Of a stretch of DNA of 64,000 bases, positions 1 to 64,000 are shown in pieces (position 1 is the stretch's first letter; the number at the start of each line of letters is the position of its first letter). Under the pieces are notes generated by a model. That model worked only from the letters and a program-made list of their open reading frames with translations. It searched no databases and was not told the DNA's origin. The DNA lies in the NCBI RefSeq assembly GCF_009649685.1, contig NZ_WJPK01000006.1, positions 124,001 to 188,000 of the forward strand, written 5' to 3'. A program made the translations under genes and the position numbers. This DNA is from Flavobacteriaceae bacterium EG-1. Its GTDB lineage: Bacteria > Bacteroidota > Bacteroidia > Flavobacteriales > Flavobacteriaceae.

Positions 1-10
1 GCATTTTTTC

Positions 11-1444
11 ATGAAATCTATTAGTATTAAAGAAATTCTTTCTACCGAACCAAAACAGCAAGAAGTCACCGTTAACGGATGGGTTAAGACTTTTAGAAGT
101 AACCGTTTTGTAGCATTAAATGATGGCTCTACCATTCATAATATACAATGTGTAGTAGATTTTGAAGATTTCGACGAAGAACTTTTAAAACAAATAGCTA
201 CTGGTGCAGCCTTAAGAATTACAGGAGCTCTAGTTGAAAGCCAAGGAAAAGGACAACGTGTTGAAATACAGGTGAGTAAAATTTTTATACATGGTTCAGC
301 AGACCCTGAATCATACCCGATTCAACCAAAAAAGCATTCAATGGAATTCTTGCGTGAAAAGGCGCATTTAAGAGTTCGTACTAATACTTTTTCGGCTGTT
401 ATGCGCGTACGTTCAGCTCTCGCTTTCGCAGTACATAAATATTTTACCGATAATGGATTCTATTACTTTCAAGCACCAATAATTACGGGGTCTGATGCTG
501 AAGGTGCAGGAGAGATGTTTAGAGTAACTACTTTAGATGGCAAAAACCCTCCAATAGATGAAAATGGTGCGATAAACCATAAAGAAGATTTTTTTGGTAA
601 AGAAACTAACCTTACCGTATCTGGACAGCTAGAAGCTGAAGCTTACGCTATGGGGCTAGGTAAGGTATATACTTTTGGACCTACTTTTAGAGCTGAAAAC
701 TCAAACACCTCAAGACATTTAGCCGAATTTTGGATGATTGAACCTGAAATGGCATTCTTCGATTTAGACGCCAACATGGATTTAGCTGAAGATTTTATTA
801 AGGCGGTACTTTCTTACGTCATAGAAAACTGTTTGGATGATTTGGAATTCTTAGAAAAAAGATTGTTAGATGAAGAAAAAACCAAACCGCAAGCCGAAAG
901 AAGTGACATGCCCTTAATAGACAAATTAAAATTTATAATTGATAATAACTTCAAAAGAGTTACCTATACTGAAGCTATAGACATTTTAAGAAATAGCAAA
1001 CCTAATAAAAAGAAAAAATTTAAATACCCAATAAATGAGTGGGGTGCAGATTTACAAAGTGAACATGAACGCTACTTAGTAGAAAAACATTTTAAGTGCC
1101 CCGTTATACTTTTTGATTACCCTGCAAAAATTAAGGCATTTTATATGCGTTTAAATGAAGATGGTAAAACCGTAAGAGCAATGGATATTCTTTTCCCTGG
1201 CATTGGTGAAATAGTCGGAGGATCACAACGTGAAGAACGCTTAGATGTATTAAAAGAAAAAATGGCTGCTTTAGATATTCCGGAGGAAGAACTTTGGTGG
1301 TATTTAGACCTTAGAAAATTTGGCACCGCCGTACATAGTGGATTTGGACTTGGCTTTGAAAGACTTGTTCTTTTTGCAACAGGCATGGGAAATATTAGAG
1401 ATGTTATCCCATTTCCAAGAACCCCGCAAAATGCAGAATTTTAA
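11..1444 (+). CDS. asnS: Asparagine--tRNA ligase
   Basis: Class II aminoacyl-tRNA synthetase that charges tRNA-Asn in the cytoplasm. The 477-residue length is normal for bacterial AsnS. The N-terminal OB-fold anticodon-binding domain covers about residues 1-105 (start of fold [12 protein letters not shown]). The catalytic core follows, with motif 2 at FRAEN (residues 226-230) and motif 3 at GFGLGFERL near residue 448. A long lysine-rich insertion around residues 280-345 sits inside the core, as in other Bacteroidota enzymes. The start ATG lies 10 bases from the window edge, so its promoter is outside. rpoN follows after 40 bp in the same direction, so the two may be co-transcribed. Identification is by motif and overall similarity and is firm. 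Confidence 0.97.
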
Positions 1445-1484
1445 TTGAAAATGGTTAACTTTATAAGAAGCTGAAACAACCTAA

Positions 1485-2942
1485 ATGCTAAAACAACACT
1501 TACAATTTAAACTTTCGCAGAAGCTATCTCCGCAGCAGATTCAACTCATGAAGTTGATTCAATTGCCTACTCAAGCATTTGAACAAAGATTAAAACAAGA
1601 ACTCGAAGAAAACCCTGCACTGGAAGGAGGCAAAGAAAAAAGTGATGATTTAGAAAATGATTATGATGACAATTATGACAATGAAACAGATAGTGAAACA
1701 ATTGCGGCAGAAGACATAAATATTGACGATTATTTAAGTGATGATGAGATTCCTGATTATCGAACTAAAGCGAACAACTACAGTGCAGATGACGATGAGA
1801 AAAGCATTCCATATGCCGCTGGAATTTCGTTCACTCAATCTTTAATAAATCAACTTAACACCGTTTATCTAAGTGATGAAGAATGGAATATAGCTGAATT
1901 CTTAATTGGTAGTGTTGATGAAAGCGGTTATATAAGAAGACCACTTGCCGATATTCTTGATGATTTAGCTTTTACGCAGAATATTTATACCGATGAAAAA
2001 ACAATTGAAAAGGTTCTTAAAATTGTTCAGGAATTAGATCCACCAGGGGTTGCTGCTCGCTCATTAGAAGAATGTTTAATTATACAACTTAAGCGAAAAG
2101 ACCCTACACCTAGCACAGAACTAGCTATTGCAATTTTAGAAAAGTCATTTGATCAGTTTACCAAAAAACACTATAAAAAGTTAATACAAAAACACGGTAT
2201 TACAGAATCTGAACTTAAAAATGCTGTTTCTGAAATAGAACGTTTAAATCCTAAACCTGGTGGAAGTTATGCTGGCAACAATCGCATAGTTGAACATGTT
2301 GTACCTGATTTTTCTATTCGAATTGTAGAAGGCGAGTTAGAGCTTTCATTAAATGGCAGAAATGCTCCAGAATTGCATGTCTCTAAAGAATATAGCAATA
2401 TGCTAAAGGGGTATAAGGATTCTAAAGAAAAGTCAAAATCGCAAAAGGACACCGTAATGTTCATCAAACAAAAGTTAGATGCTGCTAAATGGTTTATAGA
2501 TGCTATTAGACAACGACAACAAACGCTTTTCATAACTATGAATTCGATAATGAATTATCAAAAAGAATATTTCTTAACTGGGGATGAGCGTAATTTAAGA
2601 CCAATGATACTAAAAGACATCGCCGATGAAATTCATATGGATGTCTCAACCGTTTCGCGTGTTGCAAATAGTAAGTATGTTGATACACCTTATGGCACTA
2701 AATTGATTAAAGAATACTTTTCTGAATCAATGAAAAACGAACAAGGTGAAGATGTATCTACTAAAGAAATTAAGAAAATATTAGAAACAGTTATCGGTGA
2801 AGAACCAAAGAAAAAACCTTTAACAGATGACAAGCTTGCTGCTATTTTAAAGGAAAAAGGTTATCCTATTGCCAGAAGAACAGTAGCCAAATATCGCGAA
2901 CAATTAGGCATCCCAGTCGCAAGATTGAGAAAACAGATATAA
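1485..2942 (+). CDS. rpoN: RNA polymerase sigma-54 factor
   Basis: Sigma-54 directs RNA polymerase to -24/-12 promoters that need an AAA+ activator. The 485-residue protein has the expected three parts. First is the glutamine/leucine-rich activator-interacting region (residues 1-45, with QKLSPQQIQLMKLIQLP). Next is a very acidic linker (about 55-105) and the core-binding domain. The C-terminal DNA-binding domain ends in the RpoN box ARRTVAKYR at residues 463-471. It lies 40 bp after asnS and 5 bp before the next gene, so the three probably form one transcript. No enhancer-binding activator gene is present in this window. Confidence 0.97.
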   Translation: MLKQHLQFKLSQKLSPQQIQLMKLIQLPTQAFEQRLKQELEENPALEGGKEKSDDLENDYDDNYDNETDSETIAAEDINIDDYLSDDEIPDYRTKANNYSADDDEKSIPYAAGISFTQSLINQLNTVYLSDEEWNIAEFLIGSVDESGYIRRPLADILDDLAFTQNIYTDEKTIEKVLKIVQELDPPGVAARSLEECLIIQLKRKDPTPSTELAIAILEKSFDQFTKKHYKKLIQKHGITESELKNAVSEIERLNPKPGGSYAGNNRIVEHVVPDFSIRIVEGELELSLNGRNAPELHVSKEYSNMLKGYKDSKEKSKSQKDTVMFIKQKLDAAKWFIDAIRQRQQTLFITMNSIMNYQKEYFLTGDERNLRPMILKDIADEIHMDVSTVSRVANSKYVDTPYGTKLIKEYFSESMKNEQGEDVSTKEIKKILETVIGEEPKKKPLTDDKLAAILKEKGYPIARRTVAKYREQLGIPVARLRKQI

Positions 2943-2947
2943 ACTTT

Positions 2948-3553
2948 ATGCGTTTTTTTTTACAGTTTATATCTTATCTTTTTCATCCTCTTTTTATCCC
3001 TATTGCCGGCACTTTAGCTTATTTTTTAACTTCTCCAAAATATAGTAATCCAGAATTACAAAGCGCGAATATTTTACCTATACTTATTCTTACTGTAATG
3101 ATTCCAATAATATTTTATTTAATTCTATTAAATATTGGAATTGTCAGTTCAATATTTATGCCTAAAGTAAAAGAACGTATTTACCCTATTATCATAAATA
3201 TTATTTTACTCTTAACGATTGTTCTAAAAGTTATACCCAATAACTACATTGCTGAACTATACTATTTTTTCATTGGTTTAATTATAGCTTCTTTAACAGC
3301 ACTTATGTTCGTCATTTTAAAACTTAAAGTGAGCATGCATTTAATAGGTATGGGAAGCTTGCTAATGTTTCTAATATGTCTTAGCATTCATTTTGCAATA
3401 AATATTACTATAGCAATAAGTTTTTTTACATTAGCAACTGGCCTTGTAACAACTTCTCGACTTTATTTAAAAGCCCATACAAAAGCAGAACTATTAATCG
3501 GTTTTTTTATTGGAATTACTTCTCAACTGCTAACAGTACAGTTCTGGCTGTAA
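2948..3553 (+). CDS. Integral membrane protein, PAP2-like
   Basis: A 201-residue protein with about six hydrophobic segments. Near the C-terminus it has SRLYLKAH followed by a helix ending in GFFIG. This resembles the third phosphatase motif (SRxxxxxH) of the PAP2 / type 2 phosphatidic acid phosphatase superfamily. Upstream, KVKERIYP and SMHLIGMGS sit where motifs KxxxxxxRP and PSGH would be but do not match them well. A degenerate or non-catalytic PAP2 relative is therefore the best reading. It starts 5 bp after rpoN, a tight spacing that suggests translation from the same mRNA. If active, the substrate would be a lipid phosphate, but this is inference only. Confidence 0.6.
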   Translation: MRFFLQFISYLFHPLFIPIAGTLAYFLTSPKYSNPELQSANILPILILTVMIPIIFYLILLNIGIVSSIFMPKVKERIYPIIINIILLLTIVLKVIPNNYIAELYYFFIGLIIASLTALMFVILKLKVSMHLIGMGSLLMFLICLSIHFAINITIAISFFTLATGLVTTSRLYLKAHTKAELLIGFFIGITSQLLTVQFWL

Positions 3554-4032
3554 ATTATGTTTAACAAATCACAACGCTCTATAAGTTAACTTAAGTACAT
3601 TCTACTTCAACAATAAGACTACGATAAGGAAGTTTATCTAGCCCTTACCTTAAGCCAACGAATAACCCTAACTTGCTTAAAATATTCTATTATTCCCCAA
3701 AAATGTATCATACCACATTTGTGATAGTTTCCAACTAATCATTGAGAAGACATCTAGGTTCTTTTCAAATTCCAGCTCCATAAATTGCACTAGTTTTATC
3801 TAAATGAGTTTATTTAATACTATTTTTTGCTGTGTTCTAATTCTGCTGCACATTCCCTTTTTTTCAAAAATGAAACGTTTATAGGTAAATACAAAAATTA
3901 TGAAAGTTCTATCTACAGTCTAATTGTTAAAACAATAAATATTTAATAACGGAATCCACATCAGTAAAGCTTTAAATAATACACAGAAAAAATTGCAATA
4001 TTATAGCCAAACAATAAGACAATTAAATATAT
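3554..4032. other. Non-coding convergent gap
   Basis: A 479-bp AT-rich stretch between two convergent genes. I see no ORF of recognisable content on either strand, no strong hairpin and no tRNA. Short open frames on the minus strand encode nothing I recognise. It is longer than most intergenic gaps here and could hold a decayed gene, but nothing in the sequence proves that. Confidence 0.5.
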
Positions 4033-4719
4033 CTAAAGTATATAAAATATAAATCCTACACGAAGAGGTTTAAAATCAATATCTTCCCCTAGATCAGTTT
4101 GTACATCACCAAAAATTCCATTTAAACCATAATAAATTTGTAAGTTAAATGTATTGTATCCAAAATTAAAAGTTAGTCCATACTGAAAATTATTGACGTC
4201 ATTATTTGTGAATGAATCCTTATAATCATCAAAAACAGCCTTTGATCGCGAGCCAAATACATAACCTAACTTTGCACCAGCATATATTCTATAAAACTTA
4301 TAACTAGTTGCAGTGGAAGAACGCCATCTTACCTCTAATGGCATTTCTATCATATGTGTTTCAATTTTATTTCTTTTTAGATCACTCACATCATCAGGAA
4401 TACTATAAGCAATACTGCCATTAGATTCTATTGCTTGTAGATTTGTGTAATAAGAATAAACGCCATAACCTAGCCCTACACCTATCGCAACAGTCCTTTT
4501 CTCATTTAAAGGCATATCCTTTATTAAACCAGCTTGAAAGCCATAAGACAGATTACGTTGACTAACATCGGTGGGTTTATCTAAAAGAAAATTATAAGTA
4601 ACTCCCATATAGAATTGATCCTCTAAATAATGAGTATCTACTGGCAAGGAATCTTGCTCTAACTGAGCATTGCCTTCATTAAAAACCAAAACCAAAACCA
4701 AAAGTAATGCTATTCTCAT
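4033..4719 (-). CDS. Outer-membrane beta-barrel protein (porin-like, PorT-type)
   Basis: A 228-residue protein starting at ATG 4719. The reading frame extends 9 codons further to a TTG at 4746, but starting at 4719 places a clean signal peptide (MRIALLLVLVLVFNEGNAQ) at the N-terminus. The mature part alternates aromatic and small residues in about eight predicted strands. It contains glycine-tyrosine rich turns (GVGLGYGVYSYY, YGLTFNFGYNTFNLQIYYG) and ends in a hydrophobic strand finishing at residue L. This matches the PorT/outer-membrane beta-barrel family of Bacteroidota. It lies downstream of the ExbB/ExbD cluster, separated from it by a strong hairpin, so it is probably its own transcription unit. 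The transported substrate is unknown. Confidence 0.75.
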   Translation of the reverse strand: MRIALLLVLVLVFNEGNAQLEQDSLPVDTHYLEDQFYMGVTYNFLLDKPTDVSQRNLSYGFQAGLIKDMPLNEKRTVAIGVGLGYGVYSYYTNLQAIESNGSIAYSIPDDVSDLKRNKIETHMIEMPLEVRWRSSTATSYKFYRIYAGAKLGYVFGSRSKAVFDDYKDSFTNNDVNNFQYGLTFNFGYNTFNLQIYYGLNGIFGDVQTDLGEDIDFKPLRVGFIFYIL

Positions 4720-4792
4720 TAAAACAAAGTTACAGAACTTGAACAAAAACCTATTTATAAATTTTCAATTGACTAAAAAAGGATACTAATAA

Positions 4793-4824
4793 AAAAGCGC
4801 TTCAATTTTCATTGAAGCGCTTTT
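4793..4824 (-). terminator. Hairpin terminator after exbD cluster
   Basis: A perfect 14-bp stem (AAAAGCGCTTCAAT with its complement) around a 4-base loop, with A and T tracts at the two ends. It lies 26 bp beyond the stop of the last exbD gene and upstream of the barrel gene on the same strand. Confidence 0.85.
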
Positions 4825-4850
4825 CATAATTAAGTTTGAACTTGAATGAG

Positions 4851-5333
4851 CTATTGTAAGTTTCTAAATGCATCACCCTCATAGGTAGTATAATTTACCT
4901 TTAATGCATTTACTTTTCTTAACTCTTGTTTAATATCGGATATAAGACCCATATTCGCATTCTTGTCTACCTTCAATGATGTAGTTAAGAAGTTTTGCAA
5001 ATCTTGATGCTTTTTAGCTCTTTCTTGTAAAATATAAGAGCCAACCTCAGAAGGATCTGAGAACTTATCATTAAGTTGAATCTTTGGTTCCGTACCGTAT
5101 ACTTTTTCGTATTCTTTTGAGGGCTTCCCTACATAGATATAAATAACTCTATCCTTTTTATCGAGCTTCTTTATTTCGTTTGCATTAGGTAATATATTTT
5201 CAACCTTCAAACTATTATCTTTCATCACGGTAACCGTCATAAAAAAGAATAATAGCATAAATACAATATCAGGTAAAGAGGCTGTTGACACCGCAGGTAC
5301 TTCGCCACTTTTCTTTTTGCTGAACTTAGACAT
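4851..5333 (-). CDS. Biopolymer transport protein ExbD/TolR (second copy)
   Basis: A 160-residue ExbD/TolR family subunit that couples proton flow through ExbB/TolQ to an energy-transducing partner across the periplasm. A short cytoplasmic N-terminus (KKKSGEVPAVSTASLPDIVF) leads into one transmembrane helix (about residues 20-40). This carries the conserved aspartate D22 in SLPDIVFML. A periplasmic domain follows. It is the last gene of an ExbB - small membrane protein - ExbD - ExbD series, 21 bp after the first ExbD. Two different ExbD proteins are common in flavobacteria and probably assemble with one ExbB-type channel. No TonB gene is adjacent. Confidence 0.9.
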   Translation of the reverse strand: MSKFSKKKSGEVPAVSTASLPDIVFMLLFFFMTVTVMKDNSLKVENILPNANEIKKLDKKDRVIYIYVGKPSKEYEKVYGTEPKIQLNDKFSDPSEVGSYILQERAKKHQDLQNFLTTSLKVDKNANMGLISDIKQELRKVNALKVNYTTYEGDAFRNLQ

Positions 5334-5354
5334 ATTATTATATTTTTATTCTTG

Positions 5355-5960
5355 TTAATTAGATGATGTTTCTGCCTCGGATAATTTTTGAGGAAAAAGA
5401 TCTTGAATCTGCTTTACCTTTTCTTTCAACGCCTCCTTCTCACTTGGAGGAGTTTGTTGATCTAAATAGGTAGCTTCCATCTCCGTAAAATCCTTTCCAA
5501 AAAGCCTATTTGCTTCTCTATCTCGCAAATCATTGTATGCACCTACCAATTCATTCTGAACTGTAATGTATGTACTATACTTAGTTTCACGATCATTTTT
5601 CAAAGAGATAATCGCTTTTGTTGGATTATCAGACGATTCGGCGTTCTTCTTACCCTTGCAATAGGTACAAGTTCCATCTCCGTTATTATCTAAAAAGTCT
5701 TTAGCTTTTAACCTCAAACCTTTTATATCAGTCAACTCGTCATCAACAAGTAACTGTCCATTTCGGTTGATTATTACCTGCAAAATATTCTTTTGCTTGA
5801 TAACAACATCATCCTCTGGCGGCTCCATTGGAGGCAACATACGATCCAAACCAGCATCTGTTTCAATGGTAGTTGTTACCAAGAAAAAGATTAGTAATAG
5901 GAAAGCTATGTCTGCCATTGATCCAGCGCTTACTTCAGGTGCTCCTGCTCTTCTAGCCAT
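5355..5960 (-). CDS. Biopolymer transport protein ExbD/TolR (first copy)
   Basis: A 201-residue ExbD/TolR protein. The N-terminus MARRAGAPEVSAGSMADIAF leads into the single transmembrane helix, with the conserved proton-path aspartate D17 in the helix start. The periplasmic part is longer than in the neighbouring copy. It contains an insertion near residues 95-115 with two cysteines (CTYCKGKK), which could bind metal or form a disulfide; no function is established. The C-terminus is charged and helical. It sits 16 bp downstream of the small membrane protein gene in the same operon as ExbB. Confidence 0.9.
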   Translation of the reverse strand: MARRAGAPEVSAGSMADIAFLLLIFFLVTTTIETDAGLDRMLPPMEPPEDDVVIKQKNILQVIINRNGQLLVDDELTDIKGLRLKAKDFLDNNGDGTCTYCKGKKNAESSDNPTKAIISLKNDRETKYSTYITVQNELVGAYNDLRDREANRLFGKDFTEMEATYLDQQTPPSEKEALKEKVKQIQDLFPQKLSEAETSSN

Positions 5961-5976
5961 AGTTATCTTATTTTAT

Positions 5977-6420
5977 TTATTTACTAAACATACTTTTAAT
6001 CGCAGGTATAATAAGAGATGCAACAGCAACTATTGTTAGGATGAAAAATACATTTATACCCATTCCAATTTTTCTTATTGTGCTCTCTGAAGTTTCAATT
6101 CCTCTACCTGCCATTTCTTCGACACTCACATCGGTACCACTAGCAAATACGTAAGCAATTATAACAACTACTACAAAACCACCCACTACCATTAAAGTCT
6201 TTTTAAGACCAGCTGGATTTGAAAATAAATTCTTAAGGGTGAATAACAAACTTGCAACTACTGCTATTGCAAGTAAAATATATGTGATAATGAACATTCC
6301 GCTCATTGCGCCACTATTTACCGCTTCTGAAGCGGGCATTTCACTTTCAGGCAGCATAAACCAAAGCAGGGCTCCGACTAATCCAACCACTAAAAGTGCA
6401 ATTTTAATTATTTTATGCAT
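5977..6420 (-). CDS. Small integral membrane protein of the ExbB/ExbD operon
   Basis: A 147-residue protein with four predicted transmembrane helices (about residues 4-22, 42-64, 75-95 and 122-144) joined by short loops. I do not recognise a named domain. Genes of this type are often found between ExbB and ExbD in flavobacteria, which suggests an accessory role in the same proton-driven complex. It is 24 bp from the ExbB gene and 16 bp from the first ExbD gene, so co-expression is very likely. The function is not known. Confidence 0.8.
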   Translation of the reverse strand: MHKIIKIALLVVGLVGALLWFMLPESEMPASEAVNSGAMSGMFIITYILLAIAVVASLLFTLKNLFSNPAGLKKTLMVVGGFVVVVIIAYVFASGTDVSVEEMAGRGIETSESTIRKIGMGINVFFILTIVAVASLIIPAIKSMFSK

Positions 6421-6444
6421 GATGCTTTGAATTAAGGGTCCGAC

Positions 6445-7230
6445 TTATTTTTTGTGATCTACCAACATATCAATCAATGAGATTGAAGAATCTTCCATAT
6501 CATTTACGATACTATCAATTTTTGCGATAATATAGTTATAGAAAATTTGAAGGATAATCGCAGTAATAAGACCAAATACAGTTGTTAATAATGCTACCTG
6601 AATATCACCCGCAATAAGCGATGCACTCAAGTTACCAACAGCAGCAATCTTTTGGAAGGCTTGGATCATACCAATTACCGTTCCCATGAAACCAAGCATT
6701 GGAGCAATTGCGATGAATAAAGATAACCAAGAAACATTTTTCTCTAGCTGTCCCATTTGAACACCTCCGTATGACACAACAGCTTTTTCAGCTGATTCAA
6801 TACTCTCACCTGCTCTATCCAAACCTTGATAATATATTGATGCCACAGGACCTTTTGTATTTCTACAAACTTCTTTTGCAGCTTCAACACCACCAGAAGC
6901 CAAAGCATCTTCTACTTGTTGCTTTAATTTGCTTGAATTTGTACTAGCCATATTTAAATAGATAATTCTTTCAATAGCTACTGCTAAACCAAGAATCAAA
7001 CACAAAAGAACGATACCCATAAAACTGGCACCACCTGTAATAAACATTTCTTTTAATACTTGTGTAAAACTCTTTTCTGCTTCAGGAGCATCTTGTAACA
7101 TTACAGCCGTAGCAGTTACAGTTGTCGAAAGATTCGAAACCGCAGAAGCAGCGATTGTTTTTGCATTTACCATGTTCGCACTTAAGACAAACAACCCAGT
7201 CATTGCTAGGATAGAGAATAATTTTTTCAT
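6445..7230 (-). CDS. MotA/TolQ/ExbB proton channel family protein
   Basis: Proton-channel subunit of an ExbB/TolQ type motor in the inner membrane. The protein has 261 residues from ATG 7230; a TTG three codons upstream is less likely. The first 25 residues look like an extra signal-like helix (LFSILAMTGLFVLSANMVNA) before the canonical first transmembrane segment (SFMGIVLLCLILGLAVAIER). The family signature follows in the last two helices, GFMGTVIGMIQAFQKIA and GLITAIILQIFYNYI. It heads a four-gene operon with a small membrane protein and two ExbD subunits, and would energise outer-membrane transport or envelope maintenance. TAAGTTTG at 7237-7244 is a possible -7 element. Confidence 0.93.
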   Translation of the reverse strand: MKKLFSILAMTGLFVLSANMVNAKTIAASAVSNLSTTVTATAVMLQDAPEAEKSFTQVLKEMFITGGASFMGIVLLCLILGLAVAIERIIYLNMASTNSSKLKQQVEDALASGGVEAAKEVCRNTKGPVASIYYQGLDRAGESIESAEKAVVSYGGVQMGQLEKNVSWLSLFIAIAPMLGFMGTVIGMIQAFQKIAAVGNLSASLIAGDIQVALLTTVFGLITAIILQIFYNYIIAKIDSIVNDMEDSSISLIDMLVDHKK

Positions 7231-7519
7231 TTCGTTCAAACTTAAATATTAGTTAGTTAATAGGGTTAAAGATATAAAAATTTTGCAATTAAAAAAGTTA
7301 ATAAAAAATAGATAGAGAAGCCACTTATAATCAACTTCTTACCCGTATCATTCGTAGTCAAAAATACTTAAACTACTATATTCATTATGCTGCGAGCAGC
7401 ATGTATTTCATCAATTGAACATTCTATTTTATCATAAAAAGATAAAAATAAAACTACTAGCTCATTCTTAAAATACCAAAGCGAGCTTCCACATCAACTT
7501 ATACTACTACTCGTTCTCG

Positions 7520-7607
7520 CAGAGAGGAAGGGATTCGAACCCTCGATACACTTGTGATGTATACACACTTTCCAGGCGTGCGCCTTCGACCACTCGGCCA
7601 CCTCTCT
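7520..7607 (-). tRNA. tRNA-Ser (GGA)
   Basis: An 88-nt cloverleaf on the minus strand. The acceptor stem AGAGAGG pairs with CCTCTCT, the anticodon loop is CTGGAAA (anticodon GGA), and the T arm is GAGGGTTCGAATCCC-like. The long variable arm is typical of serine tRNAs. CCA is not encoded. The discriminator base is G, as expected for tRNA-Ser. Confidence 0.95.
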
Positions 7608-7675
7608 AAATTCAGAATTTCAAGGAGTCCAAGAAACAAAAAAAATACTGTACTATGAAATTTGTTTCGATAATT

Positions 7676-8707
7676 TTAATTCATCTCTCCGCGAAGCGAT
7701 GTTTCAAACACCGTTTTAAACAATTTAGAAGACACATCATTTCCTAAAAGGTACATTAATTTAGTAATTGCTGCTTCTGTCGTAATGTTTTTACCATCAA
7801 TTATTCCTAACTTTTTTAAATGTTGACTAGTTTTATATTGCCCCATAATTACGCTTCCTCCAGAACATTGTGTGACATTTACCACATGAATGCCTTTTGA
7901 TTTAGCATATTTTAGTTCGGAAATCAACCAATTTTCAGTAGGCGCATTTCCTGCTCCATATGTTTCTATAATTAATGCTTTTAAATTTTTCGCATTTAAA
8001 ACACTTCTAAAAATTTTTGCTGTTATTCCTGGAAACAATTTCAAAATAGCAACATTAGAATCCATTTTTTTATGAACTTTTAGCTTTTTACGAGCATTTA
8101 TTTTTATTAAATTTTCTTCATACACCTTTAAATGCACCCCAGATTCTGCCAGTGCAGGATAATTTAAAGACGAAAATGCCTGAAAATGTTCTGCATTAAT
8201 TTTAGTTGTTCTATTTGCTCGATACAATTTATACTCAAAATATAAACAAACTTCTCGCACAACAGAAACCTCTTTTTTACGTAATGAAGCTATTTGTATT
8301 GCCGTAATTAAATTCTCTTTTGCATCTGTTCTTAAATCACCTATTGGCAATTGCGACCCAGTAAAAATCACGGGTTTTGACAAATTTTCCAACATAAAAC
8401 TTAAAGCTGAAGCGGTATAACTCATAGTATCACTGCCATGCAAAACAACAAAACCATCATAAGATTGATAATTAGACTCTATTAATTCAGAAATTTTAAC
8501 CCAATAGGCCACATTCATATTTGAAGAGTCAATAGGGTTATCAAAAGAAACAGAATCAATTTTACAATCGAGCTGGCCTAGTTCTGGAACCTGCTTTTCT
8601 AATTTATTAAAATTAAACGGCACTAGTGAATCTGATTGATAATCTTTTATCATTCCAATAGTTCCACCAGTGTAAATCAATAAAATTGATGTCGTATTTT
8701 TCAGCAT
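7676..8707 (-). CDS. ansA: Type I L-asparaginase
   Basis: Cytoplasmic-type asparaginase that hydrolyses asparagine to aspartate and ammonia. The 343-residue length is typical of type I enzymes. The first catalytic threonine is in YTGGTIGMI near residues 12-20, and the second active-site motif is HGSDTMSYTASALSFML (residues 95-111). No signal peptide is present. The C-terminal half carries the family's dimer-forming domain with ETYGAGNAP and VTQCSGGSV. It starts 10 bp after tatD on the same strand, so the two genes are likely co-transcribed. Confidence 0.95.
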   Translation of the reverse strand: MLKNTTSILLIYTGGTIGMIKDYQSDSLVPFNFNKLEKQVPELGQLDCKIDSVSFDNPIDSSNMNVAYWVKISELIESNYQSYDGFVVLHGSDTMSYTASALSFMLENLSKPVIFTGSQLPIGDLRTDAKENLITAIQIASLRKKEVSVVREVCLYFEYKLYRANRTTKINAEHFQAFSSLNYPALAESGVHLKVYEENLIKINARKKLKVHKKMDSNVAILKLFPGITAKIFRSVLNAKNLKALIIETYGAGNAPTENWLISELKYAKSKGIHVVNVTQCSGGSVIMGQYKTSQHLKKLGIIDGKNITTEAAITKLMYLLGNDVSSKLFKTVFETSLRGEMN

Positions 8708-8717
8708 AAATTTCTTA

Positions 8718-9485
8718 TCAAATTCCGAAAACCTCTTTAGAGTTCTCAGTTGTTATTTGTGCTAATTCTTCAACATTTATATGATATAATGAAGCAAGCT
8801 TATGCAATACATTAATCAAATAAGAGCTTTCATTACGTTTTCCCCGAAAAGGCACTGGCGCTAAGTAAGGTGAATCTGTTTCTAATACAATGTGTTTAAC
8901 ATCAATCTGATTTAGAAAGGTATCAATTTTGCCATTCTTAAAAGTTACTACACCCCCAATACCCAATTTCATATTATAGGAAATAGCCTGCTTAGCCTGA
9001 TTAATATCACCCGTAAAACAATGAAATATCCCGTGCAAATCTGCACCTTTTTCATCTTCCAACACCTCAAACACCTCATCAAAGGCATCTCTGCAATGAA
9101 TTACGATTGGCAAATGATATTTTTTAGCCAATTGTATTTGTTGTCTAAATGCATCTTGCTGTTGTTTTAAAAAAGATTTTTCCCAATATAAGTCAATTCC
9201 AATTTCACCTATGGCATAAAATTTTCTTTTACTAAGCATATTAGAAACATGCGATAATTCAGCTTTATAATTTTCTTTTACATGAGTAGGATGCAAACCC
9301 ATCATCAAAAATATATTTTCAGGGTACGCTTTCTCTAACGATAACATTGCAGCTGTGTAAGACGAATCAATAGCTGGAATAAAAAAACGTTTCACTCCGT
9401 TTTCTAGAGCATTAGTTATAACATTATCGCGATCATCATCAAAAGCTTCACTGTATAAATGGGTATGTGTATCTGTTAATATCAT
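8718..9485 (-). CDS. TatD family metal-dependent hydrolase
   Basis: A 255-residue TIM-barrel amidohydrolase of the TatD DNase family, probably a 3'-5' exonuclease acting on DNA or RNA ends. Metal-binding residues are visible in order: TDTHTH (about 4-9), GEIGIDLYW (about 92-100), VIHCRDAFDE, GIFHCFTGD and ETDSPYLAP. The last motif supplies the conserved aspartate. It lies 10 bp upstream of ansA in the same direction. The assignment to YcfH-like or TatD-like subgroups cannot be settled here. Confidence 0.92.
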   Translation of the reverse strand: MILTDTHTHLYSEAFDDDRDNVITNALENGVKRFFIPAIDSSYTAAMLSLEKAYPENIFLMMGLHPTHVKENYKAELSHVSNMLSKRKFYAIGEIGIDLYWEKSFLKQQQDAFRQQIQLAKKYHLPIVIHCRDAFDEVFEVLEDEKGADLHGIFHCFTGDINQAKQAISYNMKLGIGGVVTFKNGKIDTFLNQIDVKHIVLETDSPYLAPVPFRGKRNESSYLINVLHKLASLYHINVEELAQITTENSKEVFGI

Positions 9486-9521
9486 GCAACAAAAATAGGT
9501 TTATCTTTACCAAAAAAAAGT

Positions 9522-9965
9522 ATGTCCAGTCTTAAAAAACTTCTTAAGAAAAAAAAATACACACAAATACCCTTATCGCTTACTGCCACTAATCATTTTG
9601 AAATTAAAGCTACCTTAAATGGTGTATCAGGTAAATTTATACTCGATACAGGAGCTTCAAACACTTGCGTAGGAATTGACAAAATAGAACACTTTAAATT
9701 AACATCTAAAGATTCTAAAATAAAAGCTGCGGGTGCAGGAGCTATTGACATGGAGACTCAGATTTCAACAAAGAATAAATTGTCAATAGGAGATTGGAAA
9801 ATGAAAAAAATTAAAATTGTGCTTTTCGACCTTGTGCATGTTAATGAAGCCTTAACTCAGCATAAAGCCGAAACCGTTGATGGTATAATTGGTGCAGATA
9901 TTTTATTAAAAGGAAACGCCATAATAGACTACAAAACCAAAAAACTATATTTAAATATTAAATAG
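9522..9965 (+). CDS. Retropepsin-like aspartic protease family protein
   Basis: A 147-residue single-domain protein of the clan AA (retropepsin-like) aspartyl protease group. The catalytic motif FILDTGASNTCVG is at about residues 39-51. The second family hallmark, DGIIGADILLKGNAIIDY, is near 121-138 and gives the hydrophobic Gly-containing loop. Such half-size enzymes work as dimers. The basic N-terminus (KKLLKKKKY) lacks a hydrophobic segment, so the protein is probably cytoplasmic or loosely membrane-associated. It is divergent from tatD with a 36-bp spacer. The substrate is unknown. Confidence 0.85.
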   Translation: MSSLKKLLKKKKYTQIPLSLTATNHFEIKATLNGVSGKFILDTGASNTCVGIDKIEHFKLTSKDSKIKAAGAGAIDMETQISTKNKLSIGDWKMKKIKIVLFDLVHVNEALTQHKAETVDGIIGADILLKGNAIIDYKTKKLYLNIK

Positions 9966-9998
9966 CATAAAATTTAAGCAACACCAGATAACAAAAAA

Positions 9999-10028
9999 AA
10001 ATCCCCATATTCTTACATAAGGGGATTT
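9999..10028. terminator. Bidirectional hairpin terminator
   Basis: Stem AAATCCCC / GGGGATTT with a 14-base loop, placed between the convergent protease and sucB genes. A-rich and T-rich flanks allow it to act in both directions. Confidence 0.75.
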
Positions 10029-10048
10029 ATTAATGTTTTAATTTATAC

Positions 10049-11269
10049 CTACATTTCAAGTGCCTTTTTCACATCACCATTCATGAGCAATTCTTCTGGA
10101 TTCTCTAAAGCTTCTTTCACAGCAACTAAAAAACCAACAGATTCCTTACCATCAATAATTCGGTGATCATAAGATAGAGCTACATACATGATTGGCGCAA
10201 TTGCAATGGCACCATCTCGAGCTATTGGTCGTTCTACTATATTATGCATTCCCAAAATTGCGCTTTGCGGAGGATTAATTATAGGCGTTGATAACATTGA
10301 CCCAAAAACACCACCATTAGTAATAGTAAATGTTCCCCCAGTCATTTCATCAACAGTTATTTCACCATCACGAGCACGAATAGCAAGTCTTTTAACCTCA
10401 GCTTCTATTCCTCTAAAGGTTAAATTTTCAGCATTTCTTATTACTGGAACCATTAAACCCTTAGGACCAGAAACCGCAATACTTACGTCACAAAAATCAT
10501 ATGAAATCATTTCCTTGCCATCAATCATTGAATTTACGGCAGGATACATTTCTAATGCTCTCACTACCGCTTTTGTAAAGAATGACATAAAGCCCAAACT
10601 CACACCATGTTTAGATTTAAAATCTTCTTTGTATTGCGAACGCAATGCAAATATTGGTGACATATCTACTTCATTAAAAGTAGTCAACATTGCAGTTTCA
10701 TTTTTTACAGAAACTAATCTCTCAGCTACTTTTCTACGCAACATAGAAAGTTTAGATCGTGTTTCCCCTCTATTACCACCACTAGTAGGCGTCCCCATTG
10801 ATGGATTAGCTTTCACAGCATCTTCTTTTGTAATGCGGCCATCTTTACCAGTACCTGATACCGATGATGCTGCAACACCTTTTTCATCCAATATTTTCTT
10901 TGCTGCAGGTGAAGCAGTACCTGTAGCATAAGTTTTGGTTTCAGCTTTTGCTACTGGTTTAGCTTTCTCTTCTACTTTAGGAGCTTCTTCTTTTTTCTCT
11001 TCTTTTTTAGCATTACTTCCTGCAGGTTTTTCTGCACTCGTATCAATCAAGCAAACAACAGCACCTACTGCAACTGCATCACCTTCTTCTGCTTTTAAAG
11101 TAATAATTCCACTTTCCTCAGCAGGTAATTCTAAAGTAGCTTTGTCTGAATCTACTTCAGCTATCGCTTGATCTTTTTCGACATAATCACCATCTTCCAC
11201 CAACCATTCTGCAATCTCTACTTCGGTAATCGACTCCCCTGGCGAGGGTACTTTCATTTCTAACACCAT
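10049..11269 (-). CDS. sucB: 2-oxoglutarate dehydrogenase E2, dihydrolipoyl succinyltransferase
   Basis: E2 core of the 2-oxoglutarate dehydrogenase complex in the citric acid cycle; it transfers the succinyl group from lipoate to CoA. The 406-residue protein has an N-terminal lipoyl domain (residues 1-77) with the lipoylated lysine in EVDSDKATLELPA. A lysine/glutamate-rich linker follows (about 80-110). Next are an E3/E1-binding domain (SPAAKKILDEKGV, GTGKDGRITKEDAV) and the catalytic domain, ending with the active-site motif SYDHRIIDGKESVGFL. It lies 47 bp downstream of sucA. No E3 gene is adjacent, so lipoamide dehydrogenase must be encoded elsewhere. Confidence 0.96.
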   Translation of the reverse strand: MVLEMKVPSPGESITEVEIAEWLVEDGDYVEKDQAIAEVDSDKATLELPAEESGIITLKAEEGDAVAVGAVVCLIDTSAEKPAGSNAKKEEKKEEAPKVEEKAKPVAKAETKTYATGTASPAAKKILDEKGVAASSVSGTGKDGRITKEDAVKANPSMGTPTSGGNRGETRSKLSMLRRKVAERLVSVKNETAMLTTFNEVDMSPIFALRSQYKEDFKSKHGVSLGFMSFFTKAVVRALEMYPAVNSMIDGKEMISYDFCDVSIAVSGPKGLMVPVIRNAENLTFRGIEAEVKRLAIRARDGEITVDEMTGGTFTITNGGVFGSMLSTPIINPPQSAILGMHNIVERPIARDGAIAIAPIMYVALSYDHRIIDGKESVGFLVAVKEALENPEELLMNGDVKKALEM

Positions 11270-11316
11270 ACTATTATATCTTTAGTAGTCTTTTTTATTA
11301 TTGAACTCTTATTGAG

Positions 11317-14121
11317 TTATTGTTTTGGTATTCTACGTGTCATATTGTCTTTTGTTTTATCAAAAACAAAATCAATAACTTGCTGATGCCTCATTTTAGA
11401 ACGAACTGCACTACCTGCTGCTGGTGCAGCATAAAACCTTCGCGTTGCAACTCTAAACTTGTTAGCATTTTTATAATGCATCATTAAATGACTCCAAGCC
11501 CCCATATTTCTTGGCTCTTCTTGTGCCCAAACTAAATCATCTGCAGCTTTATATTTATTAATTATAGCATCCATTTTCTCTGTTGGAAGTGGAAACAATT
11601 GCTCCAAACGAACCAACGCAACATCATCTCTTCCTAATTCTTCTTTTTTCTCGAGTAAATCATAGTAAAATTTACCAGTACAGAACACCAAAGATTTTAC
11701 TTTTTTAACATCTGCAGTAACATCATCAATTACCTCTTGAAAACTTCCATTGGCCAAATCATCAACAGTGGATACTGCTTTCGGATGACGCAACAAACTT
11801 TTAGGCGTAAATATAATTAGTGGTTTTCTAAAGTTTGCTTTCATTTGCCTACGAAAAATATGAAACACTTGAGCTGGTGTAGAAACATCTGCAACATACA
11901 TATTATCTCTGGCACACAATTGCAAGTAACGCTCCATACGCGCAGAAGAATGCTCTGCCCCTTGACCTTCATAACCATGTGGTAGCAACATTACCAAACC
12001 GTTTTGCAATTTCCATTTATCTTCAGCTGCTGAAATATACTGATCAATCATAATTTGAGCACCATTGCTGAAATCTCCAAATTGCGCCTCCCAAATAGTT
12101 AATGTATTTGGACTGGCCATTGCATAACCATAATCGAAACCTACAACTCCGTATTCTGATAAAAGCGAATTATAAATATCAAAATTGCCTTGTTTTTTAG
12201 CAACATGATTAAGAAGCAGAACCTCTTCTTCACTTTCTTCTACCTTCATCACAGCATGTCTGTGCGAAAAAGTACCTCTTTCAACATCTTGTCCTGAAAT
12301 ACGAACATCAAAACCTTCCTCAAGCAAACTTCCGTAAGCTAAAAGTTCACCCATAGCCCAGTCTAGTTTATCATTCTCAAAGTACATTTTTTTTCGATCG
12401 TTCACTAAACGTTCAACCTTTCGTAAAAACTTTTTACCAGCAGGTAATTCTGTAATTGTTTTAGCAACCTGAGTTAATTTTTTCTTATCGTAAGTGGTAT
12501 CAACCGCATCTAACATTTCCCATTCACGAACGCGCTCAAAACCTTTCCATGCATCCTCCATAAAAGGAGTAATTACAGTTTTAGCCTCTTTACGAGAATC
12601 TTCTAACTCTTCTTCGAGTGATTCTTTATATTCTTTTTCCAGTTGCTTTACATAACCTTCGTCGATTATTCCTTGGGCTATTAATTTTTCAGCATAAATA
12701 TCTCGTGGATTCTTATGCTTTGCAATTGCTTTATATAGTTTGGGCTGTGTAAAACGCGGCTCATCACCCTCATTATGACCATACTTACGATATCCTAATA
12801 AATCAATAAAAACATCACGTTTAAAACGCATTCTATACTCAAGGGCAAATATTGCGGCATGAACAACCGCCTCAGCATCATCTGCATTTACATGAAGAAC
12901 GGGACTTAATGTAACTTTACCTACATCAGTACAGTATGTAGAAGTTCTAGCATCTAAATAATTAGTAGTAAAACCTATCTGATTATTCACCACCATATGT
13001 ATTGTACCATTGGTTTTATAACCGTCAAGAGTAGCCATTTGAACTATCTCATAAGCAATTCCTTGTCCAGCAATAGCCGCGTCACCATGCAATACTATAG
13101 GTAGTACTTTGGAAAAATCATCCTTATATCCCGCATCTTGTTTAGCTCTAGAAATACCCTCAACAACAGCACCAACCGTTTCTAAATGCGAAGGATTTGG
13201 AGCAATATTCATGGTAATTTTGTTTCCATTATCTGAAATTCGATCGGATGTCCACCCTAAATGATATTTTACATCACCATCAAAAATCTCTTCTTCATAA
13301 TCTTTACCATCAAACTCACTGAAAATATCTTTGGCCTTTTTACCAAATATATTAGTAAGTACGTTTAGTCGCCCCCTATGAGCCATGCCCATTACAAACT
13401 GTTCGACACCCATTTCTGCAGCTCGTTCTACAATTGCATCTAAAGCTGGTATTAAAGATTCATTTCCCTCTAATGAAAAACGTTTTTGCCCAACATATTT
13501 TGTATGCAAAAACCCTTCAAAAGACACAGCTTGATTTAACTTTTTTAGAATATGCTTTTTATGATTTGCATCAAAATTTGGATGATTATCATTTACATTC
13601 AACCAATTCTGAATCCATTCAATCCGTTCAGGGTTTCTAATATACATATACTCAACACCTATAGCATCGCAATAAATACGCTTTAGATGTTTAATAATTT
13701 GACTTAATGATGCTGCCCCGATACCAAGTATCTCTCCTGCTGTAAAAACAGTTTCCATATCTGATTCCGCTAATCCGAAATTTTCAATGTCTAAAGTAGG
13801 TGAATACTTTCTACGTTCACGTACCGGATTAGTTTCGGTAAACAAATGACCACGGCTTCGATAACCATCTATCATTCGAATAACCTGAAATTCTTTTTGC
13901 AATGATTCTGACATTCCAGTGTTACCAGCATTTACACCTGCTAATTCAACTTGTTCACCAGTGATATCTAACCCGTCTAATGAGCTTTCTACCCCAAAAT
14001 CAAAACCTTGAAAAAAGGCACGTAAACTAGGTTCTACACTATCAGGATTTTTTAGGTACTGATCGTAACGTTCCGCATAATATGAAGTATGTGCGGCATT
14101 TAAAAACGAATAATTATCCAT
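11317..14121 (-). CDS. sucA: 2-oxoglutarate dehydrogenase E1
   Basis: Thiamine-diphosphate enzyme that decarboxylates 2-oxoglutarate and passes succinyl to E2. The 934-residue length fits the family. The N-terminus has the E2/E3-docking segment SFLNAAHTSYYAERYDQYL. Active-site blocks include GMAHRGRLNVL, HGDAAIAGQG, VNNQIGFTT and the C-terminal HGYEGQGAEHSSARMERYLQ. It is followed after 47 bp by sucB, an operon order conserved in many bacteria. TATTTTTG at 14157-14164 on the minus strand, about 36 bp upstream of the start, is a candidate -7 element. Confidence 0.97.
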   Translation of the reverse strand: MDNYSFLNAAHTSYYAERYDQYLKNPDSVEPSLRAFFQGFDFGVESSLDGLDITGEQVELAGVNAGNTGMSESLQKEFQVIRMIDGYRSRGHLFTETNPVRERRKYSPTLDIENFGLAESDMETVFTAGEILGIGAASLSQIIKHLKRIYCDAIGVEYMYIRNPERIEWIQNWLNVNDNHPNFDANHKKHILKKLNQAVSFEGFLHTKYVGQKRFSLEGNESLIPALDAIVERAAEMGVEQFVMGMAHRGRLNVLTNIFGKKAKDIFSEFDGKDYEEEIFDGDVKYHLGWTSDRISDNGNKITMNIAPNPSHLETVGAVVEGISRAKQDAGYKDDFSKVLPIVLHGDAAIAGQGIAYEIVQMATLDGYKTNGTIHMVVNNQIGFTTNYLDARTSTYCTDVGKVTLSPVLHVNADDAEAVVHAAIFALEYRMRFKRDVFIDLLGYRKYGHNEGDEPRFTQPKLYKAIAKHKNPRDIYAEKLIAQGIIDEGYVKQLEKEYKESLEEELEDSRKEAKTVITPFMEDAWKGFERVREWEMLDAVDTTYDKKKLTQVAKTITELPAGKKFLRKVERLVNDRKKMYFENDKLDWAMGELLAYGSLLEEGFDVRISGQDVERGTFSHRHAVMKVEESEEEVLLLNHVAKKQGNFDIYNSLLSEYGVVGFDYGYAMASPNTLTIWEAQFGDFSNGAQIMIDQYISAAEDKWKLQNGLVMLLPHGYEGQGAEHSSARMERYLQLCARDNMYVADVSTPAQVFHIFRRQMKANFRKPLIIFTPKSLLRHPKAVSTVDDLANGSFQEVIDDVTADVKKVKSLVFCTGKFYYDLLEKKEELGRDDVALVRLEQLFPLPTEKMDAIINKYKAADDLVWAQEEPRNMGAWSHLMMHYKNANKFRVATRRFYAAPAAGSAVRSKMRHQQVIDFVFDKTKDNMTRRIPKQ

Positions 14122-14156
14122 ATAAAGATTACTCTTTCAGCTTTGTAAAAGTTCTT

Positions 14157-14164
14157 CAAAAATA
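14157..14164 (-). promoter_or_regulatory. Candidate -7 element for sucAB
   Basis: TATTTTTG on the minus strand matches the Bacteroidota TAnnTTTG element and would start transcription about 29 nt before sucA. No good -33 TTTG is seen at the right spacing. Confidence 0.4.
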
Positions 14165-14222
14165 CAACAATTAACAATTCTAAGCTTATCTTAGCGTGTA
14201 TAATCAAGCAAATTTATTAATT

Positions 14223-14762
14223 ATGCAAATTGCTGTATTCGGTTATTTACAAAAGTTATCTATTTTTTTCTTTTTGTTATTTTTTAACAATATATGTTTA
14301 GCTCAAATCCAAAACCAAACAAATACCAATACTTTCTGGAGTAATGTACGTTTTGGAGGTGGCCTTGGTTTAGGCTTTACTAACGGCGGTTTTAATGCTA
14401 GTATTTCACCTAGCGCTATATATCAATTTAATAATGATTTTGCTGTTGGAACTAGTATCACTTTCAACTATGCTAAATATTTAGAAGATAAACGTACAGC
14501 TTATGGGGCTAGTATATTATCGCTATATAATCCACTGCCTTATTTACAAATATCCGCGGAATACGAACAATTAAGAGTAAATCAGCGTTTCGATTTTGGA
14601 AACACCATAATTGAAGAGAATTTTTGGTCACCTGCTCTGTTTCTCGGCTTGGGTTATACCAGTAATTTTGCAACGATAGGAATACGTTATGACGTTCTTT
14701 TCGATTCTGACAAAAGTATTTATGCAGGAGCTTGGATGCCTTTTGTTCGCTTTTATTTTTAA
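14223..14762 (+). CDS. Outer-membrane beta-barrel protein next to sucA
   Basis: A 179-residue protein from ATG 14223; the frame opens at 14196 but the later ATG gives a better signal peptide (LSIFFFLLFFNNICLAQIQ). The mature part is made of about eight amphipathic strands with turns rich in Gly/Asn. One example is FGGGLGLGFTNGGFNASISP. The last residue is phenylalanine (VRFYF), the classic C-terminal signature of outer-membrane barrels. Homologues next to sucA in flavobacteria are sometimes labelled alpha-ketoglutarate decarboxylase; that name appears to come from the neighbour, since nothing here looks enzymatic. It is divergent from sucA. Confidence 0.75.
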   Translation: MQIAVFGYLQKLSIFFFLLFFNNICLAQIQNQTNTNTFWSNVRFGGGLGLGFTNGGFNASISPSAIYQFNNDFAVGTSITFNYAKYLEDKRTAYGASILSLYNPLPYLQISAEYEQLRVNQRFDFGNTIIEENFWSPALFLGLGYTSNFATIGIRYDVLFDSDKSIYAGAWMPFVRFYF

Positions 14763-14801
14763 AAAAAATCTTATTTAAAATTCAAAAATTTTACAAAATC
14801 A

Positions 14802-15935
14802 ATGTTTAGAATCAATTTTGCATTGCTATTTTTCTGTCTTGGGCTCTTTACCACCAAAGCTCAAATGAATTTTAAATATCATAAAATAGGTGACGAAGGC
14901 AATCTTCTAGGCCAAGTAAGTCTGACCGATATTGACAACGATGGAGATCTTGATTTTGCCTATGGCAGTAGAGGTGAAATGTATTGGTACGAATTTGTTT
15001 CTACATCTGAATGGATAAAACATGAAATTGGTAAAGGTGCTATTACAGATGTTGGCGGCTGTGCCATTGATATTAATGGCGATAATTGGATAGATTTTGT
15101 TGCTGGAGATTCGTGGTATGAAAATACAGGTAATCCGAAAAATGAACATTTCATCCTACATAAAAAGAACATGATTGATTCGCACGATAATATTGCAGTT
15201 GATATTGATAATGATGGCATTAAAGATATTGTTGCTGTTTCGAATAACCCAGACCACCCTGTACTGGCTTGGTACAAAATTCCCGAAAATCATACAGAAA
15301 ACTGGGACTATCATAAAATTGGAAAAGGTATTCACGGTGGCATATCACCAAAAGGATATGCTGATTTAGACCAAGATGGTGATATAGATATTGTTTGCGG
15401 AAATATTTGGTATGAAAATTTGAATAGCGATGGTAATAATTGGAAAGCACATAATGTATTAATCCCGAATGGAGGCAACCGACCAGATAAATATGGGCTG
15501 GCATTAAAAACTTGGTGTATTGACTTAAACAATGATGGAAATTTGGATATCGTTCAAAGTGAAGCAGATACAGGCGATGGTCGTATTTTTTGGTGGGAAA
15601 ACAAAAACAAAAGTGAAGAATTTATTTATCATGCTATCTCAGAAAATACTACCAACCAAGATTTTCATTCACTAGCGCTATCCGATTTTGACGGCGATGG
15701 AGATATTGATGTTATTTCTGGTGGTGGCCCACTCTCCAAAGATGTGAAAAAGCTTTTCATCTGGGAAAACACGAAAGGTGATGGCAGCAAATGGAAGAAA
15801 CACCAATTACTTGAAGGAACGGAAATTCATGAATTAGTTGCAGCTGATGTTGACGGTGATGGCGATACCGATATCTTTTCTAAACCTTGGAAACAGGACG
15901 AACATTTCTTCCTCGAAAACAAATTGATAAAGTAA
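14802..15935 (+). CDS. Secreted FG-GAP/VCBS repeat protein
   Basis: A 377-residue exported protein with a signal peptide (INFALLFFCLGLFTTKAQ). The rest is a chain of about seven FG-GAP/VCBS beta-propeller blades marked by calcium-binding-like DxDxDGDxD loops. Examples are DIDNDGDLDFAYGS, DLDQDGDIDIVCGN, DFDGDGDIDVISGG and DVDGDGDTDIFSKP. Blades alternate with WYEN-type strands. No catalytic motif or C-terminal sorting domain is visible; the protein ends at a blade (HFFLENKLIK). It resembles the N-terminal propeller of the large protein at 35321-38569. The role may be ligand binding at the cell surface or in the periplasm, which is inference. Confidence 0.85.
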   Translation: MFRINFALLFFCLGLFTTKAQMNFKYHKIGDEGNLLGQVSLTDIDNDGDLDFAYGSRGEMYWYEFVSTSEWIKHEIGKGAITDVGGCAIDINGDNWIDFVAGDSWYENTGNPKNEHFILHKKNMIDSHDNIAVDIDNDGIKDIVAVSNNPDHPVLAWYKIPENHTENWDYHKIGKGIHGGISPKGYADLDQDGDIDIVCGNIWYENLNSDGNNWKAHNVLIPNGGNRPDKYGLALKTWCIDLNNDGNLDIVQSEADTGDGRIFWWENKNKSEEFIYHAISENTTNQDFHSLALSDFDGDGDIDVISGGGPLSKDVKKLFIWENTKGDGSKWKKHQLLEGTEIHELVAADVDGDGDTDIFSKPWKQDEHFFLENKLIK

Positions 15936-15949
15936 ATGCACTCTTTAAA

Positions 15950-16846
15950 CTAAACTACTGAAGCAATATCAACCGCTACTTTTAATTTGCTTTTACCACT
16001 ACCGTAAACTACTCCTTTAAGTGGAGGAACGTCATAATAATCTCTACCCCAACCTACAACAATATGTTGATCCATTGGTATTATATTATTTGTTGGATCA
16101 AAATCTACCCAACCAAATCCAGGTATAAATATAGAAAACCAAGCGTGAGAAGTATCTGCACCCACCAATTTTTCTTTACCTTCTGGCGGTAGTGTTTCTA
16201 TATAACCACTTACATATCTTGCTGGTAAACCAACAGCTCGAATACACGCAATCGCTATTTGAGCAAAATCTTGACAAACGCCTTTTTTTTCTTTCATTAC
16301 TTCAGCGATAGGCGTAGATATACTAGTAAAACCTGGTACAAAATCAAAATCTGTATAAATCCGTTGCATTAACTCAAATGCCGCATCAAATACGGAACGA
16401 TTAGGTTTAAATGAAAGCTTGGCATAATCTCTAATATTTTCATCAGCTCGTTTAATAAAAATAGATTCTAAAATAAATTGCTTAGACTCCATCAAATCAA
16501 TATCACCATTTGTAATACTTAGCGCCATGAGGGCCTCATTTAAGGTAATTCTTTTACAGGTTGGTGAAAAAAATGAATCTTGAAATTGCGAATAATTACG
16601 AACTACTTTACTTTTTGTAGTAACCTTTAACTCTTTATGTTCAGATTGAATCGAAAAACGAGTAATATAATTCCCAAAAAAATCAATTCGCTCCGAAATT
16701 TCCGCAGGAGTAGGTGTTATTTCAATCTTATAATCTAGCAACTCTTGTCCTTTAGATTCTCGAGGTCGTAAAGTGGCTATATTATGGCAATAATTTACTG
16801 GAGCATTATACTTATAAGTTGTTGTATGGGTTACATTAAAAATCAT
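15950..16846 (-). CDS. Transglutaminase-like protein with N-terminal beta domain
   Basis: A 298-residue cytosolic protein with an N-terminal bacterial transglutaminase-like beta domain (residues 1-90, VTHTTTYKYNAPVNYCHN). A transglutaminase/protease core follows. The catalytic triad is visible: cysteine in GVCQDFAQIAIACIRAVGLP, histidine in TSHAWFSIFIPG and aspartate in WVDFDPTNN. It is the last of three tightly packed genes and starts 1 bp after the ATP-grasp/alpha-E gene stops. Families in this cluster have been linked to making or trimming peptide-like amide bonds. The actual substrate is unknown. Confidence 0.9.
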   Translation of the reverse strand: MIFNVTHTTTYKYNAPVNYCHNIATLRPRESKGQELLDYKIEITPTPAEISERIDFFGNYITRFSIQSEHKELKVTTKSKVVRNYSQFQDSFFSPTCKRITLNEALMALSITNGDIDLMESKQFILESIFIKRADENIRDYAKLSFKPNRSVFDAAFELMQRIYTDFDFVPGFTSISTPIAEVMKEKKGVCQDFAQIAIACIRAVGLPARYVSGYIETLPPEGKEKLVGADTSHAWFSIFIPGFGWVDFDPTNNIIPMDQHIVVGWGRDYYDVPPLKGVVYGSGKSKLKVAVDIASVV

Positions 16847-16847
16847 A

Positions 16848-19409
16848 CTATATCGGAAATGATTGCGTTACCAATTGATTTTGCTTATCTGTATGATTAA
16901 AATAGGTACTACTTATAGATTGAGATGTATTGTATAAAAGTTCCGAAAGCGTGCTTAATAATTCATCTAATTCTTCCCTTGCAAAATCTGAATCACTTTT
17001 CGTTTTAGACAAACTATATGATTCTGCTAATCGCAATTTAGAAAAAGCCTCAAGAATATACTTTTGATATTTACTAAGATTATTATCCTTTCTTGAATGT
17101 GGTAATCGCGCTATGTCTTTTTGGATTCTATTCAACATAAAAGTTAAAGATCTTGGGTATTCTAAATCAAATACCACCAAATCCAAAACATTTTCCAATT
17201 GAATATACGAACGATAACTATAACGGTAAATATTAAGACTTTCATGACTTGTTAGAAAATATTCTAATAAATCATATTCCACCTGTTCATCATATTTTAT
17301 AGTAAGTAATGAACGACATTTCGTAATAGTTAACATACTTTGCTCTAATTGTAAACCAATAAAATAAAGCAACAAACCTTGTTGAACTAAAATACTTTCT
17401 TCAATTAAACCCATAAATGCAATCAAGCGTGTTATTAGCTGATTGAGCACTTTTAGAATTTTATTTACAGAATGTTCTTCACTTCTTTCAAATGAACCCC
17501 ATAATTTTTGAATGTTTTCAAATACCCGCCACATATCTGACGACCATAAATTTCTAATGCTATAATATGAATTACTAAACATAGAAATAGTATGTGCAAG
17601 ACTTCCTGGCCTATCCTTATCCAATATTACAGACAGCATTTCACTCATTGGATCATCCATAGCCATACTTCCGTCTTTAGATTTCTCAATAAATCCTGGG
17701 TATGTATCTGTTAAATGAGTTACCGCCTTATATAACACTTGTAGTTTAATTGAGTCTGGCTTTTCATTATTATTTTGTTCTAAAGCCATTTGCCTAATAA
17801 CCATACGAATAAATCGAGCATTAACTAAAGTTCTACCTACATATCTTCCTGCCCAGTATAGATTTTCAGCTGTAAGACTTGGCAAATCATTTAAACCAGA
17901 AATAGCGACAGCACTCTTCTTTTGCAATTGTCTATTGATATTTTCTTTAATGGGTTTATCTTCTAAAATCCAAAAATCTTTACTTGTACCCCCACGCTGA
18001 TTTGAAACCCTAACTGTTTCTCGATCAGGTGCAACACGCACCAACCCACCAGGCATAACACTATATTCATTATTGGAAGCAATACAAAACGCTCTGGTTA
18101 CCAAATTTCTGGATTCTATTGTATCTCCTACTAGATTGGGTGCAGTTGAAAAACTTATTTTTTCTTGAGCAACATAACGATATGGTGCTGTTTCAATTTC
18201 TTTTTTTAATGTATTCAACTCCTCTGAACTCATGAATTCAGCAAAATGAATACTCTCTCTATTTGTGCGATCTATTCGTTTAATTACCAATTGCGATAAA
18301 TTCTTCAAAACATATTTTTTCTCTTCTTCCTGTCCACACCACCAAGAAGCTATTTGAGGGAGAATTAAATCTTGATTAAGAAAATATTTAGCTATGGCTG
18401 GCATAAATGGAATTAACCCTGGGTTTTCAATTACACCACTTCCAACTGGGTTTATAATAGACACATTCTTTCTTCGAACCACATCCAACAAACCAGCTAC
18501 CCCTAAATGAGAATCTTCACGTAATTCCAAAGGATCAGCAAAGGCATCATCTACTCTACGCAATACAACATCAATTTGCTTGAGCCCTTTTAAAGATTTC
18601 ATCCAAAGATAACCATCTCGTACAACCAAGTCGTTGCCTTGCACCAAGGGATAACCTAAAAAAGAAGACAAATAAGCATGCTCGAAATAAGTTTCGTTAT
18701 GTGAACCAGGTGTTAATATTACAATATTCGGATTCTCTTTTTTTATTGGTGATGCATCTATCAACATCTGGTTTAACTCCTCAAAATAGCCTGAAAGCCG
18801 TTTAACATTCATGTTACCAAACATTTCAGGTAATATTCTGCTAGTAGTAGACCTATTTTCAAGTGCATAACCCATTCCAGAAGGTGCTTCCGAACGATCA
18901 TTAACTACCCAAAGTCTACCATCTGTACCACGAGAAAGATCGGCCGCATAAATTGAAAGGAATTTTTCCGTAGTATACGAAATACCAGCGCATTGCCTCA
19001 GAAAACCACGATGTCCATAGATAACCTCATGTGGTACTATTCCGTTTTTAATAAGACTCCGTTCACTGTAAATATCTTTTAAAACCAAATTCAATATTTC
19101 GGCTCTTTGCTTTAATCCAGCTTCAACTGTTTGCCACTCGCTCTGCAATAATAAAAAAGGAACCACATTTAAGTTCCAAGGACGATGCATCCCATTAGGA
19201 TCATTGTAAACATTGTAGGTAACACCATTTTCAGATAGCAACCAATCAATATCTTTTTGGCGCGCCATTAAACCTTCAACACCAACTTCATCAAATTGTT
19301 TAAGTAATTTATTCCAATATGATTTAACACCATTCTCAGGTGTAAACATCTCATCGTTTTTAAACGCTGCTATATAATTACTCAACCAACGTGTACTTGT
19401 TATCGGCAT
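16848..19409 (-). CDS. Circularly permuted ATP-grasp and alpha-E domain fusion
   Basis: An 853-residue fusion. Residues about 1-490 form a circularly permuted type 2 ATP-grasp ligase, with FLSIYAADLSRGTDGRLWVV, NDRSEAPSGMGYALENRST and ILTPGSHNETYFEH recognisable. Residues about 520-840 form the helical alpha-E domain (SENLYWAGRY-like, here AENLYWAGRYVGRTLVNARF). In many bacteria these are two neighbouring genes; here they are one polypeptide. ATP-grasp enzymes join a carboxylate to an amine through an acyl-phosphate, so a peptide or amide ligation is expected. It sits between two transglutaminase genes, 12 bp from the upstream one, clearly one operon. Confidence 0.9.
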   Translation of the reverse strand: MPITSTRWLSNYIAAFKNDEMFTPENGVKSYWNKLLKQFDEVGVEGLMARQKDIDWLLSENGVTYNVYNDPNGMHRPWNLNVVPFLLLQSEWQTVEAGLKQRAEILNLVLKDIYSERSLIKNGIVPHEVIYGHRGFLRQCAGISYTTEKFLSIYAADLSRGTDGRLWVVNDRSEAPSGMGYALENRSTTSRILPEMFGNMNVKRLSGYFEELNQMLIDASPIKKENPNIVILTPGSHNETYFEHAYLSSFLGYPLVQGNDLVVRDGYLWMKSLKGLKQIDVVLRRVDDAFADPLELREDSHLGVAGLLDVVRRKNVSIINPVGSGVIENPGLIPFMPAIAKYFLNQDLILPQIASWWCGQEEEKKYVLKNLSQLVIKRIDRTNRESIHFAEFMSSEELNTLKKEIETAPYRYVAQEKISFSTAPNLVGDTIESRNLVTRAFCIASNNEYSVMPGGLVRVAPDRETVRVSNQRGGTSKDFWILEDKPIKENINRQLQKKSAVAISGLNDLPSLTAENLYWAGRYVGRTLVNARFIRMVIRQMALEQNNNEKPDSIKLQVLYKAVTHLTDTYPGFIEKSKDGSMAMDDPMSEMLSVILDKDRPGSLAHTISMFSNSYYSIRNLWSSDMWRVFENIQKLWGSFERSEEHSVNKILKVLNQLITRLIAFMGLIEESILVQQGLLLYFIGLQLEQSMLTITKCRSLLTIKYDEQVEYDLLEYFLTSHESLNIYRYSYRSYIQLENVLDLVVFDLEYPRSLTFMLNRIQKDIARLPHSRKDNNLSKYQKYILEAFSKLRLAESYSLSKTKSDSDFAREELDELLSTLSELLYNTSQSISSTYFNHTDKQNQLVTQSFPI

Positions 19410-19421
19410 AAATCTTTTCGA

Positions 19422-22400
19422 TTACTTTTTTCTCAAATCCAACACATGCGGATATTCCGGGTTAATTTGAACTTCTTTATAAACAAAGGTATTGGAAGCA
19501 TTCTTAGGTTCAACCATTCTAGTTGTAAAATTTGTGACAGGCCCATTTTCTACAGGAGTAACCTCTCCCTGTGTGTGACCAAAATCCCAAAATCGATTTA
19601 TCCTTCTAGATTCTGCCTCATAACTATTTACGGGATACGTATCATATGAACGTCCACCTGGATGAGCAACAAAATAAGTACAACCGCCAATTGATTTTTT
19701 ATTCCACATATCTACAACGTCAAAAACCAAAGGTACATCTACCCCTATTGTAGGATGCAATGCAGACCACGGTTCCCATGCTTTATATCGTACACCAGCT
19801 ACATACTCACCTTTAGTTCCTGTTGAACTCAAATCTATCTTTACCCCATTACATGTTAGACTATAACGTTCAGTTGTAAAATTTCTTACTTTTATTTGTA
19901 CTCTTTCTAATGAAGAATCAACATATCTTGCAGTTCCTCTACCCGACATCTCTTCGCCTAAAACATTCCAAGGTTCAATCGCCATTCGTAGCTCTATTTG
20001 TATGGAATTAATTTCAACCATTCCATATAATGGAAAACGAAATTCAAAAAATGGATCAAACCAATCTAATTTAAAAGGATAACCTGCATCATTTAATTGC
20101 GCTACTATATCACAAATATCTTCTTTTACATAATGCTCTAACAAGAATTTATCATGTAATTCTGTTCCCCATCGTACCAAATTGTGTTTATATGGTTCTT
20201 TCCAAAACCACGAAACCAAGGTTCGTACTAATAACATTTGCATTAAACTCATTTGTGCATGTGGAGGCATATCAAATGCACGTAATTCCAAAATACCTAA
20301 TCTACCAGAAGTAGAATCTGGCGAGTACAATTTATCGATACAAAATTCTGCTCGGTGAGTATTTCCTGTAATATCTGTCAACAAATGTCTAAATAGTCGA
20401 TCGGTTAACCAAAAAGGCACTTCTTTATCATCAGGAATCTGCGAAAACGCAATTTCCAATTCATATAAATTTTCTAGTCTAGCTTCATCAACACGAGGAG
20501 CCTGACTTGTAGGACCAATAAAAGCACCTGAAAATAAATAAGAAAGACCAGGATGATGTTGCCAAAAAGTTAGTAAACTTCTAAGCAATTGTGGATTTCT
20601 AAGTAATGGACTATCTGCTGGAGTAACTCCACCCAATGTCACATGATTACCACCACCGGTGCCTGTATGCTTACCATCCAGCATAAATTTCTCAGTGCCT
20701 AATCTAGATTTCTTTGCTTCTTCATAAAGCTTTAAAGTATTATCGGTGAGCTCTTTCCAATTATTCGCAGGATGTACGTTCACCTCAATTACACCCGGAT
20801 CTGGAGTAATCTTCAATACTTCAAGGCGATTGTCTCGAGGAGGATCATAACCTTCCAAAATAACTGGAACATTTAATTCTTCTGCCGTTGCCTCAATACT
20901 TGCAACTAAATCTAAAAAATCTTCAGCCGAATCCAATGGAGGTAAAAATAAAAACAATTTATCATCACGTACTTCTGCACAAATTGCCGTGCGAACGAAA
21001 GGTTGTTTTAGATTTTTAGAAACAATAAATTTATCAACTTTTCTTTTTTCTAAAGCTGACCCATATTTATCTAAAGTTGGTTTAGCCTCGAACAACTCAT
21101 GTTCAGCGGTTGGCTCTGATGGTATTTCAGGCTCTTTGGGTAAAGACTCCAATGGTAAGCGTAGCCCAACAGGAGAATTTCCCGGAGTTAAATACAAGTG
21201 CTTACTGCGAAATACCCATGGATTAGTAATCCAATTGTTCCCTTTTTTTGCTAAAGGAAAAACATGACCAACAGCTTTACCAATTCCCTGCTCTAATACT
21301 TCGCCCAATTTACGTCTTAAGGCAGTATCATTTTTATCATAATTTTTTGGTTCTACATCTATAGGAAGTTTTCCCTCTTCCCATAAAAAATAAAATGCAT
21401 CTTCAAAAGCTGGTACAATACTATCATTATTGCAAGCCAAATATTTTGTTAAGGTTTTTAAAAAGGTACTGGTAATGTTTTTTGGCAGTTTGTAAGATTC
21501 CGTAAACGAAGCTAGTAGTTCAGGATTTTTCCAGACAAATTCTCCATCTTTTCGCCAATGAATACCTATTAACCAACGCGGTAAAGGCTCTCCAGGATAC
21601 CATTTACCTTGAGCATGATGCAACAAACCACCTTTACCAAAAGTATTAAGCAATCGTAATGACAAAGCACTTGCCAATTCTCTTTTATGTTCACCGTCTG
21701 CAGCTGTATTCCACTCTTCACCCTCCATATCATCTACAGAAACAAAAGTAGGCTCTCCTCCCATAGTTAAACGAACATCGTTTTGCTGCAACTCATCTTC
21801 AACTACAAAACCTAAATTATAAATTGCTTGCCACTGCTCTTCAGTATATGGTTTTGTAACTCGTGGGGACTCAAATATTCGTGTAACTGAATTTTCAAAT
21901 TCGAATTCAGTTTCACATGGATCTGTTAATCCATACACGGGAGCTGCACTCTCAAAAGATGGCGTACAAGCTAAAGGAATATGTCCTTCACCAGCCAAAA
22001 GCCCTGAAGTAGCATCTAAGCCTATCCAACCAGCACCGGGCAAATACACTTCTGCCCAAGCATGTAAATCCGTAAAATCTTCTTCAGGACCAGAGGGGCC
22101 ATCCAATGATTTTTCATCTGACTTTAATTGCACTAAATAACCCGAAACAAATCGTGCAGCTAAACCCAAATGCCGTAATGTCTGTACCATTAACCAAGCA
22201 AAATCTCTACAAGACCCTAATTTATTTCCTAAGGTCTGCTCACAACTTTGCACACCTGGCTCCATTCTTATAGTATAATTTAAATACTCATACAACTTTT
22301 GATTTAGCCCTGTTATAAAATCAATAGTTCGCACAGGTGTACAATCTATATTTTTTAACCACTCTTTTAATAGCGGCCCTTCTTCTGCTATTTCAAGATA

Positions 22401-22748
22401 TGGCAGGAGTTCTTTCTTTAGCGCATCAGAATAGGTAAAAGGAAAATTTTCAAATGCTTCAGCTACAAAAAAATCAAAAGGATTTATAGTTTTTAAATCC
22501 GCTATTATTTCCACTTCAACAGACAGTTCTTCCGTTTTCTCGGGAAAAACGATTCGTGCAAGATAATTGCCAAACGGATCCTGTTGCCAATTAAAAAAGT
22601 GATTTTCAGGCCTAATTTTTATTGAATAAGCCTCAATTGGCGTTCTACTATGCGGGGCTGGTCTTAATCTAAAAATATGAGGCGACAAATTTACCCTTCG
22701 ATCATATTTATAAACTGTTTTATGAGCTATTGCTACTTTTAATGCCAT
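19422..22748 (-). CDS. Transglutaminase and DUF2126 amidoligase fusion
   Basis: A 1108-residue protein from ATG 22748; the frame begins 20 codons earlier, but MALKVAIAHKTVYKY is the usual family start. The N-terminal transglutaminase domain (about 1-290) has its cysteine in GSCRDFAWLMVQTLRHLGLA, histidine in DLHAWAEVYLPG and aspartate in WIGLDATSG. The C-terminal 800 residues are DUF2126, a putative amidoligase related to the COOH-NH2 ligase / glutamine-synthetase-like fold. Visible there are TMGGEPTFVSVDDMEG, GTGGGNHVTLGG and LELRAFDMPPHAQMSL. It is the first gene of the three-gene operon. It is presumably cytosolic since no signal peptide is present. Confidence 0.9.
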   Translation of the reverse strand: MALKVAIAHKTVYKYDRRVNLSPHIFRLRPAPHSRTPIEAYSIKIRPENHFFNWQQDPFGNYLARIVFPEKTEELSVEVEIIADLKTINPFDFFVAEAFENFPFTYSDALKKELLPYLEIAEEGPLLKEWLKNIDCTPVRTIDFITGLNQKLYEYLNYTIRMEPGVQSCEQTLGNKLGSCRDFAWLMVQTLRHLGLAARFVSGYLVQLKSDEKSLDGPSGPEEDFTDLHAWAEVYLPGAGWIGLDATSGLLAGEGHIPLACTPSFESAAPVYGLTDPCETEFEFENSVTRIFESPRVTKPYTEEQWQAIYNLGFVVEDELQQNDVRLTMGGEPTFVSVDDMEGEEWNTAADGEHKRELASALSLRLLNTFGKGGLLHHAQGKWYPGEPLPRWLIGIHWRKDGEFVWKNPELLASFTESYKLPKNITSTFLKTLTKYLACNNDSIVPAFEDAFYFLWEEGKLPIDVEPKNYDKNDTALRRKLGEVLEQGIGKAVGHVFPLAKKGNNWITNPWVFRSKHLYLTPGNSPVGLRLPLESLPKEPEIPSEPTAEHELFEAKPTLDKYGSALEKRKVDKFIVSKNLKQPFVRTAICAEVRDDKLFLFLPPLDSAEDFLDLVASIEATAEELNVPVILEGYDPPRDNRLEVLKITPDPGVIEVNVHPANNWKELTDNTLKLYEEAKKSRLGTEKFMLDGKHTGTGGGNHVTLGGVTPADSPLLRNPQLLRSLLTFWQHHPGLSYLFSGAFIGPTSQAPRVDEARLENLYELEIAFSQIPDDKEVPFWLTDRLFRHLLTDITGNTHRAEFCIDKLYSPDSTSGRLGILELRAFDMPPHAQMSLMQMLLVRTLVSWFWKEPYKHNLVRWGTELHDKFLLEHYVKEDICDIVAQLNDAGYPFKLDWFDPFFEFRFPLYGMVEINSIQIELRMAIEPWNVLGEEMSGRGTARYVDSSLERVQIKVRNFTTERYSLTCNGVKIDLSSTGTKGEYVAGVRYKAWEPWSALHPTIGVDVPLVFDVVDMWNKKSIGGCTYFVAHPGGRSYDTYPVNSYEAESRRINRFWDFGHTQGEVTPVENGPVTNFTTRMVEPKNASNTFVYKEVQINPEYPHVLDLRKK

Positions 22749-22948
22749 AGGATATAGAAAATTACAAGATTTTCTAAGATAAGCACTAATTCTAGCAAAA
22801 GCCATCAAAAGTTATTAACTAAGTACAACTTTTATTCTTTAAAAAAATATAGGCATATCTTTTTGCTAGATTGATAATTTTATTTGCTTATTAAGCGCTT
22901 TTATTAACAAGCATTATGCATTTTTAATTATTATCAAAAGAACTAAAT

Positions 22949-23965
22949 CTATTTTCTAATCTTTTGCTCCCAATTCCATGCAGATTCCATTGCTTGATCT
23001 AAAGTTGACTGTGCTTTCCAGCCTAATATTGCGTTAGCCTTTGTTGTATCAGCATAGGCAGTGGTTATATCGCCTGCTCTACGGGCCACTATTTTGTAGT
23101 TCAGTTTTTGCCCAGAAACTTTTTCAAAACTATTTATTACTTGTAAAACAGTACTACCCGTTCCTGTTCCAACATTAAACACTTCATAATTTGAATCGTT
23201 CTTACTATCCAACAATCTTTTTAAAGCTACAACATGTGCTTTAGCTAAATCTACAACATGAATGTAATCTCTAACACAAGTACCATCTTCAGTAGGATAG
23301 TCATCCCCGAAAACAGACAATTCTTTACGCATGCCTACAGCAGTTTGCGTAATAAAAGGCACTAAATTTTGAGGAACTCCTACTGGCAATTCTCCTATTT
23401 CAACACTAGGATGGGCTCCCATTGGATTAAAGTAGCGCAAAGCAATTGCATTTAAACTAGGTGTTACTTTGCAAGTATCAGCAATAATCTCCTCACCAAT
23501 TTGCTTTGTATTACCATATGGCGATTCTGCTACTTTTACTGGTGCATCCTCTGTAATTGGCATTTGATCTGCCTGCCCATAAACAGTACATGAAGAACTG
23601 AAAATAAAACTTGATTTTGCTTTCTGAGAAAGCTCTTTTAAAATATAAACCAAAGTTCCAATATTGTTCTCGTAATACAACAATGGTTTTTCTACACTCT
23701 CTCCTACTGCTTTTGAAGCAGCAAAATGAATTACTCCCTCGATATCGTCATGTTTTTTGAAGAAACTTTCGACTTTATCACGTTCTTTTAAATCTAATTT
23801 TTCAAACAACGGCAATTTACCAGTAATTGCCACAATACCATCTAGTACTTTTTCAGTAGCATTTGAACAATCGTCAATAATAACAACTTCAAAACCTTCA
23901 TTTTGCAATTCAACAACAGTATGCGATCCAATAAAACCTAAGCCACCTGTAACTAATATTTTCAT
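22949..23965 (-). CDS. galE: UDP-glucose 4-epimerase
   Basis: Interconverts UDP-glucose and UDP-galactose (or the N-acetyl forms) for envelope polysaccharides and galactose use. The 338-residue length is standard. The NAD-binding Rossmann motif GGLGFIGSH is at residues 7-15. The active-site serine region is FSSSCTVYGQADQ, with YGNTK providing the YxxxK pair. The C-terminal substrate loop is GTGTGSTVLQVI. It lies downstream of a sugar aminotransferase gene on the same strand, 83 bp apart; TATTTTTG at 24031-24038 could be its own -7 element. Confidence 0.95.
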   Translation of the reverse strand: MKILVTGGLGFIGSHTVVELQNEGFEVVIIDDCSNATEKVLDGIVAITGKLPLFEKLDLKERDKVESFFKKHDDIEGVIHFAASKAVGESVEKPLLYYENNIGTLVYILKELSQKAKSSFIFSSSCTVYGQADQMPITEDAPVKVAESPYGNTKQIGEEIIADTCKVTPSLNAIALRYFNPMGAHPSVEIGELPVGVPQNLVPFITQTAVGMRKELSVFGDDYPTEDGTCVRDYIHVVDLAKAHVVALKRLLDSKNDSNYEVFNVGTGTGSTVLQVINSFEKVSGQKLNYKIVARRAGDITTAYADTTKANAILGWKAQSTLDQAMESAWNWEQKIRK

Positions 23966-24030
23966 GAAAAATTATTTTATCTCGATCCCGTTTTACCGGA
24001 ATAATAATTGATTTTTTTACTAACGAAAGG

Positions 24031-24038
24031 CAAAAATA
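24031..24038 (-). promoter_or_regulatory. Candidate -7 element for galE
   Basis: TATTTTTG on the minus strand, 65 bp before the galE start. The -33 partner (TTTG) is 24 bp further upstream, longer than the usual 19-21 bp. Confidence 0.35.
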
Positions 24039-24048
24039 ATTATATTAA

Positions 24049-25206
24049 TCACTTATCATTAACAAAACCGATAACGGCTTCTGTAATATAGTTAATCTGT
24101 TCATCATCTAATTCGGTATGCATCGGAAGCGATATCACCTCTTTCACCAATTGATTAGTTACAAGAAACTCTTTTTCCTTATAACGCTCATCTTTATAAG
24201 CCTCTTGTAAATGCAAGGGAACCGGATAATATATCCCATGTGGAATATCTTTTGATTGTAAAAACGCAGCAAGTTCGTCTCGTTTACCATTGGTTATTCT
24301 TAAGGTATACTGATGAAAGACATGACAAGAATAATTTTGGTCTATTTCAAAAGAATCATTTGCCATTTTAGGCACAACAATATTTTCATGTCCTAAAAAT
24401 GCCTTTGAATACTTTCTTGCCGCACTTCTTCTCTTTTCACAATAGGAATCTAATAAAGGTAATTTAGCCCTTAAAACAACTGCCTGAATAGAATCTAATC
24501 TTGAATTAACCCCAACAACATCATGATAATATCTTCGATACATACCGTGATTAACAATTCCTCTTATCGTATGCGCTAAATCATCATCATTTGTGAAAAT
24601 TGCGCCACCATCTCCATAGCATCCTAAATTTTTAGAAGGAAAAAAAGAAGTAGAACCAACATGACCCATGGTACCAGCTTTTTTTACACTACCATCTTTA
24701 AATTTATGGCTAGCTCCGATTGCCTGAGCATTATCTTCAATCACAAACAAATTGTTTTTTTTAGCTATCTCTAAAACAGCATCCATATTAGCACATTGTC
24801 CGAAAAGATGCACAGGTACAATTGCTTTGGTTTTTGAGGTTATAGCACGTTCTAAAGCTTCAATATTTATGTTAAAAGTATCAAGATCTACATCAACTAA
24901 TACCGGGGTTAATTGCAAAACTGCAATGACCTCAACGGTAGCTGCAAATGTGAAATCTGCCGTAATTACTTCATCACCTGGTTTTAGACCTAGCCCCATC
25001 ATAGCTATTTGCAATGCGTCGGTACCATTTGCACATGGTATTACATGTTTCACACCTAGATAGTTCTCCAATTCAGCTTGAAAAGCGTGAACCTCTGGTC
25101 CGTTGATATAAGCAGAAGTTTCTAATACTGAAGCTATACCATTATTAACTTGTTCTTTAATCTCCTGATACTGGCCTTTTAGATCGACCATTTGTAATTT
25201 CTTCAC
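24049..25206 (-). CDS. DegT/DnrJ/EryC1/StrS family sugar aminotransferase
   Basis: A 385-residue PLP-dependent aminotransferase of the kind that aminates keto-sugar nucleotides for LPS, capsule or glycan synthesis. The substrate-pocket motif GTDALQIAMMGLGLKPGDEV is near residues 61-80. The PLP-binding lysine is in SFFPSKNLGCYGDGGA (about 188-203), and VIEDNAQAIGA supplies the cofactor-contacting aspartate. It is divergent from waaA and upstream of galE, consistent with an envelope-sugar locus. The exact sugar is not determinable from sequence by eye. Confidence 0.93.
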   Translation of the reverse strand: MKKLQMVDLKGQYQEIKEQVNNGIASVLETSAYINGPEVHAFQAELENYLGVKHVIPCANGTDALQIAMMGLGLKPGDEVITADFTFAATVEVIAVLQLTPVLVDVDLDTFNINIEALERAITSKTKAIVPVHLFGQCANMDAVLEIAKKNNLFVIEDNAQAIGASHKFKDGSVKKAGTMGHVGSTSFFPSKNLGCYGDGGAIFTNDDDLAHTIRGIVNHGMYRRYYHDVVGVNSRLDSIQAVVLRAKLPLLDSYCEKRRSAARKYSKAFLGHENIVVPKMANDSFEIDQNYSCHVFHQYTLRITNGKRDELAAFLQSKDIPHGIYYPVPLHLQEAYKDERYKEKEFLVTNQLVKEVISLPMHTELDDEQINYITEAVIGFVNDK

Positions 25207-25306
25207 GAAGGATTTTTATAGCGTTACACAAAAATACAAAATGCTCTTGTATCATTTTAGATGCATTTAGAAAAGAAAAAGTATTTTCGCATTAAAGTTC
25301 TCAAAA

Positions 25307-26548
25307 TTGCATTTCATCTACAATAATTTGGTACACATTTCTTGGTTAATTCTGCGATTAATTGCATTGTTTAATCAAAAAATAAAGCTCTTTGTTAAGG
25401 GTAGAAAAAACACATTCTCCATATTAAACAAACACATATCAAGTACCGATAGAATTATATGGGTACATGTTGCTTCACTAGGAGAATTTGAGCAAGGCCT
25501 TCCTATAATTGAAGAATTGAGAAAACAATATACCGATAAAAAGATATTAGTTACATTTTTCTCGCCTTCTGGATATGAAGTTAAAAAAAACACTAAAGCA
25601 GCAGACATCGTGTGCTATTTACCTTTTGACACCAAAAATAATGCAAAACAATTCTTAGAAAAGGCAAAACCAGAATTAGCCATATTTGTTAAATATGAAA
25701 TTTGGCCAAATTTTTTAAAAGAATTACGTAAAAAGGAAATTCCGACAATTTTAGTATCCGCCATTTTTAATAAAAATCAATTGTATTTTAAAAGCTATGG
25801 TGTTTTTATGCGTAATGCTTTAAAAACTTTTAATCACATTTTTGTACAAGATGCAAATTCTAAAATACTACTAGAAAGCATAAATTTAAATAATATATCA
25901 ATTAGTGGTGATACTAGATTTGACCGTGTTGCACAAATTTTAAATAGAGCGAACAACAATGAATTAATAGCAAAATTTAAAGAAAATCGAATTTGCATTG
26001 TTATTGGTAGTTCTTGGCCTGAAGATGAAAAAATCATAGTAGAATCTATCAACAACTCTGAACGACACTTAAAATGGATAATAGCCCCTCACAATATTAA
26101 AAATGACCATATTTTAAAACTAAAAAACTCTATTCACAAAAAAACTACACTTTACTCTGAAGGCGATTTAGCTACTATTCAGAGCTTTGAAGTATTAATA
26201 ATTGATAATATTGGACTGTTAACTCAAATCTATAGTTATGCCGATTTAGCTTATGTGGGTGGTGGATTTGCTACCGGACTACATAATACTTTAGAACCAG
26301 CCGTATTTGGAATACCTGTACTAATTGGTCCCAATTTCAAAGGTTTTAAGGAAGCTGAAGAATTAGTGGCACTAAATGGCATTCGCCCAATCAATAATTA
26401 TATTGAATTTGAAAATCTACTAAGTTCTTTTTTAGACCAACCCTCACAATCACTACTTAAAGAAACGGGAGCAATTAATGCCTCCTACGTTGAAGAAAAC
26501 AAAGGAGCCAGCATCCAAATAAGCGCATACATACGTACATTACTTTAA
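25307..26548 (+). CDS. waaA: 3-deoxy-D-manno-octulosonic acid transferase
   Basis: KDO transferase that adds KDO to lipid A precursors at the inner membrane. The 413-residue protein starts at a TTG codon (25307). Family members begin with the same IYN-containing membrane anchor (HFIYNNLVHISWLILRLIAL), and no in-frame ATG precedes the conserved block. The N-terminal GT-30 domain has VHVASLGEFEQGLPII. The C-terminal half contains ADLAYVGGGFATGLHNTLEP, the nucleotide-sugar site. It is followed by a small lipoprotein gene and divergent from the aminotransferase. Confidence 0.93.
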   Translation: MHFIYNNLVHISWLILRLIALFNQKIKLFVKGRKNTFSILNKHISSTDRIIWVHVASLGEFEQGLPIIEELRKQYTDKKILVTFFSPSGYEVKKNTKAADIVCYLPFDTKNNAKQFLEKAKPELAIFVKYEIWPNFLKELRKKEIPTILVSAIFNKNQLYFKSYGVFMRNALKTFNHIFVQDANSKILLESINLNNISISGDTRFDRVAQILNRANNNELIAKFKENRICIVIGSSWPEDEKIIVESINNSERHLKWIIAPHNIKNDHILKLKNSIHKKTTLYSEGDLATIQSFEVLIIDNIGLLTQIYSYADLAYVGGGFATGLHNTLEPAVFGIPVLIGPNFKGFKEAEELVALNGIRPINNYIEFENLLSSFLDQPSQSLLKETGAINASYVEENKGASIQISAYIRTLL

Positions 26549-26567
26549 CCTACAATGTTTATATGTA

Positions 26568-26780
26568 ATGAATTTTTCTAAATCTCTTTTACCCGTTTCT
26601 TGTTTTTTAATAATTCTATTTGCTTGTAAGAATAACCTTGAAGAAACAAAGCCTTCTAAAAGATATGAAGGAATTGAAAAAATGAAAAAGAAACACAAAG
26701 AAATTGATAGTATTAATTCTTTGAAAAATAAAAAACATAAGGAAGCTGACTCCCTAAAACCAGGTTTAGCCAACTTGTAA
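26568..26780 (+). CDS. Small lipoprotein
   Basis: A 70-residue protein with a lipoprotein signal (SLLPVSCFLIILFAC, cysteine at 20). The short mature part is very rich in lysine and glutamate (KKKHKEIDSINSLKNKKHKE), predicted helical. It begins 19 bp after waaA, so it is probably read from the same mRNA. I do not recognise a family. An antisense frame of similar length exists but has no signal or context. Confidence 0.6.
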   Translation: MNFSKSLLPVSCFLIILFACKNNLEETKPSKRYEGIEKMKKKHKEIDSINSLKNKKHKEADSLKPGLANL

Positions 26781-26841
26781 TTACATCCTTACTTGATTGC
26801 ATATTTATAGTTAGTTTTACTAAAGCCGTAAAACCAACTAG

Positions 26842-28199
26842 ATGAATTCAAAACTTTTTAGAATATCGCTGACAGCAGCTCTTTCCGGATTTTTATTTGG
26901 ATTTGATACTGTTGTAATATCTGGAGCAAACCTACCTATAAAAGAACTTTGGGATACTAGTCCATGGTTTCACGGCACTTTCATAATGTCTATGGCACTA
27001 TGGGGCACTGTACTTGGATCGCTTCTTGGAGGTATTCCTTGCGACCGTTTTGGAAGAAAAAAGACATTATTTTGGATTGGAATTCTTTACGCTGTTTCAG
27101 CCATCGGATCTGGAATTGCCACCGACCCCCTTATATGTTCTCCTTTTTTAGATTTATAGGTGGGCTAGGTTTTGGAGCATCTTCTGTAGCTGGACCAATA
27201 TACATTTCTGAAATTTCATCACCTGAAAACAGAGGAAAACTTGGAGCTCTCTACCAGTTTAATTTGGTTTTAGGTATTTTAATTGCTTTCATCTCTAATT
27301 ACTTATTACAAGGTGTAGGCGGAAGTAACGATTGGCGATGGATGCATGGGGTAGAAGCTATTCCCGCTTTATTGTACACACTTATGGTGATTAGCATCCC
27401 TAACAGTCCGAGATGGTTGGTAATTACCAAAAAAGATAATTCTGGAGCATTAAAAACTTTGAAGCTATTATATAATAATAAAGAAGCACAGCTAAAATTC
27501 GCTGAAATAGAAAAAAGCTTGTCCTATGGAACAGTAAAAGAAAAATTATTTTCGGGCAGATACAATAAACCATTGTTATTAGCTTTTTTAATCGCATTCT
27601 TTAATCAACTATCGGGCATCAATTTTATTCTATATTATGCTCCAGAAATATTAGAACGTGCAGGATTAGCCGCACAGGAGTCTTTATTTAGCTCTATAGC
27701 TATTGGAATTGTAAATTTAATTTTCACTTTCGTGGGTGTATGGCTAATAGATAAATTAGGAAGAAAACAATTGATGAAAATAGGTTCTTTTGGATACCTA
27801 ATTAGTCTTAGCATGGTTGGCTGGTGCTTTTATTCAGGTGCAAGCTCTACTTTATTATTAACCTTTATGCTAATATTTATCGCTTCGCATGCCGTAGGGC
27901 AAGGGGCAGTAATTTGGGTATTTATATCAGAGATTTTCCCGAATAAAGTAAGAGCCTACGGTCAATCTTGGGGCACAGGCACACATTGGGTTTTTGCAGC
28001 TACGATCACACTAATAACACCAATATTTTTGGATGCCGAACATGGAATTTTTAAAGACAATCCATGGCCCATTTTCATCTTTTTTGCTTTCATGATGTTT
28101 TTACAATTACTGTTTGTGCTTTTTATGATGCCTGAGACAAAAGGAGTATCTTTAGAAGAAATAAGTAAAAAGCTTAGTAGTGCAAAAGCCGAGGACTAG
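26842..28199 (+). pseudogene. MFS sugar porter (XylE/GalP type), frameshifted
   Basis: A sugar/proton symporter of the major facilitator superfamily, split by a frameshift near 27125-27140. The first frame (from ATG 26842) encodes helices 1-3 with GFLFGFDTVVISGA and DRFGRKKT, then runs off into PLICSPFLDL and stops at 27159. The rest continues in another frame, with FRFIGGLGFGASSVAGPIYI, PNSPRWL, INFILYYAPEI, DKLGRK and PETKGVSLEEI. The two parts together give about 452 residues, the normal family length. The break lies at a run of five C, so either one base lost or two gained explains it. This is a true mutation or a sequencing error; the remainder is intact. Confidence 0.88.
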
Positions 28200-28226
28200 A
28201 AGCAATAATTCAAGTTGTCGAATATT

Positions 28227-28259
28227 TTTGCAGTACAACGTAGCAATAAAATAAGTTTG
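28227..28259 (+). promoter_or_regulatory. Candidate promoter for the 42-residue microprotein
   Basis: TTTG at 28227-28230, a 21-bp spacer and TAAGTTTG at 28252-28259 match the Bacteroidota -33/-7 consensus (TTTG, 19-21 bp, TAnnTTTG). The predicted start site is about 73 nt before the ORF at 28339. Confidence 0.5.
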
Positions 28260-28338
28260 ATGCTAATCATCGAATTAACATAACACACTGTAATACAGAT
28301 AGTTTTTTTTCTTATATTTATTTCAAATACTAAAATAT

Positions 28339-28467
28339 ATGGAAACTGATATTACATTTGGAACCCGTCTTTTAAACGGATTTTTAAAAGTTATGGTCTT
28401 TTTTCTGGTTGTCACTTTAATTTCTGTCGTGGTAGGTCTTCTACTGGTCGGTGTTGGAGTACTTTAA
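28339..28467 (+). CDS. Single-pass membrane microprotein (42 aa)
   Basis: A short ORF with a consensus-like promoter upstream. It encodes a hydrophilic start (METDITFGTRLLNGFLK) followed by one long hydrophobic helix rich in valine and leucine (residues 18-42). No cysteines or charged C-terminus are present. It sits between the sugar transporter and a strong terminator on the same strand. The promoter, terminator and clean transmembrane topology support a real gene, but I recognise no family and cannot assign a function. Confidence 0.5.
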   Translation: METDITFGTRLLNGFLKVMVFFLVVTLISVVVGLLLVGVGVL

Positions 28468-28537
28468 TTAGAATAAATTTCAATTCCCAAATTGAATCTA
28501 ATTCCTATTTATAATTAAAAATTTGATTTTGACAATG

Positions 28538-28567
28538 AAAAAGCCCTGATAGATGTCAGGGCTTTTT
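28538..28567. terminator. Hairpin terminator
   Basis: A 12-bp stem (AAAAAGCCCTGA / TCAGGGCTTTTT) with a 6-base loop, ending in a T run. It terminates the microprotein transcript and may also act on the opposite strand. Confidence 0.85.
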
Positions 28568-28588
28568 GTTATTTACAGCTTTTTATAA

Positions 28589-28620
28589 ATAAAGCCACCT
28601 ACTTACGCAGATGGCTTTAT
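28589..28620. terminator. Second hairpin, likely GH31 terminator
   Basis: Stem ATAAAGCCA / TGGCTTTAT with a 14-base loop, 80 bp beyond the stop of the minus-strand GH31 gene. With the hairpin at 28538-28567 it makes a tandem terminator between convergent units. Confidence 0.6.
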
Positions 28621-28700
28621 ACTGACCAATTCAAAATATCAAAAATGACATCTTATTATAATAGACTGGTCAAAAAGAGAATTGTTACAATGTAAACCTA

Positions 28701-31109
28701 CTATTTCTTACCTAATATGTGTAAAACATCAAAGGTTTTTTTAACTATTATTGAATTATCATCTTTTACTTTAACATCTTTAATCAAAATCTCCTCATTA
28801 TCAATTACAAGTTTTACAATTTTAAATGGCAGACCATGTAAATTAATCTTAAATGTCTCATAAGGTGTCGTATACTTACCAGCCTTATATTGCTGAATAA
28901 TTATTTCTTTATCATTACCAGTGAAACTAAAGTTTCGCTCACTGTACACACCATTACCATATTCAAATCCATCATTTGCATCTTCATAAACCATAGACAT
29001 TTCTTTGCCTTCTTTATAGTACACATCCAATACAAGCTCAGTAATCTCCTTTTCACCAACATATTGTTGAATAGGATATTTCGGTATTATAGCTCCTTCT
29101 CTAATAAAAATTGGCATAAAATCTAAGTCTGCATCAACCCATTGTTCTTTACCACCGATAACTACTTGATCATCCCAGAAGTTATACCATCTTCCTCTTG
29201 GCACATACATTCTACGTCCTTTTGCATTCGGCTCTATTATAGGACAAACCAAAATATGATCACCTACAACAAATTCATCTGTTCTGTAATGCGTTTGAGT
29301 ATCAGCTTGATCAATCATTACCAACGATTTCAACATCGGTATTCCTTCATTAGCATATCTATAGAAAGTACTATATAAATAAGGTAACAACTGATATCTT
29401 ATCTCAATAAACTTGCGAACTACATCAGTAATTCCTTCATCAAATGCCCAAGGTTCTTGATCCCCATGATCACCTGATGAATGAGTTCTACAAAACGGGT
29501 GAAACACTCCTAGTTGTATCCAACGTGCATATAATTCACCATTAGGTTGTTCTGCAAAACCACCAATATCGGAACCTATAAACGAAAACCCTGACATGCA
29601 CATTCGCTGTGCTTGTATGTTTGCTATCCATAGATGTTCCCAATTTGCTACATTATCACCTGTCCAAGAAGAGGTATAGCGTTGGGTGCCTGAATACGCT
29701 GCTCTTGTAATTACAAAGGGTCTCTTTGGATAAATAAATTTCTTTACCCCATGATAAGTAGCCCTAGCCATTTGCATACCATAAATATTATGTGCTTTTC
29801 TATGACTACACGGGTTACCATCATAATCGTGTCTTACATCATTAGGGAATGTTTTGTTTGGCACTTCCATTACTGCAGGTTCGTTCATATCATTCCAAAC
29901 ACCACGAACACCTACATCTTCAATGAGCTCTTTATAGAGTCCAGCCCACCAATCTCGAACTTCTGGTTTAGTGAAATCTGGAAAATAACACTCACCTGGC
30001 CATACTTTACCTTTCATGTACGGGCCATCTGCTCTTTTACAGAAATAATCTTTTTCTAATGCCTCTTTAAACACATCATTTTCAGGATCAATTTTTATTC
30101 CTGGATCAATTATAACTACAGTTTTAAAGCCATCATCTTCCAACTCCTTCACCATTCTTTTTGGATCTGGAAAATATTCTTTATTCCATGTAAAACATCT
30201 AAAACCTTCCATATAATCAATATCGAGGTAAATTGCATCACAAGGAATTTGTAATTCTCTAAACTTACTGGTTACTTCTTTTACTTTAGACTCAGGATAA
30301 TAGCTCCATTTGCATTGGTGGTACCCCAATGCCCAAAGTGGAGGTAAATGATGAGGCTTACCTGTTAAATCAGTATAATCTGCTACTACATCTGCCATAT
30401 CAGGACCATAAATGAAATAATAATTCATTTCACCTCCTTGCGCCCAAAAGCTAGTTACATTTCTACGCTCGCTTGAAAAATCGAAAAAAGAACGAAATGT
30501 ATTATCAAAAAAGATACCGTATGCTTTTGTTTTATGAAGCCCTACATAAAATGGTATTGTTTTATAAATAGGATCTGTATCCTTAGAATACGCATAAGAA
30601 TCGGTCACCCAATTTTCGAATCGTTTTCCTTTCAAATTCAAATGTACTGGCTTATCACCAAGACCATAAAAACTTTCACCTTCTTGGCTAACCTTACTCA
30701 TTTTAACAACATTACCACCAAACTCATAACTTTCTTCCCAGTGAAAACCTAATTCGTCTTCACTAAGTAGAGTTTTATCTTCAGCATCATAGATAGACTT
30801 TCGCATATCCGATTTGTGAATTTCACAAATTAATTTAGCAGTAGTTATAGTATATTTTTCATCATCTTCACTTATTTCTAAATGATTATATCCTTCACTA
30901 TGGTATTTAGTTATTGCATAAGAAAAATCGTTGCTTATATCTTGATGACTGGTATATCTGAATCGTAGAACGCCGTCCCTTAAAATCTTAACTTGTAAGA
31001 ATATATCATTATCTGCTTTAAAAATTAAGGTATCAACATTCTTTTCATATGTTGATATCTTACCTGGAAAAAGATTACCCTTATATTCCAGTTCAGTATT
31101 AGTAATCAT
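28701..31109 (-). CDS. Glycoside hydrolase family 31, alpha-glucosidase
   Basis: An 802-residue GH31 enzyme expected to release glucose from maltose and malto-oligosaccharides. An N-terminal beta-sandwich (about 1-240) precedes the TIM barrel. The catalytic nucleophile is the aspartate in GVWNDMNEPAVMEVP. Substrate-binding blocks include PLWALGYHQCKWSYYPESKV, FSFIGSDIGGFAEQPNG and RTHSSGDHGDQEPW. There is no signal peptide, so it acts in the cytoplasm. glgB follows upstream on the same strand with a 152-bp gap, and a sugar porter is convergent. Together these suggest uptake and intracellular breakdown of alpha-glucosides. Confidence 0.95.
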   Translation of the reverse strand: MITNTELEYKGNLFPGKISTYEKNVDTLIFKADNDIFLQVKILRDGVLRFRYTSHQDISNDFSYAITKYHSEGYNHLEISEDDEKYTITTAKLICEIHKSDMRKSIYDAEDKTLLSEDELGFHWEESYEFGGNVVKMSKVSQEGESFYGLGDKPVHLNLKGKRFENWVTDSYAYSKDTDPIYKTIPFYVGLHKTKAYGIFFDNTFRSFFDFSSERRNVTSFWAQGGEMNYYFIYGPDMADVVADYTDLTGKPHHLPPLWALGYHQCKWSYYPESKVKEVTSKFRELQIPCDAIYLDIDYMEGFRCFTWNKEYFPDPKRMVKELEDDGFKTVVIIDPGIKIDPENDVFKEALEKDYFCKRADGPYMKGKVWPGECYFPDFTKPEVRDWWAGLYKELIEDVGVRGVWNDMNEPAVMEVPNKTFPNDVRHDYDGNPCSHRKAHNIYGMQMARATYHGVKKFIYPKRPFVITRAAYSGTQRYTSSWTGDNVANWEHLWIANIQAQRMCMSGFSFIGSDIGGFAEQPNGELYARWIQLGVFHPFCRTHSSGDHGDQEPWAFDEGITDVVRKFIEIRYQLLPYLYSTFYRYANEGIPMLKSLVMIDQADTQTHYRTDEFVVGDHILVCPIIEPNAKGRRMYVPRGRWYNFWDDQVVIGGKEQWVDADLDFMPIFIREGAIIPKYPIQQYVGEKEITELVLDVYYKEGKEMSMVYEDANDGFEYGNGVYSERNFSFTGNDKEIIIQQYKAGKYTTPYETFKINLHGLPFKIVKLVIDNEEILIKDVKVKDDNSIIVKKTFDVLHILGKK

Positions 31110-31261
31110 ATTCTAAAAATTTAATTTATTACACACAAATGAAATCATTTCTATTAAGAATAAAAAGCTTTTAGGAAGCATTTCACGAATTGTTGAATTA
31201 TGAGATAAATCTTATTAAATACATGAAATAAATTAATATAAATACGAAAAATATATTATTC

Positions 31262-33169
31262 TTAAGCCCACTTTAAAACTATTACTCCTAAAGGAGGTAG
31301 TTTAACTGCAGCCGAATATACTTTATTGTGCCAAGTCGACTTTTTAATCTTAATAGGTTTAGCATTTACCACTCCACTCCCTTCATATTTCTTAGCATCA
31401 CTATTAAAGACTTCTTTAAGACTGCCTTTTCTAGGTAAGCCTACTTTATAATTTTCACGAATAACTGGTGTCATATTACAAATAACCACAAGATCATTCT
31501 CTTTGTCATGGCCTTTTCTAATATATGATAATACCGAGTTTTCGGCGTCACTGTGATCAATCCATTCAAAACCCTCACTACTAAATTGCTTTTCGTATAA
31601 TGCAGGCATACTTTTATAGAAGGAATTTAAATCAGTAATGTACTTTTTTACTCCACTATGAAAATCGTATTGCAGCAAATGCCAGTCTAGACTCCCTTGA
31701 AAATTCCACTCTTCACTCTGACCAAATTCAGAGCCCATAAACAATAAATTAGTACCAGGATGCGTAAACATATACCCATATAAGAGTCTTAGATTAGCAT
31801 ATTGTTGCCACTCATCTCCAGTCATACGACCCTTTATAGATTTTTTACCATATACAACCTCATCATGAGATAGGGGCAGCATAAAATTTTCAGAGAATGC
31901 ATATGTCATACTAAAAGTAATATCATTTTGATGATGCTTTCTATAAATACCTTCTTTCTGAAAATACTCTAAAGTATCGTGCATCCACCCCATCATCCAC
32001 TTCATACCAAAGCCCAAACCTCCTAAATCAATAGGTTTTGAAACTCCAGTAAAATTAGTAGACTCCTCAGCAATTGTTTGTGTATCAGGATAATTCTCAT
32101 AAACAGCCTTATTAAGTTCTTTTATAAACTCAATAGCTTCTAGGTTCTCGTTTCCTCCAAATTGATTGGCATCCCATTCTCCTTCATCCCTTGAATAATC
32201 TAAATACAACATTGAAGCAACAGCATCAACACGAAGACCATCTGCGTGAAATTTATCGAGCCAAAAAAGCGCATTACTTATTAAAAATGATTTTACTTCA
32301 TTTCGACCATAATTAAAAATTAAGCTTTTCCAGTCTGGATGATAGCCTCTTTTTCTATCCGGATGCTCATACAAGTGCGAACCGTCAAAAAAACCAAGCC
32401 CATGTGCATCTTCAGGAAAATGAGACGGAACCCAGTCTAATATAACTCCTATATCATTTTGATGAAGCTTATCTACCAATAACATTAATCCTTCTGGTTC
32501 ACCGAAACGTGATGTTGGCGCAAAATATCCAGTAAGTTGATAACCCCATGAAGGATCGTAAGGATACTCCATTATTGGCATAAATTCAACATGAGTAAAT
32601 TGCATTTCTTTTAAATAAGAAACCAATTCATCTGCAAGTTCTGCATAAGATAAAGATCTATTTTCTTCCCCTTTACGTTTCCATGAAGCTAAATGCACCT
32701 CATACACAGAATATGGTTTATCAAGTGCATTCTTATTTTTTCGATACCCCATCCATGCCTTATCTCTCCATTTATAATCTAAATTCCAAACAACTGAGGC
32801 TGTTTTAGGGGGTAATTCGCAACTTAAAGCAAAAGGGTCTGCCTTTTCAGTTTGAATACCGTAATAATTGCTATGAATTTTATATTTATAGGTTTCGCCT
32901 TGCTTTATACCTGGTATAAAACCCTCCCAAATACCTGAACCGTCCCAACGAACATTCAATTTATGCTCTCCATCAGTCCAATAATTGAAATCACCTATGA
33001 CGGATACTTGATTTGCCGAAGGAGCCCATACTGCAAAATATGCGCCCTCTTCCCCATTAACGGTTATTAGATGTGAACCAAATTTCTCATACATCCTATA
33101 ATGCTTACCAGCCTTTATTAAATCAACATCAAATTCGGTTAAAAGACTGTGTACTATAACGTTGCTCAT
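31262..33169 (-). CDS. glgB: 1,4-alpha-glucan branching enzyme
   Basis: GH13 enzyme that introduces alpha-1,6 branches into glycogen. The 635-residue protein has the N-terminal CBM48 domain (about 30-130, AYFAVWAPSANQVSVIGDFN), then the catalytic barrel. This has VILDWVPSHFPEDAHGLGFF, the nucleophile aspartate in GLRVDAVASMLYLDY, the acid/base glutamate in TIAEESTNF and the third carboxylate in LPLSHDEVVYGKKS. A C-terminal beta domain follows. No glgA or glgC is adjacent, so glycogen synthesis genes must lie elsewhere. It is cytoplasmic. Confidence 0.96.
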   Translation of the reverse strand: MSNVIVHSLLTEFDVDLIKAGKHYRMYEKFGSHLITVNGEEGAYFAVWAPSANQVSVIGDFNYWTDGEHKLNVRWDGSGIWEGFIPGIKQGETYKYKIHSNYYGIQTEKADPFALSCELPPKTASVVWNLDYKWRDKAWMGYRKNKNALDKPYSVYEVHLASWKRKGEENRSLSYAELADELVSYLKEMQFTHVEFMPIMEYPYDPSWGYQLTGYFAPTSRFGEPEGLMLLVDKLHQNDIGVILDWVPSHFPEDAHGLGFFDGSHLYEHPDRKRGYHPDWKSLIFNYGRNEVKSFLISNALFWLDKFHADGLRVDAVASMLYLDYSRDEGEWDANQFGGNENLEAIEFIKELNKAVYENYPDTQTIAEESTNFTGVSKPIDLGGLGFGMKWMMGWMHDTLEYFQKEGIYRKHHQNDITFSMTYAFSENFMLPLSHDEVVYGKKSIKGRMTGDEWQQYANLRLLYGYMFTHPGTNLLFMGSEFGQSEEWNFQGSLDWHLLQYDFHSGVKKYITDLNSFYKSMPALYEKQFSSEGFEWIDHSDAENSVLSYIRKGHDKENDLVVICNMTPVIRENYKVGLPRKGSLKEVFNSDAKKYEGSGVVNAKPIKIKKSTWHNKVYSAAVKLPPLGVIVLKWA

Positions 33170-33466
33170 ATTTGGTTTTCTAGGTAAGTACTGTTTTAGT
33201 TCATTATGATTTTCTCTTCCTACTTCAAATTACTCAATTACTTAATTCAACAAAAAACTGTTATCAATAATGAGTTCAAAATTTTCACTCTTACAATTTA
33301 CTTAAAACGATTTATTACCGTGGTTGGGCATTAAATATCGTATTTCTAATTCGTTTTATCATTATTTCGTTTGCTTTTTTTATTCGCGCATTTCTAATTA
33401 ATGTTACTATAATATCTTTTCATATACTGTAGTTCATCTAATTTCTGATTTTTAAAAAAAAAAGCA

Positions 33467-33500
33467 CAAATTTAAGTCTATAATAAAAGTACAATGCAAA
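33467..33500 (-). promoter_or_regulatory. Candidate glgB promoter
   Basis: On the minus strand TTTG (33500-33497) and TAAATTTG (33474-33467) are separated by 22 bp, close to the Bacteroidota consensus. The leader to glgB would be nearly 300 nt, so a nearer promoter is possible. Confidence 0.3.
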
Positions 33501-33684
33501 TATGATTGTTAGACTTTATAAACTTTTGGTTGCTTAAGATAAGAAAACTATTGTTGGTTTATTAATAAATCAACCAACACACGTTTACCACAACTTAGAA
33601 CAGGCAAAAAAAGGGATATCGTTCATTGAACGAACAAAACACTCCATACGTCCGAATGGCTTTCTTGCAATTGGGCAACAACTA

Positions 33685-33777
33685 CATTTTCCACCACAAA
33701 AAAGGGTCATTTCACATCAAAAAAGGACACAATTCACAACAAATAACCAAAGCAAGGCTTACTTCAATCTAACTTTG
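33685..33777 (+). promoter_or_regulatory. Promoter with three 21/22-bp spaced direct repeats, copy 1
   Basis: Three imperfect repeats of type CACnnC-AAAAAA-GG begin at 33692, 33713 and 33735, spaced 21 and 22 bp (two helix turns). They stop about 22 bp before TAACTTTG (33770-33777), a perfect TAnnTTTG -7 element. No -33 TTTG is present; the third repeat lies where it would be. This layout is expected of an activator-dependent promoter bound by a protein recognising direct repeats, such as a LytTR-type regulator (inference). It is repeated almost unchanged before the second peptide pair. Confidence 0.6.
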
Positions 33778-33801
33778 AATCAGAATTAAAAAACCCAAAT
33801 C

Positions 33802-33975
33802 ATGTCAAATAAAATTAAAAGTTCATTGTTCTTAAGTTGTTTTATCGCAGTATTTGCAATTTATAATTTTACTATTACTGAGGGAGATAATAATTATAAT
33901 ACAATTGAATTCGCTCAAGCAGAACTAGATCAAGATATTCCTACATTAGAATTAGAAATTGAAGAAAACAAATAA
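33802..33975 (+). CDS. Micropeptide precursor 1 (57 aa)
   Basis: First of four paralogous short genes. The N-terminal block MSNKIKSSLFLSCFIA and YNF is shared by all four: two lysines, then a hydrophobic helix of about 15 residues with one conserved cysteine at position 13. The C-terminal 33 residues are acidic and unique to this copy (ending TLELEIEENK). This looks like an export signal or membrane anchor carrying a variable small domain. The cysteine context FLSC is a poor lipobox, and the hydrophobic stretch continues past it. It is preceded by a duplicated activator-type promoter and followed after 66 bp by copy 2. I recognise no known family. Confidence 0.7.
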   Translation: MSNKIKSSLFLSCFIAVFAIYNFTITEGDNNYNTIEFAQAELDQDIPTLELEIEENK

Positions 33976-34041
33976 CATATAACTTAACCTACTTATATAT
34001 CCCAACCTACTAACTAACCTAAATCAATAAAATCTCAAATC

Positions 34042-34218
34042 ATGTCAAACAAAATTAAAAGTTCTTTATTCTTAAGTTGTTTCATCGCAATGCTAACTAT
34101 ATATAACTTTAGCATCAATGAAACTGAAAATCAAATTAGCAATTCAAATGATATAGCTAAAACTGAAATCGTACAAGTGACCATGATTGATAACCTACAA
34201 TTCGAAGAAGTAAAATAA
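34042..34218 (+). CDS. Micropeptide precursor 2 (58 aa)
   Basis: Second paralogue, in the same transcript as copy 1 (66-bp gap, terminator only after this gene). It keeps the N-terminal block with cysteine 13 and the YNFSI junction. The variable tail ends IDNLQFEEVK, close to IDNLDFEESK in copy 3, although the middle of the tail differs. The codons of the first 16 residues are almost identical to the other copies, so the family arose by recent duplication. The function is unknown. Confidence 0.7.
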   Translation: MSNKIKSSLFLSCFIAMLTIYNFSINETENQISNSNDIAKTEIVQVTMIDNLQFEEVK

Positions 34219-34239
34219 ACCCAACAAATACCTACTTAC

Positions 34240-34271
34240 AAAAAGGGCTCAGATATATCTGAGCCCTTTTT
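34240..34271 (+). terminator. Terminator of micropeptide pair 1
   Basis: A strong stem AAAAGGGCTCAGAT and its complement with a tiny loop, then a T run, 22 bp after copy 2. Confidence 0.9.
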
Positions 34272-34584
34272 ATTTTGAAGATTTACATTGTTCTATGAAG
34301 CTTATTAATCCCTACTTAGACATAACTTCCTAATATGAGTACAATCAAAATATCTTTCAACAATTTATTTTAATGAACTATTTAACAAACTCACAACTAT
34401 AGAAAGACTATAACATTCTTATGTGTGATTAAGGATAATTCAGAATACCTTGTGAAGCAATTATCACTCCAATTAGCCAATGAAAATATTAGCATTATTT
34501 AAAACCGTAAAAACTTGTACAACCACACATCGTATAAATTAAACAGTTCACCCAAAGACCTATACAGCAAAGGGCTAGCACACA
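34272..34584. other. Spacer between the two micropeptide pairs
   Basis: An AT-rich stretch of about 310 bp with no ORF of note on either strand. Similarity to the region before copy 1 begins near 34585, with the duplicated promoter. Confidence 0.5.
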
Positions 34585-34677
34585 TTTTCGCCACCACAAA
34601 AAAGCATCATTTCACATCAAAAAAGGGTGACTTTCACAACAAATAACCAAAGCAAGGCTTACTTCAATCTAACTTTG
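34585..34677 (+). promoter_or_regulatory. Promoter with three direct repeats, copy 2
   Basis: A near-exact duplicate of 33685-33777. The repeats begin at 34592, 34613 and 34635, and the -7 TAACTTTG is at 34670-34677. The last 66 bp before the ATG (from about 34636) are identical to copy 1. The bases between the repeats have changed while the repeat cores are kept, which argues for selection on them. Confidence 0.6.
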
Positions 34678-34701
34678 AATCAGAATTAAAAAACCCAAAT
34701 C

Positions 34702-34878
34702 ATGTCAAATAAAATTAAAAGTTCATTATTCTTAAGTTGTTTTATCGCTGTATTTACAATTTATAATTTCAGCTTAACTGAGGCAGAGAATACTTATACC
34801 AATTCTAGCGAAATTGTTAATGCCGAATTTGACAATTTAACAGCAATCGACAATTTAGATTTTGAAGAATCCAAATAA
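34702..34878 (+). CDS. Micropeptide precursor 3 (58 aa)
   Basis: Third paralogue with the common N-terminal block, cysteine 13 and YNFSLTEAEN at the junction. The tail contains NSSEIVNAEFDNLTAIDNL and ends FEESK. It is the first gene of the second pair, 63 bp before copy 4. The tail is acidic, with no further cysteine and no double-glycine cleavage site. No homologue is known to me. Confidence 0.7.
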   Translation: MSNKIKSSLFLSCFIAVFTIYNFSLTEAENTYTNSSEIVNAEFDNLTAIDNLDFEESK

Positions 34879-34941
34879 AAAATTTAGTATCACCTACTTT
34901 CTTTAACCATCCCATTTTAACCAAACTAAAAACCCCAAATA

Positions 34942-35112
34942 ATGTCAAATAAAATTAAAAGCTCATTATTCTTAAGTTGTTTTATCGCTGCCTTCACCAT
35001 ATATAATTTTAGTATTACAGAAACAAATACCAACGTTACTGCCGAAATTGCAATTGCAGAACTTAACCAAATACCAACAACAAACTACCTTCAAGACGAA
35101 GACCTAAATTAA
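34942..35112 (+). CDS. Micropeptide precursor 4 (56 aa)
   Basis: Fourth paralogue. It shares the N-terminal block and cysteine 13 with the others, then has the most divergent tail (ETNTNVTAEIAIAELNQIP, ending QDEDLN). It ends 19 bp before a strong terminator. It is the second gene of pair 2, mirroring the two-gene layout of pair 1. Confidence 0.68.
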   Translation: MSNKIKSSLFLSCFIAAFTIYNFSITETNTNVTAEIAIAELNQIPTTNYLQDEDLN

Positions 35113-35131
35113 ACCAGAACAAAACCTACTT

Positions 35132-35168
35132 AAAAAAAGGACTCAAAATAAACTTGAGTCCTTTTTTT
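35132..35168 (+). terminator. Terminator of micropeptide pair 2
   Basis: A 15-bp stem AAAAAAAGGACTCAA with its complement around a 7-base loop, ending in a T run. Confidence 0.9.
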
Positions 35169-35320
35169 TATACGCCTAAATACCAGCCCTTTAACCAATA
35201 AAGCAGATCGTTAAAGTATTATTTAGCAGTTAAACCATTATTGTTGTAGTATTATCTTAATATACCATCTCTTCTCATTTTTATATAGTACTATTGTTAC
35301 AATTTTCTAATGCTTCTAGA

Positions 35321-38300
35321 ATGAACACCAAGTACACCAATAGGTTTAAGAATAATATTTTAAAACCTATCACTGCTTATTTCAAAATTAAAGACAAACC
35401 ACTTAAAATAAGTGGAATTCTGTTTTTATTACTGATATTTCTGTCAATTTCAACAATACAAGCACAATGTAGCTCCGAACCTTTTCCTAACCAATGGACT
35501 GTTCATGAATATCAAACTAATCCTTATACGGCTATTTACACCTTTGCCAGATATGATTTAGATGGTGATGGTCTTAACGACATTGTTACCGGTGGATGGT
35601 GGTATAAAAACTCAGGAAACGCCTCCGATAATTGGACAAAAAACACTATAGGTAGAAACTTCGGAAATATTGCTCATGTTCATGACTTTGATAATGACGG
35701 CGATATGGATTTATTAGGTACGACTTTAGGACCCTCAGGAAAAGAGTATCAAAGCGTTCAACTTGTATGGGCCGAAAATGATGGTACTGGAATTTTTACA
35801 TTACATACTAATTTGCCAACTATTACAAGTTCATGGTCCGAACCATTTTTAGCGGGATTAGCAGGAGGCAACTTTGGTACAGGAGGTACTTATCAAATGG
35901 CAATAAACTGGAATGGCGCAGAGAAAACACATGAACCCATTCAGTTGTTAACCCCAACAGCGAATCCAACAACGGGAACATGGAGTTTAGAAGATATAAG
36001 TAATGATTCTTCTGGAGAAGACCTTCAAGCTGCTGACATAGACAATGATGGTGATTTAGATCTTTTTCAAGGTGTCAATTGGTTAGAGAATAACGGCTCA
36101 GGTGTTTTTACTACACATTCAACAGGTTTAAGCTATGGTAGCACACCAGACCGAGCACAATTGGCAGATTTTGATAAAGACGGTGATTTAGATGCTGTAG
36201 TAGGTCAATTAGGGTATGGATCTGATCCAAATAGGTATGATTTAGCTTGGTTTGAGGCACCAGAGGATCCAACTGAAACCTGGACTAAACACTTATTATC
36301 TACTGACGTTCATGGGAGTTTAAGTGTATTTGCTGCTGATATTGATTTTGATGGTGACGAAGATATAATCGTTGGTGAATGGTTAGGTTCAAGAAGATTA
36401 ATGGCATTCGAAAATAATTTATGTAATAATGAAGATTGGGAAATGCATGTCATAGATGATAGTCCTCAAAATTGGGAACATCATGACGGAGCTCGAGTGA
36501 TAGATATAGACAATGATGGAGATTTAGATATTGTTTCCAATGGATTTAAAAATCAAAAAGTAGTTAGAATTTATGAAAACTTATCTAGTGTAGTCGCAAA
36601 TAGCCAACCAATAGCAAATGCTGGCAACAACAAAACTATTACATTACCAACCAATGCTATTACAATAAATGGAACTGGTAATGACCCTGATGGTGGAAAC
36701 ATTTCTTATTCTTGGTCGCAGACAAGTGGACCTTCAACAGCAAATTTATCCAACTCATTAACTGCAAATTTAACCGCAGACAATTTAGTTGAAGGAACTT
36801 ATATTTTTCGCTTAACTATTACAGATGATGAAAATGACACTGATTTTGATGAGATGTCTGTTACGATTAACCCAGAACAAAATACTGACATACCTCTAGT
36901 AAATGCAGGAAGTAATCAGACTATTATGCTGCCCACTAACAGCATCATATTATACGGATCGGGAAGCGATCCTGATGGTGGCGCCATAACATACGAATGG
37001 ACGCAAATTAGTGGACCGAATACAGCTGTTTTAAATAATGAAAATACTACTGAATTAACTGCAAGTGAATTAATTGAAGGCACATATGTTTTTCGATTAA
37101 ATATTACTGACAATGAAAATGATTCAGCTTTTGACGATGTTACTTTAGTTGTTTCTCCACAGGAAAACACCGATTTACCATTAGCAAATGCAGGAAGCGA
37201 TCAAACTATTTTGCTACCCATCAATAGTATCACATTAAATGGTTCGGGAAGCGACCCTGATGGTGGTACCATAACATACGAATGGACGCAAATTAGTGGA
37301 CCGAATACTGCTGCTTTAACTAATGAAAATACTACTGACTTAACTGCAAGTGAATTAATTGAAGGCACATACGTTTTTCGATTAACTATTACTGACAATG
37401 AAAATGATTCAGCTTTTGACGATGTTACTTTAATTGTTTCTCCACAAGAAAATACTGACATGCTAATTGTAAATGCAGGAAGCGATCAAACTATTTTGCT
37501 ACCCACAAATAGTATCACATTAAATGGTTCGGGAAGCGATCCTGATGGTGGCACCACTACTTTTGAATGGACACAAATTAGTGGACCGAATACAGCCGTT
37601 TTAACTAATGAAAATACTACTGACTTAACTGCAAGTGAATTAATTGAAGGCACATACGTTTTTCGATTAACTATTACTGACAATGAAAATGATTCAGCTT
37701 TTGACGATGTTACTTTAGTTGTTTCTCCACAAGAAAATACTGACATTCTAATTGTAAATGCAGGAAGTGATCAAACTATTTTGTTACCCACCAATAGTAT
37801 CACATTAAACGGTACGGGAAGCGATTCTGATAGTGGCTCCATAACTTTCGAGTGGACGCAAATTAGTGGCCCGAATACAGCTATTTTAACTAATGAAAAT
37901 ACTACAGACTTAACTGCAAGTGAATTAATTGAAGGGACTTATGTTTTTCAATTAACAGGAGCTGATAATGAAAACCAATCAGCATCAGACGAGGTTTCTG
38001 TATTTGTTTCTGCTACAAATTCATTAAACCAAGACCCTATTGCTATTTTAAATGCTGATGTTATCTCTGGTCCTAATCCATTGACAGTACACTTCACAGG
38101 TAGCAATTCTACAGATGACGGGACAATAGCTACTTATTCTTGGGATTTTGGAAATGATGATACAAGCTTTGTTGAAAACCCAAGTTATACCTTTACAACT
38201 AACGGTACTTTTGAAGTTATTTTAACCGTAACTGACACAGATGGCAATTCAAACGCTTCTTCTATCAGCATAACAGTTACAGCTTCTGAAACCACTTTAG

Positions 38301-38569
38301 ATTCTGAAATTGTTTTAGAAGTGAATCCTGCAAAGGAAGGCAAAGCACGTATTCTTCTACTTAACAAACCAGCTGAAACGACTATAATTTCGCTACACTT
38401 ATATGATTCTGCAGGTCGAATTATAAAGACATTTAATCCGCAAACGGTTGCAACCGGAAACAATACTTATGAGTTACCTATTTCAACGCTACGAGATGGT
38501 TTATACTATATAAGTATAGACTTAAATAATGGCGAATATGAAGCATTAAGTTTGATAATTAAAAATTAA
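35321..38569 (+). CDS. T9SS-exported FG-GAP / Ig-like repeat / PKD protein
   Basis: A 1082-residue protein from ATG 35321; a TTG nine codons earlier is less likely. A long N-terminus with a signal helix (ISGILFLLLIFLSISTIQAQ) is followed by an FG-GAP/VCBS propeller (to about residue 425; loops such as DLDGDGLNDIVTGG and DIDNDGDLDLFQG). Next are five 95-residue PKD/REJ-like beta-sandwich repeats (285 bp each, about 36598-38024) and one canonical PKD domain (SWDFGNDDTSF). The last 80 residues are a type IX secretion sorting domain (LHLYDSAGRIIKTF, GLYYISI). It is therefore an extracellular or surface-anchored adhesin or glycan-binding protein. No catalytic motif is visible. Confidence 0.9.
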   Translation: MNTKYTNRFKNNILKPITAYFKIKDKPLKISGILFLLLIFLSISTIQAQCSSEPFPNQWTVHEYQTNPYTAIYTFARYDLDGDGLNDIVTGGWWYKNSGNASDNWTKNTIGRNFGNIAHVHDFDNDGDMDLLGTTLGPSGKEYQSVQLVWAENDGTGIFTLHTNLPTITSSWSEPFLAGLAGGNFGTGGTYQMAINWNGAEKTHEPIQLLTPTANPTTGTWSLEDISNDSSGEDLQAADIDNDGDLDLFQGVNWLENNGSGVFTTHSTGLSYGSTPDRAQLADFDKDGDLDAVVGQLGYGSDPNRYDLAWFEAPEDPTETWTKHLLSTDVHGSLSVFAADIDFDGDEDIIVGEWLGSRRLMAFENNLCNNEDWEMHVIDDSPQNWEHHDGARVIDIDNDGDLDIVSNGFKNQKVVRIYENLSSVVANSQPIANAGNNKTITLPTNAITINGTGNDPDGGNISYSWSQTSGPSTANLSNSLTANLTADNLVEGTYIFRLTITDDENDTDFDEMSVTINPEQNTDIPLVNAGSNQTIMLPTNSIILYGSGSDPDGGAITYEWTQISGPNTAVLNNENTTELTASELIEGTYVFRLNITDNENDSAFDDVTLVVSPQENTDLPLANAGSDQTILLPINSITLNGSGSDPDGGTITYEWTQISGPNTAALTNENTTDLTASELIEGTYVFRLTITDNENDSAFDDVTLIVSPQENTDMLIVNAGSDQTILLPTNSITLNGSGSDPDGGTTTFEWTQISGPNTAVLTNENTTDLTASELIEGTYVFRLTITDNENDSAFDDVTLVVSPQENTDILIVNAGSDQTILLPTNSITLNGTGSDSDSGSITFEWTQISGPNTAILTNENTTDLTASELIEGTYVFQLTGADNENQSASDEVSVFVSATNSLNQDPIAILNADVISGPNPLTVHFTGSNSTDDGTIATYSWDFGNDDTSFVENPSYTFTTNGTFEVILTVTDTDGNSNASSISITVTASETTLDSEIVLEVNPAKEGKARILLLNKPAETTIISLHLYDSAGRIIKTFNPQTVATGNNTYELPISTLRDGLYYISIDLNNGEYEALSLIIKN
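36598..38024 (+). repeat. Five tandem 285-bp coding repeats
   Basis: The anchor AAATGC(A/T)GG recurs with its G at 36620, 36905, 37190, 37475 and 37760, exactly 285 bp apart. Repeats 3 and 4 are nearly identical in DNA, while repeat 1 is the most diverged. Each encodes one 95-residue domain of the T9SS protein. Confidence 0.92.
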
Positions 38570-38620
38570 ACTCCTGATATACTGATTTAATTTTAAGAAA
38601 TTTCAAAATCGATTAACACA

Positions 38621-38660
38621 CCTTCTAAACCCTTTAATCACTGCGGATTAGAAGGTTTTT
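38621..38660 (+). terminator. Terminator after T9SS protein
   Basis: Stem CCTTCTAA / TTAGAAGG with a 19-base loop and a following T run, 52 bp after the stop codon. Confidence 0.75.
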
Positions 38661-38763
38661 ATCTTACACTTCATTTGGTTAAAAATTTGCCAAAATCAAT
38701 ATTTACATTAAACCAATCTTCCCTTTCTCAGTCAAAGAAGTGTAATTAATAAAATTTAAACAA

Positions 38764-39207
38764 ATGAAAAAAGCAATAATAGTAATGATGTTATTAGTGG
38801 GTGTAACCACAATAGCACAAGAGCGAAAAGAGAGACCTAATAGAGGTAATATGAAGGATTTAACAGCTGAACAGATTGCTACTCTGCAAACTAAAAAAAT
38901 GACCTTAGCCTTAGATCTATCTAGTAAACAACAAACACAGATTCAAGCTATTAATCTTGAACAAGCTACTATCAGAAAGGCTAAAATGACTGAAAGAAAA
39001 GAGGCTAGAGAAAATGGTGAACGTAAAAAACCAACTAGTGAAGAACGATATGCAATGCAAAATGAACGTTTGGACGCTCAAATTGCTCTTAAGTCTGAAA
39101 TGAAAAGTATTCTTTCTGATGAACAATATAACAAATGGGAGAAAATGAGACACCACAAGAAAAAAAGAGGTGAAGAAAAAGGCAAGAAAAATGCCAAAAG
39201 AAAATAG
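38764..39207 (+). CDS. Spy/CpxP-like or DUF4890-type periplasmic protein
   Basis: A 147-residue exported protein with a signal peptide (IIVMMLLVGVTTIAQ). The mature part is a helical, highly charged segment starting with DLTAEQIATLQTKKMTLALD. This resembles the LTxxQ pattern of Spy/CpxP chaperones and the DUF4890 proteins of Bacteroidota. The end is lysine/glutamate-rich (HHKKKRGEEKGKKNAKRK). It probably acts in the periplasm, perhaps in stress or metal response, which is inference. It is a single-gene unit flanked by hairpins. Confidence 0.7.
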   Translation: MKKAIIVMMLLVGVTTIAQERKERPNRGNMKDLTAEQIATLQTKKMTLALDLSSKQQTQIQAINLEQATIRKAKMTERKEARENGERKKPTSEERYAMQNERLDAQIALKSEMKSILSDEQYNKWEKMRHHKKKRGEEKGKKNAKRK

Positions 39208-39233
39208 GTTGATAGTGAGAGTTGATTGATTGT

Positions 39234-39265
39234 AAAGGCCATCCGTGTATACGGATGGCTTTTTG
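39234..39265. terminator. Hairpin terminator between convergent genes
   Basis: Stem GCCATCCGT / ACGGATGGC with a 4-base loop and flanking A and T runs, between the Spy-like gene and hemL. Confidence 0.85.
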
Positions 39266-39285
39266 TTTCAATTACATTAAAATTT

Positions 39286-40566
39286 TTAAAGAGACAACTG
39301 CTCTACTGCTCTTATTGTAGCGTCTAAATCTTCATATGAAAGTGCATCATTTAAAAAATAACTTTCAAAAGCACTTGGTGGCAGATAAATACCTTGATCC
39401 AACATTCCATGAAAGTACTTCTTAAAAGTATCATTATTACCCTTGGCGGAAGTTTCAAAATTTATAACTGGCTCATCCGTAAAATGCACAGAAATCATAC
39501 TTCCATATCTATTAATTTGATAAGGAATTTTCTTTTCTAATAATGCTTGCTCTAAACCATCATGTAAGTAAGCGGTTTTATTTGCTAGACTTTCAAAAAC
39601 TTCTGGCTTATTATTTAACTCCGTTAACATTGCTAAACCAGCACTCATCGCTAAAGGGTTTCCGCTTAAAGTTCCTGCTTGGTACACTGGGCCATCTGGA
39701 GCCAAATAAGACATTATTTCATTATTTGCTGCAAAAGCACCTACAGGCAAACCTCCACCTATAACTTTACCAAAACACATAATATCTGCATCAATTGCTA
39801 ATGCTTCTTGCGCTCCGCCCTTGCCTAATCTAAAACCTGTCATTACCTCATCAAAAATCAACAGAATATCATTTTGAGTACACAGTAATCTTAATCCTTG
39901 AATAAAATCATCTGATGGAATAATACAGCCCATATTACCGGCTACTGGTTCAATAATAACTGCTGCAATTTCTTTAGAATTAGCGCTCACTAGTGCTTCT
40001 ACACTCGCCAAATCATTATAATTAGCTAATAATGTGTCTTTTGCTGTACCCTGTGTTACCCCTGGGCTATTTGGACTACCAAAAGTAACTGCTCCACTAC
40101 CAGCTTGTATTAAAAAAGAATCTGAATGGCCATGATAACAACCAGCAAACTTAATTATTTTATCTTTTCCTGTATATCCACGAGCTAATCTTACGGCACT
40201 CATACATGCTTCTGTTCCACTATTAACAAATCGAATTTTGTCAATATTTGGCACCATTGAAACTGCTAACCTCGCTAGCTCAGTCTCTATTTCTGTAGGC
40301 ATACCAAAAGAAGTTCCTTTTTTAGCTTTATCAACAACTGCATTAATTACCGGTTCATAAGCATGACCTAATATTAAAGGACCCCAAGATGCTATATAAT
40401 CAATCAATCGATTATCATCCTCATCATAGAGATAAGCCCCTTTCGCTTCTTTAACAAATATTGGAGTACCACCTACGGATTTAAATGCGCGAACTGGGGA
40501 ATTTACGCCACCAGGTATATACTTTTTAGCTTCTGAGAATAAAGCACTACTACGTTTATAAATCAT
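39286..40566 (-). CDS. hemL: Glutamate-1-semialdehyde 2,1-aminomutase
   Basis: PLP enzyme that moves the amino group of glutamate-1-semialdehyde to form 5-aminolevulinate, the tetrapyrrole precursor. The 426-residue length is standard. The start is [20 protein letters not shown]. The PLP aspartate is in [19 protein letters not shown]. The catalytic lysine is in [16 protein letters not shown], and [17 protein letters not shown] binds the phosphate. No other heme genes are adjacent. Confidence 0.96.
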
Positions 40567-40629
40567 TATAAAATATCTTGAATTACCTTAGTTTTGGAAT
40601 TTGTATATAAACTAATTTTAGTTTAAAAA

Positions 40630-41466
40630 TTAATCAAGTTCAACAATAATTTGTTGACCGATTGCAAGATTAGTATTATTCATTTTATTTAGTCGCTTCA
40701 ATTCTTCTACAGATATTGCATATTTTCTAGAAATTGAATACAAAGTATCTCCTTGTTGTACCGTATGAATATTAGCTACACTGTTAAGTCCAGATGAAGC
40801 AACTACAATATCACTTCTAACTTCGGTATTTAAATCATACTGATACAATTTATATTTTTCAATTAGGGATATTAATTTTTGGGGATATTTTTTATCAGTA
40901 GCATACCCTGCTTTACTAAGACCTTTTGCCCATTTCTTATAATCATAAGGTTTAAAATCAAACAAAAAGGCATATCGCGAACGTGATGTTAAAAAATGAC
41001 TATGATCTCGGTATGAATACATCGGATGATTATATTTTCGAAAACACTCACCTTTTTCATCATCATCATGAAAGTCATAATCTCCTTGCCAACCTGTGTG
41101 ACATTTTATTCCAAAGTGGTTATTGGTTTTAGCAGCTAACTCACCTTTTCCGAATCCACTTTCAAGTAGACCTTGTGCTAATGTTATACTTGCAGGAATT
41201 CCGAAAGCCTTCATCTCAAATTGAGCAATTTCAGAAAATTCGGCTATATAATCCGAAATAGAATTTATTTCGAATTTTTGAAATCTCCCAGAATCTTCTG
41301 GCAACGGATAAAGTCCTTCCTCTTTATCTCTATTACGATTACTTTCTTTATCTACAACCACTTTAGGGCCACGTTTACTAGGATCAGAATAGGTTACTTT
41401 TTGTTTCACTTTACAACTGGAAACAGAAATTATTATAACACAAAACAAAATTAACTTGTTAATCAT
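40630..41466 (-). CDS. N-acetylglucosaminidase / LysM lipoprotein
   Basis: A 278-residue lipoprotein (KLILFCVIIISVSSC, cysteine 18). A mannosyl-glycoprotein endo-beta-N-acetylglucosaminidase (GH73-like) domain covers about residues 75-215. It includes PASITLAQGLLESGFGKGEL (catalytic glutamate) and NNHFGIKCHTGWQGDY. A C-terminal LysM motif follows (HTVQQGDTLYSISRKYAIS, about 232-276). It likely cleaves peptidoglycan glycan strands in the periplasm and binds them through LysM. It overlaps the upstream deaminase gene by 4 bp. Confidence 0.93.
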   Translation of the reverse strand: MINKLILFCVIIISVSSCKVKQKVTYSDPSKRGPKVVVDKESNRNRDKEEGLYPLPEDSGRFQKFEINSISDYIAEFSEIAQFEMKAFGIPASITLAQGLLESGFGKGELAAKTNNHFGIKCHTGWQGDYDFHDDDEKGECFRKYNHPMYSYRDHSHFLTSRSRYAFLFDFKPYDYKKWAKGLSKAGYATDKKYPQKLISLIEKYKLYQYDLNTEVRSDIVVASSGLNSVANIHTVQQGDTLYSISRKYAISVEELKRLNKMNNTNLAIGQQIIVELD

Positions 41467-42386
41467 ATAGCGATTAATGGTTTGTTCTTTTTTTCTAAAA
41501 TTAAATTCATACCTGCGATACCTTGCAAACCACCAGTATGAAGTGCTAAAATTTGGGTGCCGGGTTTAAAATAGTTTTTTTCTATCTTATCTAATATTCC
41601 ATAAATCATCTTTCCGGTATACACTGGATCTAACAAAATTCCAGTTTTCAACTTAAAATTATTTATGAATTGTACCAGTTCATCATTTACTTTAGCATAT
41701 CCACCAAAATGATAATCTGTAATTAATTCCCAATTCTCCTTAAGCACAAACTTACAAATATCTTCTTTTAAAAAATCACCCTTTAGAGCTGAAAAACCTA
41801 ATACTATTTGTTTTTCATTACTAGAATTAATAACTCCAGCGATTGTACCCCCAGTTCCTACAGGACAACAAACAACATCAAAATTAAGCCCCTTTTTATC
41901 TAAAATCTCCTCACAACCTTTTACAGCTAAGTTATTTGTACCTCCCTCCGGCAATAAATAAAACCTACCGAATTCTTTTATTAAATCATTGATAAAATGC
42001 TCTTCTCCCTTATTTCTGTATCTACTTCTCGAGACAAACTTCAATTGCATTCCATGCTTATGAGCCAATTTTAAAGTAGGATTTTCAAGAAAACTATCTT
42101 TTAGCTCTTCGCCACGAATTACGCCTATTGTTTGTAATCCATTTTCTTTTCCTGCACATGCAGTGGCCGCAATATGATTAGAATAAGCCCCACCAAATGT
42201 TAATAGTGATTGATATTTCTTTTCTTGCGCCGTTATTAAATTATATTTTAATTTCCGATACTTATTACCAGATATAATAGGGTGCAACAAATCTTCTCGC
42301 TTAATAAAAAGTGAAATTTTTTGCTTTTCTAAAATTGAAAGGTGAACTTCTTGAATTTTACTCAACACTTTGGATATTATACCCAA
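41463..42386 (-). CDS. ACC deaminase / D-cysteine desulfhydrase family PLP enzyme
   Basis: About 307 residues of the tryptophan-synthase-beta fold. The PLP lysine is in SGNKYRKLKYNLITA. The cofactor phosphate loop is CPVGTGGTIAGVI, and FGGAYSNHIAATA binds substrate. It breaks down 1-aminocyclopropane-1-carboxylate or D-cysteine; flavobacterial members are more likely D-cysteine desulfhydrases. No in-frame ATG precedes the conserved part. TTG 42386, GTG 42368 and TTG 42365 are the options, and the first overlaps the upstream gene by 10 bp. Confidence 0.88.
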   Translation of the reverse strand: MGIISKVLSKIQEVHLSILEKQKISLFIKREDLLHPIISGNKYRKLKYNLITAQEKKYQSLLTFGGAYSNHIAATACAGKENGLQTIGVIRGEELKDSFLENPTLKLAHKHGMQLKFVSRSRYRNKGEEHFINDLIKEFGRFYLLPEGGTNNLAVKGCEEILDKKGLNFDVVCCPVGTGGTIAGVINSSNEKQIVLGFSALKGDFLKEDICKFVLKENWELITDYHFGGYAKVNDELVQFINNFKLKTGILLDPVYTGKMIYGILDKIEKNYFKPGTQILALHTGGLQGIAGMNLILEKKNKPLIAI

Positions 42387-42706
42387 AGATATTTAATAAA
42401 GCTAAATGGTGAGCGCTTATTTATGTAGTCTAGATTATCTTCATGAAGATAAGCTTCGCGTTCAAAGCTTAAATTTTGATAACCTTGGTAACGGTCTAAA
42501 TAATAAATAGATTTAATAATCCATTCGGTCAAGTAAATAATATAAAATGGAATTACCAACAGCTCTAATTGCTGTTTAAGGTGAATTTTCTCATGATTAA
42601 TTAAAATTACATCGCTTTTTAATGAATCATTTTTTAATATAATAAATGGCCATAGTGAAAGCCCCACGTAATTTTTTCGAAAAAAATGTTTAAAAACTAA
42701 AATCAT
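42377..42706 (-). CDS. Small membrane protein with HExxH motif
   Basis: A 109-residue protein from ATG 42706 (a GTG nine codons earlier is less likely). Residues 38-42 are HEKIH, the zinc-binding HExxH signature. It is followed by a hydrophobic helix (about 49-70) and then FEREAY at 81-86, whose glutamates could supply a third ligand. This is the minimal layout of an M56/BlaR1-like gluzincin, but the usual surrounding helices are missing. It may be an active mini-protease or a remnant. Its stop overlaps the start of the PLP deaminase gene. Confidence 0.7.
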   Translation of the reverse strand: MILVFKHFFRKNYVGLSLWPFIILKNDSLKSDVILINHEKIHLKQQLELLVIPFYIIYLTEWIIKSIYYLDRYQGYQNLSFEREAYLHEDNLDYINKRSPFSFIKYLWV

Positions 42707-42898
42707 AATCTGACAATAAAACGCTCCTAACACAAGATAATTGTTAAAAAACTAAGCAATTTAGTAAACCAAGAATCTTGCCAACTATTTTTCCAATTGA
42801 TATTTTTAAAGTAATTCTCCATTAAAACTAAGACTTTAAAAAGATGAAACCGATATCGTTAACAAAATTTCAACTAATTTTATATGGATTCTTATTAG

Positions 42899-43069
<171 letters not shown>

Positions 43070-43163
43070 TGATCGTTAAGAATATCATTTTATTATGATT
43101 CGGCATAGTTTTTGAAGCTAATTCTCATAGAACAAACTGAATCTAATTCTAAAATTATCTGCT

Positions 43164-43730
43164 ATGAAAAAACTTAGAAATTTAACACTACCAGTAATGG
43201 TTTTAATGCTTTTAGCTTCTTGTACTTCAGTCCGTGTATTATCTGATTATGATAAAGAAGTAAACTTTAACGCTTATAAAACGTATGCTTTTTACAAAAC
43301 AGGCATTGACAAGGCACATATTTCTGATTTAGATAAAAAAAGAATTTTAAGAGCTATTGAATCCGAAATGGAAACTCGGGGGTTTGTAAAATCTGAAGAT
43401 CCAGACATATTAGTAAGCATTTTTACAAAAGAAAAAGAACAAGTAGACATTTACAACAACTACTGGGGTGGCGGCTTTGGCTGGGGATGGAGCCCATTTT
43501 TTTATGGTGGTTATGGCCCAGGTTGGGGTGGCAACAATATCCAAAGCAGAACAGAAGGTTCACTTTATATTGATTTAATTGATGCTAAAGACAAAGAATT
43601 AGTTTGGCAAGGTAAAGGCATTGGCAATCTTGGAAACACTTCCAAAATAGAAAAGAAAGAGGCGCGAATTAAAGAATTTGTAACTGAAATTCTAGAAGCC
43701 TACCCTCCTTCGATAGAAACTTCAAAATAA
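43164..43730 (+). CDS. DUF4136 domain lipoprotein
   Basis: A 188-residue lipoprotein (LTLPVMVLMLLASC, cysteine 20). The DUF4136 domain begins at YDKEVNFNAYKTYAFYKTG. It has DPDILVSIFT, a glycine/tryptophan-rich loop (YWGGGFGWGWSPFFYGG) and EGSLYIDLIDAKDKELVWQG. Found in many Bacteroidota, it is anchored in the outer or inner membrane; its function is not established. It is followed by a terminator. Confidence 0.93.
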   Translation: MKKLRNLTLPVMVLMLLASCTSVRVLSDYDKEVNFNAYKTYAFYKTGIDKAHISDLDKKRILRAIESEMETRGFVKSEDPDILVSIFTKEKEQVDIYNNYWGGGFGWGWSPFFYGGYGPGWGGNNIQSRTEGSLYIDLIDAKDKELVWQGKGIGNLGNTSKIEKKEARIKEFVTEILEAYPPSIETSK

Positions 43731-43747
43731 ATACTTTAACATTATAT

Positions 43748-43785
43748 TAAAAAGCCTCCTATTTATTGATAGGTGGCTTTTTTTG
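43748..43785 (+). terminator. Terminator after DUF4136 gene
   Basis: Stem AAAAAGCC-TCCTAT with ATAGGTGGCTTTTT (one mismatch), then a T run. Confidence 0.8.
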
Positions 43786-43823
43786 TAACTTTCGCTGAGA
43801 ACTACCAAACCATATATCAGCAG

Positions 43824-45095
43824 ATGAAATATTTATTTTCCACTATTATTTACCTATCAGTAGTACAAATCGTATTTTCTCAAAAAAAGTACAATCCAAA
43901 TTATGACGAAAGTAAAGTTCCCCAATTTAATATCACAAACCCTTTAGTAACCTTTGATGGCGAAAAAATAAACTCAACTGCGGAATGGTATCAGATACGA
44001 AGACCAGAACTTTATACTTTCTTTGAAGAAAGCGTCTATGGTAAAATACCAGAGAAAATTGACGAGCTTAATTTTGAAACTATAGAGCAAAGTGAATATG
44101 CTATTAATAATAAAGCTTCTCGTAAACAGGTAAAAATTACAATTAGCAAAAATAATAAGTCTATCAGTTACACAGTTTTAATATACTTGCCAAAAGGGAA
44201 AACTAAAGCTCCAATTTTTCTTAGCACCAACTTTAGAGGAAATCACACGATAAATGCAGACCCAAATATTATTTTAACAGATGCATGGGTTCCAAACACC
44301 AAAGAACTTGGCATTACAGACCATAAAGCCCAAGAATCTTCTCGAGGAACTAGAACTCACCGATGGCCAGTTGAAAAAATTATAGATGGTGGCTTTGGGT
44401 TAGCAACTATTTATTATGGAGAAATTGATCCAGACAAAAACGACTTTACTGATGGAATACACAATTTATTCTATAGAGAAGGTCAAAAAAAACCTAAACC
44501 CAATGAATGGGGAAGTATCACAGCTTGGGCTTTTGCATTAAGTAAAACTTTAGATTATTTTGAGACTGACCCAGCTATTGATGAGAAAAGAACAATAGTT
44601 TTCGGACATTCAAGATTGGGAAAAACATCGCTGTGGGCAGGAGCATCTGATGATAGATTTGCGGGTGTTATTTCTAACGATTCTGGTTGTGGAGGTGCTA
44701 CACTCTCAAAACGAAAATTCGGTGAAACCATAGCAATTATAAACAATGCGTTTCCACATTGGTTTAGTGATACGTTTAATAAATATATTGAAAACGAATC
44801 TGCATTACCTGTTGACCAACACGAATTACTTGCACTTATAGCCCCGAGACCACTGTATGTTGCTAGTGCACAAGATGACAAATGGGCGGATCCTAAAGGT
44901 GAATTCCTATCAGCTCATTACGCATCAGCCGTTTATAATTTATTTGAAAAGGAAGGAGTTTCTTCAACTAAAATGCCAATAGTAAATGAACCAATACAAA
45001 ATACGGTAGCATATCATATTAGAACTGGCAAACACGATGTTACAGATTTTGACTGGGAACAATATATTAAATGGGCAAAGAAATATATTGAATGA
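43824..45095 (+). CDS. CE15-like glucuronoyl esterase
   Basis: An alpha/beta hydrolase of 423 residues from ATG 43824 with a signal peptide (YLFSTIIYLSVVQIVFSQ). The catalytic serine is S263 in GHSRLGK, followed by the family block GVISNDSGCGGATLSKRKFG. The histidine is in YHIRTGKHDVTDFDW near the end. Bacterial CE15 enzymes cleave the ester between lignin and 4-O-methyl-glucuronic acid of xylan, and some act on other uronic esters. It is expected in the periplasm. It is convergent with the DUF4230 gene, stop codons abutting. Confidence 0.85.
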   Translation: MKYLFSTIIYLSVVQIVFSQKKYNPNYDESKVPQFNITNPLVTFDGEKINSTAEWYQIRRPELYTFFEESVYGKIPEKIDELNFETIEQSEYAINNKASRKQVKITISKNNKSISYTVLIYLPKGKTKAPIFLSTNFRGNHTINADPNIILTDAWVPNTKELGITDHKAQESSRGTRTHRWPVEKIIDGGFGLATIYYGEIDPDKNDFTDGIHNLFYREGQKKPKPNEWGSITAWAFALSKTLDYFETDPAIDEKRTIVFGHSRLGKTSLWAGASDDRFAGVISNDSGCGGATLSKRKFGETIAIINNAFPHWFSDTFNKYIENESALPVDQHELLALIAPRPLYVASAQDDKWADPKGEFLSAHYASAVYNLFEKEGVSSTKMPIVNEPIQNTVAYHIRTGKHDVTDFDWEQYIKWAKKYIE

Positions 45096-45710
45096 TTAAT
45101 CTTTAAGCAATAAATCTTGTACGCCAGAATCCAAAGTTTCTCCCAAATATTCCAATTTCCATTCCATAGAATTAGTTAAAATATAAAACTTTTGTAGCTC
45201 ACTTAAAAGGCGATTCTGAGCATTAATTTTTAAAGAAGAAGCTTCTACTTTTTTCAATAAAGATTTATTTACATTCTTTTTTATTCGGTTATAATCTCGC
45301 TCATCAAAAGGATTAAAATAATCTGCTGTAACATCGTAGTATTCAAAATCTGGATTGATTTTCACCTCCGCTTCTGGAATGTTTTTAATTCTTAAAATTT
45401 TATTATCTTGATCTATTTCAAAGTTTATTTTAGACAAATCATAAGCCACTGTCACCTCTGCATTTACAACAACCAAAGCCTTTTTATTCGCAGATATTAG
45501 AGACCCAAAAAGCAATTGAGAATCTTTATAATTATATACTTCAGCAAAATGGCCTTCAGTTACCACCAACTTTGAAACATTTTCTATTTGCTTTTGAAGC
45601 AACATTGAATTTTCTTGAAGTATCGTTTTTTCCTCTTTGCTATCTACACACGACCTAAAAATAAATACCGTAACTAATGCAATTACAACTCCAAATATTA
45701 TTTTTTTCAT
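45096..45710 (-). CDS. DUF4230 domain protein
   Basis: A 204-residue protein with an N-terminal membrane anchor (IIFGVVIALVTVFIF) and a cysteine right after it. The DUF4230 domain starts at SKLVVTEGHFAEVYNYKDSQ and contains AEVTVAYDLSKINFEID and NPFDERDYNRIKKNVNKSLL. It is probably periplasmic. No biochemical function is known for the family. It stands alone downstream of the GSCFA/TPR/alaS series. Confidence 0.9.
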   Translation of the reverse strand: MKKIIFGVVIALVTVFIFRSCVDSKEEKTILQENSMLLQKQIENVSKLVVTEGHFAEVYNYKDSQLLFGSLISANKKALVVVNAEVTVAYDLSKINFEIDQDNKILRIKNIPEAEVKINPDFEYYDVTADYFNPFDERDYNRIKKNVNKSLLKKVEASSLKINAQNRLLSELQKFYILTNSMEWKLEYLGETLDSGVQDLLLKD

Positions 45711-45758
45711 AACAACCTATGTGTTTAAGCTCCTAAATTAAGCGTGGCAACATCTAAT

Positions 45759-46703
45759 CTAAAAAAGCATAAAAGGATATGCTTCTTTAAGATACGCAAT
45801 TTTCTTTTCGAGCGCCTTTTCAAATTTTTTATGTTGTTCTGAATCAGGATTAAATGGTCGATGCTTCAAATCTCTTTGTACCGCTTCTATTTTATCCATT
45901 ATTGGAAATTCAGCATCAGAAATCCAAGTGTTTTTAAACCGTTCCCATATGTAGTCTACCGCCAATTTGTTAGGATGAACCATATCTGTTTTATAAAAAC
46001 GATAGTCTCGTAATTCATCCATCATTATTTCATATGAAGGAAAATAAATGGTATCAATCTGATTAATTATCTGATGAATGGCTGTTATTAAATGTGCTTT
46101 ACTTCTCTGATTTTCAACGAAACCATCTTTTAAATGACGTACAGGTGAAACCGTAAAAATTATTTGCACATTGTTGTTTAGAGTATGAATTTTATCAATA
46201 CAATTTTTCAAACAATTTGAAACAGTTTTTACACTTAGAATCTCTTTTTCAAACTCCTTTTGTGGTATTTTGTGACAATTTGAAACTATATTGTCATTTT
46301 TCACCTTTCGATAAACCCAAGAAGTTCCTAGGGTTATTGCAATATGTGAGGCATTTTTAATATGTATATATGTAGCTTCTAATGCTGAATTTAATTGCTG
46401 TATCAGCTTCTCTTTGGATACATCACTTAAATCGGAATGTACATCAAAACAATGCCAACGTTCATTATAAAAAAAAACATCCTTTTCTGAATAAAACGAT
46501 TTATTTACACCTCGTTCTATTAAATTTTCAATAGCTAATGGATGAAATAAAATGCCAAATGGATTTTGAACAGATTTAAATTTGTAATACTCAAATTTAT
46601 TTCCAATATGTTCCGAAAAACAAGATCCTAAAAACAATAATTGACTATTATAGTCAATTTGATTTAGCTCCTTTTTCAAATGTAATTTGGTTTGTAATTT
46701 CAT
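45759..46703 (-). CDS. GSCFA domain protein
   Basis: A 314-residue protein named for the signature LLFLGSCFSEHIG (residues 22-34). It belongs to an SGNH-like hydrolase/esterase superfamily. HVAITLGTSWVYR (here HIAITLGTSWVYR) and IIFTVSPVRHLKDGFVENQRS are further family blocks. VHPNKLAVDYIWERF near residue 248 could supply the catalytic Asp/His-type residues. Some relatives act on polysaccharide acetyl groups, but the substrate is not known. It overlaps the TPR lipoprotein gene by 4 bp, so translation is coupled. Confidence 0.92.
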   Translation of the reverse strand: MKLQTKLHLKKELNQIDYNSQLLFLGSCFSEHIGNKFEYYKFKSVQNPFGILFHPLAIENLIERGVNKSFYSEKDVFFYNERWHCFDVHSDLSDVSKEKLIQQLNSALEATYIHIKNASHIAITLGTSWVYRKVKNDNIVSNCHKIPQKEFEKEILSVKTVSNCLKNCIDKIHTLNNNVQIIFTVSPVRHLKDGFVENQRSKAHLITAIHQIINQIDTIYFPSYEIMMDELRDYRFYKTDMVHPNKLAVDYIWERFKNTWISDAEFPIMDKIEAVQRDLKHRPFNPDSEQHKKFEKALEKKIAYLKEAYPFMLF

Positions 46704-47536
46704 TTAGATCTTGACATTGGACTTAACTTATTAAATACTTGATAAGGATAAACCTCATAAAACACTTGATCTTCATTTATAGTATTCTTTGCATTTTCGT
46801 AAGCTCTTTTTCGAACGGCTTGTGCTTCTAATTCTCTATTCAATTCGGTTAAACATATTGATTTAAAAAAAAGAGCATCACCAAAATCTTTATAAACCTT
46901 TAAAGACATATCTAAATTTTCGATTGCCTTATCAAAATTTTGTAACTCGTATTCAGCAAGCCCCATATAAAACCAATCTAAATGATGGACGGCATGTTCG
47001 GGTTTGCGCTTTGGAAAATCAGCAATTTGCTGCTCTTTACTTTTTTCCAAAAATTCTTTTGCTTTTTCAAAATTATTTAATTGCAAATAATTTAATCCTA
47101 AATAAAAATTGTACGTATGATCCATCACATAAGAATCACCATACCTTTTTTTTACTTCCATAAACTCGGTTATAGATTCTTGATGTTCTTTAGAAAAAAG
47201 ACATTTCATAAAAGCACTGTAATCAAGATACTTAGCAGGATTAAGTTTTGCAGCTTTTTCTAGAAATGGTTTACCAACAGCATATTTTCTAGATTTATAC
47301 AAGGGCATTGCTTTTTGTTGCCAGAAATATGCTGAATCTGGGACAATTAATAAAATTGAATCAAGATATTTTTGATATTCATTAGAGTACATACCACGAT
47401 ATTGTGCTTTTCTCCAGTAATTAACCACCTTATTCGAATCTATCTGACTTATTTTCTTCGTTGAACTTGAGTTTGGTCCTAATCTATTTTCTGAGCAAGA
47501 TGCCAAAACCAATAATAGTAATACAAAATATTTCAT
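46700..47536 (-). CDS. TPR-repeat lipoprotein
   Basis: A 278-residue lipoprotein (FVLLLLVLASC, cysteine 14) with at least three tetratricopeptide-type repeats (about 60-240). Examples are YNFYLGLNYLQLNNFEKAKE and MGLAEYELQNFDKAIENLDM. It probably serves as a protein-binding scaffold in the periplasm. It is 42 bp downstream of alaS and overlaps the GSCFA gene by 4 bp. Confidence 0.85.
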   Translation of the reverse strand: MKYFVLLLLVLASCSENRLGPNSSSTKKISQIDSNKVVNYWRKAQYRGMYSNEYQKYLDSILLIVPDSAYFWQQKAMPLYKSRKYAVGKPFLEKAAKLNPAKYLDYSAFMKCLFSKEHQESITEFMEVKKRYGDSYVMDHTYNFYLGLNYLQLNNFEKAKEFLEKSKEQQIADFPKRKPEHAVHHLDWFYMGLAEYELQNFDKAIENLDMSLKVYKDFGDALFFKSICLTELNRELEAQAVRKRAYENAKNTINEDQVFYEVYPYQVFNKLSPMSRSK

Positions 47537-47578
47537 AATAAGTAGAGTATACTCTAATTTAAGTCATATTCTATTGTA

Positions 47579-50197
47579 TTATTTCAACAAATATTTCTTC
47601 GCATTATTAATAGCTTCGTTAATGCCAGCCGGATTCTTTCCACCTGCAGTTGCGAAGAAAGGTTGTCCACCTCCACCTCCTTGAATAAATTTGCCCAGTT
47701 CACGAACAATGGTACCTGCATGCAAATCTTTGGCAGCGACTAATTCTTTTGAGATATAACAAGAAAGCAACGCTTTTCCATTTTGTTCTGTGCCGAATAA
47801 CAGAAATAAATTTTCTTGATTATTCCCCATTTCAAAACATAAATCTTTAATCCCGCCAGCGTCCAAATCAATCTTTTTAGCTAAAAAACGAACCCCGTTT
47901 ATTTCTTCTAATTCATTTACTAAATCTCCTTTTAAATTTTTGGCTTTAGCTTTTAAAAGTTGTTCAACTTCTTTTTTAAGTTTTGCATTTTCCTCTTGCA
48001 AGTTAGCTACCGATTTTACTGGGTCTTGCGCATTATTCAATAAATCTTTAATCTCAAAAAGTGTTCTATTATTCTCAAAATAAAAATCTTTGACGGCATC
48101 ATATGTAATAGCCTCAATTCTTCTAATTCCAGCAGCTACCGCACCTTCCGATTTAATTTTAAAATGCCAAATATCTGCAGTGTTTTTAACATGTGTACCA
48201 CCACAAAGCTCTATTGATTGCCCAAAACGAACTGTTCTTACAGCATCACCGTATTTTTCTCCAAACAAGGCCATTGCTCCTTCTGCCATAGCCTCTTCTA
48301 TGGGAACATTACGCTTTTCCTCAAACGGCAAATGACCATCGATTCGGGCATTAACAAAGTTTTCTACAGCCCTTAATTCTTCCGTTGTCAATTTAGAAAA
48401 GTGAGAAAAGTCAAAACGCAAGTATTTCGAATGTACCGCCGAACCTTTTTGCTCTACATGTGTACCTAAAATTTCTCGAAGTGCTTGATGTAATAAATGA
48501 GTGGCACTGTGGTTAGCTTCTGTACGATGCCTTTGCTTTTCATCTACGACTGCGGTATAAGTTTCATTTGAATTCTTGGGTAGATTCTTAACAAAATGTA
48601 TTATTTCGTTATTCTCTTTTTTAGTATCCAATATATAAACAACGTCTCCATTTGGCACCTCTAAATACCCTTTATCACCTACTTGACCACCTCCTTCGGC
48701 ATAAAAAGGTGTTAAATTAAAAACCAGTTGAAATCGAACTCCATCTTTTTTAGAAGTAACTTTTCTATACTTAACTATTTTCACTTTAGCTTTTAAAACA
48801 TCATACCCAACAAATTCTTGTTCTGCATCGTTAGATACAACTGTCCAATCATCCTTTGAAACTTCTGATGCACTTCGCGATCGATTTTTCTGCTCTTGCA
48901 TGGCAATCTCAAACCCCTTCTCATCCAAAGTGTACCCCTTCTCACTTAAAATTAAAGCTGTTAAATCAATTGGAAAGCCATAGGTATCATATAACTCAAA
49001 GGCTTTTCTTCCATCAATTTCATCACCCTTTGCTTGTGCAATTACAGTATTTAACAACACCAAGCCCTGATCTAAAGTATTTAAAAAAGAATTTTCTTCT
49101 TCCTTAATAACATTCTCTATTAATTGTTGTTGTTCTTTTAATTCGGTAAAATTCTCACCCATTGATTCTACCAACACTCGTGTTAATCGATAAATAAAAG
49201 GTTCTTTCGTCTTTAAAAATGTAAAACCATATCGTATTGCTCTACGTAGTATTCTCCTAATTACATATCCTGCACCAGTGTTACTAGGCAATTGCCCGTC
49301 AGCTATTGAAAAGGCTACTGCTCTAATATGATCTGCGATTACTCGTATAGCCACATCAACCTCTTCCGAAGTACCATACTTAGCATGTGTAATAGCTTCT
49401 ATTTCGCGAATAATGGGCTTAAAAACATCGGTATCGTAATTGGATTTTACATTCTGCATTACCATACACAAACGCTCAAAACCCATTCCAGTATCGACAT
49501 GTTTTGCGGGTAAATTTTCTAAACTCCCATCGGCCTTACGATTGTATTGCATGAAAACTAAATTCCATATCTCTACAACAAGTGGATGGTCTGCATTTAC
49601 TAAAGAAGCACCTGAAACTTTCTTTTTTTCTTCTGCCGAACGTATATCTACATGAATTTCTGAACAAGGCCCACATGGTCCTTGATCACCCATTTCCCAA
49701 AAATTATCTTTTTTATTCCCTAAAATTATCCTGTCTTTAGGCACAATAGCACTCCAAATTGCATAAGCTTCTTGGTCTTTATTTAAATTATCAGAATCAT
49801 TACTTCCTTCAAAAATTGAAACATAGAGACTTTCTTTATCAATCTTACAAACTTCAGTTAAAAATTCCCATGCCCATTGTATTGCTTCTTTTTTAAAGTA
49901 ATCTCCAAAACTCCAATTACCTAGCATCTCAAACATGGTATGATGATAAGTATCTTTACCAACTTCCTCTAAGTCGTTGTGTTTACCACTAACTCTAAGA
50001 CATTTTTGAGTATCAGTAATGCGCAAATTCTTTGAAACTGTGTTCCCTAAAAAGTATTCTTTAAACTGATTCATACCCGCATTGGTAAACATTAAAGTAG
50101 GGTCGTCTTTAATAACCATTGGAGCTGAGGCTACAATCTTGTGTGATTTACTTTTAAAGAAATTTAAAAAATTTGATCGTATATCTTTGGAAGTCAT
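47579..50197 (-). CDS. alaS: Alanine--tRNA ligase
   Basis: Class II synthetase of 872 residues, the usual length. The catalytic domain includes [14 protein letters not shown] and [18 protein letters not shown]. The editing domain contains the zinc/ATP-site motif [17 protein letters not shown] and the [11 protein letters not shown] block. A coiled-coil segment ([20 protein letters not shown]) precedes the C-terminal C-Ala domain with [23 protein letters not shown] at 50281-50288 on the minus strand is a candidate -7 element 84 bp upstream. Confidence 0.97.
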
Positions 50198-50247
50198 AGA
50201 AATTGCTAACGTTTTGCAAAATTTAACAATTTATACAAAACAATTTT

Positions 50248-50255
50248 TATATTTG
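50248..50255 (+). promoter_or_regulatory. Candidate -7 element for the M23 gene
   Basis: TATATTTG, 48 bp before the M23 start, matches TAnnTTTG. No -33 TTTG is found at the right spacing. Confidence 0.35.
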
Positions 50256-50280
50256 TTTGTTCTGTAAAAAAACAGTTGCG

Positions 50281-50288
50281 CAAAAATA
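50281..50288 (-). promoter_or_regulatory. Candidate -7 element for alaS
   Basis: TATTTTTG on the minus strand, 84 bp before the alaS start. No clear -33 element. Confidence 0.35.
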
Positions 50289-50303
50289 GGATAAAATCCA
50301 TTT

Positions 50304-51281
50304 ATGTCTAAGGTAAAGTACTATTACGATCCAGATACGCTATCCTATCGAAAGATAGAGGTTCAAAAATCGAAACGTTATCGTAATATCGCCTTTTTCT
50401 TTTTAGGATCATTGCTTTTCGGTATTCTTTCTGTTATTTTACTTTTAAACACTAATTTAATTAATACTCCACGCGAACTCTCTTTAAGACGTGAAGTTAA
50501 AAATTACGAATTACAATTTGAATTGCTCGATAAAAAAATGGAGCAAATTGAAGAAGTATTAGCGAACATAGAAGACCGTGATAATAATATTTATCGGCTT
50601 TATTTCGAAGCTAATCCTATTCCAGAAGAACAAAGACGTACGGGTTTTGGAGGTGTAAATAGATATCGTTCATTAGAAGGTTTTAATAATTCTGAAATGA
50701 TAATATCAACAACAAGAAGACTTGATATTATTAAAAAGCAAATGGCAATTCAGTCAAAATCTTTAGATGAAATTACTAAACTAGCTGAAGAAAAAGAAAA
50801 ATTATTAATGGCAATACCCGCTATACAACCCATTAATAATGAAGACTTAACACGTATGGCGTCTGGATTTGGATGGCGATCAGATCCATTTACTAAAGCG
50901 CGTAAAATGCACAGAGGTATGGACTTCACAGCACCAAGAGGCACACCTGTATATGCTTCGGGTGATGGAAAAGTAACTCGTGCTGATAATGGTGCCTCAG
51001 GTTATGGCAATCATATAAGAATTGATCATGGCTATGGCTATCTTTCTCTATATGCGCATTTAAGTAAGTATAATGTAAAGAAAGGACAAAAAGTAAAACG
51101 AGGTGATTTAATAGGTTTTGTAGGTAATACAGGGCGGTCAGAAGCGCCACACCTGCATTATGAGGTTTGGAAAGATAAAGACAGAATAAACCCTATTAAT
51201 TTTTACTACGGAAGTTTATCTGCGGAAGAATTTGAGAATATGTTGAAATTCGCAACTCAAGAAAATCAATCCCTTGACTAA
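50304..51281 (+). CDS. M23 family peptidoglycan endopeptidase
   Basis: A 325-residue membrane-anchored peptidase that cuts peptide cross-links in the wall. One transmembrane helix (about 30-52) is followed by a coiled-coil region (about 58-175) and the LytM/M23 domain. Zinc ligands are in HRGMDFTAPRGTPVYA (HxxxD) and the HxH of APHLHYEVWK; YGNHIRIDHGYGYLSLYAHL lies between. All metal residues are present, so it should be active. Its stop and the ATG of the merR gene overlap (TAATG), so translation is coupled. Confidence 0.95.
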   Translation: MSKVKYYYDPDTLSYRKIEVQKSKRYRNIAFFFLGSLLFGILSVILLLNTNLINTPRELSLRREVKNYELQFELLDKKMEQIEEVLANIEDRDNNIYRLYFEANPIPEEQRRTGFGGVNRYRSLEGFNNSEMIISTTRRLDIIKKQMAIQSKSLDEITKLAEEKEKLLMAIPAIQPINNEDLTRMASGFGWRSDPFTKARKMHRGMDFTAPRGTPVYASGDGKVTRADNGASGYGNHIRIDHGYGYLSLYAHLSKYNVKKGQKVKRGDLIGFVGNTGRSEAPHLHYEVWKDKDRINPINFYYGSLSAEEFENMLKFATQENQSLD

Positions 51282-51610
51282 TGCAAATAGAACTACCAGA
51301 AAAAAGATATTACGGTATTGGTGAAGTCGCCAAAGCATTTGATGTTAACACATCGCTCATTCGCTTTTGGGAAAAAGAATTTGACGCCTTGAAACCTAAA
51401 AAGAACGCCAAAGGAAATCGTAAATTCACCCCAGAAGACATAAAAAATTTAAAACTTATTTACCACTTGGTAAAAGAGCGCGGTTTTACATTAGATGGTG
51501 CAAAAACGCATCTTAAGGAGAACCGCCAAAAAGCACTAAATAATTTCGATATCATCGATAAACTTGAAAAAGTTAAAGCTGAATTAATTAAGATTAAAGA
51601 ACAATTGTAA
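51281..51610 (+). CDS. MerR family transcriptional regulator
   Basis: A 109-residue DNA-binding protein with the winged-helix core YYGIGEVAKAFDVNTSLIRF followed by WEKEFDALKPKKNAKGNRKF. A short dimerisation helix follows (NFDIIDKLEKVKAELIKIKE). No cysteine sensor site is present, so it is not a metal-sensing type. Small MerR proteins like this are often paired with an M23 gene in flavobacteria. The target genes are not known. It overlaps the M23 stop codon. Confidence 0.92.
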   Translation: MQIELPEKRYYGIGEVAKAFDVNTSLIRFWEKEFDALKPKKNAKGNRKFTPEDIKNLKLIYHLVKERGFTLDGAKTHLKENRQKALNNFDIIDKLEKVKAELIKIKEQL

Positions 51611-51711
51611 TTTTCTTAATTCTTTTTTAGCACTTTAGTGTAACATTTCACTGCATTCTACTGACTAACATTTATTAACTATAATTTCAAACACTTAAAA
51701 TTAACACTATC

Positions 51712-52311
51712 ATGAAAAAAGGATTAATTGCATTAATTGTTCTTGCCGTTATTGCCATTGGTATTTACCAATGGGCTGTTGGATTTAACAATACGGCTGT
51801 AGAACACGAAGCAGATGCTAAAACAGCTTGGTCTAATGTTGAAAGTTCGTATCAACGCAGAAACGACCTCATCGGAAATTTAGTAAAAACAGTACAAGGT
51901 GCTGCAGATTTTGAAAAAGAGACATTAGAAGGAGTAATTGAAGCTAGAGCTAATGCGACCAAAACTACGATTGATGCAGGAAATCTTACTCCAGAAAAAA
52001 TGGCTGCTTTCCAAGATGCCCAATCTGGACTTACCGGAGCTTTAAGCAAACTAATGGTTGTTGTTGAACGTTATCCCGAACTCAAGGCCAATCAGAATTT
52101 CCTTGAATTACAATCGCAATTAGAAGGTACAGAAAATCGCATCAATGTAGCTCGTGATCGTTTTAATGAAGCGGTAAATGTATACGATAAACACACCACT
52201 AAATTTCCTGGAAAACTTTTGGCTGGACTTTTTGGTTTTGATGAAATGGCCCGCTACGAAGCTGCGGCTGGATCTGAAAATGCTCCTGATGTAGATTTCG
52301 ATTTCAAATAG
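51712..52311 (+). CDS. lemA: LemA family protein
   Basis: A 199-residue membrane protein. A single N-terminal helix (KGLIALIVLAVIAIGIYQWA) is followed by the LemA helical bundle, with AWSNVESSYQRRNDLIGNLV and LSKLMVVVERYPELKANQNF. LemA and TPM proteins are commonly encoded together, as here. The role in the envelope is not defined. The TPM gene follows after 6 bp. Confidence 0.95.
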   Translation: MKKGLIALIVLAVIAIGIYQWAVGFNNTAVEHEADAKTAWSNVESSYQRRNDLIGNLVKTVQGAADFEKETLEGVIEARANATKTTIDAGNLTPEKMAAFQDAQSGLTGALSKLMVVVERYPELKANQNFLELQSQLEGTENRINVARDRFNEAVNVYDKHTTKFPGKLLAGLFGFDEMARYEAAAGSENAPDVDFDFK

Positions 52312-52317
52312 GAGCCC

Positions 52318-52755
52318 ATGTCTAGAGTAGAAGACTTTTTAACTGCCGAAGGGGAGCAAGAAATCGTATCAGCTATACTTGAAGCCGAAAAGAATACGTC
52401 TGGAGAGATTCGTGTTCATATTGAAGCCCACACTCGATTAGCTCATGATGATCGTGCAAAAGAAATCTTTCACCTGTTAAAAATGGACAATACAAAAGAT
52501 GCTAATGGAGTGCTTATTTATATTGCTGTAAATGATAAAAAGTTTGCTATTTATGGCGATTCTGGAATCAATAAAGTAGTACCAGCCGATTTTTGGAAAT
52601 CAACCATTAATGTCATACAAGAGCAATTTAAAAAAGGTAATTTTAAAGAAGGCATTATTAACGGAATCCTTTCAGCCGGAAAAGAATTAAACACTCACTT
52701 TCCTTGGAAAGCTAATGACACAAATGAACTGAGCAATGAAATATCAAAAGGTTAG
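52318..52755 (+). CDS. TPM domain protein, short form
   Basis: A 145-residue protein consisting of one TPM (TLP18.3/Psb32/MOLO-1) domain. It has SGEIRVHIEAHTRLAHDDRA, NGVLIYIAVNDKKFAIYGDS and INGILSAGKELNTHFPW. There is no signal peptide or membrane helix, so it may be cytosolic, unlike the next gene. It overlaps the following TPM gene by 20 bp. Confidence 0.9.
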   Translation: MSRVEDFLTAEGEQEIVSAILEAEKNTSGEIRVHIEAHTRLAHDDRAKEIFHLLKMDNTKDANGVLIYIAVNDKKFAIYGDSGINKVVPADFWKSTINVIQEQFKKGNFKEGIINGILSAGKELNTHFPWKANDTNELSNEISKG

Positions 52756-53527
52756 TTTACTGCTCTTTTTATTGGGTTGTGTAATTGGACATGCACAGTT
52801 TAAAATTCCTGAAGTACCATCAGAACAAACGAGTGTTTACGATTATGTTAGCTTATTACAACCACAGCAAAAAAACACACTTGAACAGAAACTAATTCGA
52901 TATTCAGATAGTACCTCTACCCAAATAGTTATCGCCATAATTAAATCTACAGAAGGTGAAGAAATCAACTATTTAGGAGCTAATTGGCTAACGAAATGGG
53001 GAATTGGTCAAAAAGGAAAAGACAATGGCATTCTAATTATTTTAGCTAGAGATGACCGAAAAATTGGCATAAATACGGGCTATGGAGTTGAAGGCTCACT
53101 TACAGATGCCATGAGCAGACGTATAATAGAAAATGTAATTATACCACATTTTAAGCAAAATGATTATTATTCGGGACTTGATAATGGAGCAGATGCTATT
53201 TTCCAGGTACTTAATGGAGAGTTTGAAGAAGAACGTACTTTTGATGAGTCGCAAGGTTTTCCATTAGATGCACTCTTGCCTTTTATTATATTTCTGGTAA
53301 TTCTTATCATTCTTTCACGCCGTAACAACAAAGGCGGTGGAAGAAATGGAGGTAAACGTTCTGGTGGATTAGACCTTTGGGACATCATCATTTTAAGTAA
53401 CATGGGGCGCAGTGGCCATTCTGGAGGCGGCTTCGGAGGTGGCGGCGGAAGCTTCGGTGGCGGTGGTTTTGGAGGTGGCTTCGGCGGCGGAATGGGCGGC
53501 GGCGGCGGTGCATCTGGTGGTTGGTAA
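52736..53527 (+). CDS. TPM domain protein with glycine-rich tail
   Basis: A 263-residue secreted TPM protein. A signal peptide (VSLLLFLLGCVIGHAQ) is followed by the TPM domain (about 30-160, TSVYDYVSLLQPQQKNTLEQ). Next is a transmembrane helix (FIIFLVILIILS, about 183-196) and a glycine/serine-rich tail (HSGGGFGGGGGSFGGG). It is the third gene of the LemA-TPM-TPM series and overlaps the upstream gene. The glycine tail suggests a flexible or cytoplasmic low-complexity end. Confidence 0.93.
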   Translation: MKYQKVSLLLFLLGCVIGHAQFKIPEVPSEQTSVYDYVSLLQPQQKNTLEQKLIRYSDSTSTQIVIAIIKSTEGEEINYLGANWLTKWGIGQKGKDNGILIILARDDRKIGINTGYGVEGSLTDAMSRRIIENVIIPHFKQNDYYSGLDNGADAIFQVLNGEFEEERTFDESQGFPLDALLPFIIFLVILIILSRRNNKGGGRNGGKRSGGLDLWDIIILSNMGRSGHSGGGFGGGGGSFGGGGFGGGFGGGMGGGGGASGGW

Positions 53528-53592
53528 ATAAAATGCTCAATACACTACTTATCTCATTATTAAAAACAATAATGATAATCGTTACCATTTTT

Positions 53593-56364
53593 TTAAAACA
53601 TGAAGCGATTTCCTTCTTTAGATTTTTTTCCACCGAATTGATCAAATTTATAAGTCATACTCATCATAAAATAACGTGTTAAAACCGTTCCTTGCAAGTC
53701 CTGAATAAAGTCTTGGCCAGTGGTGCGTCGCGTATTGATATTTTGATTCAACAAATCATAGGCTAACACTTTTAATGTAGCTTTTTGCTTAAATAGTTGA
53801 ACACCTAAACTCATGTTCCAAAAGACGGCATCTTTAACAAAACCTTCACTCACATTACCATTATAATTGTACCGAATATCATTACCCCAAATTAGATTTT
53901 TAGGCCAATACAAGGTTGTTTTTAATTCTGCATTATGAGAGGTGAAATTAATATCATCAAACGATTCTATATTGTATCGCGTTGCATTAAAAGTCAATGA
54001 GTAGGTTGGTTCAAGCTCCAAAATTTTATTAAAATTAAAACTTGTTGAAATGCGCGGTGTAAAAGAATTTCTTTTTGCATCTAAACGCTCTCCATTAACA
54101 AAACCTACATTTTTTTGAAAATTAAAATAGGGTCTAAAATTCACCTTAACACTTAAAGTAGAATCTTTCTTAAATTCTTTTGAATACCCTACTCCCCCAT
54201 AATGATTATAATTACCATTAACATTGGTATAAGTGGTTTGGCGTAACAAATTTTCATCAGTTTCAGTAACTGGTGCAATTACGTTGTCTTGAAAATTAAA
54301 TCCAAAGTAAATAAATGAACCTGTACGTTCTTTCCAATTAAAATTATTATAGTTTAAATAAAGTTGATTAGAAACTGAGGGCTCCAAATTAGGGTTACCC
54401 GTAACAATATTTAATGGGTTACTTACATTGGCAATGGGCTGTAATTGATTAATTTGAGGCAAATTTAAATCTGAATCGAAATAAACACTCAATCGCTTTC
54501 CTTTTTGCAAAGTATAATTAGCATACCCACTAAAAAGAATATTCTCATAAGCTTTTGACAGAGTTGAATTTTGCAAAAATTCAGTATTCTCAAGATCTGA
54601 AAAAACATACTCGACATCTAGTCCTAAATTCAACTTTTCACGATCACGTTTTATACTTATTTTCGGCATTTTTTGCGAATTTTCGAATAAAAAATCGGAG
54701 CTTAACGTGTTATTAAAATCAGAATAACTTCCAGTTATATCATTGAAATCGTAGACAGATTGGGCATTTTTATTTATTTCTTTTCGATGTTTATATGTTA
54801 AATCCAAAAAGGTTTTATTAGCCAACACATGTCGGTAGGTTGCACCTACTTCATAAGTATCACTTTTTCCTTCAAATTCAGTGGTTTGATTTATTTCATC
54901 TATTCGGGCATCCACTCCAAAAATTTCACTAGTAGTTCGTAGCTCATTAATATTATCGTTTAAATTATTGTTGTTATTAAAAAAGAGCCTAACAAAGGTA
55001 CCAAGGGTGTCAAACTTCTTCGTAAGATCTAATCGGTTTGAAAAATTGCGACTGTAACCGTCTTCTGTGGCCAATCTAGTATTTTGATTTATAAGTCCAT
55101 CAGCTACTGTCGAAGACCTCGTATTAGATGCATCAATAGAATTTGTCCGATTAACACTCATTGCTGGCTCCACAGTAACGCGTAATGTTTTATCAATATC
55201 AAATATTAAATTTGCTGCTCCTCGATTAGAAACTGTATTTCCCTCAAAATTTGAATCACTATCAGTAAAATAACTTCCTGTGGGTAGAATATTTTCACGT
55301 GAAGTTTTTTCATCATTATAATTATTCGAAGAAGCATAAAAATAATTCCCTGTTATTTCATATTCACCTTTTTTAGAATTCGCATAACTAGACCCTAAGG
55401 TATTTGATGTGGTAACACCTTCACCATAACCGAAATTGAGTCCAGAAATTGAAAACCCTCCATCTCTATCGATACTAATACCACCTCTAGAGCGGCCCAG
55501 CATATCATAAATTTCGTCAAAGGAAAAACCAGCTGAATTTATATTATTAGAGGCCGCCACAACACTAAAGCGTTCATTACCATTAAAATAATTAAAAAGT
55601 CCATTTGCTTGGTATCGCTCGTCCGTACCATAACCTGCCGTAATTCTAGTAAGTATGCCTTTATTCTTATCCTCTTTTATTGTTAGATTTATTGTTTTTG
55701 ATTCACCACTTCCACTTTCACCTGTAAATTCTTCAGCTTTGGTTTTAGTATCGGTAATTTGAATTTTACTAATTATATCTTTAGGAAGACTCTTTGTAGC
55801 TACTTTAGGATCACTACTAAAAAATACTTGTCCATTTACTAATACTTGATTTACTTCTTTACCATTTACCGTAATTTTTCCATCACTATCTACTTCTACC
55901 CCAGGTAATTTTTTAAGAAGCTCTTCAACGGTGGCATCTGGTCTGGTTTTAAAAGAATCAGCATTAAATTCAAGCGTGTCTTTTTTTATGGTAATGGGCA
56001 CTCTATCACCCACAACGTTTACCCCCTTTAATTCTTCTGCCTGCAGCTGCATTTGCACGGTACCAAGATTGATATTCTTTTTTACAGTAATCTTCATATT
56101 TAGTGTCTTGTAACCATTGTAAGAGAAAAACAGGTTCATTTCTTTTAAACTCGATCTATCTTCAAGTTCAAAAAAACCAGTGGCATCAGAAATTGTATAC
56201 GCAACTAAAGAACTATCTTTTACTGATTCCGCATAAATTGTAGTCGCTTCTAAAGGTTCTTTCGAAAGCTCATCTACTACAGTACCTGTTATACGAAATT
56301 CTTGGGAGTACGAAATTGATAAACATAGAATACCTACGAGAAAAGCTGGTAACATTTTCTTCAT
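53593..56364 (-). CDS. Outer-membrane beta-barrel protein with CarboxypepD_reg domain
   Basis: A 923-residue protein of the outer-membrane beta-barrel family related to TonB-dependent receptors. A signal peptide (LPAFLVGILCLSISYSQ) is followed by a carboxypeptidase-regulatory-like domain (about 22-105). A plug region includes TVEELLKKLPGVEVDSDGKI and VNGQVFFSSDPKVATKSLP. A long barrel then ends with KSKEGNRFMF (final phenylalanine). No TonB box is obvious. The substrate is unknown. TATTTTTG at 56440-56447 on the minus strand is a candidate -7 element 76 bp upstream. Confidence 0.9.
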   Translation of the reverse strand: MKKMLPAFLVGILCLSISYSQEFRITGTVVDELSKEPLEATTIYAESVKDSSLVAYTISDATGFFELEDRSSLKEMNLFFSYNGYKTLNMKITVKKNINLGTVQMQLQAEELKGVNVVGDRVPITIKKDTLEFNADSFKTRPDATVEELLKKLPGVEVDSDGKITVNGKEVNQVLVNGQVFFSSDPKVATKSLPKDIISKIQITDTKTKAEEFTGESGSGESKTINLTIKEDKNKGILTRITAGYGTDERYQANGLFNYFNGNERFSVVAASNNINSAGFSFDEIYDMLGRSRGGISIDRDGGFSISGLNFGYGEGVTTSNTLGSSYANSKKGEYEITGNYFYASSNNYNDEKTSRENILPTGSYFTDSDSNFEGNTVSNRGAANLIFDIDKTLRVTVEPAMSVNRTNSIDASNTRSSTVADGLINQNTRLATEDGYSRNFSNRLDLTKKFDTLGTFVRLFFNNNNNLNDNINELRTTSEIFGVDARIDEINQTTEFEGKSDTYEVGATYRHVLANKTFLDLTYKHRKEINKNAQSVYDFNDITGSYSDFNNTLSSDFLFENSQKMPKISIKRDREKLNLGLDVEYVFSDLENTEFLQNSTLSKAYENILFSGYANYTLQKGKRLSVYFDSDLNLPQINQLQPIANVSNPLNIVTGNPNLEPSVSNQLYLNYNNFNWKERTGSFIYFGFNFQDNVIAPVTETDENLLRQTTYTNVNGNYNHYGGVGYSKEFKKDSTLSVKVNFRPYFNFQKNVGFVNGERLDAKRNSFTPRISTSFNFNKILELEPTYSLTFNATRYNIESFDDINFTSHNAELKTTLYWPKNLIWGNDIRYNYNGNVSEGFVKDAVFWNMSLGVQLFKQKATLKVLAYDLLNQNINTRRTTGQDFIQDLQGTVLTRYFMMSMTYKFDQFGGKKSKEGNRFMF

Positions 56365-56439
56365 AAGAGCTTGGTATTTTTTGGATTGATGAATAAACCG
56401 AATGTTGAAATAAATTAAATTTCAAAGGGGGAGACTTTC

Positions 56440-56447
56440 CAAAAATA
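56440..56447 (-). promoter_or_regulatory. Candidate -7 element for the barrel protein
   Basis: TATTTTTG on the minus strand, 76 bp before the start codon. No -33 partner is evident. Confidence 0.35.
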
Positions 56448-56538
56448 ACTTAACAACTAAATATTTAGTTGAACATTAACAAAAGTTTATGCTCTTCCTA
56501 AAATTTTAACAAAATCATAAAAAAAATAATATTCAATA

Positions 56539-56604
56539 TTACTTTTTACGCATATATATTGTAATAGGGACACTTGTAAAATTGAGGTTTTCGCGCAACT
56601 AATT
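56539..56604 (-). pseudogene. Remnant of der 3' end
   Basis: On the minus strand this 66-bp stretch encodes LRENLNFTSVPITIYMRKK and a stop, preceded by a stop codon in place of lysine. The end of the intact der gene (57656-57721) encodes [19 protein letters not shown]. By hand alignment 56 of 66 bases match, and many of the differences are silent. The piece lies just past a CPBP-like gene and in the same orientation as der. It is a leftover or transferred copy of the der tail, not a gene. Confidence 0.85.
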
Positions 56605-56631
56605 ATTGCAAGTTTCTTTAAAATTTAATAA

Positions 56632-57600
56632 TTAAACTATATTTCTTAAGGAAAGAACAGCCAAATCTATAATAAAGTGCAATAAAACAGCATAAATAAA
56701 ACCTATTCTAATTCGAATATATGAAAACAAAAAAGCATAAATTAAAAAGGGTAGTATTATCAACGGCCAAAAAGCCAATTGTTTCATTGAAAGATCAAAT
56801 GTTGGTAAATGTAGTATCGCAAAGATGAAAGCAAGCGTATAAAAAAGAAAGGTATTCACTTTAATCCAATTCCTTTTAAACCATAATAAACTATCGTTTT
56901 TTTGTCGTAAAACAAGAAAAATAGATAAAGATACTAGTATTACATATGCGATGTACTGAAGTAAAAAACTGTTATAGAATTCAAAATTGACAACAAAATA
57001 AGGGCCAACAAATTTAAATATAATATAGCCTAAATTTATTGCAATAAAGACATTGAAGTACGTTGCATTAAACTTCCCAAGTATCAATCGAAATTGCGTC
57101 TCTTCCATTACCCCAGCAATTATCGAGATTATTAATGTAGTTAAAAATATATCTGTTTTACTCGTATAATATTCCGGTATATAGTTAATTTGCTCTGGAA
57201 TTTCCACAGCAAATAATTCCTGAATTAGTAAAGAAGGTATTATTGCAATTATAAGGAGCAGTAATCCTACCAAATATAAACGCAATGTAAATAGAATTCG
57301 GTTCTTTGTAGAAGTTTGTAAGCGGTGTGAATCAGGTTTACGTACGAATTTCAGAAAAGACTTGGTATATCTAAAGCTCTTTTTTGATTTTTTTATAAAT
57401 TTCTTACTACTATTGGCTTTATCTTTTTCAGCAACAATTTCATTCGGATTGTTTATTTCAGAAACATCATTTATTCGATTCGCTAGTTCTTCTTTAGCCG
57501 CAATTATTGCTTCTTTTACATATAAGTCAGGAGAATTAATAATTTCTTTAAGCTCAGTTGAAGCTTTCTTTTTATATTTTTCTGAAAAGAAGTTAGCCAT
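56632..57600 (-). CDS. CPBP-like intramembrane protease family protein
   Basis: A 322-residue protein. A basic cytoplasmic part (about 1-100) precedes about seven transmembrane helices. Signature residues of the CPBP (Abi/CAAX) family are present: EETQFR in the first core helix (about residue 166), FAILHLP and HFIIDLAV near the end. These give the glutamate pair, arginine and histidines of the active site. It may cleave prenylated or other peptides, or act in bacteriocin self-immunity; no peptide is adjacent. It lies between the intact der gene and a der 3'-end remnant, suggesting insertion here. Confidence 0.75.
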   Translation of the reverse strand: MANFFSEKYKKKASTELKEIINSPDLYVKEAIIAAKEELANRINDVSEINNPNEIVAEKDKANSSKKFIKKSKKSFRYTKSFLKFVRKPDSHRLQTSTKNRILFTLRLYLVGLLLLIIAIIPSLLIQELFAVEIPEQINYIPEYYTSKTDIFLTTLIISIIAGVMEETQFRLILGKFNATYFNVFIAINLGYIIFKFVGPYFVVNFEFYNSFLLQYIAYVILVSLSIFLVLRQKNDSLLWFKRNWIKVNTFLFYTLAFIFAILHLPTFDLSMKQLAFWPLIILPFLIYAFLFSYIRIRIGFIYAVLLHFIIDLAVLSLRNIV

Positions 57601-57655
57601 TAGAAGATATTAACCACTTCCAATTTCGTACTAATATACTTAACTCGCAAATATG

Positions 57656-58960
57656 TTATTTCTTACGCATATATATGATAATAGGAACACCTGTAAAATT
57701 GAAGTTTTCGCGTAATTTATTCTCTAAGAAACGCTTATAAGGGTCACGTACATACTGCGGTAAATTACAAAAGAAAGCAAATTGCGGATAATGTGTTGGC
57801 AGCTGTGTAATATATTTAATTTTTACGTATTTATCTTTATAAGCTGGCGGAGGTGTGTTTGCTATTATCGGTAATAGCACATCATTTAACTCGCGAGTTT
57901 TAATCTTTTTAGATCGATTTTTATATACCTCAACTGCTGTTTCAATAGCTTTATATATTCGTTGTTTGTTTAAGACTGACACGAAAAGAATTGGCACATC
58001 TACAAAAGGCTCCATCGCCCGTTTTATTCGCTCTGTATATTGTTTCATGGTATTGGTCTCTTTATCTTCAACCAAATCCCATTTGTTTACTAGAATAACA
58101 ATACCCTTGTTATTTCTTTGGGCAAGCCAAAAAATATTTTCTACTTGACCATCAAAACCTCTTGTGGCATCAAAAAGTAAGATACATACATCCGAATGTT
58201 CGATAGCACGAACAGAACGCATTACAGAATAAAATTCTAAATCTTCTTTTACTTTTGCTTTTCTTCGAATACCGGCTGTATCGACTAAATTAAATTCAAA
58301 ACCAAAACGATTATATTTTGTATCGATACTATCTCTAGTGGTACCTGCTATATCTGTTACTATATATCGGTCTTCACCAATTAACGCATTTATAAAAGAT
58401 GATTTTCCTGCATTTGGTCTGCCTACAACGGCAAACCTTGGCAATTCTACTTCTTCCTTTTCCTTCTCCGGTAATACTTTTACCAAATCATCTAGTAATT
58501 CTCCTGTACCAGCACCGTTAACACTTGAAACAGTATAATACTCTCCCAAACCTAAGGCATAAAATTCAACAGCATCAGCTGCTCTTTTAGAAGTATCTAC
58601 TTTATTAATGACCAAAAAAACTGGTTTTTTTACACGGCGTAACAACTTGGATACTTCCTCATCCATGGCGGTAACCCCAGTTTCTACATCAACCATAAAA
58701 ATAATAGCATCTGCCTCTTCTATTGCTAATTCTACTTGGCGGTCAATTTCCTTTTCAAAAATATCTTCACTACCAACGGCATACCCACCTGTATCAATTA
58801 AAGAAAACTCTTTTCCGTTCCAATCACTTTTCCCGTAGTGGCGGTCACGCGTAACACCACTAACAGCATCAACAATAGCTTCTCTACGCTGAATTAAACG
58901 ATTAAAAAAGGTTGATTTTCCGACGTTAGGTCGTCCAACAATAGCAACAATTGCACTCAT
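57656..58960 (-). CDS. der: Ribosome biogenesis GTPase Der
   Basis: Essential GTPase with two tandem G domains needed for 50S ribosome assembly. The 434-residue length is standard. The first P-loop is GRPNVGKS (residues 9-16) with NKVD, and the second is GRPNAGKS (about 182) with NKWD. A C-terminal KH-like domain ends in [13 protein letters not shown]. The 3' end is also present as a remnant 1.1 kb downstream. TACCTTTG at 58978-58985 on the minus strand is a possible -7 element. Confidence 0.97.
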
Positions 58961-59032
58961 TATGGTAATTTAAGCCACAAAGGTAATGTTAATCGCTTTA
59001 ACCCTTCTAATCAATAAAAAAAATAAGAAATT

Positions 59033-59761
59033 CTATAATGTACTGCGTTCTTTACTTTTATGGATAACAACCATTTCAGACTTAGAATCTTTGCTTTTAG
59101 CTAAATATGGTTCTCCCTCTTGCCTTTCACGAACTACTTGAGATGGTGAACCATAAGCTACAACATGGCTATCAATATGATTAACCACTACAGCACCTGC
59201 TCCTACAACTGTATGCGTACCAATGGTAATACCTTCTATTACACTTGCACCAAGACAAATTGCACTAAACGCTCCTAAATTTACATGCCCCCCTGTAGAT
59301 GCTCGCGGAGCTAAACTTGAATAATTTGCCATTACACTATCGTGATCTAACGAAGCATTTGTATTTACGATACAAAAATCACCTATTTGAGCATTAGAGT
59401 TTATAATAGCACCAGGCATTATTATTGTTCCCACACCTATAGTAACATCTCTACCAATTACAGCTTGTGGATGGGCAGAAGAAACAAATTCAAAATTAGG
59501 AACAATTTCAGTGATTTTATCAACTACTTTTTTTCGTATCCAATTATCACCAATAGCAACGATACCAGCAGTAATATTAAATTTATCTATTAAATAAGGA
59601 AGTTCTTCTTCAGTACCTAAAATTTGATAGCCATTGGCTAATCGACATTTGTGCTTGTAGGTATCTATAAAGCCAATTACATTAAAATCGGCCTCTTTTT
59701 CGATAATATCTAAAACCACATTACCATGGCCAGAAGCACCAATAATTACAATATTTTTCAT
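59033..59761 (-). CDS. NeuD/PglD-like sugar O- or N-acyltransferase
   Basis: A 242-residue protein with an N-terminal Rossmann-like part (KNIVIIGASGHGNVVLDIIE). The left-handed beta-helix made of hexapeptide repeats follows (about 90-210). It includes IGVGTIIMPGAIINSNAQIG, VNTNASLDHDSVMANYSSLA and IGTHTVVGAGAVVVNHID. The family adds acetyl groups to sugars of glycans such as sialic or bacillosamine types. No partner biosynthesis genes are next to it. The last 30 residues are charged and specific to this protein. Confidence 0.9.
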   Translation of the reverse strand: MKNIVIIGASGHGNVVLDIIEKEADFNVIGFIDTYKHKCRLANGYQILGTEEELPYLIDKFNITAGIVAIGDNWIRKKVVDKITEIVPNFEFVSSAHPQAVIGRDVTIGVGTIIMPGAIINSNAQIGDFCIVNTNASLDHDSVMANYSSLAPRASTGGHVNLGAFSAICLGASVIEGITIGTHTVVGAGAVVVNHIDSHVVAYGSPSQVVRERQEGEPYLAKSKDSKSEMVVIHKSKERSTL

Positions 59762-59912
59762 TCTCGTGGGGGATTTGGGGGTTCCTCATTCGATGAGTCA
59801 AATGTAGGAATTATTAAAAAGGTAATAGTTAAAATGTAGTTATATTCGATGAACTACAAAAACCGCCAAGCCTCATTATTAAAGAACAAAACACGCACTT
59901 ACCTATTTATTA

Positions 59913-60800
59913 TTATTTAGTATTGTACCCAAACCGTTTTAACTGCCGCGCATCACTACGCCAATTTTTATTAACCTTTACGTACAACTCTAAATGCACT
60001 TGCTTACCAAAAAACTTTTCGAGGTCTTTTCGAGATTCAACGCCCACACGTTTTAAAGCACTGCCTTTATGCCCAATTATAATGCCTTTTTGCGAATCGC
60101 GTTCTACCATTATAACAGAGCGCATTCGAATGATATCTTCATCTTCAAAAAACTCTTCCGTATCTATTTCCACGGAATACGGAATTTCTTTTTTATAGTG
60201 CATTAAGATTTTCTCACGAATGGTCTCGTTTACGAAAAAACGCTCAGGTTTATCCGTCAATTGATCTTTTGGGTAATATGCAGGTGCTAATGGCAATAAT
60301 TCAACAATACGTTCAAAGACGTTTTTTATATTGAAGTTATTCAAAGCTGATATTGGATGTAATTCTACCGTTGGAAGTTGTTCTTGCCAATATTGCACTT
60401 GTTCTTCTAATAATTCTTGTGTGGCCGTGTCTACTTTGTTAAGCAATAACAATACCGGAACTTTGCTACCTTTAATTTTATCGAAAAAAGCTTCATCCTT
60501 TAATGCCTTTTCCCCTATTTCAACTATGTAAATCAATACATCCGCATCTTCAAAAGCAGATTTTACAAAATTCATCATAGAAGATTGCAACTCGTATGCA
60601 GGTTTAATAATACCTGGAGTATCAGACAAAATCATTTGAAAATCATCACCATTTACAATTCCCAAAATACGGTGTCTTGTGGTTTGTGCTTTTGAGGTAA
60701 TAATAGATAGTTTTTCACCCACAAAAGCATTCATCAATGTTGACTTACCCACATTGGGATTTCCAATGATGTTTACAAATCCAGATTTATGATTTCCCAT
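59913..60800 (-). CDS. era: GTPase Era
   Basis: GTPase that binds the 3' end of 16S rRNA during 30S maturation. The 295-residue length is normal. The P-loop GNPNVGKS is near residue 13, followed by DTPGII and NKVD. The C-terminal KH domain contains GIIIGHKGSALKRVGVESR. It is the third gene of a likely operon after the symporter and RNA methyltransferase, 10 bp from the latter. The der gene lies nearby on the same strand. Confidence 0.97.
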   Translation of the reverse strand: MGNHKSGFVNIIGNPNVGKSTLMNAFVGEKLSIITSKAQTTRHRILGIVNGDDFQMILSDTPGIIKPAYELQSSMMNFVKSAFEDADVLIYIVEIGEKALKDEAFFDKIKGSKVPVLLLLNKVDTATQELLEEQVQYWQEQLPTVELHPISALNNFNIKNVFERIVELLPLAPAYYPKDQLTDKPERFFVNETIREKILMHYKKEIPYSVEIDTEEFFEDEDIIRMRSVIMVERDSQKGIIIGHKGSALKRVGVESRKDLEKFFGKQVHLELYVKVNKNWRSDARQLKRFGYNTK

Positions 60801-60810
60801 AGTTTATTTT

Positions 60811-61275
60811 TTAACTCATTCGTGGTTTTGATAGATTCCTATCATACATAACAATACTACCAGCTACTGCCACATTAAGACTTTTAACTGATTTAAAACG
60901 AACCAAATGGTGCGACTTTTCACAAGCTTGATTCGAAAGTCCGTGGTCCTCAGCTCCCAGCAAATATACACATCGTCTTGGGTGCTTAAATGTCTCCAGA
61001 TCTACCGCATTATCTTTCATTTCTACACCTATTAACATGGCACCTTTAGGCAAATTATCATAGAATAATTCAAACGAATCGTAATGAAAATAAGGCATTG
61101 CCTTCACTGCATGGTGCGTATCACTTGCCTGTTTAGCATATCTATTTCCAATTGTGAAGATAAAACTGGCGCCCAAATTTTGTGCCGTTCGCCATAATAC
61201 CCCTAAATTTTCAGGTGTTTTTCCATTTAGGATACCAATACCAAAAAACTCATGTTCAAAATTATCTGTGCTCAC
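60811..61275 (-). CDS. TrmH/SpoU family RNA methyltransferase
   Basis: A 154-residue SAM-dependent methyltransferase with the trefoil-knot fold. It is expected to 2'-O-methylate a tRNA or rRNA nucleotide. Motif 1 is NLGVLWRTAQNLGASFIFTI, motif 2 is YLLGAEDHGLS (about 110-120), and motif 3 is SLNVAVAGSIVMYDR. It is short, with no extra RNA-binding domain. The start is a GTG that overlaps the end of the symporter gene by 14 bp, so translation is probably coupled. The exact target RNA is unknown. Confidence 0.92.
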   Translation of the reverse strand: MSTDNFEHEFFGIGILNGKTPENLGVLWRTAQNLGASFIFTIGNRYAKQASDTHHAVKAMPYFHYDSFELFYDNLPKGAMLIGVEMKDNAVDLETFKHPRRCVYLLGAEDHGLSNQACEKSHHLVRFKSVKSLNVAVAGSIVMYDRNLSKPRMS

Positions 61276-62626
61276 TTTTTAACCTCTGAAAGTATTTTTT
61301 TGCCTCTTTATTTACTTTTGGCGCTAGCAAAAGTACTGCAATCATATTAGGTATCACCATTAATGCATAAGACAAATCAATTAAGTTCTTTACCAAATCT
61401 AAAGATGCCACAGCGGCAAAAACAATCATGATTACAAAATACCAATTGTAAAACTTGCCAATTTTGGCATTTGTAATAAAGGAAAGACACTTAACACCAT
61501 AGTACGAATAGGTAAATAAGGTAGACAACGCAAAAGCAGAAACAATAATCATTAACAAGTCGTCACCATAACCAAAAAGTGTTCGTTCAAAAGCGGTTAA
61601 GGTCATCACAATTCCGCTTTGATCTTCAAGATAAGCACCACTTAATATAATAACTACCGCGGTAAACGTACAAACCAAGATGGTATCTATAAATGGTCCT
61701 AGCATAGCTACCAACCCTTCTTTAACTGGATTATCCGTTTTAGATTGCCCATGATACATTGGCGCACTACCTAAACCTGCCTCATTTGAAAACATCGCTC
61801 TTCGAATTCCGATAATAACAAGACCCCAAAACCCTCCGGTTACTACTGTTTTAAAATTCCAAGCTTCGGTAAGTATTAACTTTAAAGAAGGTATAATTTG
61901 AGAAGCATTCATAGCCATTACTATAATTACCGCAATTAAATAAACAGCAACCATAAATGGCACTATAGCAGACGCTACTTTAGCAATTTTTGTTAACCCA
62001 CCAAAAATTACGAATGAGGTTACGATTGCTAATACAAATCCAACGGTCCATTTCCAGTTGGTTTCATCCATCTCAAAAATAGTTTTCGATGGTTCTATTA
62101 CACTCATAAAGGTTTCCGTAAACTGGTTAGCAGTAAATACCCCCAAAAAGCCAAACAGCCCACAAACAGCAAAAAATATAGCCAATGGTTTCGCTTTTGG
62201 TCCTAAGCCCTGAGTAATATAAAACATAGGGCCTCCTTGCAATTTACCATCAGAATCTTTTCCCCTAAACATTATAGATAAGCTGCAGGAATAAAATTTA
62301 ATACACATACCTATTAATGCCGTAACCCAAATCCAAAAAACCACTCCAGGACCACCATCATGAATAGCTATGGCAACACCCGATATATTCCCTAAGCCCA
62401 CCGTAGCAGCAACGGCTGCCGAAAGCGCTTGAAAAGAACTTACATCGCCTTTGGCATTTTTATCATCATACTTACCTGCTGTAATCGCAATAGCATGACC
62501 AAAATATCGATAGGGCAAAAACTTTGAATATAACACTAAAAAAAGCCCTCCACCTATTAAAAGTATAAACATTGGCCATTCTGTGAATGGTATTATTTGC
62601 GCTAAAATCTCATTGATTGTTTCCAA
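61262..62626 (-). CDS. AGCS family sodium:alanine symporter
   Basis: Sodium-coupled amino-acid importer of 454 residues with about ten transmembrane helices. Signature blocks are AAVAATVGLGNISGVAIAIH and GIRRAMFSNEAGLGSAPMYH. The start codon is TTG (62626): the residues it adds (TINEILAQIIPFTEWP) match the usual family N-terminus, and the next in-frame ATG would cut into the first helix. It heads the symporter - methyltransferase - era series. Confidence 0.94.
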   Translation of the reverse strand: METINEILAQIIPFTEWPMFILLIGGGLFLVLYSKFLPYRYFGHAIAITAGKYDDKNAKGDVSSFQALSAAVAATVGLGNISGVAIAIHDGGPGVVFWIWVTALIGMCIKFYSCSLSIMFRGKDSDGKLQGGPMFYITQGLGPKAKPLAIFFAVCGLFGFLGVFTANQFTETFMSVIEPSKTIFEMDETNWKWTVGFVLAIVTSFVIFGGLTKIAKVASAIVPFMVAVYLIAVIIVMAMNASQIIPSLKLILTEAWNFKTVVTGGFWGLVIIGIRRAMFSNEAGLGSAPMYHGQSKTDNPVKEGLVAMLGPFIDTILVCTFTAVVIILSGAYLEDQSGIVMTLTAFERTLFGYGDDLLMIIVSAFALSTLFTYSYYGVKCLSFITNAKIGKFYNWYFVIMIVFAAVASLDLVKNLIDLSYALMVIPNMIAVLLLAPKVNKEAKKYFQRLKSEHR

Positions 62627-62705
62627 AGGCTATGTATAAAACTCGAAGTTATACATTTTACTGACTTTTGAAAACGTACTCATCAAAAATATTCTTTCAA
62701 CAATC

Positions 62706-62737
62706 TTTGAAATAACTAAAAAACGGTTGTATATTTG
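62706..62737 (+). promoter_or_regulatory. Promoter of initiator tRNA-Met
   Basis: TTTG at 62706-62709, a 20-bp spacer and TATATTTG at 62730-62737 fit the Bacteroidota consensus exactly. The mature tRNA starts about 85 bp later. Confidence 0.65.
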
Positions 62738-62821
62738 TCGCCCGTTACAAATAGTAGCGCACCTTTATCTCGTCAACGTTATGACCTGAAGTTGCAAAAC
62801 AAGTGAGATAAAAACCCATAT

Positions 62822-62894
<73 letters not shown>

Positions 62895-62899
62895 CTACC

Positions 62900-62930
62900 A
62901 AAAAGCTTCAGAGAAATCTGAAGCTTTTTT
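62900..62930 (+). terminator. Terminator after tRNA-fMet
   Basis: A 13-bp stem AAAAAGCTTCAGA and its complement around the loop GAAA, then a T run. Confidence 0.9.
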
Positions 62931-63017
62931 TATTTCTACATCATTTCTTGTATAGAACTATATGTCGTTAAATATGGCTTTTTTATTTTCTTAAATTTAA
63001 CGTCAAACTTAATTGAT

Positions 63018-64000
63018 ATGAATAACGCTCGAAGCGTGCTTTTTTTGCTGCTGCTATTATCTATTGGCTGCAACAGTTTTGAAAAAAGTGAATCATCAAA
63101 ATTCGAAAAATCTCACATACTAAAGTTACACAACCAGAGTAAAAATGTAGAACTTGAAAAGTCTCAAAGACTTATTTTAGCGGACAGCGTATATAACCTT
63201 GTTAAAACAACTCCCCTAGATAGCTTAACACTGGCAACTTTATACAACAAAAGCAATATCCATTATGCCTTAAAACAAATTGACAGCTCTTCTTTTTATG
63301 ATAAATTATTATTAGAACAATCGAATCTAATACAGAACGAATATTATGCAGGTAAAGCAAGTCAGGCTATAGCTTATAATTTCGATGCTATAGTTCAATT
63401 CGATAGTGCCTATTTCTATTACAACCAATCGAAAAACTATTTTCAAAGCATTGGAGATAGTAGTCAAGTTGGGCGACGATTGTTAAGTATGGGCCAGATT
63501 CAAAAAAATCAGAACGATTTTTTTGGCAGTAAAGAAACATTAACCGAAGCACTCCAATTTCTTAAGCCTGAAAAGGATATCAACTATATCGCTTCTTGCT
63601 ATAGTGCATTAGCATCCAACCATCGCAAACTGTTAAATTACGATGAGGCAATTAATTACTACAAAAAGGCTATTCAACTTTCTAAATCATCAAAAAATAT
63701 TCTTGCATATAAAAACAATTTGGCGACAACTTATATTGACAATAAAGAATATGAAATCGCCACTAGCCTATTAAACACGGTACGCAATGATATTTTATTG
63801 CAAAAAAATTCCTCGCTATACGCTAGAGTACTCGACAATTTAGCCTATGCACAATGGTTATCCAATACTAACCAATCAGAAAACCTTTTTATTAAGGCGC
63901 TAGATATTCGAATACTAAATAATGATCGAAGAGGACAAATTTCTAGCTATACCCATTTAGGTGAATTTTATGCTAAAAAGAACAAAAAGAAAGCATTCGT
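63018..64000 (+). CDS. TPR-repeat lipoprotein, 3' end beyond window
   Basis: An ORF from ATG 63018 that stays open to the window edge (327 codons seen). The signal SVLFLLLLLSIGC gives a lipoprotein cysteine at 18. The rest is helical, with tetratricopeptide repeats. Examples are ASCYSALASNHRKLLNYDEA, INYYKKAIQLSKSS and LDNLAYAQWLSNTNQSEN. Flavobacterial proteins with this start often continue into a transmembrane helix and a signalling domain (histidine kinase or LuxR-type), which cannot be checked here. Confidence 0.8.
   Translation, partial: MNNARSVLFLLLLLSIGCNSFEKSESSKFEKSHILKLHNQSKNVELEKSQRLILADSVYNLVKTTPLDSLTLATLYNKSNIHYALKQIDSSSFYDKLLLEQSNLIQNEYYAGKASQAIAYNFDAIVQFDSAYFYYNQSKNYFQSIGDSSQVGRRLLSMGQIQKNQNDFFGSKETLTEALQFLKPEKDINYIASCYSALASNHRKLLNYDEAINYYKKAIQLSKSSKNILAYKNNLATTYIDNKEYEIATSLLNTVRNDILLQKNSSLYARVLDNLAYAQWLSNTNQSENLFIKALDIRILNNDRRGQISSYTHLGEFYAKKNKKKAF

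Follow-up and report, generated by a model that had tools for sequence, protein, structure and literature searches.

An unnamed family of predicted single-pass membrane proteins and its direct-repeat promoter in Flavobacteriaceae

Introduction

MgrB of Escherichia coli, a protein of 47 aa, exerts feedback inhibition on the sensor kinase PhoQ. LytTR proteins act at paired, regularly spaced sites, AlgR being an example. FopS of Bacteroides is said to consist of paralogous sRNAs associated with the RNA-binding protein RbpB. One article terms YpdB a LytTR-type response regulator (PMC4847170).

In Bacteroidota, small RNAs and membrane proteins of very small size have been poorly mapped so far. Here we describe a family of small flavobacterial proteins, its synteny, the purifying selection acting on it, and the promoter architecture and terminators of its genes. 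The window, which is the whole stretch of 64,000 nucleotides analysed, belongs to a 4.45-Mb genome congeneric with Aurantibacter crassamenti HG732 (Flavobacteriaceae).

Results

Four small genes in two pairs

The window carries four ORFs of 56–58 codons with a common start, arranged in two pairs with a strong terminator each (Table 1). A sequence-only reading of this DNA had described them in this way, and the coordinates and the folding agreed. Residues 1–16 did not differ among the four copies when the proteins were compared, and the first 48 nt were about 90–98% identical as read from the DNA. The C-terminal halves were dissimilar.

The approximately 110 bp located 5' of copy 1 and of copy 3 were almost the same sequence. 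Copies 2 and 4 were preceded by a short spacer, without the 110-bp region found before the other two. Judging from the near-identical upstream regions of copies 1 and 3, the two pairs look like a duplication.

Elsewhere in the window, a 42-aa ORF on the forward strand (28339–28467; METDITFGTRLLNGFLKVMVFFLVVTLISVVVGLLLVGVGVL) was followed by its own terminator-like hairpin and may encode a further single-TM small protein. A sugar-porter-like MFS gene on the same strand (about 26700–28199) appeared frameshifted; the start of the ORF was unlike a transporter, and the conserved part came later.

Table 1. Positions of the small genes, their signals and syntenic neighbours in the window
Feature	Position	Strand	Remarks
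Promoter region, pair 1	33693–33777	+	ACCACAAAAAA (from 33693), TTCACATCAA 33711–33720, TTCACAACAA 33733–33742, 27 bp, TAACTTTG 33770–33777
Copy 1	33802–33975	+	57 aa; pair 1, first gene; single-TM small protein
ACCTACTT motif after copy 1	33987–33994	+	
Copy 2	34042–34218	+	58 aa; pair 1, second gene
ACCTACTT motif directly 5' of terminator 1	34230–34237	+	
Intrinsic terminator, pair 1	34240–34271	+	fold z = -6.2, 0 shuffles as good
Promoter region, pair 2	34593–34677	+	TTCACATCAA 34611–34620, TTCACAACAA 34633–34642, TAACTTTG 34670–34677
Copy 3	34702–34878	+	58 aa; pair 2, first gene
ACCTACTT motif after copy 3	34892–34899	+	
Copy 4	34942–35112	+	56 aa; pair 2, second gene
ACCTACTT motif directly 5' of terminator 2	35124–35131	+	
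Intrinsic terminator, pair 2	35132–35168	+	fold z = -6.4, 0 shuffles as good
FG-GAP/PKD protein	35321–38569	+	T9SS C-terminal sorting signal; in Aurantibacter, between small genes and LTXXQ gene
147-aa exported protein, syntenic	38764–39207	+	orthologue of LTXXQ (Spy/CpxP-like)
Class III aminotransferase, syntenic	39286–40566	-	'hemL' from sequence and conserved neighbourhood

Spread and synteny of the family

The small proteins matched no family above the curated cut-off in Pfam or NCBIfam, which bore out the earlier statement that no named family fits. The profile search for relatives proposed at the time was run on Flavobacteriaceae, with one genome per species and a profile made from close copies and from weak matches that turned out to be syntenic. 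The family was recovered in 69 of 397 genomes (42 of 237 genera), and the ORF length was conserved across genera. This recovery showed that the four-gene cluster was more than chance. We have high confidence that the peptides form a genuine, hitherto unnamed family, not an orphan cluster. When sampling was widened to the order, a single marginal match came from outside Flavobacteriaceae. Carrier genomes had mostly one copy, and occasionally two or three.

In A. crassamenti HG732, a single pair was found at the matching location, with glgB on one side and the FG-GAP/PKD gene on the other; the LTXXQ-type gene and then hemL came next. The usual order in other genera was an SLC13-like transporter gene, a DUF4953 Met-zincin protease gene, the small gene, the LTXXQ gene and hemL. 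The most constant neighbour was the LTXXQ-type (Spy/CpxP-like) gene, an assignment that comes from a weak Pfam match of an orthologue (E 4e-4, under the curated cut-off); the window's own 147-aa copy gave no Pfam match at 0.01. The second copy present in some genomes adjoined or lay near a BCCT transporter gene, and in G003 and G447 it also adjoined a kinase and LytTR regulator pair (domains shown for G003).

The promoters and the single pair of A. crassamenti suggest that a pair arose first and that the pair was then duplicated. A tree built from the copies had poor support.

These neighbourhoods raise the question of a small regulatory subunit of the adjoining transporter, comparable to AcrZ or KdpF, which would serve the SLC13-like protein at the main locus and the BCCT protein at the second. 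A conserved 476-aa SLC13-like gene, named from its sequence without a Pfam check, does lie near many copies, as the BCCT gene does at the second locus. The Aurantibacter copies, however, are flanked by glgB and the FG-GAP/PKD gene, and neither of the two transporter genes adjoins them. We consider such a subunit rather improbable.

Protein features and selection

Forty-seven distinct members were compared, in which basic residues at positions 4 and 6 are fixed by the sequence pattern used to choose them. The start followed the consensus M-S-x-K-[ILV]-K-S-x-[LV]-Y-x-x-x-F. S7 was invariant, and Y21, F14 and Y10 were conserved in 98, 91 and 85%, respectively. The two lysines were followed by a hydrophobic segment some 16 residues long and then by an acidic tail, of which the motif E-[IM]-A-x-A-[DE]-[IL]-x-Q was partly kept across genera. 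AlphaFold2 modelled the hydrophobic part confidently as a helix (pLDDT 91 in block 11–20) and the tail with low confidence. From the helix and the charge pattern, we predict with moderate confidence a single pass with the N-terminus in the cytoplasm and the tail in the periplasm.

Pooled pN/pS for the seven Aurantibacter copies was 0.15 in codons 1–23 and 0.54 in the tail, figures that come from small samples with silent sites close to saturation. One copy pair had a tail pN/pS of about 1. For most paralogue pairs, pS in codons 1–23 was 0.49–0.77; it was 0.24 for copies 1 and 3 only. Because the silent sites of most pairs are far diverged, the N-terminal identity reflects selection on the protein and not recency. 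The peptide start is under strong purifying selection, and the tail is under relaxed purifying selection.

These results supported a conserved membrane anchor in real genes, as had been supposed, with one hydrophobic helix and purifying selection on the start. The proposal of a fixed N-terminal half and a variable tail held only in part: residues 1–16 are identical and the C-terminal halves differ, but the tails keep an acidic motif that is present in other genera. A diversified tail was not supported. The comparison that had been suggested for detecting diversifying selection revealed no excess of replacement changes in the tails, and the pooled value of 0.54 is that of relaxed purifying selection.

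The conserved start and divergent tail had been read as the mark of a secreted, diversified peptide serving as a signal, a bacteriocin or a self-recognition factor, and the tandem copies would also fit one. Such a peptide is most unlikely here. Diversifying selection is lacking and the tail motif is kept; the gene is usually single-copy and has a fixed, syntenic place. There was no shared signal-peptidase site, since the most plausible site in copy 1, at residue 19, appears from comparison of the copies to be threonine in copies 2–4. No exporter, immunity or processing gene was recognised among the neighbours read.

A lipoprotein anchored through Cys13 was also considered and rejected. Bacteroidota lipoboxes are relaxed, and S12–C13 follows a short hydrophobic run. 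On the other hand, the run continues past this point to about residue 23, and the cysteine is present in just 23 of the 47 members, which makes lipid attachment unlikely; the other 24 keep the remaining motif, mostly with A, S, G or T at this position. We find this anchoring scarcely credible.

A direct-repeat promoter before the pairs

The promoter core consisted of two TTCACA[AT]CAA repeats at a 22-bp period, followed by 27 bp and then TAACTTTG, which we take to fit the flavobacterial -7 box, TAnnTTTG. The conserved region that holds this core lay 5' of copies 1 and 3, and it likewise preceded the pair in A. crassamenti and the copy in genome G001. Within the 64-kb window, the pattern occurred only at the two sites before pairs 1 and 2.

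Over eight genomes, the double-repeat pattern gave 19 matches, compared with 0 for the reversed control. A looser form of the motif preceded 29 of the 47 small genes, compared with 0.18 expected from shuffles (shuffle maximum 2); the 47 upstream regions include close relatives, so 29 is not a count of independent events. A sigma-70-type scan detected promoter-like sites on neither strand above the level of shuffles, as expected for flavobacterial promoters. The promoter is new in this work, and our confidence that it is conserved is high. A literature search returned nothing on the CACAACA motif or on the ncRNA-like units described below.

Genes and putative RNAs under the promoter

The same promoter was found in four further settings; the counts in the window's own genome rest on pattern searches. 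The first class (a) was made up of tandem units of about 150–180 nt that had no conserved ORF and in many cases followed hflX; they carried CCCCAAAT segments and, immediately before the terminator, ACCTACTT. A sequence-only model detected these ncRNA-like units in 12 of 99 relatives. They had no Rfam match near the gathering score, and an Rfam scan of the window returned only tRNAs. At L085:8233–9110 (G000:C3, about 620232–621109), three tandem ncRNA-like units followed hflX; each had a CACAACA promoter and a terminator, and contained CCCCAAAT-like segments and a CTACTT element.

Class (b) was a conserved ORF of about 33–35 aa (MEAQMNHPQEEIQVYKNDFISGIVMLTKKLFML and variants) with the same promoter, 3' of the CoA-transferase B gene. 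It lay immediately 3' of the site at 1501 in L119, L120, L127 and L133.

In class (c), the strict double-repeat pattern was located between a LytTR response-regulator gene and the downstream gene in three genomes (G001, G002 and G034). The regulator gene was just 5' of the site, and the downstream gene, where fully read, was a TPR-HisKA_2 kinase gene. The window's genome had a degenerate version of this site. At L195 and L196, the CACAACA promoter was seen between LytTR response-regulator and TPR-HisKA_2 kinase genes. The position of the promoter inside the LytTR pair suggests feedback control of that system.

Class (d) consisted of genes that encode PAS proteins or exported proteins of large size, and was found with a shorter single-repeat pattern that gives some chance matches. 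In four genomes (L091, L092, L097 and L104), PAS-domain or similar sensor-like genes had CACAACA-N28-TA[CG]TTTAGTA directly 5' of the start. Because this promoter type precedes genes for large exported proteins as well, regulon membership says little on molecular function.

The small genes thus have a promoter architecture in common with a LytTR system. The LytTR response regulator is the likeliest activator, since the kinase gene has the same promoter and the regulator gene lies just 5' of it. The second-locus copies of G003 and G447, with their adjoining kinase and LytTR regulator pair, point to the same link. From these sequences, the chance that a LytTR protein regulates the promoters directly is about even. 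The papers searched did not present CACAACA as a LytTR box, we know of no such box, and the regulator could be another protein.

Small proteins and ncRNA units were present in the same 11 genomes among G000–G059, with one weak extra ncRNA match in G059. Ten of the 11 were on top of a ranking by AlaRS identity, and the last was at rank 12. Co-occurrence was therefore treated as a clade trait and dropped as independent evidence of a functional link.

Likeness between the small mRNAs and the ncRNA units

CCTACTT was found no more than 150 nt past the stop in 23 of the 47 small genes, compared with 0.83 in shuffles, and typically abutted the terminator. This 3' end was common to the small-protein mRNAs and the ncRNA units. 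A CCCCAAAT-like sequence stood directly 5' of the ATG in many family members, and the units and the small mRNAs had 9-mers in common in the same sense. The ncRNA model, run on the window, gave no match. The small mRNAs thus share modules with the units, not overall similarity.

With the promoter also in common, these likenesses are consistent with RNA being the main product, or one of two. The mRNAs would then belong to the same class as the units downstream of hflX and act via CCCCAAAT and ACCTACTT, either through pairing or through a single RNA-binding protein to which they bind, the peptide being secondary. The common motifs, however, are short and could signal RNA ends or stability. The strong purifying selection on the start and the conserved ORF length indicate that the peptide matters. 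We regard an RNA role of this kind as possible but unlikely. It is similarly doubtful that the regulon comprises RNAs of one modular kind, some non-coding and others in which the same 5' and 3' segments enclose the ORF of a small membrane protein, in which case the mRNAs would be dual-function and the two forms evolutionarily interconvertible.

Small single-TM proteins in tandem, with ncRNA units in the same regulon, also resemble type I toxins, that is, small hydrophobic membrane proteins silenced by RNA. Pairing between the ncRNA units and the small mRNAs was not above shuffles, promoter-like sites were not in excess on either strand, and no antisense or complementary RNA partner was found. 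The chromosomal position is kept across genera, with one copy in most genomes. A type I toxin is very unlikely.

Discussion

The best explanation of the whole, to which we assign a probability of roughly 0.5, is that the genes, duplicated in Aurantibacter, encode an accessory protein that crosses the inner membrane once and serves an envelope regulon linked to LytTR. Each gene would give an inner-membrane protein of 56–58 aa whose lysines 4 and 6 are cytoplasmic; one helix, at about residues 8–23, would be followed by a short acidic tail on the periplasmic side. The protein represents in Aurantibacter the unnamed family, which belongs to a single clade of Flavobacteriaceae. The usual state is one gene 5' of the LTXXQ (Spy/CpxP-like) gene and hemL. 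A. crassamenti has one pair, and the window's genome has this pair twice, both times complete with promoter and terminator.

The promoters would belong to one conserved regulon, in which direct repeats of the CACAACA type, two or three of them with a period of about 22 bp, lie 27 bp 5' of a TAnnTTTG-type box, and a LytTR response regulator would probably activate them. The protein may modulate a membrane partner, a sensor kinase or a transporter, in that envelope response, as an accessory or feedback component in the manner of MgrB. We have low confidence in any named partner. The small genes are more likely parts of envelope regulation than secreted signals or bacteriocins.

The promoter signature can be tested, and in flavobacteria it connects an unnamed protein family and an ncRNA family without an Rfam match with a two-component system of the LytTR type and with genes that encode large exported proteins. 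It also offers a cheap route to more members that needs nothing but sequence.

Comparison with known systems

Like MgrB, the protein described here is small and predicted to be single-pass, with a cytoplasmic N-terminus and a periplasmic tail, and its gene lies in an apparent two-component regulon. The likeness is one of description: the periplasmic cysteines of MgrB are absent from the tails, no sequence relation was seen, and the partner kinase is putative. The Spy/CpxP (LTXXQ) envelope-stress proteins enter through the neighbour of the small gene, which is of the LTXXQ type; the small protein itself is unrelated to them.

The ncRNA-like units resemble the FopS sRNAs, again by description, as paralogous small-RNA families in Bacteroidota. 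Unlike FopS, they share promoter and 3' end with protein-coding mRNAs, and they have no Rfam match. The CACAACA repeat is not known to us as a LytTR box, and binding to it is putative. As in LytTR regulons, a LytTR regulator and kinase pair has the same promoter as the small genes.
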